Below, in pieces: positions 1 to 64,000 of a DNA stretch of 64,000 nt. Positions within the stretch are counted from its first letter, which is position 1; each line of letters starts with the position of its first letter. Origin of the DNA: Pelagibacteraceae bacterium AG-422-N09 (GTDB lineage Bacteria > Pseudomonadota > Alphaproteobacteria > Pelagibacterales > AG-422-B15); NCBI GenBank assembly GCA_003213515.1, contig QCMV01000001.1, positions 1 to 64,000 on the forward strand. Direction: 5' to 3'. A program made the translations under genes and the position numbers. The notes beneath the pieces are model-generated. The model ran no database searches. It was given only the letters and a program-made list of their open reading frames with translations, and was not told where the DNA came from.

Positions 1-1
1 A

Positions 2-345
2 TATGTTGGAAGAACAAAAAAAGGTGGAAAAGTTTATGTTGATTTTGCACACACGCCTGATGCTCTTAAAAATTCAATTGTAGAGTCAAAAAAGTTAGAG
101 ACATCAAACGTACATGTTTTATTTGGTTGCGGTGGAAATAGAGATAGAAAAAAAAGACCGCTAATGGGTAAAATAGCTTCAAAATACGCTGATAAAGCAA
201 CAGTCACAGATGATAATCCAAGATATGAAAATCCAGCAAGGATTAGAGAGGAAGTGATTGGAAATTTAAAAAACATATCTGAAATTGGTAATAGAAAACT
301 AGCCATAAAAGAAGCTATTAGCGAATTAAAAAGAGGTGATCATGT
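2..345 (+). pseudogene. murE: MurE C-terminal fragment (UDP-MurNAc-tripeptide synthetase), inverted relative to its N-terminal part; junction at ~333-344
   Basis: Frame 2 reads YVGRTKKGGKVYVDFAHTPDALKNSI...VLFGCGGNRDRKKRPLMGKIASKYADKATVTDDNPRYENPARIREEV...AISELKRGD, typical of the MurE C-terminal domain. The frame is open to the left window edge and family similarity ends after KRGD. Confidence 0.85.
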
Positions 346-929
346 GATATATTTGTTAATGCACAAACATCAAAATTCATTCCATAAAATCTACTTTGAT
401 GTAAGCCATGACTTGATGCTTCCATAACTAAATATTTTATTTTTTTTTGACCTATTTTTTTTAATTGTTTTGAAAGATCAATCGGTTCGGGTGAAGTAAG
501 GTTATATTTATTTCTCTTTAATACAGAGTTTCCTAAAGTACCTATAGTAGCTACACTCTTACCTGAAATTCTCAGTAAATAACTTAAAAAATATGCAACA
601 GATGTTTTTCCATTAGTTCCAGTTATTGCAATTTTTTTTTCAATATTATTCTTGTTTATTTCAAATGCTAATAGCGATAGTGATTTTCTAATATCTTTAG
701 CCTTTATCACTGTCGTATTCTTTGGATATCTTTTTTTACTATATGATGGAACTACAATAGCTGCAGCACCCTTTTCAATTGCTTGATTTATGAACCTAGA
801 TCCATCTATTTCATTTCCAGGGATTGCAAAAAAAATATTTCCTTTTTTTATCGATCTCGAGTCTGATGAGACTCCATTAAATTTTATCTTCTTTGAATTA
901 ATTTCTTCTAGAAGGGAGTGATTTGGCAT
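333..929 (-). pseudogene. murE: MurE N-terminal fragment, truncated after the TNISHDHL motif
   Basis: Minus ORF with VSSDSRSIKKGNIFFAIPG, ITGTNGKTSVAYF P-loop, TSPEPIDL and MEASSHGL...ALTNISHDHL; ends abruptly at the junction. Directly downstream of ftsI. Confidence 0.88.
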
Positions 930-932
930 TTA

Positions 933-2708
933 TCAAAGAGAGGTATTAATGAGCATGTTTTCATTAGGTATGTATCTTGCCTTTATGTCCAAAATAGGAC
1001 TTACTCTATCAATAATTTGTCTTGAAACTCTTGCCGCATTCCACCCAGCATCACTCCAGTTCCAAGTATTATATGGCTCTCCATATTCTCTATTAATCCC
1101 TTTCGGGTCGTCTAATGAGATAAGAACTACATACTTTGGCTTGTGTATGGGTAGTACCGATATAAAAGTAGTTAACTTTTCTCTTGTGTAGGATTTTTTG
1201 TCTATCTTGTGAGATGTGCCTGTCTTACCTCCAACCAAATATTTAAACTTACCTTCTTCTGTGTATGCTTTATCAGCATCCTTTTTAAAGGCTTCTTTGG
1301 CAGTGCCTTTTGCAACAACTTGGCTTAAAAGGTAACGCATAATTTCACTGGTCTCTTCTGAAAAAATTTGATGTTCATATCGTTTATCATCTCCTAATTT
1401 TGTAAGAGATGGCTTAATTAAATATCCTCCATTTACTACAGCTGATGTAGCTACAGCCAAATGCAATGGTGATACTGAAAGGCCATAACCGTAAGAGATT
1501 GACTCTGTATTAACTGTTCTCCATGGGTCAGGAACAATTGGAATTGCTTTTTCTGGTATTCCAATATTTACTTGACGAAGTAATCCAAGTTGAGACAAAT
1601 ATTCTTGCTGTAATTCCTTACCAATATCTCTAATCATTTTAATCGTTCCAATATTTGATGACTCAACAAATATTTCTTCAACAGAGCACATTTTTATCTC
1701 ACAAGGCCTGTGAACATCCTCTACACGGTGCTTTCCAATATAAATGTGATTTTCAATTTCATACTTTGTATTTGGCTGAAAGATTTTTTCCTCAATTCCC
1801 ATTGCTGCAGTAAATATTTTCATCACTGAACCAAACTCATATACACCTAATGTGTTTTTGTTGAACTTATCATTGTCATTCGCATTTTTAGTATTGGGAT
1901 CAAAATCTGGAAGTGATGTCATGGCAAGAATTTCTCCATTATTGACATTCATTATGAGTCCTGAGCCACCAGTTGCTTTATATAGTTTCATAGCAGCTAG
2001 TATTTCATCGCGAACAATGTGTTGTATTCTTGTATCTAAAGATAATATCAAATCATTATTTTCTTCATTTTGAAGAAACTTATTAAAAGATTTTTCTAGT
2101 CCAGATACGCCTGCATTATCAATGTCAACTTTTCCAACTAAATGACTAAAAAGTTCACTGTGAAGATATTTTCTTTTATAAGCATCTCTGAATTCAATTC
2201 CAGTCTCACCTAAATCTATGTACTTTTGTAATTCTAAGGGTTCAACATTTCGATCAAGCCAGAAGAATTTTTTTTCAGATACCAATTTATCAAGATCAGT
2301 TGCGGAAAACCTATTATTTATTGCTGAGACTTTACTAATAAATTTTTTCTTATCGTATATAGCTTTTGGATTTACAGATATATGGGATGTTAATAAATTT
2401 GCTGTAAGAGAGGTATTATTCCTATCTAGAATATTTCCCCTTTTTGTCTCAACATTCTCAACAAAATAATTTCCCTTTTCGGTGTAAAGTAAATTAATTT
2501 CTATCATTTTGATTGTTACTGCCAAAAACAAACTACTAAAAACAATCGCTGACAATATTAAACGATTATTTATTTTAAGGGCAAAATTACTCTTTAAAGA
2601 CTTTAATCTCTCAAAAGCAAACTTTTCTTTATTGTATCTGTGTGTAAATGAAAAACTTTTTTGATATATATCAATTTTCTTTCGGCCAGTATTCCGCTTT
2701 TTTTTCAC
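933..2708 (-). CDS. ftsI: Peptidoglycan D,D-transpeptidase FtsI (PBP3)
   Basis: N-terminal TM, RGNILDRN, SxxK motif (GSVMK), SSN motif, KTG motif (GGKTGTSHK); dcw context. Confidence 0.95.
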   Translation of the reverse strand: MKKKRNTGRKKIDIYQKSFSFTHRYNKEKFAFERLKSLKSNFALKINNRLILSAIVFSSLFLAVTIKMIEINLLYTEKGNYFVENVETKRGNILDRNNTSLTANLLTSHISVNPKAIYDKKKFISKVSAINNRFSATDLDKLVSEKKFFWLDRNVEPLELQKYIDLGETGIEFRDAYKRKYLHSELFSHLVGKVDIDNAGVSGLEKSFNKFLQNEENNDLILSLDTRIQHIVRDEILAAMKLYKATGGSGLIMNVNNGEILAMTSLPDFDPNTKNANDNDKFNKNTLGVYEFGSVMKIFTAAMGIEEKIFQPNTKYEIENHIYIGKHRVEDVHRPCEIKMCSVEEIFVESSNIGTIKMIRDIGKELQQEYLSQLGLLRQVNIGIPEKAIPIVPDPWRTVNTESISYGYGLSVSPLHLAVATSAVVNGGYLIKPSLTKLGDDKRYEHQIFSEETSEIMRYLLSQVVAKGTAKEAFKKDADKAYTEEGKFKYLVGGKTGTSHKIDKKSYTREKLTTFISVLPIHKPKYVVLISLDDPKGINREYGEPYNTWNWSDAGWNAARVSRQIIDRVSPILDIKARYIPNENMLINTSL

Positions 2709-2713
2709 GGAAT

Positions 2714-3058
2714 TTACCTTGCCGAATTTTGATTAATTGTTGATGTATCATAAACTGTAATAACATCATTAAATAATTCATTATTTTGTTCAATATCTTC
2801 ATTATCTAATACAACGAAATACTTTTCGTAATCATTAGTAATAATCATTTCTGAAATTTTTTTAATATTCATTGGCGAAACCAAATGGTCCCATTCAATT
2901 TTATAAAGCTCATTTATCTTTTGTTCTTCTCGAAGTGTTAATTCAAGTTCATTAATATACTTTTGCTTTTCGGCTGAAATGTTTTTTATAACCATAATTG
3001 CAAGTAATCCGGTTAACAAAACAGCAACGGACAATATTTTAAAAAAAGCACTTATCAT
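2714..3058 (-). CDS. ftsL: Cell division protein FtsL-like
   Basis: Short single-TM coiled-coil protein between rsmH and ftsI; 4-bp overlap with rsmH. Confidence 0.75.
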   Translation of the reverse strand: MISAFFKILSVAVLLTGLLAIMVIKNISAEKQKYINELELTLREEQKINELYKIEWDHLVSPMNIKKISEMIITNDYEKYFVVLDNEDIEQNNELFNDVITVYDTSTINQNSAR

Positions 3059-3975
3059 AATTCAAATCCTAACTCAGATATTGGAATATAATTAAAGTTT
3101 AATTGCTTACGCTTAATGACTCTAAGCTTTGCTGAACGAGATCTTGGATTACTTAATATTTCCTTGGAAGATGGTTTTATTAATTTGATCTTTTTATTTC
3201 TTAAACAAACTTTGTTTGTAAAATTCTTTACCAACCTGTCCTCAATTGAATGAAATGTGACTACGCATATCTTCCCATTCGCTCTTAGTAAATTAAATGC
3301 TTGGTTGAGACCAGAATGAAGCTCTTGTATTTCATTATTAATAAAAATTCTAATAGCCTGGAATGTTTTCGTTGCAGGATGTTTTTTGTAATATTTTGAA
3401 GGAAACGATTTTTTAATTATTTCTGCAAGCTCGATCGTACTCTCAATTTTTTTTTGAGTTCTGTGCTTCTCTATGTTTCTTGCAATTTTTCTTGAATTTC
3501 TCTCATCTCCGTAATGATAGATGATATCAGCAAGCTCATCTTTGTCCTTTTTATTTATTAAGTCTGAAGCTGTTTGGCCATCCTGACTCATTCTCATATC
3601 TAGGGGGCCATCTTGCATGAATGAAAACCCTCTATTTGCATCATCTAGTTGCATTGATGAAACTCCTATATCAAATACGAAACCGTTAATTTCTTTTTCT
3701 TTTGTTTCTTTGGAAATTTTATCAATCTGACTAAATTTAGAATGTACAAAAGAAAACCGACTGCCGTACTTTTTTTTAAATCTTTCAGCTTGTTTTTTGA
3801 CTGTTGGATCTCTGTCGATTGCAATGATTTTGCATTCACAACTTTGAAGGATTCTCTCTGTATATCCTCCATATCCAAATGTTGCATCGATGTATGTTTC
3901 ATTATCTTTTGGCCCTAATTGTTCAATAACCTCTTCAATAAGAACTGGCCTGTGGCCAAGTTCTTTATTTGTCAT
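3055..3975 (-). CDS. rsmH: 16S rRNA (cytosine(1402)-N(4))-methyltransferase RsmH (MraW)
   Basis: [68 protein letters not shown]. Confidence 0.96.
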
Positions 3976-5660
3976 TTACTCTGTCTTCTCAAGAAAGATG
4001 GAATTTCAAGTAAATCTTGATCAGTTTCTAATTCTTCATCGGCTTCAATAGAATTATGTGTTTCATCCAGTTGATGCACGTTTTGGTCACTAAATAAGTC
4101 AGGTGAATCGCTATCTGAATTTTCCCTATTTGCATGTATTAAATCCATAATGCTTTGAGAAGACTCTGTCTGCTCCATTGCCGCCTCTTCAATTGGCTCT
4201 GGATCAACTTCAGGCTCTGCAATCATTTCTGGTTCAGAAACTGGCTCTGACTCCATTTCTGGCTCAGCAATTACTTCTTCTTCAGCAACATCAATTGCCG
4301 CCTCTTCAATTGGCTCTGGATCAACTTCAGGCTCTGCAATCATTTCTGGTTCAGAAACTGGCTCTGACTCCATTTCTGGCTCAGCAATTACTTCTTCTTC
4401 AGCAACTTCCATTACTGGCTCTTCAATTGGCTCTGGATCAACTTCAGGCTCTGCAATCGTTTCTTGTTCAGAAGTTTCCTCTTCAAAAATTGTTGTTTCA
4501 TCATTCATTGACCCTGAATCTTTTTCATCTGAGCCATCCATGTACATATATGGATCAGAATTTTTTTGGATTTCATCTTCTTGATTAGCTGAAGCATGAA
4601 TAGATCCTGTTCCATTCACTTGAGCTGCTGGAATTGATGAAACTGTTGAACTATTATTTACTTGTAAATCAACTATTCTCTTTGAAGGCTTGTCATGAGG
4701 TTCTAACCCAGTTGCAACAACAGAAACTCTAGCTTTGCCCTCAAGATTTTCGTCAAAGATTGATCCAACAATTACATCTGCATCAGGGTGAACTTGTTCT
4801 CTTATCTCATTTGTAATTTTATCAACCTCATGCAATGTTAAGTCAGTTCCACCAGTTATGTTGATCAATAATCCTTTGGCTCCGTCCAAAGAGTAGTCAT
4901 CAAGCAGTGGATTTGTAACTGCATTGTGAGCACATTCTATTGCTCTATTGTCGCCAGACGCTTCACCTGTACCCATCATTGCGCGTCCCATATTATTCAT
5001 GATTGTCTTTACATCAGCAAAGTCTAAGTTGATTAATCCCGGTACGACCATCAAATCGGTAATACTTCTTACTCCTGCATGCAAAACATCATCCGCCATT
5101 GAAAATGCATCGGCAAATGTTGTTTTCTCATCAGCAACTTTAAATAAATTTTGGTTTGGAATAACAATTGTTGTATCTACTAGATGTTCTAACTCTTTTA
5201 GCCCTTGCTCAGCAATTCTCATTCTTCCAGCACCTTCAAATTGAAATGGCTTAGTAACAACTGCTACAGTAAGTATGCCCAATTCTCTTGCAACACGAGC
5301 TATCACTGGAGCAGCGCCTGTACCAGTGCCACCACCCATACCAGCAGTAATGAAAAGCATGTTTGTGCCTTCAAGTCTTTCCATTATTTCGTGTTTAGTT
5401 TCATCGGCTGAGGATTTACCAATATCAGGATGAGAACCAGCTCCCAATCCTTTAGTAACCTGAACACCCAATTGCATTTTTGAGTCACTTAATGATTTAG
5501 ACAGAGCTTGTGCGTCTGTATTGGCTGCAACAAATTCAACTCCCGATAATCCGGATTGAATCATATTGTTAATTGCATTGCCGCCTGCACCACCGACTCC
5601 AAATACTGTTATCTTTGGCTTAAGCTCTTTTAGTTCTGGAACACTTAAATTTAAAACCAT
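3972..5660 (-). CDS. ftsZ: Cell division GTPase FtsZ with a long acidic repeat-containing linker
   Basis: [26 protein letters not shown] tubulin signature, C-terminal conserved peptide [10 protein letters not shown]. Confidence 0.97.
4177..4475 (-). repeat. Tandem 117-bp (39-aa) repeat in the ftsZ linker: two near-identical full units plus a partial third
   Basis: Units begin at 4177, 4294 and 4411 (plus coordinates), exactly 117 bp apart. Units 1 and 2 differ only in the last few bases. Protein unit is [37 protein letters not shown]. Confidence 0.95.
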
Positions 5661-5685
5661 GAAATTATCCTCCTATTTTCATTAG

Positions 5686-6138
5686 TTATTCATTTTTCCA
5701 TTTGAGATTTGCTAAATTATTTTTTGCATTATCACTTTTTTCTTTTTTGAAAGAGTCATAAGTATCAGGATTCCACATTTGAAATGTTTCTCCCATACCA
5801 ACGAAAGAAACGTAGTCAATAATACCTGCAATAGAGATTAGTCCATCAGGTATGATGACTCTGCCTTCTTGATCAAAATGAATTTGATGGCTGTCAGCAA
5901 AAATAGAAGTTGAAAAAGTATTTCTTTCTTCACTGAAGGGACCGGATGCTTCTATCGCATCACTGATCTTTTGCATTCTATTAGCGGTACATCCTTCAAT
6001 TGATTTAAGAGTCGGTGAAGGATAACAAATCATGCCCTTCAATCCGTTTTGTTCTAAGACACTTCTAAAAGAAGATGGAACAGAAACACGACCTTTTTTG
6101 TCAATGCGATTTATGTACGTAGATAGAAACAATGCCAT
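5686..6138 (-). CDS. mraZ: Transcriptional regulator MraZ (start likely at the internal Met, MALFLSTYINRIDKKGRV)
   Basis: INRIDKKGRVSVPSSFR and DQEGRVIIPDGL, the double SpoVT/AbrB-type motif; first gene of the dcw segment. Confidence 0.92.
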   Translation of the reverse strand: MALFLSTYINRIDKKGRVSVPSSFRSVLEQNGLKGMICYPSPTLKSIEGCTANRMQKISDAIEASGPFSEERNTFSTSIFADSHQIHFDQEGRVIIPDGLISIAGIIDYVSFVGMGETFQMWNPDTYDSFKKEKSDNAKNNLANLKWKNE

Positions 6139-6186
6139 TTTTAAAAAAAAGTTAGTTACTAAAATAATCAACAAAATTACCTCATT

Positions 6187-6230
6187 TGGGTTAAATTGGG
6201 ATTACTTGGGATAGTATGGGATTATATGGG
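6187..6230. promoter_or_regulatory. Probable MraZ operator: five TGGG motifs at exact 10-bp period
   Basis: TGGG at 6187-6190, 6197-6200, 6207-6210, 6217-6220 and 6227-6230, about 50-90 bp upstream of the mraZ start. MraZ is known to bind TGGG-type direct repeats with ~5-nt spacers. Confidence 0.8.
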
Positions 6231-6333
6231 TAATGTCTATACCTATTTATGATATTTCTTTTATAATCAATTATTTAACTAATTTTATACATTAGCCAAT
6301 ATCTATAAACTATTGAAAATAAACGACAAATAT

Positions 6334-6692
6334 TGCCAGATAATTTATAAGCCGGGTTCTGTAATTTTTTTACAAAAAACCGATAACTATTCATCTAGCT
6401 CAATTGTTACCAATTGAGTCGTGCGATCAACCCGGTTACAGCCAAGACAAGCCAATGTAACCCTATTAGATCTTGCTCCCAGTGGGGTTTACCATGCCTT
6501 TTTTGTTACCAAAAAAGCGGTGAGCTCTTACCTCACCTTTTCACCCTTACCCTTAAAATTTCAATTAGGGCGGTTTATTTTCTGCGGCACTTTCCCTAGA
6601 GTTGCCTCCGCCGGGAATTACCCGGCACTGTTGCCTTGTGGAGCCCGGACTTTCCTCTTGATCAAGCCAAGCAGTTATCCAATTATCTGGCA
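6334..6692 (-). ncRNA. rnpB: RNase P RNA, bacterial type A
   Basis: Minus strand contains GAGGAAAGTCCGGGCTCC near the 5' end and ACAGAACCCGGCTTAT near the 3' end; termini form a 12-bp P1 helix (TGCCAGATAATT / AATTATCTGGCA). Confidence 0.95.
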
Positions 6693-6722
6693 GAATGGGT
6701 TTATCCTCTTAAAAGATATTGG

Positions 6723-7439
6723 TCAAGCCTCTCTTTGAAGAGATATAAGTTCTCTCAGATATCCCAACAATTTGTGCTTAACTGTAAAATCCTCTAACTC
6801 TTCAGGGCAATAATGACTTTCAAAAGCATAAATAACTTGTAGTGTTTCTTTATCCATTAAACTAGATAAAGTAATTTTATATCCAAAATCTCTTAGTAAC
6901 TGTTGTAAAGATTTAATCTCTGAAGCTCTAAGCGGCGTTTTAGAATTATTTTTCTTTGGTAAAATTACTAAGCCTTTTGCAGCTAACTTATGCCAAGGGA
7001 ATAAATATCCTGGATCTATCTTTCGCAGCGGGGCAACATCTGAGTGGCCCAAAACATTACTTTTTTTAATTTTGTATTTTGTCTGTAGACTTTCGATTAA
7101 TGAAATAAGTGATTTTATCTGAGATAACTTGAATTTATGATATCCAAATTCTTGGCCTTTATTTTGTAATTCTATTCCAATAGACTTTGAGTTTAAATTT
7201 ATATCTTTTTTCCAATTAGATATGCCTGCATGCCAAGCAATATCTTTATCATTTACGAGTTGGGTAATTTTTCCTCCTTCATTAATAAAATAATGTGAGC
7301 TCACTTTATGTTTTTTTGATCTAAGTCTTTTAATTGAATCCTGCGCTGTTTTCATTCCTGTATAATGTATGATTATATATTTTATATTTCTTCTTTTTAC
7401 TTGTTCAAAATTTGGGGATTTTAGATATTCAATTTTCAT
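6723..7439 (-). CDS. N-acetylmuramoyl-L-alanine amidase (amidase_2, AmpD/AmiD-like)
   Basis: IIIHYTGMKTAQDSIKRL, SSHYFINEGGKITQLV, GHSDVAPLRKIDPGYLFPW. Confidence 0.88.
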   Translation of the reverse strand: MKIEYLKSPNFEQVKRRNIKYIIIHYTGMKTAQDSIKRLRSKKHKVSSHYFINEGGKITQLVNDKDIAWHAGISNWKKDINLNSKSIGIELQNKGQEFGYHKFKLSQIKSLISLIESLQTKYKIKKSNVLGHSDVAPLRKIDPGYLFPWHKLAAKGLVILPKKNNSKTPLRASEIKSLQQLLRDFGYKITLSSLMDKETLQVIYAFESHYCPEELEDFTVKHKLLGYLRELISLQREA

Positions 7440-8335
7440 GGTGAACTCGATACTTTTTCCTCTTCTGGTTCTCTCATCATTACAATAGCAACTCCTGTAA
7501 ATGACATGGTTGCGCCAAAGATAATTTTAAATGTAAGCACTTCATTAAATCCTTCATAAATAGAAAAATAAGAAATAATCAGTGCATTTATTATCGCAAG
7601 TACCGGAGCAAGAAGCGTTAGGGGTGTAATTTTTGATAATTCATATTTTGTTATTAAGTAATAAAAACCTGCATGGCCAATAGCAGTTGCGGCAAATGCT
7701 GTAAATAATATAGCTCCCCAACCAATTATGGATGCATTTAAAATCAAGTCTAATTGATTTTCCTCAACTAAAAATGATATCGTTGCCAGGAATAAAAAGC
7801 TTATAAAAGCTATCCAAGCTTGTAGATCAAATACTTTAACATCTTTTAACTTCTTCATAAAAAGTAGGCTGATAGCAATAGATAAAGCTGCTAATAGTGC
7901 ATAATAAACACCGCCGAGATCAGAAAATATTGTAGGCTCAAAAATCAAAATAATAACTCCCCCAAATGCAAGTGCTATTCCAAGAATACGCCTCCACTTA
8001 ATCACCTCACCTAAAAATATAACGGATAATATAGTCGCAAATGGTACACCTAATTGGAGAACCACAGCAACAGAGGAAATAAATTGAGAATTATCAAGAG
8101 CAAGATAGAAAAATGCAAAATGAATGCCTCCTCCTAATATAGAAATAATTAAAATATTAGTCATTTGGCCTCGGTGAATTTTCAAAAAGGGTATGAGTAA
8201 AAATGCAATGATTAGAAATCTCATTGTCGTAAATAAAAATGGTGGAAATTCATTTACACCGATTTTTGCAGAAATAAATGCCAGTCCCCACGCTAGATTA
8301 ATGGATAATACAATGAATATGTCAATTGTTCTCAA
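7436..8335 (-). CDS. DMT superfamily transporter (EamA family)
   Basis: Ten hydrophobic helices in two EamA-like repeats; NLAWGLAFISAKIGV start. Confidence 0.85.
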   Translation of the reverse strand: MRTIDIFIVLSINLAWGLAFISAKIGVNEFPPFLFTTMRFLIIAFLLIPFLKIHRGQMTNILIISILGGGIHFAFFYLALDNSQFISSVAVVLQLGVPFATILSVIFLGEVIKWRRILGIALAFGGVIILIFEPTIFSDLGGVYYALLAALSIAISLLFMKKLKDVKVFDLQAWIAFISFLFLATISFLVEENQLDLILNASIIGWGAILFTAFAATAIGHAGFYYLITKYELSKITPLTLLAPVLAIINALIISYFSIYEGFNEVLTFKIIFGATMSFTGVAIVMMREPEEEKVSSSP

Positions 8336-8429
8336 TACTGGCTCATTTCTGTGTCATTTTCTAATTATTATTCGATTACACTAAAATATTAATTTGATTA
8401 GAAAATTTATATAGAATAGCATTATTTCA

Positions 8430-9248
8430 ATGAAATATAGAATATTAATAGTTTTATTTCTAAGTTCTATTCTTGTGTTGCAAGGATGTGCTTCAAAAGA
8501 ATCTTCGGTGAACTATAACAATTCTGAAACTGAAATAGTTAGTGTTAATGACCCACTTGAAAAAGTAAATCGTGTAGTCTTTCAATTTAACATTATTTTC
8601 GACAAACTCATCTTAAGGCCTATAGCTGTTACGTACAGAGCCATTGTGCCAGAGTTCGTTCGAAACAGGGTTACATACTCATTAAATAATTTAGGCATGC
8701 CAATTACAGCTGTGAATAATGTATTGCAAGGCGAGTTAAGAAAAGCCGGAGTATCATCATCTCGATTTATTATTAACTCAACTATTGGAATACTCGGCTT
8801 CTTTGATCCTGCATCAAGTATTGGATTAAAGGCCGATAATGAAGATTTCGGTCAAACTCTATCAGTTTGGGGTGTTCCTTCAGGACCTTATTTAGTTTTA
8901 CCATTTTTCGGTCCGTCGAATCCTAGAGATTTTACTGGACTCTTGTCAACTTCACTTCTTGATCCAATGTATCAGATCGGTGGAGGAAGTGCCCAAGACT
9001 CGCAAAGACTATATAGATTAGGAACTGGCGCAGTTGATTTTCGATCGCAAAACATTGAACTTTTTGATGATCTTCAAAACAACTCTATTGACTATTATAC
9101 TGCGGTTAGAAGCTATTATAATCAAAATAGATTAGGAAGTGTTGTAAATAATAATGACAGTGATGAAGAGCTTTTCGATATGCTTGATGACTTTGATGAC
9201 GATAACACATATATTGGTCCTGATATCACAATTGAAAGTGCAGATTAA
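8430..9248 (+). CDS. mlaA: Outer-membrane lipid asymmetry lipoprotein MlaA (VacJ)
   Basis: Lipobox LQGCAS; NDPLEKVNRVVFQFN, RFIINSTIGILGFFDPAS, EDFGQTLSVWGVPSGPYLVLPFFGPSNPRD. Confidence 0.94.
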   Translation: MKYRILIVLFLSSILVLQGCASKESSVNYNNSETEIVSVNDPLEKVNRVVFQFNIIFDKLILRPIAVTYRAIVPEFVRNRVTYSLNNLGMPITAVNNVLQGELRKAGVSSSRFIINSTIGILGFFDPASSIGLKADNEDFGQTLSVWGVPSGPYLVLPFFGPSNPRDFTGLLSTSLLDPMYQIGGGSAQDSQRLYRLGTGAVDFRSQNIELFDDLQNNSIDYYTAVRSYYNQNRLGSVVNNNDSDEELFDMLDDFDDDNTYIGPDITIESAD

Positions 9249-9865
9249 TGTTAAAAGTCTATAAAATATTATTCGTGAATGTCTTTGTATTTATATTTTC
9301 TACCAACCTCTTGGTTGCATCGTCACTTCAAGAAAGTGAATCATTTCTTTATAAATTTGTCGAAAATGCTCTTATTATTTTAAATGATGAAGATATACCA
9401 AGTGATCAAAGAACAAAATTATTAGTTGAATTTGTTACTCCTGTCGTTGACAGTGAATTAGTTTCAAAATCTACTATTGGCAGCAAAAAATGGAAAAAAC
9501 TTAGTGATGAGGAAAGGGAAAATTTTTTAGTAGCACTGAAAAATTACCTAAGTAAAAGAGTATCCGTTTATGTAACTAATTATGTTGCTACAGATATTAA
9601 CTTTAAAATCATAAAAAATGAATTCGTAGGAAAAAATGATAAATATATTAAAGTTTATAGTACAGTTTCAGGATCAGGCACAGATACAATTGGTTTTAAA
9701 ATTAATTGGTTTTTAAGTCAGAATAATGATCTCAAAATATTTAATATAGAAGTTGATGACGGTGTCCATCTGCTAAAAATTCTTAAAGATCAGATACAAG
9801 CTGTGCTTAATAAACATGACGGTGATATTAATTTGTTAATCGCTGACTTAGCTGAGCTAGATTAG
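9248..9865 (+). CDS. mlaC: Phospholipid-binding protein MlaC family
   Basis: Signal peptide, MlaC-like size and fold pattern, 1-bp overlap with mlaA. Confidence 0.8.
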   Translation: MLKVYKILFVNVFVFIFSTNLLVASSLQESESFLYKFVENALIILNDEDIPSDQRTKLLVEFVTPVVDSELVSKSTIGSKKWKKLSDEERENFLVALKNYLSKRVSVYVTNYVATDINFKIIKNEFVGKNDKYIKVYSTVSGSGTDTIGFKINWFLSQNNDLKIFNIEVDDGVHLLKILKDQIQAVLNKHDGDINLLIADLAELD

Positions 9866-9904
9866 TATAAATACTTAATTATTCTTTTTATTATTTGTGA
9901 TTTT

Positions 9905-10279
9905 CTACAATTTTGAAGGTAACTCACTTGGTTTCCAACCAAGTGAAAATCCATCCTCAACATTGTAAAGATTTTGATAACCATTTGACTCTAATATTAA
10001 AGCAGCATGCATGGATCTTGCTCCTGACTTACAAATAAAGTAAATTTCTGAATTTTTTGATACTCCATAAGAATTGAATTGATCCAAAAAATTAGTGTTT
10101 TCATCACCTTCTTCATTAATGAGAGTTAATTCTATATATCGAGCATCAAAAGAGTCTTCATCCACTCTTCCAAATGTTTCCCATTCGTAAGGTGTGCGTA
10201 CATCAACTAGATATGCATCTTTATTTTCTTTAATTGTGCTATAGCAATTTTCTGCAGATATATTTTTTATATTACTCAT
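9905..10279 (-). CDS. Rhodanese-like domain protein
   Basis: YLVDVRTPYEW, YFICKSGARSMHAALILESNGY (CxxGxR active loop). Confidence 0.9.
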   Translation of the reverse strand: MSNIKNISAENCYSTIKENKDAYLVDVRTPYEWETFGRVDEDSFDARYIELTLINEEGDENTNFLDQFNSYGVSKNSEIYFICKSGARSMHAALILESNGYQNLYNVEDGFSLGWKPSELPSKL

Positions 10280-10281
10280 TA

Positions 10282-10521
10282 CTATGATTTCTGATTAGAT
10301 GATTTAAATCGATCTGAAATTGGACTAATTTTAGTTTTTCTTCCCCTTACTCGCTTTCTCCACATTAAAAAAGAGGACCTTTTCATATTCTCTTTCATTA
10401 ATTTAATAACTTCTTTCTCTTGTATTCCAAATTGTTTCCTAATATCAGCGAAAGTTGTTCTATCTTCCCAAGCCATTTCTATAACTCGATCGATGTCTGA
10501 CTGCGATAGTTTATTGTCCAT
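10282..10521 (-). CDS. DUF2805 / TIGR03643 family small protein
   Basis: LSQSDIDRVIEMAWEDRTTFADIRKQFGIQEKEVIKLMK...SSFLMWRKRVRGRKTK. Confidence 0.8.
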   Translation of the reverse strand: MDNKLSQSDIDRVIEMAWEDRTTFADIRKQFGIQEKEVIKLMKENMKRSSFLMWRKRVRGRKTKISPISDRFKSSNQKS

Positions 10522-10522
10522 T

Positions 10523-11311
10523 TTAGGTTGAAATTTTTACAGCTTGAAAATTACCAGGGCGATGTTCCCCTTTTTCCACAACGCCAAGAAGTTTTTCCCA
10601 AATTTCAAGTGCGCCATCTGCCTCTTCTTTTCCTATAAGATTTACAACATCATCATAAAGTGGCCCTCTTATATCTGATATTTCTGTCTTAACTTTTTCA
10701 AGATACCATTTATTACGATCATTTAGTGAGAGAACTTTAAATCCTGTTTCTTTTAAAAGACTTTCGTACTTTTCTAATGAGCACATGAACATATCGAGGC
10801 CTTCTGCGGCAATATATTCTTTCATCTGTTCTGATGGTTCGTTGTCATCATTTCTCATCCAATCACCAACCGCAAGAATGCCATTGTCAGCTAAGATCTC
10901 GTTTATCTCTTTGAGCAAGTTTTTTTTATCGATAATATGTAAAAATGCTTCTTTACTAAATACTGCCTCAAAACTTTTATCTTCAAATTTATATTCTCCA
11001 GGCTTTGTACAAATAAATTTTGCTTTATCAGATAAATTTTTCTTTAACGCTAAATTATTTGCTGTTTCAATTACTAACGGTTCTGGATCTATTCCAATAA
11101 CTTCCTTTGCACCATATTTTTCAATCATATGAAAGACTGCACCGCCCGTTCCACATCCAATATCCAGAACTTTTTTATTTTTTAGATTTAATCCTTTTAA
11201 AATCTGATCAATTTCTTCTGTCCCACCAGGCGATAGAAAACCCTCACCCCAAACAGTTTTGAGCATATTTAGTTGTTTGGGGCCGTAATGTCCTTCGTCG
11301 GTTAAGCTCAT
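10523..11311 (-). CDS. SAM-dependent methyltransferase, phosphoethanolamine N-methyltransferase-like
   Basis: VLDIGCGTGGAVFHM motif I; GEGFLSPGGTEE region resembling PEAMT-type enzymes. Confidence 0.75.
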   Translation of the reverse strand: MSLTDEGHYGPKQLNMLKTVWGEGFLSPGGTEEIDQILKGLNLKNKKVLDIGCGTGGAVFHMIEKYGAKEVIGIDPEPLVIETANNLALKKNLSDKAKFICTKPGEYKFEDKSFEAVFSKEAFLHIIDKKNLLKEINEILADNGILAVGDWMRNDDNEPSEQMKEYIAAEGLDMFMCSLEKYESLLKETGFKVLSLNDRNKWYLEKVKTEISDIRGPLYDDVVNLIGKEEADGALEIWEKLLGVVEKGEHRPGNFQAVKIST

Positions 11312-11418
11312 ATTATTAATGATATATTTTAGATGATCTAACTGTTTTGTTTAAGTCAATTAAACTTAAATTACATTTTCTTTTGATGACCAGCTTAATT
11401 ACAGGTGGAAGTAAATTT

Positions 11419-11550
11419 CTAAACTTTACTCGCCTTACTAAAATGTCTTGCTGCTTCATCATATGACCTATTTGCGTAAAATTTAGAAATACACAAAAGT
11501 GTTAAGTGCAAAGGTATGCCAAATAACAGCTCTGGTAGATCTAAATGCAT
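11419..11550 (-). CDS. Candidate 43-aa small protein (MHLDLPELLFGIPLHLTLLCISKFYANRSYDEAARHFSKASKV)
   Basis: Manual translation of the intergenic minus strand; below the ORF-track length cutoff; hydrophobic N-terminus with a plausible amphipathic tail. Confidence 0.3.
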   Translation of the reverse strand: MHLDLPELLFGIPLHLTLLCISKFYANRSYDEAARHFSKASKV

Positions 11551-11572
11551 AGAAAGATTTTAACCTGATTTA

Positions 11573-11866
11573 TCAGCTATAATCAAGAACAACCGTTCCT
11601 GAAACAGGATCAGTTACGCCTAATTCAGGAGATAATTCCTCTAGTAAGTGTCTAACTTTATCCAAGTTTCCAATCATATTTTCTCTTTGAGCGGCAATAG
11701 CTTCCTCAGATTCCCAAATTCCAATAAAACAATATGTACGGTCTCCTGTTTTAAAAAGACGACTCATTTTCTGACCCGGTAAATTTTCAAAACTTTTGTT
11801 TATTTCTAAGTATTCTTCTTCACAACCTTCTTTAACTTTAAACTTCACGGCATTACAAAATTCCAT
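11573..11866 (-). CDS. Antibiotic biosynthesis monooxygenase (ABM)-like dimeric alpha-beta barrel protein
   Basis: FKVKEGCEEEYLEINKSF...CFIGIWESEEAI, ~97 aa, ABM-like. Confidence 0.6.
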   Translation of the reverse strand: MEFCNAVKFKVKEGCEEEYLEINKSFENLPGQKMSRLFKTGDRTYCFIGIWESEEAIAAQRENMIGNLDKVRHLLEELSPELGVTDPVSGTVVLDYS

Positions 11867-11944
11867 ATTTTGTCTCCTGTATTTTGTTTTTTACAAATTC
11901 TAATTAAAATACTTACTTTTGAAAGAATAAATATTAGTTCAAAT

Positions 11945-13267
11945 TTACTTCCAAGATACTCGTGCAAAGGTTCTTGTTGAGCAATAAAAAATATCATTCT
12001 TTAAGCCTGGTGTTAAAAACATGCCATTGGCGAGAGGTGAATTGAGTGCAACCTTTGAGAGTATTTCTCCACTAGATGGGTCTATTACCACTAAATGATC
12101 GTCATGATTTTCGAAACTATTAATTACTAACTCTTTGCTTTCAGGAAACACAACTGGTTGCATTGTTGGTCTAAGACTATCAATCTTCCATGATATTTTT
12201 AACGATTTATTTGACGTATCAATGCCTGCTATTCCACCATTTATACTATCCCAGCATACACAGATATTGCATTCGGGAATATTTACAGGTGGTGCAATAA
12301 TACCCCCTCCACGATGATCAAATGGTTCTATATATTCAAATTGTTCTGACATTAAATCAAATCTATAAAGCCTTTGCTTGCATGACCAAGGAGCAGGACG
12401 TCTCCAACTTAATTCTTTTGGTGCAGTTTTAAATCTACCATTTGGATGAGTTGAATAAATCGCTCTTAATGAGTCGATGTCACCGTTATTCATCAGCCAG
12501 AGTGATCCATCTGATATACAACCATCCCATGATAACCCTTGATCATCATTTGATTTCCTATAATTAGGTGACCATTCTGAAGTAACTTCTAGATCGTTAG
12601 GTAGAACTTTTATTTTCCATATTTTTTCGATACCTGGAATAAAAATGAACTCACCATCCTCTGTTTTGTCTGAGGCAATTCTTCCCATAGATCCTTCAGG
12701 CAATTGTATGGGTTCATGTAAAACATCTAGATTTTGATCTAATCTTGTAATTGTGGAACAACCTTGACCTTCTAAACGCAAATCTTTAGTTACGATTGTT
12801 CCATCTGATAATACTAGTAAACCGTTATGTGCCTGATTAATTGGTAATTTTGTTTCTTTAATCACTTCGCAATCTTTTGAAATGCTATGCATGTAGTTTC
12901 CATTAACCTTGATGATATTGCCATTTTGATGTGCAGCGATAGCGCCACACCAGACGTGATCACCGCATGGTAATTTTGGTGTTTCACCTAATATTTCCAA
13001 AGATTCAGGTTCAATTTTTTGAAGCCATCCAAATGGTTCTGGACCAGTAAAGCTTGGCATCGTACCGCCTAAAAAAATTTCATTATTATCGCGATAAATT
13101 GTCATAACATTCCACCGTTCATTTCGTATGCTTTGTACAACAGCTTTTTTTTCTCGAGCGTTTAACGATCCTTTGGTTGCCTTTTGGCGTCGATTTCCAC
13201 CACATTCAACAGGCCAATGAGATTTATAGTATCCCTCAAGTATAGATGATCTGTCTTGGGCAGTCAT
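11945..13267 (-). CDS. Uncharacterised protein, probable beta-propeller
   Basis: 440 aa with repeated strand-rich segments; no family I can name. Confidence 0.5.
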   Translation of the reverse strand: MTAQDRSSILEGYYKSHWPVECGGNRRQKATKGSLNAREKKAVVQSIRNERWNVMTIYRDNNEIFLGGTMPSFTGPEPFGWLQKIEPESLEILGETPKLPCGDHVWCGAIAAHQNGNIIKVNGNYMHSISKDCEVIKETKLPINQAHNGLLVLSDGTIVTKDLRLEGQGCSTITRLDQNLDVLHEPIQLPEGSMGRIASDKTEDGEFIFIPGIEKIWKIKVLPNDLEVTSEWSPNYRKSNDDQGLSWDGCISDGSLWLMNNGDIDSLRAIYSTHPNGRFKTAPKELSWRRPAPWSCKQRLYRFDLMSEQFEYIEPFDHRGGGIIAPPVNIPECNICVCWDSINGGIAGIDTSNKSLKISWKIDSLRPTMQPVVFPESKELVINSFENHDDHLVVIDPSSGEILSKVALNSPLANGMFLTPGLKNDIFYCSTRTFARVSWK

Positions 13268-14121
13268 TATTTTGAAAGCAGAGCTTTAATTGACTTTCCG
13301 CTTAAAGATGTTGATGTCTTAGCGTAAAGCCTAATTAGCTTTAGAGGGAGCGGATCGTTAACCTCTTTAAAAAATTCTTTTCGAGAATAAAGGTCAAGAA
13401 ACCATGCAGATATTTTTGGATAACGTTCTTTAAATGGAAATCCTGAGACATAAAGTCTGTATGTATAAATAAACCAGGCAAGATCAAGCATTGAAAGATC
13501 ACAGCCCATTAAGTATTTTTGCTTATTTAAAAGTGATTCATATTTATCATAACATTTACAAAAATTATTGAGCGAGTTTCTAACCGCATCATCAGTTATT
13601 CCATTTTCACTAAATGACTTATAAAACTTTACTTCTTTTAATTTTAGATAGTCTAACTCACTATTAGATGATTTATATTTCGCAAAGGCATCTAATTTAT
13701 TAGGGTCTTTTTTGCCAAGTCCACCAAACATGTATCGATAAGCAATATTTCTTATATCCTCATGCAAATCATCTTCTTCTTTCAGTAACGTGCTAATTTC
13801 TGTTGTATCGGAGTCAGGAACAAGCGAGATTTCAGGGAATTTATTCTCGAGATACATAAGAATATCATTACTCTCAATTTCTACACGACCATCATCCACG
13901 AGAACAGGAATCAGGCCTTTAGGATTGATACCTAGAAAAAATTCTGAATAGTTTTTACCTGTAGCAAGATTAATGCTGTGAGGTGTCCATGAAATTTTTT
14001 TTAAGTTTAAATAGATCCTAAGTTTTTGTGAACATGATGAAGTTCTAAAATGAAACAAATGCAAACCCTTCCAATTTAGTATTTCTCTAGTTTTGATTTG
14101 ATCGCTTGGAATTTGAACCAT
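13267..14121 (-). CDS. Glutathione S-transferase family protein
   Basis: Thioredoxin-fold N-terminus (LHLFHFRTSSCSQKLRIYLNLK...GLIPVLVDDGRVEIESNDILMYLE). Confidence 0.85.
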   Translation of the reverse strand: MVQIPSDQIKTREILNWKGLHLFHFRTSSCSQKLRIYLNLKKISWTPHSINLATGKNYSEFFLGINPKGLIPVLVDDGRVEIESNDILMYLENKFPEISLVPDSDTTEISTLLKEEDDLHEDIRNIAYRYMFGGLGKKDPNKLDAFAKYKSSNSELDYLKLKEVKFYKSFSENGITDDAVRNSLNNFCKCYDKYESLLNKQKYLMGCDLSMLDLAWFIYTYRLYVSGFPFKERYPKISAWFLDLYSRKEFFKEVNDPLPLKLIRLYAKTSTSLSGKSIKALLSK

Positions 14122-14288
14122 TATTTTCTTTCCTTATTGTTTTGTTTAGTAACAAGGTAAGCCAGTACAAGAATTACAACCGTACCTGTCATCATTGAAA
14201 TATCTACCGACAGACCAAAGCTTAATAAAATAAAACCTATTAGGGCACCTACAAAAAATACGCCAAGTATCTGTAATACATTTTTCAT
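14121..14288 (-). CDS. 55-aa probable membrane protein (MKNVLQILGVFFVGALIGFILLSFGLSVDISMMTGTVVILVLAYLVTKQNNKERK)
   Basis: Manual translation; start/stop overlap TAATG with the downstream GST gene; two hydrophobic segments; below the ORF-track cutoff. Confidence 0.65.
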   Translation of the reverse strand: MKNVLQILGVFFVGALIGFILLSFGLSVDISMMTGTVVILVLAYLVTKQNNKERK

Positions 14289-14291
14289 TAA

Positions 14292-15896
14292 TTATTCATT
14301 CGTTTTTAGACTAGTTTTCTGAATGATTATAACAGAAATTATTGGCACCAAAAGGGTAAGCAGAGTTACAGCAATCAATAAAACACCAAGGTCAGAATAA
14401 TCAGCTATGGAGAGTATTTCATTTGTTACCTTATCCTTTACTTCCCTCGTTACTTCGTAAATTTGATTGAGATACTTTGTAAGCAATGCACTTGCGGATA
14501 GAGCTAAATTGGTAAACGATGCAAAGACAGCAAAAAATGTAGCCTTTAGATGAGCTGGAGCATTTCTTGCAATCCACGCAAGAAGTGGAATCATTGAAAC
14601 TTGTCCTAAAGGTGACTCTAAAGTTGTATTAAATATTGCAATAAATCGCGCATCCACAACATCATTTGTTAATGACGAGGTCCATTCATGAAATCCATAA
14701 TACATGCCAACACTTGGCAAAAATAATATTGCTCCAGCAATTGATAATATCACTATAATTTTTGCAATTGAGTTATTGACCATGAAAGGCCTTAAAATAA
14801 TGATGCCAAGTAAAGTCAAACAGGAAGCAAGAAGAGAAAGCACAGAAAAGAACTGCTCATCAAATCCTAAATTATCAATCTCAAACCAGGTAAGGCCTGG
14901 GCCTGGGCCTGGCATTGCTCTGAAAACAAATATGATAATTGCGGTTCCTAAAATTGTGAGTCGCATCGACTCAGGAAGTTCACGCATTAGTTTAGCCATC
15001 AGAAAAAATATAATACTTACTGATCCAATGAACACGATCTCTTGTGCATACGGAAGATTAAATCCTCCCACGCTAAGTGTAAAAATTACAAAAACGAGAG
15101 AGCCTCCAAGTATCCACCAATCAACCTTAGTTTTTTCAATTTCGATTTGATGATCTATACCTAACTTTGAAAGTTGGTCGTTTTTTTTCTTTTTTAAATA
15201 AATTGAAAGCAATACCCCTAATACTGATATGAACGGAATGATCAGTGCGAAGAGGTAAATATTCCCGTATAAAATTATTTTTTCTTGTTCAGTTTCAGCC
15301 TCAACGCTACTGAAAATAACAACATTAATTAATGCGACAATTACTGTACCACCAATAATAGCAAATCTACCTAGTGTTTGCATGGTGGTATGCATATTTT
15401 TTATTACATCGGGTGAGTATTGGTTTCCTTTTGGATCTATGTTTGGGACTGCTTCAACTGTCATTGCATCAGCAACAACGTCCTGAACCACATAACCTAT
15501 CGGAGCTAAAAGAACGCTAATAATATACCAAGTTTCAATACTTAAGTACCTTAACATAAAGTCAGTATGAATAATAAGGCCGAACATGATAGCAAGACTT
15601 AAAGCAATGAGTGATGCGCCCACATAAACAAGATAATTTTTTCTTTCCCAGATTAGGTCAACTAAATGACCAAGTGGCATTTTTAATGCCCATGGAATTC
15701 CTGCCCAAAAACCAAGTCCTGCTAAAAAAGCAGCCGAAAGATTTAAATAATCTTTTACAAAAAAGGTTCCAACGATTCCAGTTAAACCCGAAACACCAGC
15801 AGCAACATATATCATCAAAGGCGGTAGATAGCTTAATTTAAATTGCCTTCCTAAATCAATAAAAGTGCTATCTATGAACGTATAAAATTTACTCAT
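14292..15896 (-). CDS. MFS-type transporter
   Basis: About 12 TM segments, 534 aa; KMPLGHLVDLIWERKNYL loop resembling BT1/folate-biopterin transporter-like MFS proteins. Confidence 0.7.
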   Translation of the reverse strand: MSKFYTFIDSTFIDLGRQFKLSYLPPLMIYVAAGVSGLTGIVGTFFVKDYLNLSAAFLAGLGFWAGIPWALKMPLGHLVDLIWERKNYLVYVGASLIALSLAIMFGLIIHTDFMLRYLSIETWYIISVLLAPIGYVVQDVVADAMTVEAVPNIDPKGNQYSPDVIKNMHTTMQTLGRFAIIGGTVIVALINVVIFSSVEAETEQEKIILYGNIYLFALIIPFISVLGVLLSIYLKKKKNDQLSKLGIDHQIEIEKTKVDWWILGGSLVFVIFTLSVGGFNLPYAQEIVFIGSVSIIFFLMAKLMRELPESMRLTILGTAIIIFVFRAMPGPGPGLTWFEIDNLGFDEQFFSVLSLLASCLTLLGIIILRPFMVNNSIAKIIVILSIAGAILFLPSVGMYYGFHEWTSSLTNDVVDARFIAIFNTTLESPLGQVSMIPLLAWIARNAPAHLKATFFAVFASFTNLALSASALLTKYLNQIYEVTREVKDKVTNEILSIADYSDLGVLLIAVTLLTLLVPIISVIIIQKTSLKTNE

Positions 15897-15912
15897 ATTA
15901 TAATTATATAGC

Positions 15913-16473
15913 TTAAGATTTTTCTAACAACTTAGGGTTATTGTTACGAGGACTATTAACATTTTTTGAGACTTTATAAACTTTAACTAGATCGTCTTTT
16001 TGTCTTTCAACTTCATGCTTTCCTTGTATCCATTCAGTTGTTTGAGATTCATTTAAAAGCAAAGGTTGTCTATGATGCACATGAGAGACTGTTTCACTTG
16101 ACTGGCAAGTTACAACTGCACATCCACTATTCAAATTATAAATACCAGCAAAATAAAGCAATTCATTTTCAATATAATGGAAAAAAGGCGTTTTAGAGTC
16201 GTTTTGCCTTTGCCATTCATACCACCCATTTGCAAGAAAAACACATCTAAGTGATCCCTTAAATGAAGGCTTTTCTAATAAAGTTTCGTGACGACAATTA
16301 ATCAAGTTCATATCATCTTTCCATTTTGGCGAATATGACCATTTCATAAAAATGGGATCAGGTTTTATAACTAATACATCTTGTGACGGAGCTATGTTAT
16401 ATGAGGGTGAAAGTTCAATATTAAATTTTTCTTTAATAACTTTTTTGTCGGAGAGAACGAAACGCCCACACAT
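15913..16473 (-). CDS. SRAP (SOS response-associated peptidase) family protein, YedK/HMCES-like
   Basis: MCGRF N-terminus with catalytic Cys2, SYNIAPSQDVLVI, FLANGWYEW, VSHVHHRQPLLL. Confidence 0.93.
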   Translation of the reverse strand: MCGRFVLSDKKVIKEKFNIELSPSYNIAPSQDVLVIKPDPIFMKWSYSPKWKDDMNLINCRHETLLEKPSFKGSLRCVFLANGWYEWQRQNDSKTPFFHYIENELLYFAGIYNLNSGCAVVTCQSSETVSHVHHRQPLLLNESQTTEWIQGKHEVERQKDDLVKVYKVSKNVNSPRNNNPKLLEKS

Positions 16474-16475
16474 AA

Positions 16476-17021
16476 TTAAACAATAAGTTCGTTAATTAAT
16501 TTGAGTCGGTCTTGAGATTTTTTACTTGTTGGAATAATTTCTAGAATTCTTTTATACGTCGCTGCAGCTCCCAAAAGATCGTCTTGAATTAAATAAATTT
16601 CTGCAAGTCCATCAAGTGCTCCAAAGTGTCTTGGTTCTAGTTCAAGAGTTTTTTGGATATCAGAAATTGAAGCCTCTAATTCACCTTTTAAAAAGAGAAC
16701 AGTAGCTCTTTTGTTCCAGCCTTCTGCAAAGTCAGGTTTAAGATCAATTACCTGCGTAAATAAAGTTATTGCTTCTTCTAAGCTTCCACGATCCATCATG
16801 TCGTTGCCTTCATCGAATATTTTTTGAGCTTCAACATTTTCTGCAATAGACCATATATCCCAAATGTCAGCTAAGATAGTACTGGCTTGCATATTGTCAT
16901 TACTTAAAAATAACTCATCAAACAAACTGTTCAGTCGATTATCTTTTTGATCAGCCAATACAAAAGATGAATTTAAAAGTAACAGTATAAAAATAATTTT
17001 TTTCAATCTAAATCTTTCCAA
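16476..17021 (-). CDS. TPR-repeat protein with signal peptide
   Basis: Hydrophobic N-terminus, then TPR-like repeats (AITLFTQVIDLKPDFAEGWNKRATVLFLKGELEASISDIQKTLELEP). Confidence 0.8.
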   Translation of the reverse strand: MERFRLKKIIFILLLLNSSFVLADQKDNRLNSLFDELFLSNDNMQASTILADIWDIWSIAENVEAQKIFDEGNDMMDRGSLEEAITLFTQVIDLKPDFAEGWNKRATVLFLKGELEASISDIQKTLELEPRHFGALDGLAEIYLIQDDLLGAAATYKRILEIIPTSKKSQDRLKLINELIV

Positions 17022-18316
17022 AAAGCTTTATATTTTTTGCTTTTAGCAGAGTCGTCTCTAAAGTGATCGAGAAATGCTTTAAAAAGTCCCAGCTTTGTAT
17101 CAACCTCATTGCCGTCAGCGATTTTTAATATTTGTCGATAACACCAATAAACTTGAGCAGCTTTATTATTAGATCGCATGAGTGATATCGGGCTATTTAA
17201 GCCAAGAATCCACGGTCCAAATTCCAGCATATTTTCATATAGAGTTGCTGATTTTTTTTCACCACTTATTAATTCATTTACAATATCTGGCTCAGAGCAA
17301 AGTGGTCTTCCCAAACCAATTACATCACAAGCACCACTTTGAAGAGCATTGTTCATACCTTCGGTAGAACGAAATCCACCAGTAACTGCCAGGGGAATTG
17401 ATATAACTTCCTTCATTGCTTCAGCATATTTCAAGAAATAAGCTTCTCTTACTTTTGTGCTGCGCTGAGGTTTGATTGTTTTTGCTTTTTTAAGGTTCAA
17501 TGAGTCAATTTCTAAGGCAGTAAAATTTTCATAAGTTCCACCTGAAATCTCAAGTAAATCTAATGATGTATTATTTAATATTTTAGCAACTTCGATACTT
17601 TCTTCGTGAGAAAATCCCCCTTTTTGAAAATCACTTGAATTAAGTTTAATTGAAATAGGAAAATTACTCCCAACTTTTTCTCGGATAGCCTCAATTGTAG
17701 TTATAAGTAATTTTGATCTATTTTCTATACTGCCTCCCCACTCATCAGTTCGTTGATTAACGTTAGGTGATAAAAATTCTGAGAGAAGATAACCGTGAGC
17801 TGAATGAAGCTGAACACCAGTGAACCCTGTTTGCTTTGCAACCTCAGCCGCATTAACAAACCGATCAATTATTTTTAAAATTTCGGAATGGCTTAGCTCT
17901 TTTGGTACTCCAAATTTTAGTATTCCTCCCAATATTGGCAAAGGTTGAACTGAGGGTGCCCTGCTCTCTTTGTTAATACTAAAAGGAGTCTGCCTACCAG
18001 CGTGACTTAATTGCATCCAGAGATGTGCATTATTTTGTGTTCCAGACTTAGACCAGTCAGCTAAAGCTGCCAGACTTTCATTGGATTGTTTTCCTTCAAT
18101 TACAACATTACCAGCTCGTTCAATATATCTGTGGTCAACTTGAACATTACCGGTAACATTTATGCCAACTCCGCCTTTGGCCCACCTCTCATATAATTTA
18201 TTATGCCTTTTATTAGCCATGCCATCGCTTTGAGCAATGCCCTCTGTCATTGCTGATTTTAGGAATCTATTCTTGATTTCAATGCCACAAGGAAGGAATA
18301 AGTTACTATCTATCAT
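17003..18316 (-). CDS. NADH:flavin oxidoreductase / Old Yellow Enzyme family
   Basis: NRFLKSAMTEG, QLSHAGRQT, GFTGVQLHSAHGYLLSEFLSPNVNQRTDEWGGSIENR. Confidence 0.93.
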   Translation of the reverse strand: MIDSNLFLPCGIEIKNRFLKSAMTEGIAQSDGMANKRHNKLYERWAKGGVGINVTGNVQVDHRYIERAGNVVIEGKQSNESLAALADWSKSGTQNNAHLWMQLSHAGRQTPFSINKESRAPSVQPLPILGGILKFGVPKELSHSEILKIIDRFVNAAEVAKQTGFTGVQLHSAHGYLLSEFLSPNVNQRTDEWGGSIENRSKLLITTIEAIREKVGSNFPISIKLNSSDFQKGGFSHEESIEVAKILNNTSLDLLEISGGTYENFTALEIDSLNLKKAKTIKPQRSTKVREAYFLKYAEAMKEVISIPLAVTGGFRSTEGMNNALQSGACDVIGLGRPLCSEPDIVNELISGEKKSATLYENMLEFGPWILGLNSPISLMRSNNKAAQVYWCYRQILKIADGNEVDTKLGLFKAFLDHFRDDSAKSKKYKAFWKDLD

Positions 18317-18318
18317 AT

Positions 18319-19287
18319 TTATGTGCCTATAAAACTTTTTATATCATAAGCTAATTTTTCTGGTATCTCCATAGGTGGCATATGACCCACTTTTGAATAA
18401 GAAATAAGTTTTACATTAGGAATTTGCTCTAAAAAATGATTTGTAAAACTAATATCAACTAACTTATCTTTCTCACCGTGCAATATTAAGGTCGGTATTT
18501 TTAAATTTTGCAATAATTTTGGATCGGCAATGAAATTATCCTCAATTGATAAAATGACCATACCCATAGCTTCACGAGAACCCTCTAAAAGAATAATATC
18601 ATGAAATTGATCAACTAATTTCTCAGTAACTAGATCTTTATTATATACAGTTTTTGATACTCCCTCTTTAACTAAAAATCTCGGCGTAAAATATTTTAGC
18701 ATAAATCTCATAATTTTTGTTTCAAGTAACTTAAAGGCAATTGGTGGGGCATTTTCTGATTGAAAATTTTTATACTCATTCTCACTTCCAATAAATGGGG
18801 AGCCAATAATTATTAATCCACTTATTTTTTCAAGATTATTTAAGGCATACTTCCAAGATATAACTCCACCCATTGAGTGGCCAACTAGATAGAATTTTTC
18901 AATACTTTTTACTTTCAGAATATCAGTTATTAATTTCTCGAATCCATCATACGAATACAAATTTGATTTAATTGCCCCTGTAAGTCCATGAGCTGGAAGA
19001 TCAAGAGACAAAATTCTAAAATTATTTTTTAAGTATGGGACCATCGGTTCAAAATTAAAAAGTGAACCATTAAATCCATGAATTAAAACAATTGTTTCGT
19101 TATTCTTTACACCTTCATCTCTTACATGCACCAATGAACCATCATCAAGTTTTATAAACTCAGAAGCGCCTTTTGCATGTTTTGCAAATACGATATCTCT
19201 AGGAATATCAAAATAAACTGATTTATAGAAACCATAAGAAATAAAAAGAAAAAATAATATTAAAAATATATATAAAAAAAATTCCAT
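18319..19287 (-). CDS. Alpha/beta hydrolase
   Basis: VLIHGFNGSLFNFEPM, LVGHSMGGVISWKYA nucleophile elbow, GEKDKLVD, VGHMPPMEIPE. Confidence 0.92.
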   Translation of the reverse strand: MEFFLYIFLILFFLFISYGFYKSVYFDIPRDIVFAKHAKGASEFIKLDDGSLVHVRDEGVKNNETIVLIHGFNGSLFNFEPMVPYLKNNFRILSLDLPAHGLTGAIKSNLYSYDGFEKLITDILKVKSIEKFYLVGHSMGGVISWKYALNNLEKISGLIIIGSPFIGSENEYKNFQSENAPPIAFKLLETKIMRFMLKYFTPRFLVKEGVSKTVYNKDLVTEKLVDQFHDIILLEGSREAMGMVILSIEDNFIADPKLLQNLKIPTLILHGEKDKLVDISFTNHFLEQIPNVKLISYSKVGHMPPMEIPEKLAYDIKSFIGT

Positions 19288-19289
19288 TT

Positions 19290-20138
19290 TTATAAGCCAT
19301 AAGCTGCAATGGTTGTTCGATGTAAAAGTCGCTCCTGTCCTTCATAACCGCCAGTTGCTCGGTGTAATACGCTTCTATTATCCCACATAATTAACATATC
19401 TTTTTTCCATTTGTGACGGTAAACAAATTCTTCTTTACATTGCCATGCGCTCAATTCCATGAGTAATTTCATAGCTTCCTGATTATCCATACCATCAATG
19501 CCAATGATATAACCAACTGTACCATAAATGCCCTCTTTATTTGTTTCAGGATGATTCTTAATAATTGGATGTATTTCTTGAGCGAAAGCATCATCTGACG
19601 CTCTTATATCCATGCTTCTACCCATTTCTCTGTCCTTATCACCGTAACCACCCCCCGGTGAATAAGGTACAAGGGCTGAGTGAATTGCTTTTTTTCCTTC
19701 CAACTTTTTTCTTAATTCTGAGGGCATGCGCTCTAATGCTAAATGTTGATTCGCAAACAACGTATCACCTCCTTCTGTTGGAATTATTTTTCCAAATAAA
19801 CAAGTACCTGCTGGTGGATTTTTTTGAAAACTCCAATCAGTGTGCCAATTGTCTGCAAAAATTGGTACCTTTTCATCTGCCGTTCTTTTTACTGCAATAA
19901 TATTATCTCTACCTGGTATAGAAGCAATAAATGGGTCGTCTCCAAAAGATCCAAAATAAAGAGTGAAACGTTCTAGATCATCGTCAGATAAAGCTTGGTT
20001 GGGAAAACTCAGCACATAATGCTTAAGCCAAAAATTTCTTATTTCAGAAATTTGACTTTCAGATAAATCTTTTTTTAAATCAATTCCTGTTATTTCTGCG
20101 CCACAGGCCTGATCAGTGGCGACTACATTTAGAGACAT
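19290..20138 (-). CDS. TauD/TfdA family 2-oxoglutarate-dependent dioxygenase
   Basis: NWHTDWSF HxD motif; GGDTLFANQ; MLIMWDNRSVLHRATGGYEGQERLLHRTTIAA. Confidence 0.93.
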   Translation of the reverse strand: MSLNVVATDQACGAEITGIDLKKDLSESQISEIRNFWLKHYVLSFPNQALSDDDLERFTLYFGSFGDDPFIASIPGRDNIIAVKRTADEKVPIFADNWHTDWSFQKNPPAGTCLFGKIIPTEGGDTLFANQHLALERMPSELRKKLEGKKAIHSALVPYSPGGGYGDKDREMGRSMDIRASDDAFAQEIHPIIKNHPETNKEGIYGTVGYIIGIDGMDNQEAMKLLMELSAWQCKEEFVYRHKWKKDMLIMWDNRSVLHRATGGYEGQERLLHRTTIAAYGL

Positions 20139-20192
20139 AATTAAATTATAGAATAAGTTAAAAAAGATTTAAGAGTAAAAATTTATCTTTTT

Positions 20193-20269
20193 TGGTGGGC
20201 CCACTAGGACTCGAACCTAGGACAACTCCGTTATGAGCGGAGGGCTCTAACCAACTGAGCTATGGGCCC
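20193..20269 (-). tRNA. tRNA with CAT anticodon (Met or lysidine-type Ile2)
   Basis: Reverse complement GGGCCCATAGCTCAGTTGGTTAGAGCCCTCCGCTCATAACGGAGTTGTCCTAGGTTCGAGTCCTAGTGGGCCCACCA folds as a cloverleaf with anticodon CAT and an encoded CCA. Confidence 0.95.
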
Positions 20270-20309
20270 TTATAAAACTTTTATACACAGAGAATTGTAG
20301 TCTTACAAA

Positions 20310-22325
20310 CTAGTTTTTATCTAAGAAGCTTTTTAAAAGCTTTGCTCGAGTTGGATGCTTTAGTTTTCTGAGCGCTTTTGCTTCAATCTGTCTAATTCTC
20401 TCCCTCGTAACTGAAAATTGTTGTCCAACTTCTTCAAGTGTATGGTCAGAATTCATACCAATACCGAATCTCATTCTCAATACTCTTTCTTCACGAGGTG
20501 TTAAAGACGATAATATTTTGGTAGTAGTTTGTCTCAAATTAGAGTGAATCGCTGCATCGATTGGAATGACAGCATTCTCATCTTGTATAAAGTCACCTAA
20601 GTGACTGTCTTCTTCATCGCCAACTGGAGTTTCAAGACTAACAGGCTCTTTTGCAATTTTTAAAACTTTTCTAACTTTTTCAAGAGGCATATTTAATTTT
20701 GTAGATATTTCTTCAGGAGTTGGCTCCCTTCCTATTTCATTTAAAAGCAACCTTTGTGTTCTTACAATCTTATTGATTGTTTCTATCATATGCACTGGTA
20801 TGCGAATAGTTCTAGCTTGGTCCGCTATTGATCTGGTAATTGCCTGTCTGATCCACCAAGTTGCATAAGTTGAAAATTTGTAACCTCGTCTATATTCAAA
20901 TTTATCTACCGCTTTCATTAAGCCGATATTACCCTCTTGTATTAAGTCTAAAAATTGTAAACCTCTGTTCGTATATTTTTTTGCGATAGAAATTACTAAT
21001 CTTAGGTTGGCTTCAATCATTTCTTTTTTAGCAATACTTGATTCTCTCTCACCTTTTTGTACATTGCTTACAATTCTTTTAAACTCATTAAGCGTTAAAC
21101 CTATATTACTTGCAGCAGCTCTAACCTCGTTCATTATATTTTTAATATTATTTTTTTCATCTTTAACAAACTTTTCCCACCCAGAAAGTCTAGTAATCTT
21201 TCTTAACCAATAGGGATTATTCTCATTTCCGATGTATTTATCCAAGAATTCGTCTCTTGAGATCTTATATTGGACTGCAAGTCTTAATAATTTACCTTCC
21301 AAAGATACAATTCCTTTATTGATTACGTATAACTTATTAATTAACTCTTCAATTTTATTTGTATTTATTTGCAAGCCTTTAATCAATTCAACAACAACAG
21401 CCTTTGAAGTCTGATAGCTTTTTTCAGATCTTGCAGGAAATTCTTTGCCCTTTTCCTGAAATGCAATTTTATCCTTTTGTAGCTTTTGTAACTTTTTAAA
21501 ACTTTTATTTAATTTTTTAAATGTTTCAAGGATCTGAGGCTTGAGCTCTTCTTCCATTATTGCAATTGAAACATTTAATTCATCATCAGCATCTTCGTAT
21601 TCCTCAATTACTTGATCTGAGGAAGTTTCAATCATTGGCTCCGTATCATCACCGTAAGTAGAAGATTTTTTTTCAGCCTCTTTTCTTTTTCTAATTTCTT
21701 CTTTTTCTTCTTGTTCTTTTCTTTTTTTTGCTTCTTTAATTTTTTTACTCAGTTCTTTTTTATTTGGAGACTCCTCAAACAATGACTCAAGATCAATAAC
21801 TTCTCTTAAGGTTATTTTTTCAGCAATTATATCATCCCTCCAATCAAGTATCGCCTGCAGCGTGAGTGGACTTTCACATAATCCAGAAATCATTGCTTCT
21901 TGGCCAGCTTCAATTCTTTTAGCTATTGCAATTTCGCCCTCACGAGATAGTAGATCGACTGTTCCCATTTCTCTGAGGTATAATTTAACTGGATCATCTG
22001 TTTTTTCTGTACCTGATTTTGCTGAAGGTGACTCGTCATCTTTATCTTCGTCATTATCAGAGTCGTCGGAGTCAATAATATCAAATCCGACTTGAGACAG
22101 CTTCGTTGTATATTGTTCAATCTGTTCAGAGGTAAATTTATCCTCTGGAAAAGATTTTTTAATTAATTCGTGGGTGAGATAACCGTCTTTTTTACCTTGC
22201 TTAATAAGCTTTTTTATAATTGATTTTTCTAAATCTAGGACAGGACCATCTTGATCATTTACTTGTACCTGTAAGCTTTCAGCTTCAGCTTTGACCTGCT
22301 TTTTTTTTCTACCTCTTTTCTTCAT
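20310..22325 (-). CDS. rpoD: RNA polymerase sigma factor RpoD (sigma-70)
   Basis: [75 protein letters not shown]; region 4.2 HTH at the C-terminus. Confidence 0.98.
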
Positions 22326-22326
22326 T

Positions 22327-24132
22327 TTAATTTTTGCTTATGCTTTCTTTTTTTATTCTCATAAAATTTTCAAAACTTTTTTCGTCCATTTTTTCTTCCA
22401 GATCATTTAAAGCAATGTCAAGGTCATTTTCTTCAACTAAATTTCTATGTAAATCTAAAAGACTAACAAAGCTTCTTTCTACCTCCACCTTTTCATTCTT
22501 AATTATAGAGCTATAAGTGCTTAGTAGCTTTGGTTGAAATATATATGTGATCTCCTGACTTAATCCCCTATCGGTTAAATAAGACTTAAAATCAAAGTTT
22601 TCAAGCTCTTTATCAACATTAGAAGCTGAGAATTCAAGAATTTCAGATACCAATGATGACAATTTAAGATCATTAAAGCGAATTTTTCCTAGTTCTTCTG
22701 AGTACTTAGCAATTAAGAACGGATTCTCAACTAAGCAGATCAACATAATTTTCTCACGAACAACAGATTCATGGCTTTGCTTTTTAACTCTGTCGCTGGC
22801 AAGCATTTCATTAGAAATCCTATTTTTTTTTCTTTGATAATTTACATCGTAGGAAATATTTCTATTAAATTTTAGTTCACTTAATTTATCATTAAAAAAT
22901 TTGTCGTAGTATTCACGTACTGTTTTGTTATTTATTTTGCTTATCAGTATTCTTATCCTTTTTTCAAAACCAGCTTTTTTCTCAGGTATTGAAATATCTT
23001 CTTTTTCAAGTTCTGTATTCCAGATAAATTCAGATAGTGATAGAGAATTATCAATAACATCTTGCAAGCTTGATGGGCTATTCTTATTTAAATAATCATC
23101 TGGATCATAATCTTTAGGTAATAAACAAAATCGAAGCGAATGATCAGGTAATAAATTGTTCAATGCAAGTAATGCAACTCTCTGTGATGCTTTTTGACCG
23201 GCTTCATCTCCATCAAACATGATTATAGGGTTTTGACAAATTTTCCAAGCTCGCTCAAGTTGGTAACTTGTAAGCGCTGTACCTAATGGTGCGACAGATG
23301 ATTTAAAGTTATTTTGATATAGAGTGATAACGTCCATATATCCCTCAACAATAATTAAATTTCTTGGTTTTCTATTTTCTTCAATTGCAAGATTTAAATT
23401 GTAAAGTTGAAAACTTTTTTTGAAAATTGGACTATCTGATGAATTTATATATTTTATGTTGGAATTATCTAAAGCTCTTCCTCCAAAAGCAATTATGTTT
23501 GATTTATAATCTTTAATTGGAAATATAAATCGATTACGAAAGAAATCGTAAAATTCATCTTTTTTCTTATTTGATTTTTTTATTAGACCGATAGAGATTG
23601 CGTCATCAATGTTCAATCCTATTTTTTTTAAATGGTTATACAAATTATTATTGCCATTGCCAGAATAGCCTAATTCAAATTTTTGAATTATATTCTCATC
23701 AATTGATCTTTTATCAATGTACTTTTGAGCTTCTGAACTAGCTTTTAGTTGGTCCTTAAAATAATTGTTTGCTTCGTTAATTATTTTTTTTAAGCTTGAA
23801 AAATCTTTTTCCACATAATTTGGATCTCGAATGATACCAGTTTCAGGATTCAAACCTGCTTGGTTTGCTAAATATTCAATTGATTCCGGATAAGACATAT
23901 TTTTATGTTTCATTAAAAAAGAGAATATATCGCCATGTTCAGCACTACTAAAACAATGAAAAAATTCTTTTTCATCATTGACAGTGAATGAGGGTGTTTT
24001 TTCATTTTTAAAAGGACTTAGCCCAACAAACTCGTTTCCTCTTTGAGTAAGTTTTACAAACTTTCCAATAACATCTGAAACACGTAATCTTGATTTAATT
24101 TCTCCAATAAACTCTTTTGAATATCTAGGCAT
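22327..24132 (-). CDS. dnaG: DNA primase DnaG
   Basis: CHC2 zinc-binding region ([29 protein letters not shown]), [26 protein letters not shown] Toprim. Confidence 0.97.
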
Positions 24133-24179
24133 AAATAAAATATATTACATGAACATAGTTAGGTATAACTATCAAGTAT

Positions 24180-24638
24180 CTATAAATTTTGAAGTTTTTC
24201 CTTTATAATTTTACTTGCTATAGAAATATCAAGAGCTGGTGAGCTATTTTCCTTCAAATACTTTATCACTTTTCCTATTTCCTTAAGTGATTTTGCTTCA
24301 GTTGCACCAATCGCTACTTCACATGCTACCACAGTCTCTTCCTCACTAAGTTGTTTAGGAAGAAATTCACTAATAATATCGATCTCGCTATTTTCTTTCT
24401 GAACAAGTTCATCACGTCCAGCTTTTTTAAACATATCAATCGAATCATTTCTTTGCTTAACCATTTTTTTGAGAAGACTAATAACCGTATCATCTGAAAT
24501 TGTAGAATCTTCCCCTGAGGATCGGCTTGCAATTTCTTTATCTTTAATAGCAGCTAGTACTAGTCTTAATGTATGGATTCTCTCTTTATCCCCATTTTTG
24601 AGAGCGTTAGATAATTCTGTTGTGATGTTTTCTTTCAT
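24180..24638 (-). CDS. GatB/YqeY domain protein
   Basis: LKNGDKERIHTLRLVLAAIKDKEIASR, LKKMVKQRNDSIDMFKKAGRDELVQKE. Confidence 0.92.
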   Translation of the reverse strand: MKENITTELSNALKNGDKERIHTLRLVLAAIKDKEIASRSSGEDSTISDDTVISLLKKMVKQRNDSIDMFKKAGRDELVQKENSEIDIISEFLPKQLSEEETVVACEVAIGATEAKSLKEIGKVIKYLKENSSPALDISIASKIIKEKLQNL

Positions 24639-24769
24639 TTGAGATAAACATAAAATTTACATCATCAGATATATTGTGGCAATAATAGATCTGATATTTA
24701 TTATCTTATCTAACTATTGCATGAATTCCCCATTTGCACTAAATTTCTATAAATCTAGAATCACTACAT

Positions 24770-25918
24770 ATGGCTAAAGCGAATAGGTTGAAAAAAGATC
24801 TCTCAACAACTCGACCTAAACCTATTGAAGGCCAACTTATTCTAGAAGATGGCTCCCGATTTAATGGACTAAAAATTGGTTCTCCTAATATGGAAATAGG
24901 AGAAGTTTGTTTTAATACCTCAATGACAGGCTATCAAGAAATAATAACTGACCCTTCTTATGCAGGGCAAATAATCAATTTTACTTTTCCTCACATTGGT
25001 AATGTAGGTACAAATCTTGATGATAACGAGTCTAGTAAACCGTATGCGAAAGGAATCATAATTAACTGTGATATTTCTGATCCATCAAACTTTAGATCTA
25101 TCCTTCATCTTGATGCGTGGCTTAAAAAAAACAACGTACCAGGTATTTGTAATATTGATACCAGACTAATTACAAATAGAATCCGCTCTAAAGGTGCGCC
25201 AAAAGGTGGCATTATCGAAGGTCCGATAAACAAAAAAAAGACGGCATCCTGTTTAAAGGAAATAAAGAAATGGAAAGGACTTAATGGACTTGATCTAGCT
25301 ATCGATGTGTCACGCAAGAATATAAAAATTTATAAATCTAAAAAAAGTTCAAAACTTAGAGTTGTAGCAATAGATTATGGAATTAAGAAAAATATATTAA
25401 ACTGCTTATTAGATTTAAATTTAGAAGTTATTTTAGTACCAGCTAAAACCTCTGTAGAGAAAATACTTTCTTATAGTCCTAATGGTATTTTTCTCTCGAA
25501 TGGTCCAGGTGATCCGAAAGCAACTGGAAAATACGCTATTCCAATTATAAAAAAACTTATCAAATCAAGGATTCCATTATTTGGAATATGTCTTGGTCAT
25601 CAACTTATTTCTTTAGCATTAGGGGCAAAGACAAAAAAAATGTTTCAAGGCCACAGAGGGGCCAATCATCCAGTTAAAAACCTTGAAACAGAAAAAGTAG
25701 AGATCACATCCCAAAACCATGGTTTTGAAGTAACTGAAAAATCTATTCCAAAAGATGTAAAAATAACTCATAAATCATTATTTGATGGAAGCATTGAAGG
25801 TATAAGAAAAGGAAAAAATATATTTTCGGTTCAATATCATCCTGAAGCAAGCCCAGGACCGCACGATAGTCATTATCTTTTTCAAGAATTTAAAAAAATG
25901 ATTAATCAAAATGCCTAA
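24770..25918 (+). CDS. carA: Carbamoyl phosphate synthase small subunit
   Basis: [53 protein letters not shown]. Confidence 0.98.
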
Positions 25919-28900
25919 GAGAAAAGACATAAAATCTGTTTTAATTGTAGGAGCTGGTCCAATAATAATCGGCCAAGCATGCGAGTTCGATTATTCAGGA
26001 ACACAGGCATGTAAGGCATTACGAGAAGAAGGGTATAAAGTAATTCTAATTAATTCTAATCCTGCAACTATAATGACTGACCCTGACACTGCTGATGTAG
26101 TATACATTGAACCAATCACGCCTGAGATTGTTGCAAAAATAATTAAAAAAGAAAGGCCCGATGTAATGCTACCAACAATGGGTGGTCAGACAGCATTAAA
26201 CATAGCAATTGAGCTTTCGAAAAATGGAACTTTAAAAAAGTATAAAGTTGAACTAATTGGTGCAAATCTTAAAGCAATCAAAAAGGCAGAAGAAAGAGAA
26301 AGTTTTTATAAAGCCATGACTAAGATTGGCTTAGAATGCCCAAGAGCAGAAATTGCTAGAAATTTTAAAGACGCAAAAAAAGCTCTAAAGAAAATAGGAT
26401 TACCTGTCATCATAAGACCATCGTTCACACTTGGAGGTACAGGTGGAGGGATCGCAACTACTGAGAAACAGTTCGAAGAAATCGCAAATTCCGGACTTTA
26501 TAACTCACCGATAAATGAAATTTTGATTGAAGAGTCTGTAGCTGGATGGAAAGAATTCGAAATGGAAGTTGTGAGAGACAAAAACGATAATTGTATAATC
26601 ATATGCTCAATCGAAAATGTAGACCCCATGGGAGTTCATACGGGAGACTCAATAACAATAGCTCCTGCACTTACTTTAACGGATAAAGAATATCAAATTA
26701 TGAGAAACGCATCCATTGCATGTCTCAGAGAAATTGGTGTTGAAACTGGAGGCTCTAATGTTCAATTTGCTGTTAATCCAAAAAATGGAAGGCTTGTAAT
26801 TATTGAAATGAACCCAAGAGTTTCTAGATCATCTGCTTTAGCTTCAAAGGCAACAGGCTTTCCAATTGCCAAAGTTGCTGCTAAATTAGCAGTTGGGTAT
26901 ACATTAGATGAACTTACTAACGAAATTACGAAAGTTACACCTGCATCGTTTGAGCCAACAATTGACTATGTGGTTACAAAAATTCCAAGATTTACCTTTG
27001 AAAAATTCCAATTAACGCAACCTTTACTATCAAGTTCAATGAAATCTGTTGGTGAAGTCATGGCTATTGGAAGGTCATTTCCAGAGTCATTGCAAAAAGC
27101 AATGAGGTCGCTTGAAACTGGTTTAGACGGCTTAGACGAAGTAACTGTAAGTATGAATAAAAAAAAGCTCACAAAGAAAAATATTTTATCTGAACTTAAG
27201 AAACCTCTTGCGGATAAACTATTATTAGTGGCTCAGGCACTGCGTTTTGGATTAGATATAGTTCAAATTTATAAGTCCTCAAAAGTTGATCCTTGGTTTA
27301 TTGGTCAAATAAAAAGGATAGTTGATACGGAAAAAACCCTAAAAAAAGGATTGCCACGAAACGCTAAAGAATTGCTTAGAATAAAATCTTTGGGATTTTC
27401 AGACAAAAAAATATCACAGCTCTGTAAAACTAAGGAAGAGAAAATTTTTAATATGCGTGTCAAAAATAAAATTTTTCCTGACTTTAAAAGAATAGATACC
27501 TGTGCTGCTGAGTTTGAAGCTAAGACCCCATACATGTACTCAACTTACGCTAAAAATTCTTTAAATAATGATGCATGCGAATCCAGTCCAACAAGTAAAA
27601 AAAAGGTAATTATTCTTGGAAGTGGTCCAAATCGAATTGGACAAGGTGTTGAATTTGATTATTGCTGCTGTCATGCTTCATTTGCCCTTAAAGAATTAAA
27701 ATATGAGACAATCATGATCAACTGTAATCCAGAGACAGTCTCTACGGACCCAGATACCAGTGACAGACTTTATTTTGAACCTCTTACGAATGAAAATGTA
27801 TATGAAATTATTAGAAAGGAAAAAAACAAAGGAAATCTTTTAGGGGTTATTGTTCAATTCGGTGGTCAGACGCCTCTTAAGTTGTCTGACTATTTAAATA
27901 AAATGAATATACCAATTTTGGGTACTTCAACAGAGTCGATTGACACTGCTGAGGATAGAGAAAAATTTAAAAAGATTTCTGAAAACTTAAATCTATTACA
28001 ACCAGCAAATGGTATCGCATATTCTGAAAAAGAAGCTAACTCAGTAATTAAGAAAATTAGTTTTCCAGCAGTGATAAGGCCATCGTATGTATTAGGTGGA
28101 AGAGCTATGGAAATTGTTCACAATGAAGATGAATTAAAAAAATACTTCAAAGAAGCTGTGGTAGTTAGTGGTAAAAGCCCTGTTCTAATTGATCACTATT
28201 TGAAAGACTCTATTGAAGTAGATGTCGATGCTGTGTCTGATGGAAAAAAAGTCATTATTGCAGGTATTATGGAACATATTGAGGAAGCAGGAATCCATTC
28301 TGGTGACTCGACATGTACGTTACCTCCTTACTCATTGTCGGAAAAAATCATTAAAGATATAGAAAAGCAGACCAAAAAATTAGCTATTGCGCTGAAGGTG
28401 AAGGGCTTACTAAATATACAATTTGCAATTCAAAATAATAATATATTTTTACTTGAAGTTAATCCTAGAAGTAGTCGAACTGTGCCGTTTGTAGCTAAAG
28501 CCACAGGTAATCCAATTGTAAAAATAGCACTAAGTGCAGCAATGGGAAAACCGTTGAATAAAGATAAATTTAAAATTCGTAAAACTAATTGTATCTCAAT
28601 TAAAGAACCTGTATTTCCTTTTAAACGCTTCCCTAATGTTGATACCATCTTAGGCCCTGAAATGAAATCTACTGGGGAGGTAATGGCCATCGATAAGTCA
28701 TTTGAGTCAGCTTTTATCAAATGTCAGTTAGCTTCCTCTAACCCTCTTCCTAGAAAAGGTTCGTTATTCGTATCTGTAAAAGACTCTGATAAGCCAAAAA
28801 TACTTCCAATTATAAGATCCTTTCAAAAATTAGGATTTCAAGTGAATGCAACTGCGGGAACAGCTGATTATTTGATGGAGGGCGGTGTTAAGGTTAAGAA

Positions 28901-29147
28901 AATTAACAAGGTTTCTCAAGGATCACCTCATATTGTTGAAGAGTTAATTGATGACAAAGTTGATATAATAATTAATACAACTGAAGGAAGAAAATCAATT
29001 AATGACTCATTTGGCATAAGAAGAACTGCTCTCATGAAAAGTTTGCCATACTTTCTCACAGTATCTGGCGCAAGGGCCGCTATTAATTCTATTAAAGAAT
29101 TAAGAAATAATGAATTGGAAGTAAACCCTATAACTAAATTTCACTAA
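25911..29147 (+). CDS. carB: Carbamoyl phosphate synthase large subunit
   Basis: 1078 aa, duplicated ATP-grasp halves, [46 protein letters not shown]. Confidence 0.98.
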
Positions 29148-29629
29148 TCTAGGGGAACAGTACCCAGTTTCTTTGTATTTTTTATGACAAAAGCTGTTTT
29201 GACACTCAAAATATTTTCGTTTGAAGTCACATGTGTTGTTAAAAAATTATTAAATTCATTCATATTTTTCACTACACATTTAAGAATAAAATCTATTTCA
29301 CCATTTAACATAAAGCACTCTCTAATAGGTTCCAAACCCCAGACCAGCTTTTCAAAAGACCCTAGACTTTCTTCATTTTGGTTTTTTAAACTCACAAATA
29401 TCCATGCTACTAAGTCATATCCAAGCTTTGATGGATCTAGATTTGCACGAAAACCGTCAATATACCCATTATCTTCTAAGTCTCTTACTCTTCTTAGTGT
29501 AGGCGGTGGAGACATTTCAATTTTCTTAGACAAATCTAGATTTGAAATTCTTCCTTCATCTTGAAGTATTCGAAGTATTTTTAGATCAACACTATCAATT
29601 TCTTTTTTTACCATCAGTCTACTGGCCAC
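29144..29629 (-). CDS. Lrp/AsnC family transcriptional regulator
   Basis: [46 protein letters not shown]. Confidence 0.93.
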
Positions 29630-30240
29630 TCTGTTTCAAAAGTAACATAATTTAATTGTAAGCAGCGTCTTTCTTTTTTAATTTTTTTCTTTTCAAGTCC
29701 GTGCCATGAATTTTTTTCTGAAGTAAAAATATACCCTGTATTATTTTTATAAGGTAGAGTTTTAGCAACTTTCAAATCCGGAGTATAAAAATCTGTTCCT
29801 AAATTTTCATTTTCTCCGTATCTATTTACAAACAGAATTGATGACATCAATTTTTCCTTTATGTCACAGTGTGGTTCAAGCCAAAATCCATCTCGATCGG
29901 CAATGACTTCTAATCTAACATAAGAATTTTTTAGGTCTCTATTGATTAGATTAGAAATGAAGTCAGTACATTCTTTTGATTGCATTTCTTTTACTAGTCC
30001 AAATAATTCAGAATATTCCTCTGCATTATCTTTATCGATAAATATTCTTAACTTACTAAGTAAATTATCCCCTGTTTTATCTCCTGCTCTTGTACCATCG
30101 AAAATAACTTTACCTTCTGGAAAATTAATAGAATAAATTTCGTCTATTGCTTTTTCTGAAAGAGGATTATTAATTATCCAATGATTAAAAGGTACATTGG
30201 AATGTAATAAATTGTTTTTCAAAGCATTGATTAATGTCAT
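29614..30240 (-). CDS. 2-oxoglutarate/Fe(II) oxygenase-like protein
   Basis: HxD candidate (EPHCDIKEKL), distal His (NSWHGL) and Arg (KKERRCLQLNY) in the expected order and spacing. Confidence 0.65.
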   Translation of the reverse strand: MTLINALKNNLLHSNVPFNHWIINNPLSEKAIDEIYSINFPEGKVIFDGTRAGDKTGDNLLSKLRIFIDKDNAEEYSELFGLVKEMQSKECTDFISNLINRDLKNSYVRLEVIADRDGFWLEPHCDIKEKLMSSILFVNRYGENENLGTDFYTPDLKVAKTLPYKNNTGYIFTSEKNSWHGLEKKKIKKERRCLQLNYVTFETEWPVD

Positions 30241-31211
30241 GCTTTTTTATTATACCTTTCTTCAATCGTTCTGGCTACTTGGAAGGTCTCATTTTGATAT
30301 GAATTTGTAAAGTCTTCGAGTTTTTCTCCCAAAAGCCTTGCGTAATTTTTTTGTAATAGCATCGTAATAAATTTTTCTATTCTGTTATTTTTTTTTAAGC
30401 TTGGAAGTTTAAAAATATATACTGGTTTAGTTGAAGATATAGATTCTGAAATTATTGAAACAGAGTCAGATGTACAAATAAGATATTTAGAAAACTTCAT
30501 TAATGCCAAATAAGGATTACCTTCGCCGTTCCAAATAATATTCTGATTCAAAAAGCGTTCTTTCAGGTATTCAATAATAAATTGATCAGTTCTTCTTGAG
30601 AATAAAATGTATATCTGAATGTCGTTATTTTTAACAATTTTATCAATTTGATCAGCTAATACCTTAATAACAGATATATCGAAGCGATAGTTTCTGTTTT
30701 GACCTCCTAAGAAAATTGCACAAATAGGTTTTTCTATTTTTGAGAATTGAGCTGTGTAAAGCTCAGCCTCTTTGCTTAGTAGCCTATTGTTTATATGATT
30801 AAGTGCCAAATCAGTTTGAAGCACATTTTTACCTTTTAAATCATCATGTGCTGGAGCGACAACCAAATCAAAATGAGCTGGGTTGATTTTTGGATTTTGT
30901 ATGTGGATTGAAAAGACTTTATTTTTTAATGATTTTTTGAGATGTAAAGATGCATAAATAGACCTCTTGCCACATGATATGATAATATCTGGAGGAATAT
31001 TACTTTCTAAGCTTATTTGTTTGTAATTATTAAATATAATTTTAGATGGTGGCAATATTCCCACTGGAAGCTTATTCCAAGGAAATTTTAAATCTATTGT
31101 CTTTTGCTCAAAATTTAAATTAAGAGCATCTGCAAGGCCTTTGACCTGACTGATCATTCCTGCTGATCCATCTGTAAGGCACCACGCTCTCAAATTCTTG
31201 AAATTGGTCAT
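30237..31211 (-). CDS. Mitochondrial fission ELM1-like family protein (glycosyltransferase-B-like fold)
   Basis: AWCLTDGSAGMISQVKGLADALNL; VFSIHIQNPKINPAHFDLVVAPAHDDLKGKNVLQT; ICTSDSVSIISESISSTKPVYIF. Confidence 0.85.
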   Translation of the reverse strand: MTNFKNLRAWCLTDGSAGMISQVKGLADALNLNFEQKTIDLKFPWNKLPVGILPPSKIIFNNYKQISLESNIPPDIIISCGKRSIYASLHLKKSLKNKVFSIHIQNPKINPAHFDLVVAPAHDDLKGKNVLQTDLALNHINNRLLSKEAELYTAQFSKIEKPICAIFLGGQNRNYRFDISVIKVLADQIDKIVKNNDIQIYILFSRRTDQFIIEYLKERFLNQNIIWNGEGNPYLALMKFSKYLICTSDSVSIISESISSTKPVYIFKLPSLKKNNRIEKFITMLLQKNYARLLGEKLEDFTNSYQNETFQVARTIEERYNKKA

Positions 31212-31283
31212 TTAATAACTATCTATGTTGAATACAAAAGTTCTTTAATTACTAGAAGATAATATATAGATTATAAAAATTAA

Positions 31284-32216
31284 ATGCATTCAAAAGTTCT
31301 AATAATAGGTTCAGGTCCCGCAGGATATACTGCTGCAATATATGCAGCAAGGGCAATGCTCGAGCCGACTTTAGTTCAAGGTTTGCAGCCAGGTGGGCAA
31401 CTTACTATAACAACTGATGTTGAAAACTATCCTGGGTACGGGGATGTAATACAAGGTCCATGGTTAATGGAACAAATGCAAGAACAAGCAAAAAATGTTG
31501 GAACTAATATTATAAATGACATTATAAAAAAAGTAGATTTTAAATGTAAGCCATTTAAGGCTATTAGCGAGTCGGGAACAGAATATACTGCCGACTCAGT
31601 GATTATCTCAACAGGAGCTCAAGCAAGATGGCTTGGATTAGACTCTGAAAAAAAATTTCAAGGATATGGCGTTTCAGCTTGTGCAACTTGTGACGGCTTC
31701 TTTTTTAAGGAAAAAAAGGTAGCAGTCATTGGCGGTGGTAATTCAGCTGTTGAGGAAGCTTTATATTTAACAAACTTTGCATCTAAAGTGTACCTTGTTC
31801 ATAGGCGTGATGAACTTCGAGCTGAAAAAATTCTTCAAGATAGATTGTTTAAAAATGAAAAAGTTGAGTGTGTGTGGGATAGCGAACTAAAAGAAATAGT
31901 TGGTGATGAAGATCCTCTAAATGTAAAAAGTATAAACATTAAAAATACAAAAACTAACGAAACCAGCAGTATCGAGCTAGACGGTGTCTTTGTCGCTATA
32001 GGGCATGATCCAGCTACTCAAATTTTTAGGGACCAAGTCGAAATGGATGAAGATGGATACATAATTACAAAACCTGACTCAACACTTACAAACGTTGAAG
32101 GTGTATATGCAGCAGGAGATGTAAAGGATAAAATTTATCGTCAAGCGGTTACTGCAGCTGGTATGGGTTGTATGGCAGCACTTGAGGCAGAAAAATACCT
32201 AGCTGAATTATCTTAA
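31284..32216 (+). CDS. trxB: Thioredoxin-disulfide reductase
   Basis: GSGPAGYTAAIYAARA; SACATCDGFFF redox motif; VIGGGNSAVEEALYL. Confidence 0.98.
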   Translation: MHSKVLIIGSGPAGYTAAIYAARAMLEPTLVQGLQPGGQLTITTDVENYPGYGDVIQGPWLMEQMQEQAKNVGTNIINDIIKKVDFKCKPFKAISESGTEYTADSVIISTGAQARWLGLDSEKKFQGYGVSACATCDGFFFKEKKVAVIGGGNSAVEEALYLTNFASKVYLVHRRDELRAEKILQDRLFKNEKVECVWDSELKEIVGDEDPLNVKSINIKNTKTNETSSIELDGVFVAIGHDPATQIFRDQVEMDEDGYIITKPDSTLTNVEGVYAAGDVKDKIYRQAVTAAGMGCMAALEAEKYLAELS

Positions 32217-33410
32217 TTTATTAAGAAAATCTCTCATTCGAACGCATGCTTTTTTTAAGTTTTCGTCTGAAGTTGCATAAGAAATTCTAAAATAGCCCTC
32301 CAAACCAAAAGCTGAACCTTGAACAACTGCAACTCCCGCATGCTCTAATAATGATGTGGTAAATTCTTCATCATTTGTAATTTTGTTATTCGACTCATCA
32401 ACTTTACCAATTACTCCTTTACATGATGGAAAAACATAAAATGCACCTTCAGGTACTCTACAAGTAATTCCATTCATACTAGTAAATTCATCGATTAGAA
32501 AATCACGTCTACCTTTAAATACTTTGGCTCTTTCAGCAATGAATGAATTATCTCCATTTAAGGCTTCAACTGCTGCAGCTTGACTGATAGATGTTGGATT
32601 GCTTGTAGATTGAGACTGAAGCTTGCCCATAGCTTTAATTAAGCTGGCATTTCCTCCCGCATAACCAATTCTCCAGCCTGTCATAGCATATGCCTTACTA
32701 ACTCCATTCAATGTTAATATTCTTTCTTTAAGTTCTGGAGCAATGCTTGCAAAAGTATGAAATTCATTATCATCGTATATGAGATGTTCATATAAATCGT
32801 CTGTCATTATGTTCACGTGTGGAAATTTTTTCAAAACATTTGCAAGTTCTAAAAGTTCATTCTTTGTATAACAGGAACCTGTAGGATTTGATGGTGAATT
32901 AAGAATAAACCATTTGGTTGATTGATTGATTGTGTTTTCAAGTTGTTGTGGGGTTATTTTAAATCCTGACTCTTCACCACATTGAACGAAAATAGGTTTT
33001 CCATTGAAATAATTAACGACATCAGGGTAAGTTACCCAATAAGGAGCTGGAATAATTACTTCATCTGACTCATTTAAGGAGACAGCAAATGCATTAAAAA
33101 TAATTTGCTTTCCTCCTGTACCAACAGAGATTTCATCAAGCTCGTAATCTAAATTATTTTCTCTTTTAAACTTTGCTTTGATTGCTTTCTTCAATTCTGG
33201 AGTTCCATCAACAGGGGTATATTTGGTATCTCCACTGTTTATTGCTTGAATGGCAGCTTTTTTAATATTTTCTGGAGTATCAAAATCGGGTTCGCCCGCT
33301 CCTAGCCCTATAATATCCTTTCCCCCAGCCTTTAATTCACGAGCTTTTTGGGTCACTGCCATGGTGGCCGATGGCTTAATTCTTTTTATACTGTGTGATA
33401 GTTCTACCAC
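32208..33410 (-). CDS. Pyridoxal phosphate-dependent aminotransferase (aspartate aminotransferase type)
   Basis: LGAGEPDFDTPENIKKAA, LNSPSNPTGSCY, LNGVSKAYAMTGWRIGYAGG. Confidence 0.95.
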   Translation of the reverse strand: MVELSHSIKRIKPSATMAVTQKARELKAGGKDIIGLGAGEPDFDTPENIKKAAIQAINSGDTKYTPVDGTPELKKAIKAKFKRENNLDYELDEISVGTGGKQIIFNAFAVSLNESDEVIIPAPYWVTYPDVVNYFNGKPIFVQCGEESGFKITPQQLENTINQSTKWFILNSPSNPTGSCYTKNELLELANVLKKFPHVNIMTDDLYEHLIYDDNEFHTFASIAPELKERILTLNGVSKAYAMTGWRIGYAGGNASLIKAMGKLQSQSTSNPTSISQAAAVEALNGDNSFIAERAKVFKGRRDFLIDEFTSMNGITCRVPEGAFYVFPSCKGVIGKVDESNNKITNDEEFTTSLLEHAGVAVVQGSAFGLEGYFRISYATSDENLKKACVRMRDFLNKLR

Positions 33411-33501
33411 TGCTTATCCTCAGAATTTGTTATTTATACAATCAGCTATTATATTAAATTAGATTAATACACAATTTATATTCTAACTAATTAATAAATT
33501 A

Positions 33502-35556
33502 ATGCCAAATTCTGAAGTTCTTAAAGTCACATCTGAATATAAACCTGCTGGAGATCAGCCTCAAGCAATTGAAGAGATTGTTAAAAGCATTAAAGGCGAT
33601 GAGATGGAACAAGTTTTGCTTGGAGTAACTGGATCAGGCAAAACTTTCACGATGGCTAAAATTATAGAAAAACTTCAAAGGCCAACTCTAATACTTGCTC
33701 CAAATAAAACTTTAGCAGCACAATTGTATGGAGAAATGAAGTCATTCTTTCCAGACAATGCTGTTGAATATTTTGTTTCTTATTATGACTATTATATACC
33801 TGAAGCATACGTACCGAGGTCAAATACTTACATAGAAAAAGAAGCATCGATAAATGAACAAATCGATCGAATGAGACACTCAGCAACTCAATCCTTACTT
33901 GAGAGAAAAGATGTTGTAATTGTTGCAAGTGTTTCATGTATTTATGGAATAGGTTCTGTTGAAACGTATAGATCAATGACTATTCGATTAGAAAAAAATC
34001 AAAAGATTGGACGAAATGAAATTATTCAAAAACTCATCACGCTTCAATATAACCGAAACGACACAGATTTTCATAGAGGCACATTTAGAGTGCGTGGAGA
34101 CTTGATTGAGGTTTTTCCATCCCATTACGAAGACCGCGCGTGGAAATTATCGTTGTTCGGTGATGATCTCGAGTCGATTAGTGAATTTGATCCATTGACT
34201 GGAAAAAAGACATCTGAGTTAGAAACTATAAAAATTTATGCAAACAGTCACTACGTTACTCCAAGGCCAACACTTGATACTGCCATAAAGCAAATAAGAA
34301 AAGACTTAGAAGTAAGGATTCCTGAATTTAAAAAAGAAAATAAATTAATAGAGGCTCAACGAATAGAAGAAAGAACAAGGTTTGATTTAGAAATGATTGA
34401 GGCAACGGGTAGTTGTCCAGGCATTGAGAATTATTCAAGATATCTCTCTGGAAGAAATCCAGGCGAACCGCCTCCAACACTTTTTGAATACTTGCCTGAC
34501 AATGCACTCCTTTTTGTTGATGAAAGTCATGTCACAGTACCTCAATTAGAAGGCATGTATAAAGGTGACCGAAGCAGAAAAACGACACTGTCAGAATATG
34601 GCTTTAGATTACCATCTTGTTTAGATAACAGACCATTGAAGTTTGAGGAATGGGAAATGATGCGCCCTCAAAGTTTGTTCATTTCTGCTACTCCAGGACC
34701 ATGGGAAATGCAAAAAACTCAAGGGGTATTTACTGAACAAATAATAAGGCCAACAGGGTTGATTGATCCAGAGATTGAAATAAGGCCTGCGAAAACGCAA
34801 GTTGAAGATTTAATATCAGAATGTAAAAAAATTATTGATCTTAAATACCGAGTATTAGTGACAACACTTACTAAACGCATGGCTGAGGACTTGTCAGAGT
34901 ATATGTATGAAAACGGAATAAAAGTGAAATATATGCATTCAGATATTGATACATTAGAGAGAATTGAAATTATCCGCGACCTTAGAAAAGGATTGTTCGA
35001 CGTGTTAGTGGGTATCAATTTACTTAGAGAAGGTTTGGATATACCTGAATGTGCTTTAGTCGCAATATTAGATGCTGATAAAGAAGGCTTCTTAAGATCG
35101 GAGAGGTCATTGGTACAGACAATCGGTAGAGCAGCAAGGAATGTAGATGGAAGAGTAATACTGTATGCTGATAAAGAAACAGAAAGTATAAAAAAAGCAA
35201 TAAGTGAGACTGATAGAAGAAGAGATATACAAAAGAAATACAACAAAGAAAATAATATTACACCTGAAACTATTAAGAGGGATATTAGTGATATTCTTGA
35301 AAGTATTTATGAAAATGATCGTGTAAACGTTGATTTGAAGAGTACAGAAAAACATCTCGTCGGAAATAATCTAAAAAAACATCTTGAGGAACTTAAGAAA
35401 AATATGATGGATTTTGCTGATGATCTCAATTTTGAAGAAGCTGCTAAGTTAAGAGATGAGATAAAAAGGCTTGAGAATAATGAATTAGAGTTACCATCCA
35501 ACAGCAATATAGTTTATAAAAAAAATAAAAGGAAAAAAAGAAAGTACTTTACTTAA
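33502..35556 (+). CDS. uvrB: Excinuclease ABC subunit B
   Basis: [40 protein letters not shown]-terminal UVR domain. Confidence 0.98.
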
Positions 35557-36491
35557 TGTTTATAGATCTCTGCATACTGTTAATAGGATTATCTCTTCTT
35601 TTATACAGTGCAGATAAAATGATTGAGTCGGCTGACGCAATTGCTAAAAAGTTCAATTTATCCCAAGTATTAATAGGTTTAACAATTGTAGCGTTTGGTA
35701 CATCAGCACCTGAACTAGTTATAACTCTATTTGCTGCAACAAAGATCGTTCCAGCTACTGATGCCATTACCGGAAATATTATAGGATCTAATATTGCAAA
35801 TATTTTACTAATTTTAGGAACTTCAGCATTTTTTTTCAAAATTAATCTAGATAAATTAGGCACTAAGGATATTATTTTCTTACTTTTAATATCTTTATAC
35901 TTCGCGCTCTTATTTTATGTTAGCCAAACAGTCACTCTCATTCACACAATCGGCTATTTAGTTTTAACTTTGTTCTTTATCAATTTTCTTCGTAATTATA
36001 AATCCTCAGATCAAAATGAAGAACAAAAAATTTTTGGAAGATACACTTATTTAATTTTACTAAGTGCCTTCATAGGTATTTTTATTGGTGGGAAAATTTT
36101 TTTAGACAGCTCACTGAATATTTTTCAAACGTTAGGAGTTAACGAGGTACTAATAGGTATTTTTGTTCTGGCCATTGGTACATCCTTACCTGAATTGATA
36201 ACTGTTATTGTTTCTTACTTAAAAAAGAAGGGCTCTATAGGTATTGGCAATGTTATTGGTAGCAACATTATGAACATACTGTTTGTTTTCCTACCAGGGG
36301 TTATAATTGTTCAACTTAGAGGGCTTGAATATTCTCTAAAAAATATAGATGTATTTCACATATATATTTTAATATTAGTAACTTTGATGATAGCTCTTAT
36401 GGCAATTTTAAGAATTCAAATGAGAAAAATACATTCTACTTTTTTCTTGATTAGTTATTTTTTATATCTTGGGTATTCTTTTATATTATGA
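35556..36491 (+). CDS. Calcium/sodium antiporter family protein
   Basis: Two GTSAPEL/GTSLPEL repeats with GNIIGSNIANI / GNVIGSNIMNI. Confidence 0.93.
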   Translation: MFIDLCILLIGLSLLLYSADKMIESADAIAKKFNLSQVLIGLTIVAFGTSAPELVITLFAATKIVPATDAITGNIIGSNIANILLILGTSAFFFKINLDKLGTKDIIFLLLISLYFALLFYVSQTVTLIHTIGYLVLTLFFINFLRNYKSSDQNEEQKIFGRYTYLILLSAFIGIFIGGKIFLDSSLNIFQTLGVNEVLIGIFVLAIGTSLPELITVIVSYLKKKGSIGIGNVIGSNIMNILFVFLPGVIIVQLRGLEYSLKNIDVFHIYILILVTLMIALMAILRIQMRKIHSTFFLISYFLYLGYSFIL

Positions 36492-37210
36492 AAAAAACAA
36501 TATTAATTACAGGCGGTTCCCAAAGAATTGGTAGATCAATTGCACTATTTCTTAAAGATTCTAATTATAATTTTATAATACACTATAATAAGTCTTCAAA
36601 AGCAGCCAGAGAGTTGAAAAATATTATTAATGATCACAGGCGCGATTGCGAAATAGTGAAAACCGATTTGTCTAAAATATCTGATGTTAAAGATATAATT
36701 AAAAGAAGTAAAAAATTCTTTGGACCAATACATGCAATTGTTAATAATGCCTCCTTGTTCATCAATGATAATATAGAAAATTTAAATGATAAACTTTGGT
36801 ATGATCATATGAATATAAACCTATACGCCCCACTAATCATATCTAAAGAATTTAATAAACAACTTCCAAAAAAGAGCTTAGGGCATATCATAAATATATT
36901 GGATCAAAATGTAGTCAATCCAGATACATCGTTCTTTTCCTACTCCATTTCAAAATCTGCTTTACTATCTGCAACTACAATCATGGCAAAATCATTTGCT
37001 CCTAACATTAGGGTTAATGCGATTGGCCCAGGTCCAACACTTAAAAATATTCATCAATCAAAAAAACATTTTGATCAATCGATCAAAAATACTTTACTTA
37101 AAATAGGTTCACCGCCTGAGGAGATTGCCAAAACAGTTAAATTTCTTCTTGAATCAAAATCAATTACAGGTCAATTTATAGCTGTAGATGGTGGGGAACA
37201 TTTATCATGA
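36488..37210 (+). CDS. SDR family oxidoreductase, possibly a pteridine reductase (FolM/PTR1-like)
   Basis: ITGGSQRIGRSIA; YSISKSALLSAT; overlaps folB by 4 bp. Confidence 0.88.
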   Translation: MKKTILITGGSQRIGRSIALFLKDSNYNFIIHYNKSSKAARELKNIINDHRRDCEIVKTDLSKISDVKDIIKRSKKFFGPIHAIVNNASLFINDNIENLNDKLWYDHMNINLYAPLIISKEFNKQLPKKSLGHIINILDQNVVNPDTSFFSYSISKSALLSATTIMAKSFAPNIRVNAIGPGPTLKNIHQSKKHFDQSIKNTLLKIGSPPEEIAKTVKFLLESKSITGQFIAVDGGEHLS

Positions 37211-37635
37211 CAGCAAGGAATATTCTTAAATTAAGTGAATTAAGGTCAGAAACAGATTTGATCAATCCAAATTCTGGATACGATTTAATCTTTTTAAATG
37301 ATTTTATGATCGATGCAAACATTGGAGTATACAAACACGAGAAAATAAAGAGCCAACCACTCCGCATAAACATAATTGCTAAAGTTAAAAATCCAAAAAA
37401 AATAAATGATGATAAATTGTACAGTGTTGTTTGTTATAATCAGATTTCAAAAAAAATTAAAAAAATTATTAAATCTGGTCATACAATTTTACTAGAAAAA
37501 CTTGCTGAAAAAATATTTCAGGAGTGTTTTAAAAACAAAAGAATTCAAACTATAAAGATAAGACTTGAAAAACTTGATGCAATTCAAGAAGCTGAAAGCG
37601 CAGGCATCGAAGTTGAACGCTCTCGTTCTGAATAA
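37207..37635 (+). CDS. folB: Dihydroneopterin aldolase
   Basis: LNDFMIDANIGVYKHEK...QPLRINI; VVCYNQISKKI; LLEKLAEKI; LEKLDAIQEAESAGIEVER. Confidence 0.85.
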   Translation: MTARNILKLSELRSETDLINPNSGYDLIFLNDFMIDANIGVYKHEKIKSQPLRINIIAKVKNPKKINDDKLYSVVCYNQISKKIKKIIKSGHTILLEKLAEKIFQECFKNKRIQTIKIRLEKLDAIQEAESAGIEVERSRSE

Positions 37636-39467
37636 TGAATAATCTTGAGAATATTAAAGAAATAATTGACCAATCCCCCTCTTCCTCCGGTATTTATAAA
37701 ATGCTTAATGAAAAAGAAGAGATTATGTATGTTGGCAAAGCAAAAAATCTCCAAAATAGACTTAAAAGCTATCTAAACACTAACAATCTCTCAAATCGAA
37801 TCAGAAGGATGGTTAGTAGAATATCAAATATTGAAGTAATTATTACTGAGACAGAAAAAGAAGCTTTGTTGCTTGAGGCAAACTTAATAAAAAAACTTAA
37901 ACCTCCTTTCAATATACTTTTACGAGATGATAAATCATTTCCCTATATTTTTATTAATCATGAACAAGAATTTCCACAAATTTCAAAACATAGAGGAAAA
38001 CAAAAATATAAAGGAAAATATTTTGGTCCGTTCGCAACAATTAATTCACTAAATTATACTCTGAAAATATTACAGAAAGTTTTTCTACTAAGATCGTGCG
38101 ACGATACTATTTTTCAAAATAGATCTAAACCATGTCTTCTTTATCAAATTGAAAGGTGCAGTGGTCCCTGTGTTGATTATACATTAAGTAAAAAAGAGTA
38201 TTTACAAAGTGTTAAGAATGCTGAGCACTTTCTTTCAGGTCAACATAGCAATTTACAAGAGGAGTTATCTTCTAAAATGGATGAAGAAAGTAAAAGTCTT
38301 AATTATGAAAAAGCAGCTAGCTATAGGGATAAGATAGTTGCACTAACCCAGATTCAAAGTCAGCAAAACATAAATCTTTACGATGTAAAAAATACTGACG
38401 TGATTTCAATTTCAAGAAAAGGTAATAAATCATGTGTTCAAGTATTTATTTATAGATCAGGTCAAAATTGGGGAAATAGATCTTATTTTCCAAAACACAG
38501 CGATGAAGTAGAAACTTATGAGATCCTAGAGCGTTTTATTGTTGATTTCTATACAAGATATTCCCCTCCAAAAAATGTATTGTTAAACTTACCTATAAAA
38601 AATTCATCTCTAATCGAAACATCTCTTAAATCCATTTATAATTACAAGACATCTTTTTTTGTTCCTAAAAAAGGAAAAAAATTAGATATAGTGAATTATG
38701 CGAGTAGAAACTCAGAACTAGCACTTAAAAATCACATTGCACAGTCTCACTCTGACAAAGAGAATCTGAACCAACTTTCAAAAGAACTCAATATCACTAA
38801 AAAAATAAAAAGAGTTGAAGCCTATGACAACAGTCATCTATCGGGCAAAAATGCAGTTGGTGCAATGATTGTTTACTCTGAAGAAGGGTTTGAAAAAAAA
38901 TCATACAGAAAATTTAATATAGACTCATCAAAAGTAAAACTCGGTGATGATTACGGAATGATGAGACACGTCCTTGAAAGAAGATTTTCAAAAGAAGCAA
39001 TCAAAAATTCTAAGAAATATGAAAAATTGCCTGATTTATTGGTTATTGATGGAGGTAAAGGCCACTACGATTTAGCTAAAGAAATCTTAGAAACTAAAGG
39101 TTTAAACGAAATGGAACTAATATCAATATTTAAGGGTGAGGGAAGAAAAGAGTCATTGGATCAAATAATATATAAAAATAAAAAAAACTTTATCGACAAA
39201 AATACTCCCTCCTTTTTCTTTATTCAAAGAATTAGGGATGAGTCACATCGCTACGCAATCGGGGCACATAAAGCGAAAAGAAAGAGGGAAATGCATGCCT
39301 CAGAATTAGAACCAATAGAAGGTTTAGGACGAAGCAGAAGAAAATTACTTTTAAATCATTTTGGATCAGTTAAAAATATTAAAAATGCCTCAGCTCAGGA
39401 TATGATGAAAGTTAGAGGAATTAGTAAGTTGCTTTCAGAAAAAATATATGCATATTTTAATGGATAA
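37635..39467 (+). CDS. uvrC: Excinuclease ABC subunit C
   Basis: GIYKMLNEKEEIMYVGKAKNLQNRLKSY; GKYFGPF; VEAYDNSHLSGKNAVGAMIV. Confidence 0.98.
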   Translation: MNNLENIKEIIDQSPSSSGIYKMLNEKEEIMYVGKAKNLQNRLKSYLNTNNLSNRIRRMVSRISNIEVIITETEKEALLLEANLIKKLKPPFNILLRDDKSFPYIFINHEQEFPQISKHRGKQKYKGKYFGPFATINSLNYTLKILQKVFLLRSCDDTIFQNRSKPCLLYQIERCSGPCVDYTLSKKEYLQSVKNAEHFLSGQHSNLQEELSSKMDEESKSLNYEKAASYRDKIVALTQIQSQQNINLYDVKNTDVISISRKGNKSCVQVFIYRSGQNWGNRSYFPKHSDEVETYEILERFIVDFYTRYSPPKNVLLNLPIKNSSLIETSLKSIYNYKTSFFVPKKGKKLDIVNYASRNSELALKNHIAQSHSDKENLNQLSKELNITKKIKRVEAYDNSHLSGKNAVGAMIVYSEEGFEKKSYRKFNIDSSKVKLGDDYGMMRHVLERRFSKEAIKNSKKYEKLPDLLVIDGGKGHYDLAKEILETKGLNEMELISIFKGEGRKESLDQIIYKNKKNFIDKNTPSFFFIQRIRDESHRYAIGAHKAKRKREMHASELEPIEGLGRSRRKLLLNHFGSVKNIKNASAQDMMKVRGISKLLSEKIYAYFNG

Positions 39468-40009
39468 TGTCTAAGTTACCAAATTTTCTCACTCTTCTTA
39501 GAATTTTTTTATTACCATTATTAATATATTTAATCATAGAGAGTAATAGCTCATTTAATTTGGCAATTCTTATTTTGTTTATTGTTATTGCATTGTCAGA
39601 TTATTTTGATGGGGTAATTGCAAGAAAAACAAATAGTACATCTGAATTTGGTAAAATGTTAGATCCTATTGCAGATAAGCTATTTGTCGTACTGTTAATA
39701 ATAACATTTATCTACAATGACTATATTAATGAGATAAATTTAATTCCAGCCTATTTAATAATATTTAGAGAAATTTTTATCTCTGGTCTAAGAGAGTATG
39801 CATCTAATTTACCAGAAGTAAAAAAAATAGATGTTTCTATATTAGGAAAATATAAAACTGCTTTTCAAATTTTGAGTTTATTTTTGATCTTAATAGGAAG
39901 CATCTACTTAGATTTGCAGCCTCTATTAAACATAGGTATTTATCTGTTCTGGCTGTCGACTATAATTACGCTGATCAGCGCTTATCAATACTACAAAAGT
40001 ATATTTTAA
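39467..40009 (+). CDS. pgsA: CDP-diacylglycerol-glycerol-3-phosphate 3-phosphatidyltransferase
   Basis: SDYFDGVIARKTNSTSEFGKMLDPIADK (CDP-alcohol phosphotransferase motif). Confidence 0.96.
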   Translation: MSKLPNFLTLLRIFLLPLLIYLIIESNSSFNLAILILFIVIALSDYFDGVIARKTNSTSEFGKMLDPIADKLFVVLLIITFIYNDYINEINLIPAYLIIFREIFISGLREYASNLPEVKKIDVSILGKYKTAFQILSLFLILIGSIYLDLQPLLNIGIYLFWLSTIITLISAYQYYKSIF

Positions 40010-40010
40010 G

Positions 40011-40892
40011 TTAAGATCTCACGATTTCGTGATAATCCTGCATAAACTTAAAATTTTGGGTATTGTCTCCAGTATTGAATTTAATATCGTCAATAGACTG
40101 AATTGGAGTAATCTCTGCCGCGGTGCCTGTTAGAAAGGCCTCATCAAAATTACTAATTTCTTCTGGCTTTATATGACGCTCAGTAATATTAAAGCCTTGT
40201 TCTTTAACCATTTCAATAACAGTTTGCCTAGTTATACCATTAAGAAAACAATCAGGAATTGGAGTATGAATTTCTTTTCCTTTAATAAAGAAAATATTTG
40301 CTCCAGTACCTTCAGCAACATAGCCCCTATAGTCCAACATTAGGGCATCATGGTATCCTTTTTCCTCCGCAAATTCTTTTGACATTGTACAAATAACGTA
40401 AGGACCAGATGCTTTTGCTTCACATGGTGCCGTATCAGGTGATGGCCGTTTCCATGGTGAAGTTATTAATCGTAGGCCAGCTTTTCGATCTTCGATCTTA
40501 AAATATGATGCCCAATCATTCCACACTGCAATTGCAACATTAATATCAGATTTAGCAGTTGAAATTCCCATTTGCTGAGACCCTCTCCATGCAATTGGCC
40601 TAACATAACAATCTTCAAAATTCATTTTTTTAATGAGTTCATCTTTGGCCTCATTAATTTGGGACTGACTATAAGGAATTTTTATGCCTACAATTTCCGC
40701 TGATCTAAATAGCCTTTTTGTGTGTTCTTCAGATTTAAAAATCTTCCCTTTATAGGCTCTTTCCCCTTCAAACACAGCACTAGCATAGTGAAGACCCTGA
40801 GTAATAACATGGCATTTTGCATCATTCCATTTGATAAACTCTCCGTTCATCCAAATAAAACCCTCTCGATTATCAAATGGTGCTATTTCCAT
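40011..40892 (-). CDS. ilvE: Branched-chain amino acid aminotransferase
   Basis: ASAVFEGERAYKGKIF; YVRPIAWRG; EGTGANIFFIK; FLTGTAAEITPI. Confidence 0.95.
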   Translation of the reverse strand: MEIAPFDNREGFIWMNGEFIKWNDAKCHVITQGLHYASAVFEGERAYKGKIFKSEEHTKRLFRSAEIVGIKIPYSQSQINEAKDELIKKMNFEDCYVRPIAWRGSQQMGISTAKSDINVAIAVWNDWASYFKIEDRKAGLRLITSPWKRPSPDTAPCEAKASGPYVICTMSKEFAEEKGYHDALMLDYRGYVAEGTGANIFFIKGKEIHTPIPDCFLNGITRQTVIEMVKEQGFNITERHIKPEEISNFDEAFLTGTAAEITPIQSIDDIKFNTGDNTQNFKFMQDYHEIVRS

Positions 40893-40937
40893 ATAAATTA
40901 CTCTAATAAATTAAAAGTTTAATAACAGATAAATGCC

Positions 40938-41444
40938 TTGATTAATATATATTTTTCAGATTATTATGTCATAGTGGCTGACTTAAATACAATATCAAAT
41001 AAATCTGCGTCTCTACTTTATCTGCGTGAAGACAGAATCAAAAATTCATTAAATAGTTTTTTTGAAGTTGCAAAAATTCTGGAAAAAGAAATTTTAGCAA
41101 GCCTTGATGATAAAAAATTGGGCATAGCCGATATTAGATGTCTTTTGATAATTAGTATTAAGCCTGGAATAACATTTAATGAATTACTGAAGAAATTGGA
41201 TATAAGGAAACAAAGCCTTAATCGTGTACTCAGAGTTCTAATCAAAGAAAACTTAATTATTCAAAAAATAAACAATGATGATGCAAGAAAAAAAAATTTA
41301 TTTATGACAGATAATGCTAACAAGGCTTTAAACGAGGCAATAAAACCCATTATCAATTCACTTTCAAAAGCCTATGTAAAGTCTGGGGCTGGTTCAGTAC
41401 AAGGATTTAATCAAGTAATAAATTCATTTATAGAGGAACATTGA
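40938..41444 (+). CDS. MarR family regulator (PetP-like by context; start codon uncertain)
   Basis: LLIISIKPGITFNELLKKLDIRKQSLNRVLRVLIKENLIIQ wHTH; directly upstream of an OmpR-type regulator. Confidence 0.85.
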   Translation: MINIYFSDYYVIVADLNTISNKSASLLYLREDRIKNSLNSFFEVAKILEKEILASLDDKKLGIADIRCLLIISIKPGITFNELLKKLDIRKQSLNRVLRVLIKENLIIQKINNDDARKKNLFMTDNANKALNEAIKPIINSLSKAYVKSGAGSVQGFNQVINSFIEEH

Positions 41445-42121
41445 TGAGTGAAAATAATCTACATATTCTTTTAGTTGATGATGATGATAAGATTAGAGAA
41501 TTATTAAAGACATTTTTAGTAGACAATAAATATCTTGTATCAACAGCAAGTAATGCCGCTGAAGCAAAAGAGGTACTAAAATATATTACATTTGATTTAC
41601 TTGTTATTGACATAATGATGCCAGGACAAAATGGTTATGAATTAACAAAAGAAATTCGTGAAAAATCCCTAATACCTATAATCCATCTAACTGCAATGGG
41701 AGAGACTGAAGACAGGGTCCATGGTTTAGAAATTGGAGCAGATGATTATTTGGGAAAACCTTTTGAACCAAAAGAATTACTTTTACGCATAAATAATATC
41801 TTAAATAAAACTTCTATAAAAAAAGAAACTAAACAAATTCAACTTGATAATATTATAGTTGATTTAAAAAGTGGCGTGATCAAGGGAAAATCAACTGAAC
41901 TATCTCTTAATGAGAACGAATTAAAAATATTGCGAATATTATCAAAATTTCCTGGTAAGTCATTTTCTAGAGAGGAGCTAATTACATCACTTAATTTTAA
42001 TCAAGAAAGAACATTGGACGTATGTATAAATAGACTAAGAAAAAAAATTGAGAAAGACCCCAAGATTCCAAAATTTCTTAAAACTAAAAGAGGTTCTGGT
42101 TATGAGCTATGGATTGACTAA
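41441..42121 (+). CDS. OmpR-family response regulator
   Basis: HILLVDDDDKIRELLKTFL receiver; LLVIDIMMPG; C-terminal wHTH. Confidence 0.95.
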   Translation: MMSENNLHILLVDDDDKIRELLKTFLVDNKYLVSTASNAAEAKEVLKYITFDLLVIDIMMPGQNGYELTKEIREKSLIPIIHLTAMGETEDRVHGLEIGADDYLGKPFEPKELLLRINNILNKTSIKKETKQIQLDNIIVDLKSGVIKGKSTELSLNENELKILRILSKFPGKSFSREELITSLNFNQERTLDVCINRLRKKIEKDPKIPKFLKTKRGSGYELWID

Positions 42122-43426
42122 ATGATTAAAAAAATTCTACCAACCAGTCTTTTAGGAAGAACAGTGCTAATTGTTTTGTTCCCAATAGTTATGTTTCAAT
42201 TAATAATTCTGTCATATTACTATAATAGTTTGTGGGAACGCACACTCAACCGCTTATCAAGATCTGTTGCTATGGAAATAGAATTAATTTCTGACAGAAT
42301 GCTCTCAAGTGAAATCAGGTTAGATCAGTATCAAGCCAAAAGTCAATTTGGTGATTACTTTCTAATGAATATCCAAGAATTGAGTGAATATGATTTGGAA
42401 AAGTTAAAAGCCAAACAAAACGATAATCAAGTACTTGTCAGTCTAAAAAATGAATTGAGTACCAGAATTAAACATAAATTTTTTGTCATTGAACAAGATA
42501 ACGAAACAGTCGATGTTATGATAAGCACTTCAGAAAAAGTAATACATTTTAACTTCCCAATTCATCGTATTACAACCTCAAGAAACCATATATTTTTAGG
42601 GTGGCAGATTATTTCATCATTTATCCTTATTTTGATAGCGTATTTATTTTTGAAAAATCAAGTTAAACCAATTTCGAATTTGGCTAAGGCAGCAGAACAA
42701 TTTGGCAAAGGACAAGAAGTAAATAATTTCAAAGTATCAGGCGCTCTAGAAGTAAGACAGGCAAGTTTGGAGTTTTTAAAAATGAAAAATCGAATATCAA
42801 GACAAATTGAACAACGATCTCTTATGTTGGCGGGAGTGAGTCACGACTTAAAAACTCCTCTCACGAGAATGAAGTTACTTCTTGAGTCAATAAAAGATAA
42901 TAAAATTAAAAATGAACTTAATTTAGAAATAAATCAGATGAATGAGATGCTAGTAGAATATTTAGATTTTGCAGCTATAAATGAGTCAAAAGATAGATCT
43001 ACAATTAATCCTATAGAGGCAATAATAAACATTAAAAATGATATACATTTTACAAAACATGAAATTAACCTTGAAATCATTAATGATGAAGAAGTTTTTG
43101 TAAATGAGAATATTTTTTCTCGTTCAATTACAAATGTATTAAATAATGCGATTGTACAATCTGACAAAATAATAATTAAAGCAGATATAAACAAAAACCT
43201 AATTAAAATAAACATTCATGACAATGGAATTGGTATTCCTGATAGTGAAAAAGATAATGTATTTAAACCTTTCTATAGAGTAGACCAAAGTAGAAATCAG
43301 AATGTCTCAAACTCTGGATTAGGTCTAGCTACTACTAAATCCTTATTGAATTCAATAAACGGAAAAATATCACTGCACGACAGTTATCTAGGAGGTTTGG
43401 AGGTTGCGATTGAAATACCAAATTAA
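42122..43426 (+). CDS. EnvZ-like sensor histidine kinase
   Basis: HAMP; LAGVSHDLKTPLTRMKLLLE H-box; DNGIGIPDSEKDNVFKPFYR. Confidence 0.95.
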   Translation: MIKKILPTSLLGRTVLIVLFPIVMFQLIILSYYYNSLWERTLNRLSRSVAMEIELISDRMLSSEIRLDQYQAKSQFGDYFLMNIQELSEYDLEKLKAKQNDNQVLVSLKNELSTRIKHKFFVIEQDNETVDVMISTSEKVIHFNFPIHRITTSRNHIFLGWQIISSFILILIAYLFLKNQVKPISNLAKAAEQFGKGQEVNNFKVSGALEVRQASLEFLKMKNRISRQIEQRSLMLAGVSHDLKTPLTRMKLLLESIKDNKIKNELNLEINQMNEMLVEYLDFAAINESKDRSTINPIEAIINIKNDIHFTKHEINLEIINDEEVFVNENIFSRSITNVLNNAIVQSDKIIIKADINKNLIKINIHDNGIGIPDSEKDNVFKPFYRVDQSRNQNVSNSGLGLATTKSLLNSINGKISLHDSYLGGLEVAIEIPN

Positions 43427-44274
43427 GAAATTTTACTCAATTCTCTAGATCTTTTTGTTGCTTTGTTGACAGCTCTTGTAAGAAGACTTTTTAATCCTTT
43501 ATTGGAAGCAAGAATACTCAGCGCTGCTTCAGTGGTGCCTCCCTTACTTGTCACCTTTTTCTGTAAATCAGAAGGCTTTTTTTGCCCACTTAATAAAAGT
43601 AATATTGATCCTAAGAAAGTCTGTAAAACCATACTGTCTGAATTTTTAAACCCCGATTTATTAGCTATCTCAATGAGAGAATTTATAAAAAGATATATGT
43701 ATGCTGGACCACTCCCAAAAATTGCAGTGAAATCATCAATTAAATCTTCTTTTTTGGTTTCACTGACTTGCCCCAATAAGGACATGAAATCAAAAATAGG
43801 TTTTTTTTGTTTCGTTTTAATTTTTCTCTCAAAACATACAATTGTGGTACCCATATTAACAGATACAGGAGTATTAGTCATAGCTCTTACAATACCTGAT
43901 GTTTTTTTGAATACTTTATTTAAATCTTTCATTTTTTTACCAGCAACTACGGAAACTATAATTGAATTACCAAGTCTATTATCTTTATCTAATCCATTCA
44001 GTGTTTTTAATTGATTAGGCTTAACAGCAATAAGTGTGATTGTAGGTTGATAAAGATTATTAATTTTATCTATGCTATTTTTTATTTCAAAATTATTTGA
44101 TCTTTTTAATTTTTTTAATTCACTTGACTGATTCTTTTCAATAACCACGATTTTTTTTGAGGAAATTCGGTGGTTAAATAATGACTTGATCACAGCAATT
44201 CCCATATTACCAGCGCCAATTATTAAAAATTTTTCTTTATTTAAACTACTTGCAGTGTTTTTTTTCTTTGGCAT
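43423..44274 (-). CDS. proC: Pyrroline-5-carboxylate reductase
   Basis: IIGAGNMGIAVIKSL; AVKPNQ; AIFGSGPAYIYLFINSLIEIA; TSKGGTTEAALSIL. Confidence 0.95.
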   Translation of the reverse strand: MPKKKNTASSLNKEKFLIIGAGNMGIAVIKSLFNHRISSKKIVVIEKNQSSELKKLKRSNNFEIKNSIDKINNLYQPTITLIAVKPNQLKTLNGLDKDNRLGNSIIVSVVAGKKMKDLNKVFKKTSGIVRAMTNTPVSVNMGTTIVCFERKIKTKQKKPIFDFMSLLGQVSETKKEDLIDDFTAIFGSGPAYIYLFINSLIEIANKSGFKNSDSMVLQTFLGSILLLLSGQKKPSDLQKKVTSKGGTTEAALSILASNKGLKSLLTRAVNKATKRSRELSKIS

Positions 44275-44395
44275 TATTTCTATCTTTTTTAAACTTTTTT
44301 ATTGTTTTGTATTCATCATTGATTGCTTGCGAAAGCTCAAAGCCTTTTGTAACAAAGTTAACAAATTTATTAATTAAAACTTTCCTTGTGATCAT
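44246..44395 (-). CDS. Candidate 49-aa protein, possibly a reduced UbiK/BMFP-type accessory factor (MITRKVLINKFVNFVTKGFELSQAINDEYKTIKKFKKDRNNAKEKKHCK)
   Basis: Manual translation; overlaps proC by 29 bp; position between proC and lgt resembles that of UbiK-like genes in other alphaproteobacteria. Confidence 0.35.
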   Translation of the reverse strand: MITRKVLINKFVNFVTKGFELSQAINDEYKTIKKFKKDRNNAKEKKHCK

Positions 44396-44436
44396 AATTA
44401 GTGATAAATATATTTTAAATATTATTCAAAATTAAC

Positions 44437-45249
44437 GTGATTTATCTTAGTTTTCCATCTATTAGTCCAGTTTTTTTTTCGATTGGTCCTCTTGATATCC
44501 GTTGGTACTCACTTGCGTATATTGTAGGATTTATATTCGCTTGGAGATACATTAAATATCTCGCTTCAAATAAAGCAGTTTCTCATAGTAATAGCATTAA
44601 TGAAAAACTAATAGATGATCTGATTTTTTATTCAATAATTGGATTAATTATAGGAGCACGATTAGGATATGTGATTTTCTATAATTTTGATTATTACTCT
44701 GAAAATCTAATTGAGATATTATATCTTTGGCAAGGAGGTTTATCCTTTCACGGAGGTTTGCTTGGTATTGTTACAGCCGCCATAATAATTTCAAAGTTCT
44801 ATAAAACTACTTTTTTTGAAATAAGCGATTTGATATGTGTATCAGCTCCTGTTGGAATATTTTTTGGCAGAATATCTAATTTTATTAATGGCGAATTATT
44901 TGGTAGACCTTCAAATTTTCTTATTGGAATGAAATTTCCAAACGCTGACAACCAGTATCGTCATCCAAGTCAATTATATGAAGCTTTTTTAGAAGGACTT
45001 TTATTATTTATAATTTTAAATTTTTTAATTTTTAAATTTAAAAAACTTAAAAACCCTGGAATAATTTCAGGTGTCTTTCTGATGCTTTATGGATTATTTC
45101 GATTTACTGTTGAATTTACACGTGAGCCCGACATTCAATTAGGATTTGTATATCATTTTTTTACAATGGGCATGATATTATCTTTACCAATGTTTCTTGC
45201 TGGAATTTTAATTTTGGTAATTAAAAGCAATAAAAATGATACAAGATAA
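44437..45249 (+). CDS. lgt: Prolipoprotein diacylglyceryl transferase
   Basis: GPLDIRWYSLAYIVGF; GGLSFHGGLLG; GRISNFINGELFGRP; HPSQLYEA. Confidence 0.97.
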   Translation: MIYLSFPSISPVFFSIGPLDIRWYSLAYIVGFIFAWRYIKYLASNKAVSHSNSINEKLIDDLIFYSIIGLIIGARLGYVIFYNFDYYSENLIEILYLWQGGLSFHGGLLGIVTAAIIISKFYKTTFFEISDLICVSAPVGIFFGRISNFINGELFGRPSNFLIGMKFPNADNQYRHPSQLYEAFLEGLLLFIILNFLIFKFKKLKNPGIISGVFLMLYGLFRFTVEFTREPDIQLGFVYHFFTMGMILSLPMFLAGILILVIKSNKNDTR

Positions 45250-46264
45250 AATTTACGATGCTTTAAAAGAAAGTGCATTTCTCTATCTAGATGATTTTAT
45301 GAATATTTCATTAAGAGATGAAGAGCATGGATACTATACGTCTAACAAAGCTATAGGCAAAGATGGAGATTTTATTACTGCACCTGAAATATCTCAAATG
45401 TTTGGTGAAATAATTGCTGTAAAAATATTAAACCTCATTCATGCAAGAAACATAAAAAAGTTTAATTTAATTGAACTAGGACCAGGAAGAGGCGCTCTGA
45501 TAAACGATATTACTAGAGTACTCAATGCTTTATTAGATGAAGATGTCGAGTATACAATTCACTTTAATGAAATTAATAAATTCTATATTCAAAATCTAAA
45601 AAATACCTATCCTAATTGCAAGATACATAAAAATTTCAATTCATATCCAAATGAATTTTCAATAATAATTGCAAATGAGTTTTTTGATGCGATTCCTACG
45701 CGCCAATTAGTGAGTAAGAACGGAAATATTTATGAAACAGTTATTAAATTAGATCAAAAGGATAGTCTAAAATTTGACTTTATTAAGCCGAGAAAAGATA
45801 TTTCTAAATTTGTAAACAATACGCGAGACCTTAAACATCTTGAGGTAATTGAATTTTCTCCTGAGACTAATTCAATCTTTCGGGAATTGATCAATTTCTT
45901 GCTTATGAATAATGGTTTTTTCTTACTAATTGATTATGGATATATTAATCTACCTAAGATAAGTACTCTTCAGTCAATCAAATCAAATAAAAAAACTGAT
46001 TTTCTTGATAACCCAGGTAATCAAGATATCACATATCATGTAGACTTTAATAACCTGCAAAATATTTTAGAAGAAAATAAAATTGATGACTTTATAATAA
46101 ATACTCAATCTAATTTCCTTCGGCAAAATGGAATTTTAGATCGAGCTAATATCTTAATTAAGAAAAACCCAATGAAAAAGAAGCAAATAAACGAACAGTT
46201 GGCAATACTTACCAAAAGAGAATATATGGGAAATTTATTTAAAGTTTTGGAAATTAATATTTAA
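45236..46264 (+). CDS. MidA/NDUFAF7-type SAM-dependent methyltransferase (DUF185)
   Basis: YYTSNKAIGKDGDFITAPEISQMFGE; IELGPGRGALINDI; IIANEFFDAIPTRQLV. Confidence 0.94.
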   Translation: MIQDKIYDALKESAFLYLDDFMNISLRDEEHGYYTSNKAIGKDGDFITAPEISQMFGEIIAVKILNLIHARNIKKFNLIELGPGRGALINDITRVLNALLDEDVEYTIHFNEINKFYIQNLKNTYPNCKIHKNFNSYPNEFSIIIANEFFDAIPTRQLVSKNGNIYETVIKLDQKDSLKFDFIKPRKDISKFVNNTRDLKHLEVIEFSPETNSIFRELINFLLMNNGFFLLIDYGYINLPKISTLQSIKSNKKTDFLDNPGNQDITYHVDFNNLQNILEENKIDDFIINTQSNFLRQNGILDRANILIKKNPMKKKQINEQLAILTKREYMGNLFKVLEINI

Positions 46265-47019
46265 TGTTTTTTACTAAAAACCTCTCAAATATAGATCATT
46301 GTTTCTTTTCAAGATTGGGTGGCGTTTCGCAAGGAAAATATAAATCATTAAATTGTGGAAAAGGATCAAAAGACGAGAATGGTGCTATTGAAGAAAATTT
46401 ATTAGCTATTTCTAAATATTACGGTTTAAAAAAGTCTGATGTTATTACTATGCATCAAACACACTCTTCTAATGCAATAGTTTTAGATAGCAGCAATAAG
46501 TCTGAAATTTTAAAATGTGACGGGATTGTAACTAAAGAAAATAATAAAATATTATCAGTATTAACGGCTGATTGTGCTCCATTATTATTTTATGAAGTAA
46601 AAAATAAAATAATAGGAGCTTGTCATGCAGGCTGGAAAGGTGCCTTGAACGGTATAATTCAAAATACAATTTTACAAATAACCAAGCTGGGTGGAAAGAG
46701 GGATAATATACGCTGCAGTATTGGTCCATGCATAAGACAAAAATCCTATGAAGTAAGATTACCTTTTTATAAAAACTTCATTAAACAAGATCAAGATAAT
46801 GCAAGATTTTTTCAAAAAAATCATAATAATAGATATCTGTTTTCGCTTACTGAATTCATTCTCAAGATACTTTCTGATGAGCAAATTACTAACCACGAGA
46901 TTGTTGATGTCGATACTTTCAGCGAAGAAACATTGTGTTTTAGCTATCGAAGAAATTATAAAAAAAATATAACCGATTATGGTAGAATGATTTCAACAAT
47001 TGTTATAAAAGACAGATAA
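46264..47019 (+). CDS. pgeF: Laccase-domain purine nucleoside phosphorylase / peptidoglycan editing factor PgeF
   Basis: FFSRLGGVSQGKYKSLNCG; VLTADCAPLLFYE; GACHAGWKGALNGI; GPCIRQKSYEV. Confidence 0.95.
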   Translation: MFFTKNLSNIDHCFFSRLGGVSQGKYKSLNCGKGSKDENGAIEENLLAISKYYGLKKSDVITMHQTHSSNAIVLDSSNKSEILKCDGIVTKENNKILSVLTADCAPLLFYEVKNKIIGACHAGWKGALNGIIQNTILQITKLGGKRDNIRCSIGPCIRQKSYEVRLPFYKNFIKQDQDNARFFQKNHNNRYLFSLTEFILKILSDEQITNHEIVDVDTFSEETLCFSYRRNYKKNITDYGRMISTIVIKDR

Positions 47020-47022
47020 ATT

Positions 47023-47958
47023 ATGAGAATTATTGCAGGAAACAGTAATTTACCCTTATCTAAGAGCGTCGCAGAATATCTTGGTGAAAACCTTACAAAT
47101 GCTTCTATTACAAGGTTTGCTGATGATGAAGTTTATGTAGAAATTAAAGAAAACATTCGTGGTGAGGATGTATTCGTAATGGAGTCTTTATCTTATCCAG
47201 CGAATGACAATATAATGGAACTACTGGTGATGATAGATGCACTTAAAAGAGCTTCAGCAAAAAGGATCACTGCTGTGATCCCTTATTATGGATATGCACG
47301 TCAAGATAGAAAACCAGGGCCAAGAACTCCTATCTCAGCAAAATTAGTTGCAAATTTAATAACAACTGCTGGAGCAGACAGAGTGCTTACTTTAGATCTT
47401 CATGCTGAACAGATACAAGGATTTTTTGATATACCAACAGATAATTTATTTGCGGGTCCAGTGTTTTCAAAAGACATAAAAGAAAAATATGAAATTAGTA
47501 ATCTAGTTGCAGTTTCTCCTGATATTGGTGGAGTTGTGAGGGCAAGAGCGATTGCAAATAAGATCGGAGCCTCAATTGCTATTGTTGATAAAAGAAGACC
47601 CAGAGCAGGTGAAAGTGAAGTAATGAATATCATTGGAGACGTAAAAGGAAAAGATTGTATTATCCTAGATGATATCATTGACTCAGCGGGAACAATTTGT
47701 AATGCAGCTGACAAAATTATAGATTTAGGAGCTAACAGTATCACTTCATATGTTACGCACGGAGTATTAACAGGAAAAGCCTTAGAGAAAATTAGTGCAT
47801 CAAAATTGACTGAATTAGTAATTACAGATTCAATCAATAATCAAGAAAAATTAAAAGCTTGTGAGAAAATTAGGTCGATTAGTATCTCAGATTTATTGGG
47901 CGAGGCAATTAAGAGGATATCCGAGGCGAGCTCAGTATCAAGTCTATTTGAATTTTGA
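47023..47958 (+). CDS. prs: Ribose-phosphate pyrophosphokinase
   Basis: [60 protein letters not shown]. Confidence 0.98.
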
Positions 47959-48009
47959 TTTATATACTTGCCATATAGGTAATTTTAATTTAATACCAAC
48001 CTCATCGTT

Positions 48010-48711
48010 ATGAGCAAAGAAAGTAATTTAAACGCTGAAATCAGGGATGGATCTGGTAAATCCGCTGTAAAAAAAGTACTAGCTGCAGGTAAGATTCCTT
48101 CAGTTATGTATGGTTTAGGTGAAAACCCTGTAAACATTTCATTAGATAAGATTACAGTTCAAAAAGAGATCAATTCTGGTGGTTTCCTAACTAGAATATT
48201 TTCACTTAACATTGATGGAAAGAAAAGCTTAGCAATTCCAAGAGAGGTTCAATTTGATCCACTTTCTGATCAACCTATACACATTGATTTTTTAAGGCTA
48301 GCTGCAGACTCAAAAATTACTCTGGACATTCCTACTAGGTTTATAAATGAAGAGTTATCACCTGGATTAAAACGAGGTGGTGTTCTAAATGTTAATAGAC
48401 GTACTGTTCAACTAAGTTGCCCTGCTAATAATATACCTGAAGAGATAGTTTTCGATCTAGAGGGTTTAGAAATAGGTGACACAATCAGAATTTCTGCTGC
48501 AAATTTAGGTGACGGAATTTCCCCAACAATTAGTGATAGAGATTTCACTGTAGCATCTGTTGCTGCACCTACTGTTGTAAAAGAACCTGAAGCTCCTGCA
48601 GAAGGCGAGGCTGCTGAAGGTGAAGCTACTGAGGGTGGTGCCACTGCTGAAGATAAAAAAGATGCAGCTCCAGAGGCTGATAACAAAGAAGAAAACAAAG
48701 ATAAAGAATAA
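48010..48711 (+). CDS. rplY: Ribosomal protein bL25, CTC form with Ala/Glu-rich tail
   Basis: KIPSVMYGLGENPVNISLD; VQFDPLSDQPIHIDFLRL; low-complexity acidic C-terminus. Confidence 0.95.
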   Translation: MSKESNLNAEIRDGSGKSAVKKVLAAGKIPSVMYGLGENPVNISLDKITVQKEINSGGFLTRIFSLNIDGKKSLAIPREVQFDPLSDQPIHIDFLRLAADSKITLDIPTRFINEELSPGLKRGGVLNVNRRTVQLSCPANNIPEEIVFDLEGLEIGDTIRISAANLGDGISPTISDRDFTVASVAAPTVVKEPEAPAEGEAAEGEATEGGATAEDKKDAAPEADNKEENKDKE

Positions 48712-48756
48712 CACTTTTTCTTTTACCTATTTTGATATTTATATATCTTCAATCTT

Positions 48757-49311
48757 ATGATTGCATTAATCGGATTAGGGAATCCTGGTACAAAGCATAA
48801 AAATAATAGACATAATGTAGGCTATTTATTTATCGATCAGCTTTTGCAAAATCATGATGATGTAATAAGAGAAAAGAAATTTGATGGGGAGTTGGCGTCG
48901 TTTCTTATTGGAAAGAAAAAAATATACACCTTTAAATCCAATGATTATATGAATGAGTGTGGTAAAAGTATTGCAACTTTTTTAAACTTTTTCAAAATTA
49001 AATCAAATTTAACTTATGTTATTCATGATGATCTAGATATCACTTTAGGAAAAATAAAAATCAAGTTGGGGGGTTCTTCCGCAGGTCATAATGGGCTCAA
49101 ATCAATAGATAGTAAAATTGGAAAAAATTATAATAGAATAAGAATAGGTATAAATCATCCGGGCAATAAAGACATGGTTAATAAACATGTATTAAGTAAT
49201 TTTAAAAAAAGTGAATTAGAAGTTATTAATGAATTAAATATAAAAATGTCTGAAAACATAAAAGTACTATTGGATGGAGAAAAATCCAAATTTATTAATA
49301 ATTTAAAATAA
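48757..49311 (+). CDS. pth: Aminoacyl-tRNA hydrolase
   Basis: IGLGNPGTKHKNNRHNVGYLFID; HDDLDITLGKIKIKLGGSSAGHNGLKSI; GINHPG. Confidence 0.97.
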   Translation: MIALIGLGNPGTKHKNNRHNVGYLFIDQLLQNHDDVIREKKFDGELASFLIGKKKIYTFKSNDYMNECGKSIATFLNFFKIKSNLTYVIHDDLDITLGKIKIKLGGSSAGHNGLKSIDSKIGKNYNRIRIGINHPGNKDMVNKHVLSNFKKSELEVINELNIKMSENIKVLLDGEKSKFINNLK

Positions 49312-50406
49312 TTGATCATGGGATTTAAGTGTGGAATTGTTGGATTGCCAAATGTTGGGAAATCAACATTGTTCAATGCATTAACAAAGAAAATAGCCGC
49401 TGAAGCAGCAAACTACCCTTTTTGTACCATTGAACCAAATGAGGGTACTGTAATAGTGCCTGATACAAGAGTAGAAACTCTATCAAATTTAGCAAAATCA
49501 AAAAAAACAATACCTACATCTCTTAGTTTTTACGATATAGCGGGTTTAGTTAAAGGCGCTTCAAAAGGAGAGGGACTCGGAAATAAATTTTTATCTCATA
49601 TTAGAGAAGTAGATGCAGTTATTCATGTGGTTCGCTGTTTTGAAGATACTAATATAACTCATGTAAACAATAAAATAGATCCTGTTGATGATGTTGAAAC
49701 GATAAATACTGAATTAGTTCTATCTGACATCGAACAACTCGAAAAAATAAATAAAGGACTAGAAAAACTAGTAAAAAAAGGTGATAAAGAAGCCAAATTA
49801 AAAACAGAGGCTTTGAAGCTTCTACTTAAACACTTGGAATCAGGTCAGCCTGCTATTTTAATGAAGAATTTAAATGAAATCTTCGCGCATATAAAAGAGT
49901 TCAACTTAATAACAATCAAGCCGACAATTTACGTATGTAATGTTGATGAAAGTTCAATAATTGAAGGTAATGAACTAACTTTAAAAATTGAAAATTTTCT
50001 GAATTCTAAATTAATTAAGATTTCAGCAGAAATTGAGTCACAAATCTCGTCTTTAAATGAAGACGATCAAAAAGATTATCTTGAAAGTCTAGGATTAGAT
50101 GAGTCTGGCTTGAATAAGGTTATAAAAGCTGGATATTCGACTCTTAACTTAATTACTTATTTCACAGCTGGCGAACAAGAAACAAGGGCATGGACGATTG
50201 AAAATGGCACTACTGCACCAAAAGCAGCTGGAAAAATTCACACAGACTTTGAGAAAGGCTTTATTAGAGCTGAAACTATATCATATACAGATTATTTAGA
50301 TTGTGAAGGAGAGTTAAAAGCGAAAGAACTTGGAAAGATGCGTAGCGAAGGTAAGGATTATGTAGTACAAGATGGTGACGTAATGCATTTTTTATTTAAT
50401 AATTAA
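49312..50406 (+). CDS. ychF: Redox-regulated ATPase / GTPase YchF
   Basis: GIVGLPNVGKSTLFNALT; DIAGLVKGASKGEGLGNKFLSHIREVDAVIHVVRCF; C-terminal TGS domain. Confidence 0.98.
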   Translation: MIMGFKCGIVGLPNVGKSTLFNALTKKIAAEAANYPFCTIEPNEGTVIVPDTRVETLSNLAKSKKTIPTSLSFYDIAGLVKGASKGEGLGNKFLSHIREVDAVIHVVRCFEDTNITHVNNKIDPVDDVETINTELVLSDIEQLEKINKGLEKLVKKGDKEAKLKTEALKLLLKHLESGQPAILMKNLNEIFAHIKEFNLITIKPTIYVCNVDESSIIEGNELTLKIENFLNSKLIKISAEIESQISSLNEDDQKDYLESLGLDESGLNKVIKAGYSTLNLITYFTAGEQETRAWTIENGTTAPKAAGKIHTDFEKGFIRAETISYTDYLDCEGELKAKELGKMRSEGKDYVVQDGDVMHFLFNN

Positions 50407-50408
50407 CC

Positions 50409-50855
50409 ATGGACCATAAACTAGAATTTCCTACATATGAAGAAATGCACGAAAAAGCGGTTAAGCTTGCGCATCTCATAAAAGAAAAAAATATTAAATT
50501 TGATAAAATGGTTGTTGTCTCTCGAGGTGGATTTGTACCTGCTTCAGTTGTCGCTTACACTCTTGGAATCCAAGACGTAGATATTGTTTCCATACAAAGT
50601 TATATCCATAGAGAGGCTGGAAAAGCAATTGTTCACAGGGCTCCGAAAACTGATGAAGTTGTACTCGTCATAGATGATATTGTTGATAAGGGCGGTACCG
50701 CTAAAGCGCTAAAGGAATATATGCCTAATATGCACTTAGCTGTAATATATGCGAAACCAAGAGGTCTACCTCTAGCTGATACATATGTTGAGGAAATCAC
50801 ACAAGAAACTTGGCCTGTCTTCCCCTGGGATGAGGAAGACAAAGCCAATCATTAA
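50409..50855 (+). CDS. gpt: Xanthine-guanine phosphoribosyltransferase-like
   Basis: VVVSRGGFVPASVVAYTLG; VLVIDDIVDKGGTAKAL PRPP loop; KPRGLPLADTYVEEITQETWPVFPWD. Confidence 0.88.
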   Translation: MDHKLEFPTYEEMHEKAVKLAHLIKEKNIKFDKMVVVSRGGFVPASVVAYTLGIQDVDIVSIQSYIHREAGKAIVHRAPKTDEVVLVIDDIVDKGGTAKALKEYMPNMHLAVIYAKPRGLPLADTYVEEITQETWPVFPWDEEDKANH

Positions 50856-50860
50856 CTAAA

Positions 50861-52150
50861 CTAGAAGATAAAGTATAGTACCGATAATACTCCAATTACT
50901 ATCGAACCAGCATTTAGATCTTCGTGTCTACCACTTAGTGCTTTAATTACAACGTATGCTATAAAACCAAGTGCAATTCCATGAGCAATGCTAAATGTAA
51001 GAGGCATCAAAACTGCCGCTAACACTGCTGGAGCATATTCACTGACGTCATCCCATTCTATATCCCTTAGGTTTTTCAAAAAGAATGTTGCAACAAACAC
51101 TAGAGCTGGAGCAGTTGCAAACGCAGGAATACTTTGAGCTAATGGTGCTAAAAATAAACAGATTGCAAATAGAACTGCCACAGCAACCGCTGTAAGTCCT
51201 GTTCGCCCACCTTCTTTAACACCTGCTCCAGATTCAATGTATGATGTAGTATTGGAAGTTCCAACTAATGCACCTATTGTTGTAGCTGTGGAGTCTGCTA
51301 AAACTGCTCTACCTATCCCATCAACGTTTCCGTCTTGGTCAACTTTACCAGTTAAATTGGCAACTGAAGTAAGAGTTCCAGCGGTATCGAAAAAGTCTAC
51401 AAAAAGAAAAGCAAACGCGACACCAATAAAACCTGCTGTTGCTACAAGGCTAAAGTCCATTGAGAACGCATGAACAGCTGGTGGAACTGATCCCACAACT
51501 CCATCAATTGCGCTCACACCGCTTACCCAAGCAATAATACTTACTGCAAGTATACCGATGATAATTGATCCTGGAACACCACGCTTATCTAAAATTGCCA
51601 TAATTGCGAATCCGACAGCAGCCAATATCACAGGCATTGAACTTACATCACCTAAACCAACTAAAGTTGCAGGATTATCGACAACCACGCCAGCATTTTT
51701 TAATCCTATAATAGCTAAGAACAATCCTATGCCTGCCCCTACGCCAAACTTCATACTTTTTGGTATGCTATTTATTATCCACTGACGTGCCGGTGTTACA
51801 GACAAAATTAAAAATACTATCCCTGCAATAAACACTGCGGCAAGAGCCTGCTGGTAGGTATAACCCATTCCAAATACAACTCCAAAAGCAAAGAATGCGT
51901 TTAAACCCATACCAGGTGCTAGGGCAATTGGCCAATTAGCCCACAGGCCCATTATTAGACAGCCAACCACAGCAGCTATGATTGTGGCAACAAATACACC
52001 GCCAAAATCCATACCAGTTCCCTCAGTAGATAAGATGGCTGGATTAACGACAATAATATATGCCATTGTTAAGAACGTGGCTAAACCTGCCAATAACTCA
52101 GTTTTTACACTAGTACCGTTCTCTTTTAATTTAAAAATATTTTCTAACAT
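50861..52150 (-). CDS. NCS2 family guanine/hypoxanthine permease (AzgA-like)
   Basis: ELLAGLATFLTMAYIIVVNPAIL; ALAPGMGLNAFFAFGVV; FVDFFDTAGTLTSVA; GTSNTTSYIESGAGVKEGGRTGLTAV. Confidence 0.95.
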   Translation of the reverse strand: MLENIFKLKENGTSVKTELLAGLATFLTMAYIIVVNPAILSTEGTGMDFGGVFVATIIAAVVGCLIMGLWANWPIALAPGMGLNAFFAFGVVFGMGYTYQQALAAVFIAGIVFLILSVTPARQWIINSIPKSMKFGVGAGIGLFLAIIGLKNAGVVVDNPATLVGLGDVSSMPVILAAVGFAIMAILDKRGVPGSIIIGILAVSIIAWVSGVSAIDGVVGSVPPAVHAFSMDFSLVATAGFIGVAFAFLFVDFFDTAGTLTSVANLTGKVDQDGNVDGIGRAVLADSTATTIGALVGTSNTTSYIESGAGVKEGGRTGLTAVAVAVLFAICLFLAPLAQSIPAFATAPALVFVATFFLKNLRDIEWDDVSEYAPAVLAAVLMPLTFSIAHGIALGFIAYVVIKALSGRHEDLNAGSIVIGVLSVLYFIF

Positions 52151-52299
52151 TCAGTTCCTCCGTTTAGTAAGAGTATAATTTACATTACCAAAATGAAGTA
52201 ATCGAGATCGATAAAATGTTTCTGTGGATAAGGATATTGATAATTTACTTAAAATTATTTCTTTAAATAATTGAAAATCAATTGTTTTTAGAAAATAGA

Positions 52300-53076
52300 C
52301 TAATGAGTATCTTTCCAAATTTGTCGATTAGTGAAGTAGAGTAATACAGAAAGAATTAATAAGTATGAAATTACCTTGAAACCGATTCTTTTTCTCGCCT
52401 CTAGCTTTGGTTCTGCTGACCATGTAAGAAACATTGTGACGTCCCGTGCCATTTGTTCTGGCGTTGCAGCTGTTCCATCTGTGTAAACTACAGCATCCTC
52501 ATACAATACTTGTGGCATCGCTATTTTTTGGCCTTTTGCGTACTCATTGTAATAAACACCATCATCGAGTTTAATATCACTTGGTGCATCAACATAACCC
52601 AACAATAAAGAGTACAAATAGTCTGCTCCACCGTGTCGTGCTTTAACCATTACAGATAAATCCGGCGGATAAGCGCCGCCGTTTGCAGCTCTTCCCTGTT
52701 GTTCATTCTCGTATGGGCTAACAAACTTGTCAGATAATATTGCAGGACGCATTTCAACTTCTCCATCGGCATTTGGAGCAGCTTTTACTTCAAATGCTGC
52801 AGCCATTGCTTTAGCTTGAGATTCGCTGAATTCAGGGCCACCCTCTTCAATTAGATTTCTATAACTTAAAAGGTTCATTGAATGACATCCTGAACAGACT
52901 TCGGTATAAACTTGATACCCTCTTTGAAGCGATGCTCTCTCAAATTTTCCTAATGGTCCCTCAAATGACCAATCAGGATGCATAGGCTCTTTCATTTCAC
53001 CAGCAGCATGTAATTGAGTGAAGCTAAAGCTCAGTAGCAATGAGAAAGATACAAATAAATTTATAATAAATCTCAT
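52300..53076 (-). CDS. petC: Cytochrome c1 of the bc1 complex
   Basis: RGYQVYTEVCSGCHSMNLLSYRNL heme site; PPDLSVMVKARHGGADYLYSLLLGY; C-terminal TM. Confidence 0.97.
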   Translation of the reverse strand: MRFIINLFVSFSLLLSFSFTQLHAAGEMKEPMHPDWSFEGPLGKFERASLQRGYQVYTEVCSGCHSMNLLSYRNLIEEGGPEFSESQAKAMAAAFEVKAAPNADGEVEMRPAILSDKFVSPYENEQQGRAANGGAYPPDLSVMVKARHGGADYLYSLLLGYVDAPSDIKLDDGVYYNEYAKGQKIAMPQVLYEDAVVYTDGTAATPEQMARDVTMFLTWSAEPKLEARKRIGFKVISYLLILSVLLYFTNRQIWKDTH

Positions 53077-53086
53077 ATATCAATAG

Positions 53087-54346
53087 CTATGCACTGGCTC
53101 CAGAGGCAGCGGCCTTCATCTGTCTTTCCTCGGGAGAAAGAACAGGCTCACTCAAGCTCTTAGGCAAAGGTTTGGTTTTTTCAATATAGCCAAGTAGAGG
53201 TAAAATAATTATAAAATGAGCAAAATAATAAGCGGTAGCAATTCGTCCAATAATTAGAAATAGACCATCAGCAGTCTGAGCCCCTAGATATCCAAGCAAT
53301 ATTACATTAGCAAAGAAAAGCCATACAAACTGTCTATAGAGAGGTCTGTATTTTGCTGACCTAACTTTTGAAGTATCCAGCCAAGGTAAGAATGCTAAAA
53401 TAGCAATTGCAGAAACCATTAAAATTACTCCGCCGAGTTTATCTGGTACAGATCTCAAGATTGCATAGAATGGAAGAAAATACCATTCTGGGACAATATG
53501 TTCCGGAGTTTGCAAAGGATTAGCTTCAATATAATTGTCAGTATGTCCAAGTAAATTAGGGACAAAGAATACAAAGCCCGCGAATACAACTAAGAACACA
53601 ACAAGTGCAAACATATCTTTTACAACGTAATGAGGATGGAAAGGAACTGTATCTTGAGAACCTTGAACAACATTAATACCCTCAGGATTATTATTACCAG
53701 GTACATGTAGTGCCCAAACATGAAGTATAACGAGGGCAAAAATCAGGAAAGGCATCAGGTAATGTAATGTGAAAAACCTAGTTAAAAGTGGACTACCTAC
53801 AGCATAACCTCCCCACAGCCAGTTAGTTACTGACTCACCCACCAAAGGAATTGCACTGAATAAATTTGTTATAACTGTAGCTCCCCAGAAACTCATTTGG
53901 CCCCACGGAAGCACATACCCCATAAAGGCAGTAGCAATCATGAGTAAAAATATAAACACACCAATAATCCAGATTAATTCTCTTGGTTCTTTATATGAGC
54001 CGTAAAATAGCGATCTTGCCATATGAATATATACCGCCATAAAAAATAGTGATGCACCGTTTGCATGTATGTATCTTAATAACCACCCATAATTAACATC
54101 TCTCATAATATGCTCTACACTTGCAAAAGCTAAGTCGGCGTCAGCAACATAGTGCATTGCTAGGACAAGCCCTGTAATTATTTGGGTTACAAGACAAAAA
54201 GTTAAAATTCCACCAAATGTCCACCAATAATTTAAATTTTTCGGCGTTGGATATGGAAGTAAATGTCCATAAATTAAGTTTAAAAGTGGTAGACGGTCAT
54301 TAAACCATCTTCCAACTGCTGATTTAGGTGCATAATTTTCGCTCAT
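53087..54346 (-). CDS. petB: Cytochrome b of the bc1 complex
   Basis: [69 protein letters not shown]. Confidence 0.98.
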
Positions 54347-54352
54347 ACTTTT

Positions 54353-54862
54353 TTATCCAATTTTTATAGTAGTTTCGTTTAAGAATACATAATCCGGAAT
54401 CTCAAGATTTGTAGGTGCAGGTCCCTTTCTTATCCTACCTGAAGTATCATAATGAGAACCATGGCATGGACAGAACCATCCATTGTAATCACCTTTCTGC
54501 CCAAGTGGAACACAACCAAGATGGGTACAAATACCAACCATAACAAGCCACTCAGGATTTTGTGCTCGATCACTATCTGCTTCTGGGTGGGGCAAATCAG
54601 CTAAATTAACTTTCTTTGCATCATCAATTTCAGCCTGTGTTCGCCTTCGAATAAATACGGGTTTACCCCTCCACATTACAGTGATGCTCTGCCCAGGTAT
54701 TATAGGTCTGAGATCAATTTCAGTAGATGCTAAGGCTTTGACTGATGCATCAGGATTCATTTGATCAACGAAAGGCCATGCCAATGAAGCTGCTCCCGCA
54801 GCTGCAAACGCACCTGTTGTGACATAAAGAAAATTTCTTCTTGTAACTTGTTTTTCTGACAA
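54353..54862 (-). CDS. petA: Ubiquinol-cytochrome c reductase iron-sulfur (Rieske) subunit
   Basis: Tat signal [34 protein letters not shown] and [14 protein letters not shown]. Confidence 0.98.
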
Positions 54863-54998
54863 CTTAATATCCTTGAGTTATATTGCTAATATACTTGTAA
54901 ATCGTCGATTTTTAAGGGAAAAAGGCAATTAGAGGCGCAAAAAATTGTGTCATGATGACGCATATATTAGAATCAAAAAGTAATAAAATATTTATCAA

Positions 54999-55442
54999 AT
55001 GAACTTAGCAATTTTTGAACCTGATATACCTCAAAATACTGGAGCAATGGTGAGGATTTGCTCTTGTTTCGATGTCAATATTGATATCATTCATCCAGCT
55101 TCTTTTGCAATGTCAGAAAAATCTCTTAGCAGAGTTGCAATGGACTATGGTAAAAATATTAATTTAACAGAGTTTGACGATTGGAAACACTACGAAAAAA
55201 ATAGAAAAGGAAGAAAAATACTCCTGTCTACAAAAGGTAAACTTAGTCACTATGATTTTGAATTTAAAGATACTGATAATTTAATTGTTGGAAGAGAAAG
55301 TGCGGGAGTACCAGATTACGTACACAAACAATCTGACCAAATAATAAGAATACCAATGAACAGTTCGGCAAGATCTTTAAATGTTGCAGTGTCTTCAGCT
55401 ATAGTTATTTCTGAGGCAAACAGACAGTTAAAACTATTTTGA
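54999..55442 (+). CDS. trmL: tRNA (cytidine(34)-2'-O)-methyltransferase
   Basis: IFEPDIPQNTGAMVRICSCF; LIVGRESAGVPDYVH; IPMNSSARSLNVAVSSAIVISEANRQ (SPOUT). Confidence 0.95.
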   Translation: MNLAIFEPDIPQNTGAMVRICSCFDVNIDIIHPASFAMSEKSLSRVAMDYGKNINLTEFDDWKHYEKNRKGRKILLSTKGKLSHYDFEFKDTDNLIVGRESAGVPDYVHKQSDQIIRIPMNSSARSLNVAVSSAIVISEANRQLKLF

Positions 55443-55443
55443 A

Positions 55444-56247
55444 ATGTTAAATAAAAAAACGATAACTAAAGCATGGTTTAAGGAATTACAGAATTTAATC
55501 TGTGAAACCGTTCATGAACTCGAAAAAGAAAATGGATCAAAAGCAAAATTCAAAGCTAATAAATGGAAAAAAGGTGAATATAGAATAATTAAGGGTAATG
55601 TAATCGAAAAAGGTGGTATAGCATTTTCAAATGTAACAGGTACTTTTCCAAAAGAATTTGCAAAACAAATTCCGGGAACTGAAAAGGATAAAAGATTTTG
55701 GTCCTCGGGAGTATCTGTAGTACTTCACCCAGCAAATCCAAAAGTTCCTGCATTACATTTCAATACTCGGCACATAATAACAGGTAAAAATTGGTTTGGT
55801 GGCGGTATTGACGCTACTCCATGTTTTAAGGACGCTAAATTAAAGAAACAATTTCACACTAAATTAAAAATAATGTGTGAAAATCATAATAAATCTTATT
55901 ACAAAAAGTATAAAAAATGGTGTGATGAATATTTCTATTTACCTCACAGAAAAGAAATAAGAGGTATTGGCGGAATATTTTTTGACTATAAAATGGATAA
56001 TTGGAAAAAAGATTTTGATTTTGTTAAGGACGTTGGCGTAACATTTAATGATATTGTAAGAGATATTATAAGCCAAAAAATGAACGAAAAGTTCACAAAA
56101 AAAGATAAAGAAATTCAGTTATTGAAACGTGGAAGATACGTGGAATATAATCTTTTATACGATCGAGGAACAAAATTTGGTTTGAACACCGGCGGTAATA
56201 TTGATGCAATTTTAATGTCAATGCCTCCTAATGCAAAGTGGAAATAA
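55444..56247 (+). CDS. hemF: Oxygen-dependent coproporphyrinogen-III oxidase
   Basis: SGVSVVLHPANPKVPALHFNTRHI; WFGGGIDATPCF; IGGIFFDY; RGRYVEYNLLYDRGTKFGL. Confidence 0.97.
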   Translation: MLNKKTITKAWFKELQNLICETVHELEKENGSKAKFKANKWKKGEYRIIKGNVIEKGGIAFSNVTGTFPKEFAKQIPGTEKDKRFWSSGVSVVLHPANPKVPALHFNTRHIITGKNWFGGGIDATPCFKDAKLKKQFHTKLKIMCENHNKSYYKKYKKWCDEYFYLPHRKEIRGIGGIFFDYKMDNWKKDFDFVKDVGVTFNDIVRDIISQKMNEKFTKKDKEIQLLKRGRYVEYNLLYDRGTKFGLNTGGNIDAILMSMPPNAKWK

Positions 56248-56249
56248 AA

Positions 56250-56729
56250 ATGGAAACTGAACCAATTACATCAAATGGAGCAAAAAAACTTCAAGATGAG
56301 TTAAGCGATTTGGTAAATAATAAAAGACAAAAAGTAATTCAAGCCATTGCCGAAGCAAGAGAGCATGGTGATTTAAAGGAAAACGCTGAGTACCATGCAG
56401 CAAAAGAGGAGCAAGGACACATTGAGGGTCGTATTCAGGAAATTCAATTACTACTATCAAATGCAGAAATCATAGATATTTCAAATATTCCTAAAAATCA
56501 AAAAACTGTTGTCTTTGGAGCAACTGTTGAAGTTGAAGATATTGATAATGATACAAAGACAAAGTTTCAAATTGTTGGCGATGATGAAGCAGATATTGAA
56601 TCGGGACTGTTGTCTTACCGATCCCCTGTTGCAAAAGCTCTAATTGGCAAAGAAAAAGGTGATTTCGTATCAGTTTCAACACCAAAAGGTGAGAAAAACT
56701 ACGAGATTAAGAAAATTTTGTACAAATAA
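56250..56729 (+). CDS. greA: Transcription elongation factor GreA
   Basis: AIAEAREHGDLKENAEYHAAKEEQGHIEGRIQEIQ; the ORF-track start at 56238 is probably 12 bp too far upstream. Confidence 0.96.
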   Translation: METEPITSNGAKKLQDELSDLVNNKRQKVIQAIAEAREHGDLKENAEYHAAKEEQGHIEGRIQEIQLLLSNAEIIDISNIPKNQKTVVFGATVEVEDIDNDTKTKFQIVGDDEADIESGLLSYRSPVAKALIGKEKGDFVSVSTPKGEKNYEIKKILYK

Positions 56730-56777
56730 AAATACTTGCAATAAAAATTCTTTAAGTAAAAATACACTAATAATTTA

Positions 56778-57860
56778 ATGAAAAATAATATTTTAAAAAT
56801 TTTAATTATCTTTTTTCTCTCAGCTGGTATGTCGCACAGTTTTGATGGAACCTATATTGCAAAGAAATGTACTTCTTCAAATTGTAAAGGATTCGGATTT
56901 AATGATCTTGCGACAGGCATAGTGACAACATTTTTAGGCCAAACAGCACCTATAATACTTGTTCAAAAAAACAATAATGGAAAATCATATCGAATAAATT
57001 TTTTTAGTGCAAAAAAAGTATGGGACTACATTCCAATTAATGATGATTTAAGTTTTTTTGTTGAAGAGCCAGAAAATGGTAAAGGAAAAATTGAAGGGTT
57101 TTTTAAAAATAAAGGCAACAATAGATGGGAAATACAATTCAAATTAGAAATTAGTGATCGAATTGAATATTATAAGGGCGCTATAACTTCTACTGACACA
57201 ATAAATAAAAATGAGCTCGACAGAATGAGTGAAATGGAAGACTACAAAAGTGAAAGAGATAGACTTGCTGATGAGTTAGAAAAAACCATAGCAGACTTAG
57301 ACAAGATTAAGAACAAACCAGTAAAAATAAACGCAACTAATCTTCCTAATAACGTAACTGTAAATAGTGATGTGAATTTGCGTGAAAAACCATCGACTAG
57401 TTCTAAAATAATTAAAACAATTAAGTCTGGCACAAAAATAAATAATTTAATTGAAATACCCCCTTCTCGTGAATGGGCACTCGTAGCTGTCAATGATGGT
57501 ACTCTTGGCTATGTTAAAAGCTCATTTATTATTAATGCACCGGACTCTGGAGGTGCGCCGTTGCAACCTGCTGATATGTCAAATGATAGTGATTTAATTG
57601 TTATTACATATCCGAAATGGGACAGTGGGAAAGTAAATAAACAAATCTCTGTTAAAGCACCGGGATTTGTGTCGCTTAAAGGAAAAATAAATTCTAACAA
57701 TATAAATAAGTTTGAAATAAATGGAGAAATTGTAGAAGTTGATGATAATTCATTTGGCTACGTCCTTGAGGTCAACAGTGGCCAGAATAGAATAAAAGCT
57801 GAAGTTTTTGAAAGCAGTGGCAGGACAACAGGTCTTGAGTTTATAATAAAAGCCCCATAG
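56778..57860 (+). CDS. Exported protein with bacterial SH3 domain and a C-terminal beta-rich domain
   Basis: Signal peptide; VTVNSDVNLREKPSTSSKIIKTIKSGTKINNLIEIP...EWALVAVNDGTLGYVKSSFI SH3b pattern; C-terminal FEINGEIVEVDDNSFGYVLEVNSGQNRIKAEVFESSGR. Confidence 0.75.
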   Translation: MKNNILKILIIFFLSAGMSHSFDGTYIAKKCTSSNCKGFGFNDLATGIVTTFLGQTAPIILVQKNNNGKSYRINFFSAKKVWDYIPINDDLSFFVEEPENGKGKIEGFFKNKGNNRWEIQFKLEISDRIEYYKGAITSTDTINKNELDRMSEMEDYKSERDRLADELEKTIADLDKIKNKPVKINATNLPNNVTVNSDVNLREKPSTSSKIIKTIKSGTKINNLIEIPPSREWALVAVNDGTLGYVKSSFIINAPDSGGAPLQPADMSNDSDLIVITYPKWDSGKVNKQISVKAPGFVSLKGKINSNNINKFEINGEIVEVDDNSFGYVLEVNSGQNRIKAEVFESSGRTTGLEFIIKAP

Positions 57861-57864
57861 GCAA

Positions 57865-59850
57865 TTATCTTTGATCGATTGTTAAGTTTCCTATTTCCAC
57901 AATAACAAATTCGTTTCCCTTATCTTCACAATGGCTAGGCTCTAATATTTTGAAACTTTCTGACATTTTTATTTGATAAATTCCATTAAAAATTTTAATT
58001 CCAAATCTTCCATTATCTTTTATTAATTCATTCGATCGAGATATAAGTGAACGTCCAGGCAATAATATATTTTTACCATTACTCAACTTACATAACCAGA
58101 AATTCGCCTTAATTATTGATTGGCTGCTTTTTATCATCATCACAGAAGACTCAAGAGTAATAGGCGATTGTCTCTCTAAGGCTAGAATTTTATATTTCTT
58201 TTCAAGCATGGCCACGCTATTTGGATTTTGCAAAGCACTATAATACTGGTTTATAAAATCTAAATATTCACTGTCACCTGACTGCACTTCTAGAGTTGAT
58301 TTATCTTCGTTAATCTCTTTTTTTACATTGGCATGACTTTCATCTTGTTCATGACTTTGATCATTTATTTTTTCTTGTTCTTCATCTAAATCATTATTTG
58401 ATTTAAGCGAGGATTTTATTTCATCTTGTTTTGTCTTTTCTTGATCAGTGTCATTAATTGTTATTTTTATATTTTCTTTTTCTATTTGTGGATTATTTGG
58501 ATCATCAATGACTAATTTTTCTGTTATTGTATCATTATTCATTTTAATATTTTCATTATTTAATACTTTTGCATTGCTGGTGCTGTCATTCTGGTTTTGT
58601 CTTTTGGAAAAATGTATTTTATTGCCTATAAATTTTCCATTTAAAATAGAAATTAATGCGTAGAGTAATATTATAATTGCTATAATAGAAAATATAATAT
58701 TGATAAAAATTTTATAAATTTTATTTTCCTGTAAAAGAGTTTCGTTGTCCAAGACATTAGCTTCTTCTAAGCTGGTAATCGTATTGTTTAAATCATTATT
58801 TTCTATTTTGAGATCATCAATTTCTTGTTCTAATATTTTTATTTGTTCGTCTTTTTCCTTATCTTTTTTTTGACGATCTCTCTCTTCTTTTTGTCTTTTT
58901 TCTTCTTCTAATTTCTTTCTTTCGGCTTCCTCTTTTTGTCTTTTTTCTTCTTCTTTAGCTCTTTGTTCTTCTTCTTTCTTTCTTTGTTGTTGTTCTTCTT
59001 TCTTTCTTAGTTCTTCTACTTGATCAACAATTAAACCAGGTTTTATAGAAACTCGTTTGCTAAAGCCCTCTGATTTATCAAAATAGTAAAGGATAACGAA
59101 AGTTGATTTAGAATTTTTGATTAGACCCGCTACATATCCACTGTCTTTATCGAAGAGATCGATTCCATCTATATCCCAAAGTTTATCACCTCTAGCTAAG
59201 CCAGCTCTATCAGCGGGACTATTTTTTACTACACTTTCTACAACAGGGTATTCTTTATCTTTCGTCGTAAATCTGATTCCGATTCCATAATACTCATTTT
59301 CTTTTTTATCTGTATTATTTTCAGAAACAGAGGAATATATTTTTACATCAGTACATTTATAATTGTAGATTTCTTCTTCGTTGAAATTTATTAATTCATC
59401 TCTTGCATAGTCTTCAACTATTCTTCTGTGAGTATAGTCGTTAGGTTTGTTTAATAATAATTTTAAACTTAGATTTTTAACCTTGGGAAAAATATTAATC
59501 GAAATATCGATATACTTTGAAACTATTTGAATTATCTCATCTTCTTCCGTGACTGGTTCCATTTGATCTGTAGATGCATACTTCTCTATTGATACAACTT
59601 GTGAGAAAATCCCGGTTTGAGTTGTTTTAGCAATTGGTAAATAACCTAATATACCATCATCCTCCATTTCAAAAAATATTTCATTCTCATCTATGGTTAC
59701 CATGGAATTTGATTTACCTATTTCATCGTTATTACAATTGTCTAAACTAATAATTTGATTATCGAAAGCAGCGTACGAAATGCTATTGATTAAGAAAAAA
59801 GTTAAAAAATAAATAAAATAAAATGATTCTTTTTTTATGAGTTTAAACAT
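57865..59850 (-). CDS. Uncharacterised envelope protein: signal peptide, PDZ domain, charged coiled coil, TM helix, C-terminal domain shared with the upstream neighbour
   Basis: YGIGIRFTTKDKEYPVVESVVKNSPADRAGLARGDKLWDIDG (PDZ); EEQQQRKKEEEQRAKEEEKRQKEEAER coil; TM IFINIIFSIIAIIILLYALISIL; C-terminal LLPGRSLISRSNELIKDNGRFG...NGIY. Confidence 0.8.
   Translation of the reverse strand: MFKLIKKESFYFIYFLTFFLINSISYAAFDNQIISLDNCNNDEIGKSNSMVTIDENEIFFEMEDDGILGYLPIAKTTQTGIFSQVVSIEKYASTDQMEPVTEEDEIIQIVSKYIDISINIFPKVKNLSLKLLLNKPNDYTHRRIVEDYARDELINFNEEEIYNYKCTDVKIYSSVSENNTDKKENEYYGIGIRFTTKDKEYPVVESVVKNSPADRAGLARGDKLWDIDGIDLFDKDSGYVAGLIKNSKSTFVILYYFDKSEGFSKRVSIKPGLIVDQVEELRKKEEQQQRKKEEEQRAKEEEKRQKEEAERKKLEEEKRQKEERDRQKKDKEKDEQIKILEQEIDDLKIENNDLNNTITSLEEANVLDNETLLQENKIYKIFINIIFSIIAIIILLYALISILNGKFIGNKIHFSKRQNQNDSTSNAKVLNNENIKMNNDTITEKLVIDDPNNPQIEKENIKITINDTDQEKTKQDEIKSSLKSNNDLDEEQEKINDQSHEQDESHANVKKEINEDKSTLEVQSGDSEYLDFINQYYSALQNPNSVAMLEKKYKILALERQSPITLESSVMMIKSSQSIIKANFWLCKLSNGKNILLPGRSLISRSNELIKDNGRFGIKIFNGIYQIKMSESFKILEPSHCEDKGNEFVIVEIGNLTIDQR
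58921..58998 (-). repeat. 78-bp dispersed repeat, copy 1 (coiled-coil coding); pairs with 60986-61063
   Basis: 77 of 78 positions identical to 60986-61063 by direct reading; encodes EEQQQRKKEEEQRAKEEEKRQKEEAE. Confidence 0.95.
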
Positions 59851-59851
59851 T

Positions 59852-62041
59852 TTATTTTGGTAGAACTAAATTACCTTGGCTCACGACTCTAAAGCCATCT
59901 TGTTCTTTAATTGCTATTGCTAGGCCAATTACTCTAAATGTGCTACCTACCTCGAAGTTAAATATGCCATTCAGCAATTCTCTCCCGTAACGACTGTCGT
60001 CGGCGATGAGTGCCGCTGCATTACTTTGTAAGGTTCTTCCTGGAAAAATGATCCACTGATCACCAGAAGTGTTTTTTGGATTTGGATTTGGCATACCCCA
60101 AAAATTACATCTCTCAATCGCTTTATCGTCTTTTTTCAATATGGCATTTTCACCTTTTATAACCTTCGCAGCTTTATCAAGCCCCACAACACCATACATA
60201 TCAACAAATTTTGAGATCAAATTAGGATTTTCCAACGCATCATCATATGCCATGCTTCTTTCTTTATCTTTTTTGGCCTGAAGCTCTTCTTCAGTTGGCT
60301 TACTAGTCTTTTGTTCTTCTACTGAAGAAGTATTTAGATTGTCATCTTTTTTGCTTTCTAAATTCTTTGAGATAATTTTTTCTAAATTATTATTTTGCTC
60401 CTCGAGAAGTTTAATTTTTAAGTTAAGTTCTCTTAATTTAACATTATTTTCGCTTTCATTTGACTTACCGATGGAGTTTTTACCAGATCGATAACTAAAG
60501 AATCCAACTAAACCTAAAACAACTAGTAAGAAAACATAGAAAAGTGCATCAAAAACAGTGTTCCAAGTTTTATCTGAGTTTATTTTTTTATTAATTTCTG
60601 CTTTCTTATTTTTTAAGCTATCAATCTGTTGATCAAGGTTATCATAGAGTTTTTCGGTATTTTTAGCAGCAACTGAAGCCTTCTCTGACTCTTCATATAC
60701 CGGTAAACCTAAATTAAGAAACTTCTGACTTTCTAGAGTATTTTTAAGTTTTTTGTATTTATTTAAAAGATCTGATATTTCTTTTTTAATTTCATTTTCT
60801 TCATCTATTCGACTACTTATTTCTCTTAAATTAGTCTCAAGATTTGTACTTAGCTCAAGATCAGTTAGTTGCTCAATTCTATTGAGTAAATTAGCATAAT
60901 TTTCATTTTCTAAATTCTCAATTGAGTTGATTATTTCTTTAAACTGTTTTTTTATTTTATTATTTTCTTCTTCTATTCGCTCTCTTTCAGCTTCCTCTTT
61001 TTGTCTTTTTTCTTCTTCTTTAGCTCTTTGTTCTTCTTCTTTCTTTCTTTGTTGTTGTTCTTCATACTTTTTTGCTAATTCATTGTTCTCTATATTATTT
61101 GTCGCAATTGCAAGTTGTTCTTCTAATATAACCTCTATCGATTCATAAACTTTCTCATATGTAAAAAAATACTTGTTATATATTTCTTCTCTTTCTCGAT
61201 AATCTTTCCATGTGCCCTGCATGCCAAACTCCAAAATAGAAGCTTCTGGTTTTTGTGATATATAAATCTTATGACCGTCATATTCAGTTATTTCTTTCCG
61301 GTTTTCGCAAACTTCAGAGTTTTTTTGACAAATTAGATAGTCTAACTGGTCAATAATTAATACTGATTCAAAAAAACTAGTCTTAAATATATTAATATTT
61401 GCAACTATTATATCTTTTCTTTGTATTAAGCTTTCATCACTAAGAATATTTCCTTCATTATTTTTTCTGGAAATAATCTTTTCATAATCGCCTCTCATGA
61501 AACCGTTAATTTCGTCAAATTTATCAACAAATAATTTTATAGTATCTTCTAAGCTATTATCTCTATAAGGATTATTAAACTCTTTCTTGGGTTCTTCAGG
61601 TCCATTATTTGAATTACTCCCAGGAGAAACGCCATCAGCTTGGCATATTTTTTTCCAATTTTCGATGTTGATAGGTATTTTATATTCATCTTTCTGACAT
61701 AACATGTAGTCTACCTCAGCAACAGCAATTGATTTTTGCCCATAAACTTGCCCACAATTTTCAAGAAAAGGAATGTAGTATTCCCCCCAATTTTCACTAA
61801 CTTCTGATGTATTCAGTGTTTCTTCTAATAGTTTTTTCCAAATATCCAAACTAATTGGCTTAAGTTTTGGCCGCGTGCCTTCTTTAGTTTTTTGCGTTAA
61901 ATTTTCTTCATTACAACCTGAAAATATATAAAACTCATCATTCTTTTCTTTGAAATCGATTCCTTGAGTATCACTGGCAAACAAAATTGTATTTAAGATA
62001 AAAAATAAAGAGAGGATGAAAAAAATTAATTTATTTTTCAT
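59852..62041 (-). CDS. Uncharacterised envelope protein: signal peptide, long coiled coil, TM helix, C-terminal domain shared with the downstream neighbour
   Basis: Signal MKNKLIFFILSLFFILNTILFAS; same EEQQQRKKEEEQRAKEEEKRQKEEAER coil; TM VFDALFYVFLLVVLGLVGFFSY; C-terminal WIIFPGRTLQSNAAALIADDSRYGRELLNGIF. Confidence 0.8.
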   Translation of the reverse strand: MKNKLIFFILSLFFILNTILFASDTQGIDFKEKNDEFYIFSGCNEENLTQKTKEGTRPKLKPISLDIWKKLLEETLNTSEVSENWGEYYIPFLENCGQVYGQKSIAVAEVDYMLCQKDEYKIPINIENWKKICQADGVSPGSNSNNGPEEPKKEFNNPYRDNSLEDTIKLFVDKFDEINGFMRGDYEKIISRKNNEGNILSDESLIQRKDIIVANINIFKTSFFESVLIIDQLDYLICQKNSEVCENRKEITEYDGHKIYISQKPEASILEFGMQGTWKDYREREEIYNKYFFTYEKVYESIEVILEEQLAIATNNIENNELAKKYEEQQQRKKEEEQRAKEEEKRQKEEAERERIEEENNKIKKQFKEIINSIENLENENYANLLNRIEQLTDLELSTNLETNLREISSRIDEENEIKKEISDLLNKYKKLKNTLESQKFLNLGLPVYEESEKASVAAKNTEKLYDNLDQQIDSLKNKKAEINKKINSDKTWNTVFDALFYVFLLVVLGLVGFFSYRSGKNSIGKSNESENNVKLRELNLKIKLLEEQNNNLEKIISKNLESKKDDNLNTSSVEEQKTSKPTEEELQAKKDKERSMAYDDALENPNLISKFVDMYGVVGLDKAAKVIKGENAILKKDDKAIERCNFWGMPNPNPKNTSGDQWIIFPGRTLQSNAAALIADDSRYGRELLNGIFNFEVGSTFRVIGLAIAIKEQDGFRVVSQGNLVLPK
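60986..61063 (-). repeat. 78-bp dispersed repeat, copy 2; pairs with 58921-58998
   Basis: See copy 1; a single mismatch (58924 g vs 60989 a). Confidence 0.95.
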
Positions 62042-62043
62042 TA

Positions 62044-64000
62044 TTACCTTCTTTTACTTGTAACATTTACTTCTTTGTTAACTATTCTCTCTAATAAGTC
62101 TCTTAAGGCTACAATGAAAGGAGGTTCAACATAGGTTGACTCACCTCTATATTCTTCCGAAAATGGATCAAATCCATCTTTTTTACTTTGCAAGAGCCTT
62201 TCTTGAGTATCTACAAGTTCGCCATTAATATTTCCAACAATTTTATTTTCAAGCTGACGTGTTATATCCATTACGTATCCAGCATTATTTTTTAGTTTGT
62301 CAGCAAAAACTCTGACATTGTTCAAATTTAAGATACGCCATTCCTCATCGATGTTAAGTTCTTCAATTGAACTTGTGGCTTTGACTGTGTTTCCACCACA
62401 ATCAATTTCTTCTCCCAGTATAAGTGTGTGGCTTTGTTTGGAGAGATCTAAATTTGTAGTGCCGATTTCTTCAACTAATAATCCATGAGACACTTCATGT
62501 TTTGGATTTTCTGTGAATGAAAACTTTATTTGATCAGATTTTAACGAACCACCAGATGCATCGGCTAAAAAATCCTTTAACGCTCGTTGATCTTCTTCAT
62601 CGTTAAAAATGACTTTATATAAGAGACTGGCTCTTCCTCCTAAACACACAGTCGTTGTACCAGTTCTATTTTTGTCAAAAATTTTCTTACTGTTAAGATC
62701 TGAAATGATTTGTCCTGTATAAAATAATATACCAGCTAGGGCAATTTCAGCTGTTGTGCGAAGATTCATACCCTCATTTTGTCCATCTACAATATGGAAT
62801 CTATTTGCATAAGCATCTGCAAATTCTTTTGAATTAACAATGATCTCTACAGCATTTCTGACTTCAATCTTATCACCTTTGTTTTTAATTGATTCCAATT
62901 GAGCATAAGCATCTTGTAATACCGGATCACTGATTGATAAATGCTTTATCAGTTCAATATTTTCACATAAAAAATTAATTAATATATGTCTTCCCGCTAT
63001 TTGAGTTGAATTTCTCCATTTTAACTCTCGCGACTGCCAGATTGAAATGTCAGAGGTATGGCCTCCAATATCAATTGTAATAGCAGTATCTGTAAATGCA
63101 GCATCTTTATTTGATGCAAAGTAAAGTGCGCTAGATAAACTTTCGCTCTTAAATCCGATTTGGTTAGGACTCTCTTGAACATTAAAAGGATCAACTCCTT
63201 TTTCCACACTGCTTTTAAATAAAAGCTTGAACGATCTCAATTGATCTGGCGTAAATGCTTCAGGATAAGAAAAAAACCATTCTATCTGTTCAATATTAGC
63301 CCCTTGAGCCAAAGCTTCGGCATATGCTTGTTGAACTACCTGGCCAAGATAAATCTCAATACGTTGTCTATCCTCAGGACTCTTAGACCATTTGAGGTTA
63401 AAGTGAAGTTCACGGTCGTTTGGATCTTCTATATCCTCAAGACCGTCTCTCATGTCATTTACAAAATATATAAATGCGGTCCAAATCGGGATGGGATAAG
63501 AAACATCTCCTTGGTTGAGACCAATCCTCCTGTCTCTAGAGATTGTCATAAATGGAACATCAACAGATCGTTGAGGTATAAATTCTCTTAGTGTTCTTAT
63601 ATAAAATTCATCTAAACTGGATTTTTCAAAAGGTGAGAAAATTCTGTCAGATAAAGTAATGTCTTTTGCCTCTTCGTCATTTTTTCTGATGTATGCACAA
63701 GTATTAGTAGTGCCAAAATCAATACCTATTTTATATCTGTCATTAGTAACTACAGCTTTTTTAATCTTAGGCAACATGATTAGTCCAACAATTGATCTTT
63801 GATCAGCTGGAACATAATATCTTACATCTTTCTCTAAAACTGCATCACAAACTATTGCCTCTGGTGGATCTTGCATAATATGCAATTCATTTATAACTGT
63901 AGATTCTCCTCCTAATTCTAATTTCTTTGAAAATTTTAAATTCTTACCACTGAGACGAGAAAAGGTATCTAATTTCTTTTTATCGGTTTCTTGCTGATCA
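62044..64000 (-). CDS. Hsp70/actin-like (ASKHA) ATPase, 5' end outside the window
   Basis: YKIGIDFGTTNTCAYI (phosphate 1), TAITIDIGGHTSDISIW (phosphate 2), TTVCLGGRASLLYKVI (adenosine). The frame stays open upstream of the ORF-track TTG start to the window edge (...DQQETDKKKLDTFSRLSGKNLKFSKKLELGGESTVINELHIMQ). Confidence 0.85.
   Translation of the reverse strand, partial: DQQETDKKKLDTFSRLSGKNLKFSKKLELGGESTVINELHIMQDPPEAIVCDAVLEKDVRYYVPADQRSIVGLIMLPKIKKAVVTNDRYKIGIDFGTTNTCAYIRKNDEEAKDITLSDRIFSPFEKSSLDEFYIRTLREFIPQRSVDVPFMTISRDRRIGLNQGDVSYPIPIWTAFIYFVNDMRDGLEDIEDPNDRELHFNLKWSKSPEDRQRIEIYLGQVVQQAYAEALAQGANIEQIEWFFSYPEAFTPDQLRSFKLLFKSSVEKGVDPFNVQESPNQIGFKSESLSSALYFASNKDAAFTDTAITIDIGGHTSDISIWQSRELKWRNSTQIAGRHILINFLCENIELIKHLSISDPVLQDAYAQLESIKNKGDKIEVRNAVEIIVNSKEFADAYANRFHIVDGQNEGMNLRTTAEIALAGILFYTGQIISDLNSKKIFDKNRTGTTTVCLGGRASLLYKVIFNDEEDQRALKDFLADASGGSLKSDQIKFSFTENPKHEVSHGLLVEEIGTTNLDLSKQSHTLILGEEIDCGGNTVKATSSIEELNIDEEWRILNLNNVRVFADKLKNNAGYVMDITRQLENKIVGNINGELVDTQERLLQSKKDGFDPFSEEYRGESTYVEPPFIVALRDLLERIVNKEVNVTSKRR

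Follow-up and report, generated by a model that had tools for sequence, protein, structure and literature searches.

Back-to-back halves of murE at a contig end of a Pelagibacteraceae draft genome: almost certainly an amplification or assembly artefact

The rearrangements that DNA amplification introduces into single-cell genomes have been characterized by Lasken and Stockwell (2007; PMC1855051), who described 475 chimeric junctions from one amplified cell of E. coli. Of these chimeras, 85% were inverted; in 337 of the 406 inverted junctions, the joined segments lay within 10 kb of each other, and 93.5% of these proximal joins had complementary bases, as many as 21, at the priming site. The combination of a proximal inversion, an intervening deletion and a short complementarity is what phi29 multiple displacement amplification, or MDA, typically produces (PMC1855051). 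Here we compare with this pattern a locus at the margin of the draft genome of Pelagibacteraceae bacterium AG-422-N09, which consists of 27 contigs totalling 1.22 Mb, with an estimated completeness of 84.9%. The window that we have analysed comprises bases 1–64000 of contig C1 (134,335 bases), namely its left end; since base 1 of the window is the first base of C1, there is no sequence further to the left.

The minus strand of C1 carries a run of dcw genes in the order RNase P RNA, mraZ, ftsZ, rsmH, ftsL, ftsI and the start of murE, the gene for UDP-MurNAc-tripeptide synthetase (table 1). Positions 334–3100 of the window are collinear with the relatives G004, G012 and G015, showing 97–98% identity (98.1% for G004). 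At the contig start, murE appears in two oppositely oriented halves that meet tail to tail, as the earlier note had described, profile matches and collinear DNA alignments agreeing on this layout. The minus-strand ORF at 318–929, with 203 open codons, matches the N-terminus of MurE (NF001124, 7.7e-55, profile positions 21–212 of 500); the genuine gene start within it corresponds to murE codons 1–198 plus two bases and is 94–98% identical in nucleotides to its counterparts in eleven relatives, including ten that possess a complete murE of 477 amino acids. The plus-strand frame at 2–427 matches the C-terminal domain of the same protein (NF001124, 1e-40, profile positions 348–463 of 500), and its DNA aligns by blastn with ten relatives ungapped and at 91–99% identity (97.6% for G004, on the opposite strand). 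The murE coordinates of the halves are identical against all ten relatives with the complete gene, and these alignments bear out the further claim that the middle of MurE is absent at the junction: nt 597–986 (390 nt) are missing between the halves, while the 3' end of the gene, nt 1327–1434, is absent from C1. The inverted join spans about 730 bp of a relative's murE, its segments lying less than 10 kb apart.

Table 1. Features at the left end of contig C1 (window coordinates)
Feature	Position	Strand	Remarks
murE C-terminal part, inverted, truncated by contig start	1..340	+	murE nt 987-1326; NCBIfam match
Junction	334..340		7-bp AGGTGAT (ATCACCT on the other strand), common to both half alignments
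murE N-terminal part, genuine gene start	334..929	-	murE nt 1-596; native site downstream of ftsI
ftsI (peptidoglycan transpeptidase)	933..2708	-	intact, collinear with relatives; family match
ftsZ	3972..6174	-	stretch with ftsZ between mraZ and rsmH
FtsZ C-terminal linker repeat	4177..4473	-	117-bp (39-residue) acidic repeat, 2.5 copies
RNase P RNA (class A)	6332..6690	-	immediately upstream of mraZ, same strand

Other aspects of this cluster deserve mention in their own right. The ORFs called at 6414–6738, within the region of the RNase P RNA, are spurious. The gene for FtsZ is positioned at the head, not at the end, of the dcw cluster, is the sole copy of ftsZ found and is arranged alike in G004. 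The open frame of FtsZ differs in length among congeners (527, 550 and 566 codons), with near-identical cores, and the contigs of G002, G006, G010, G011 and G020 appear to break at about the linker repeat of this protein. Members of this genus encode MurE and MurF separately, in genes of 477 and 454 codons; in a related family of the same order, most genomes have one frame of about 950 codons with two matches, that is, a MurE-MurF fusion (L023:6368–9162).

To place the split gene in its taxonomic context, we used the N-terminal half of murE as a query against 38 related genomes. Ten congeners have an uninterrupted and collinear gene of 477 codons, with 92–99% protein and 91–99% nucleotide identity; in one further congener, G014, murE is cut by that genome's own contig end, and the more distant congeners with matches have mostly an intact murE of 478 codons. 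The inverted arrangement, which the earlier note had suggested looking for in other genomes, is absent from all the relatives with matches among the 38 searched. Because near-identical genomes hold one ordinary and intact murE at this place, the back-to-back halves almost certainly arose as an artefact when the DNA was amplified or assembled and are not a real feature.

Nor does the draft contain an intact murE elsewhere, a possibility that had also been raised and that we reject after two different queries. A full-length MurE from a relative matches only the two fragments on C1, besides finding a weak Mur-ligase paralogue on contig C8, at the murD position of the cluster. A 3-kb segment of a relative encompassing ftsI, murE and murF matches C1:334–1267 (+), C1:1–340 (−) and the right end of C8 (70260–70765). 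The latter contig stops within murF, the gene next to murE, and therefore C8 and C1 are adjacent in the real chromosome, the break falling inside the dcw cluster. Moreover, C8 is collinear with G004 until inside murF, 0.8 kb past the inverted fragment, so the junction sits in an assembly gap; the uncovered sequence between C8 and C1 amounts to about 1.2 kb, in stretches of 0.83 kb and 0.39 kb on either side of the 340-bp inverted fragment.

Could a segment of about 730 bp within the cell's murE, nt 597–1326 of the relatives' gene, nevertheless have been truly inverted between short inverted repeats? The pieces follow one another as nt 596 and then nt 1326 down to 987, exactly as expected at the first breakpoint of such an event; short inverted repeats do occur at the ends of the segment, and the contig would end before the second breakpoint, inside the would-be inverted segment. 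This second breakpoint, however, is not found in the draft, where the region falls in the assembly gap, and murE is intact in ten out of ten relatives that have the complete gene. Since murE is normally essential, with the draft holding no second copy, and since no relative shares the arrangement, we consider a real inversion very improbable. If it were real, it would inactivate murE unless it were reversible; that this cell had a real, possibly reversible inversion switching off the synthesis of peptidoglycan precursors is a reading to which we give practically no credence.

The sequence at the junction needs to be considered separately for its two sides. The earlier note had pointed to the palindrome TGATCA, which is indeed present at 337–342, within CATGATCACC (the HDH codons). 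Because every relative with a complete murE has CATGATCACC (10 of 10), the palindrome was not created by the junction; it consists of native murE codons, so its role as a junction signature does not hold and it is ruled out as the cause of the join. The KRGD codons of the plus-strand half read AAAAGAGGCGAT in most relatives and AAAAGAGGTGAT in G001, the C-terminal allele being GGCGAT in nine of the ten relatives with complete murE and GGTGAT in G001. The T in the GGTGAT of the window may be the cell's own allele or may derive from the N-terminal half: the microhomology amounts to 3 bp (CCT/AGG) if the cell's allele is GGCGAT and to 7 bp, as assembled, if it is GGTGAT, and both lengths fall within the 2–21 nt of inverted MDA chimeras. 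In 200,000 simulated trials of random inverted joins within the A+T-rich murE, at least 7 junction bases were in common in 0.16% of cases and at least 3 in 8%, so that sharing to this extent is rarely a chance outcome, which speaks for the chimera. The murE of a relative contains 279 inverted pairs of 7-mers, and therefore suitable priming sites are plentiful; since inverted 7-mers are so common in this gene, the inverted repeats at the join do not point to a recombination site, which further weakens the case for a real inversion.

Additional information comes from the other contig ends of the draft. Mutual comparison of 54 ends revealed no inverted terminal duplication, with C26 and C27 being uninformative, as they are stop-free in every frame and were consequently read as masked; the matches of C24 and C25 arise because these contigs are so short that their two ends overlap. 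We then picked five other ends for their similar layout (both ends of C4 and the right ends of C6, C17 and C25) and found no inversion in any of them against up to four relatives. Hence, the comparison does not flag contig ends indiscriminately. That none of these five ends is chimeric was counted against an origin in MDA.

How, then, did murE come to be split? The best explanation, in which we have high confidence, is an inverted chimera that arose while the genome of a single cell was amplified by phi29 MDA and that the assembly kept as a contig end. The locus combines segments of one gene in opposite orientation, the deletion of 390 nt, a short complementarity and absence in relatives. The earlier note had favoured an inverted microhomology chimera over a real disruption, and this preference is sustained by the intact murE of the relatives, the lack of a second copy, the geometry of the join and its position, 340 bp from the contig end. 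Library ligation, PCR template switching or an assembler mis-join, instead of phi29, could also have produced the chimera, because such sources too yield inverted joins near contig ends. However, close spacing, inverted polarity, deletion and short complementarity together form the typical MDA pattern, and an overlap of 7 bp is below what an ordinary k-mer mis-join needs. A chimera of these other origins is possible, fits less closely than one produced by MDA and has, in our judgement, only a slim chance of being the right account.

The geometry of the junction, the intact gene in the relatives and the gap to C8 are direct observations, whereas the amplification of a single cell and the mechanism of priming are inferred. 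The small, incomplete and low-contamination draft does no more than suggest a single-cell genome. In the MDA chimera that we favour, a nascent strand copying murE would halt at about nt 596 and its 3' end would be displaced by branch migration. About 730 bp away within murE, this end could then pair through 3–7 complementary bases (ATCACCT) with a displaced strand of opposite polarity and prime anew there, whence extension would run back from nt 1326 to nt 987. Given a region without other coverage, the assembler would retain the chimera as the contig terminus, and the cell itself would have an ordinary murE followed by murF.

The split of murE is a genuine sequence observation that holds no biological novelty. 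It carries a caution, namely that draft contig ends may hold inverted chimeras mimicking gene disruptions; the case of murE was settled by near-identical genomes, without reads, and any annotation of C1 should have bases 1–333 trimmed off or flagged. Compared with murE in the dcw cluster of its genus, both fragments are 91–99% identical and the N-terminal one keeps its native position beside ftsI, whereas the relatives have one continuous gene of 477 codons and C1 has two inverted fragments lacking the middle and the 3' end. Compared with inverted MDA chimeras, which are known from individual reads whereas the murE case is known from an assembled contig end alone, the likeness extends to the inverted second segment, the intervening deletion, the spacing below 10 kb and the few complementary bases at the junction.
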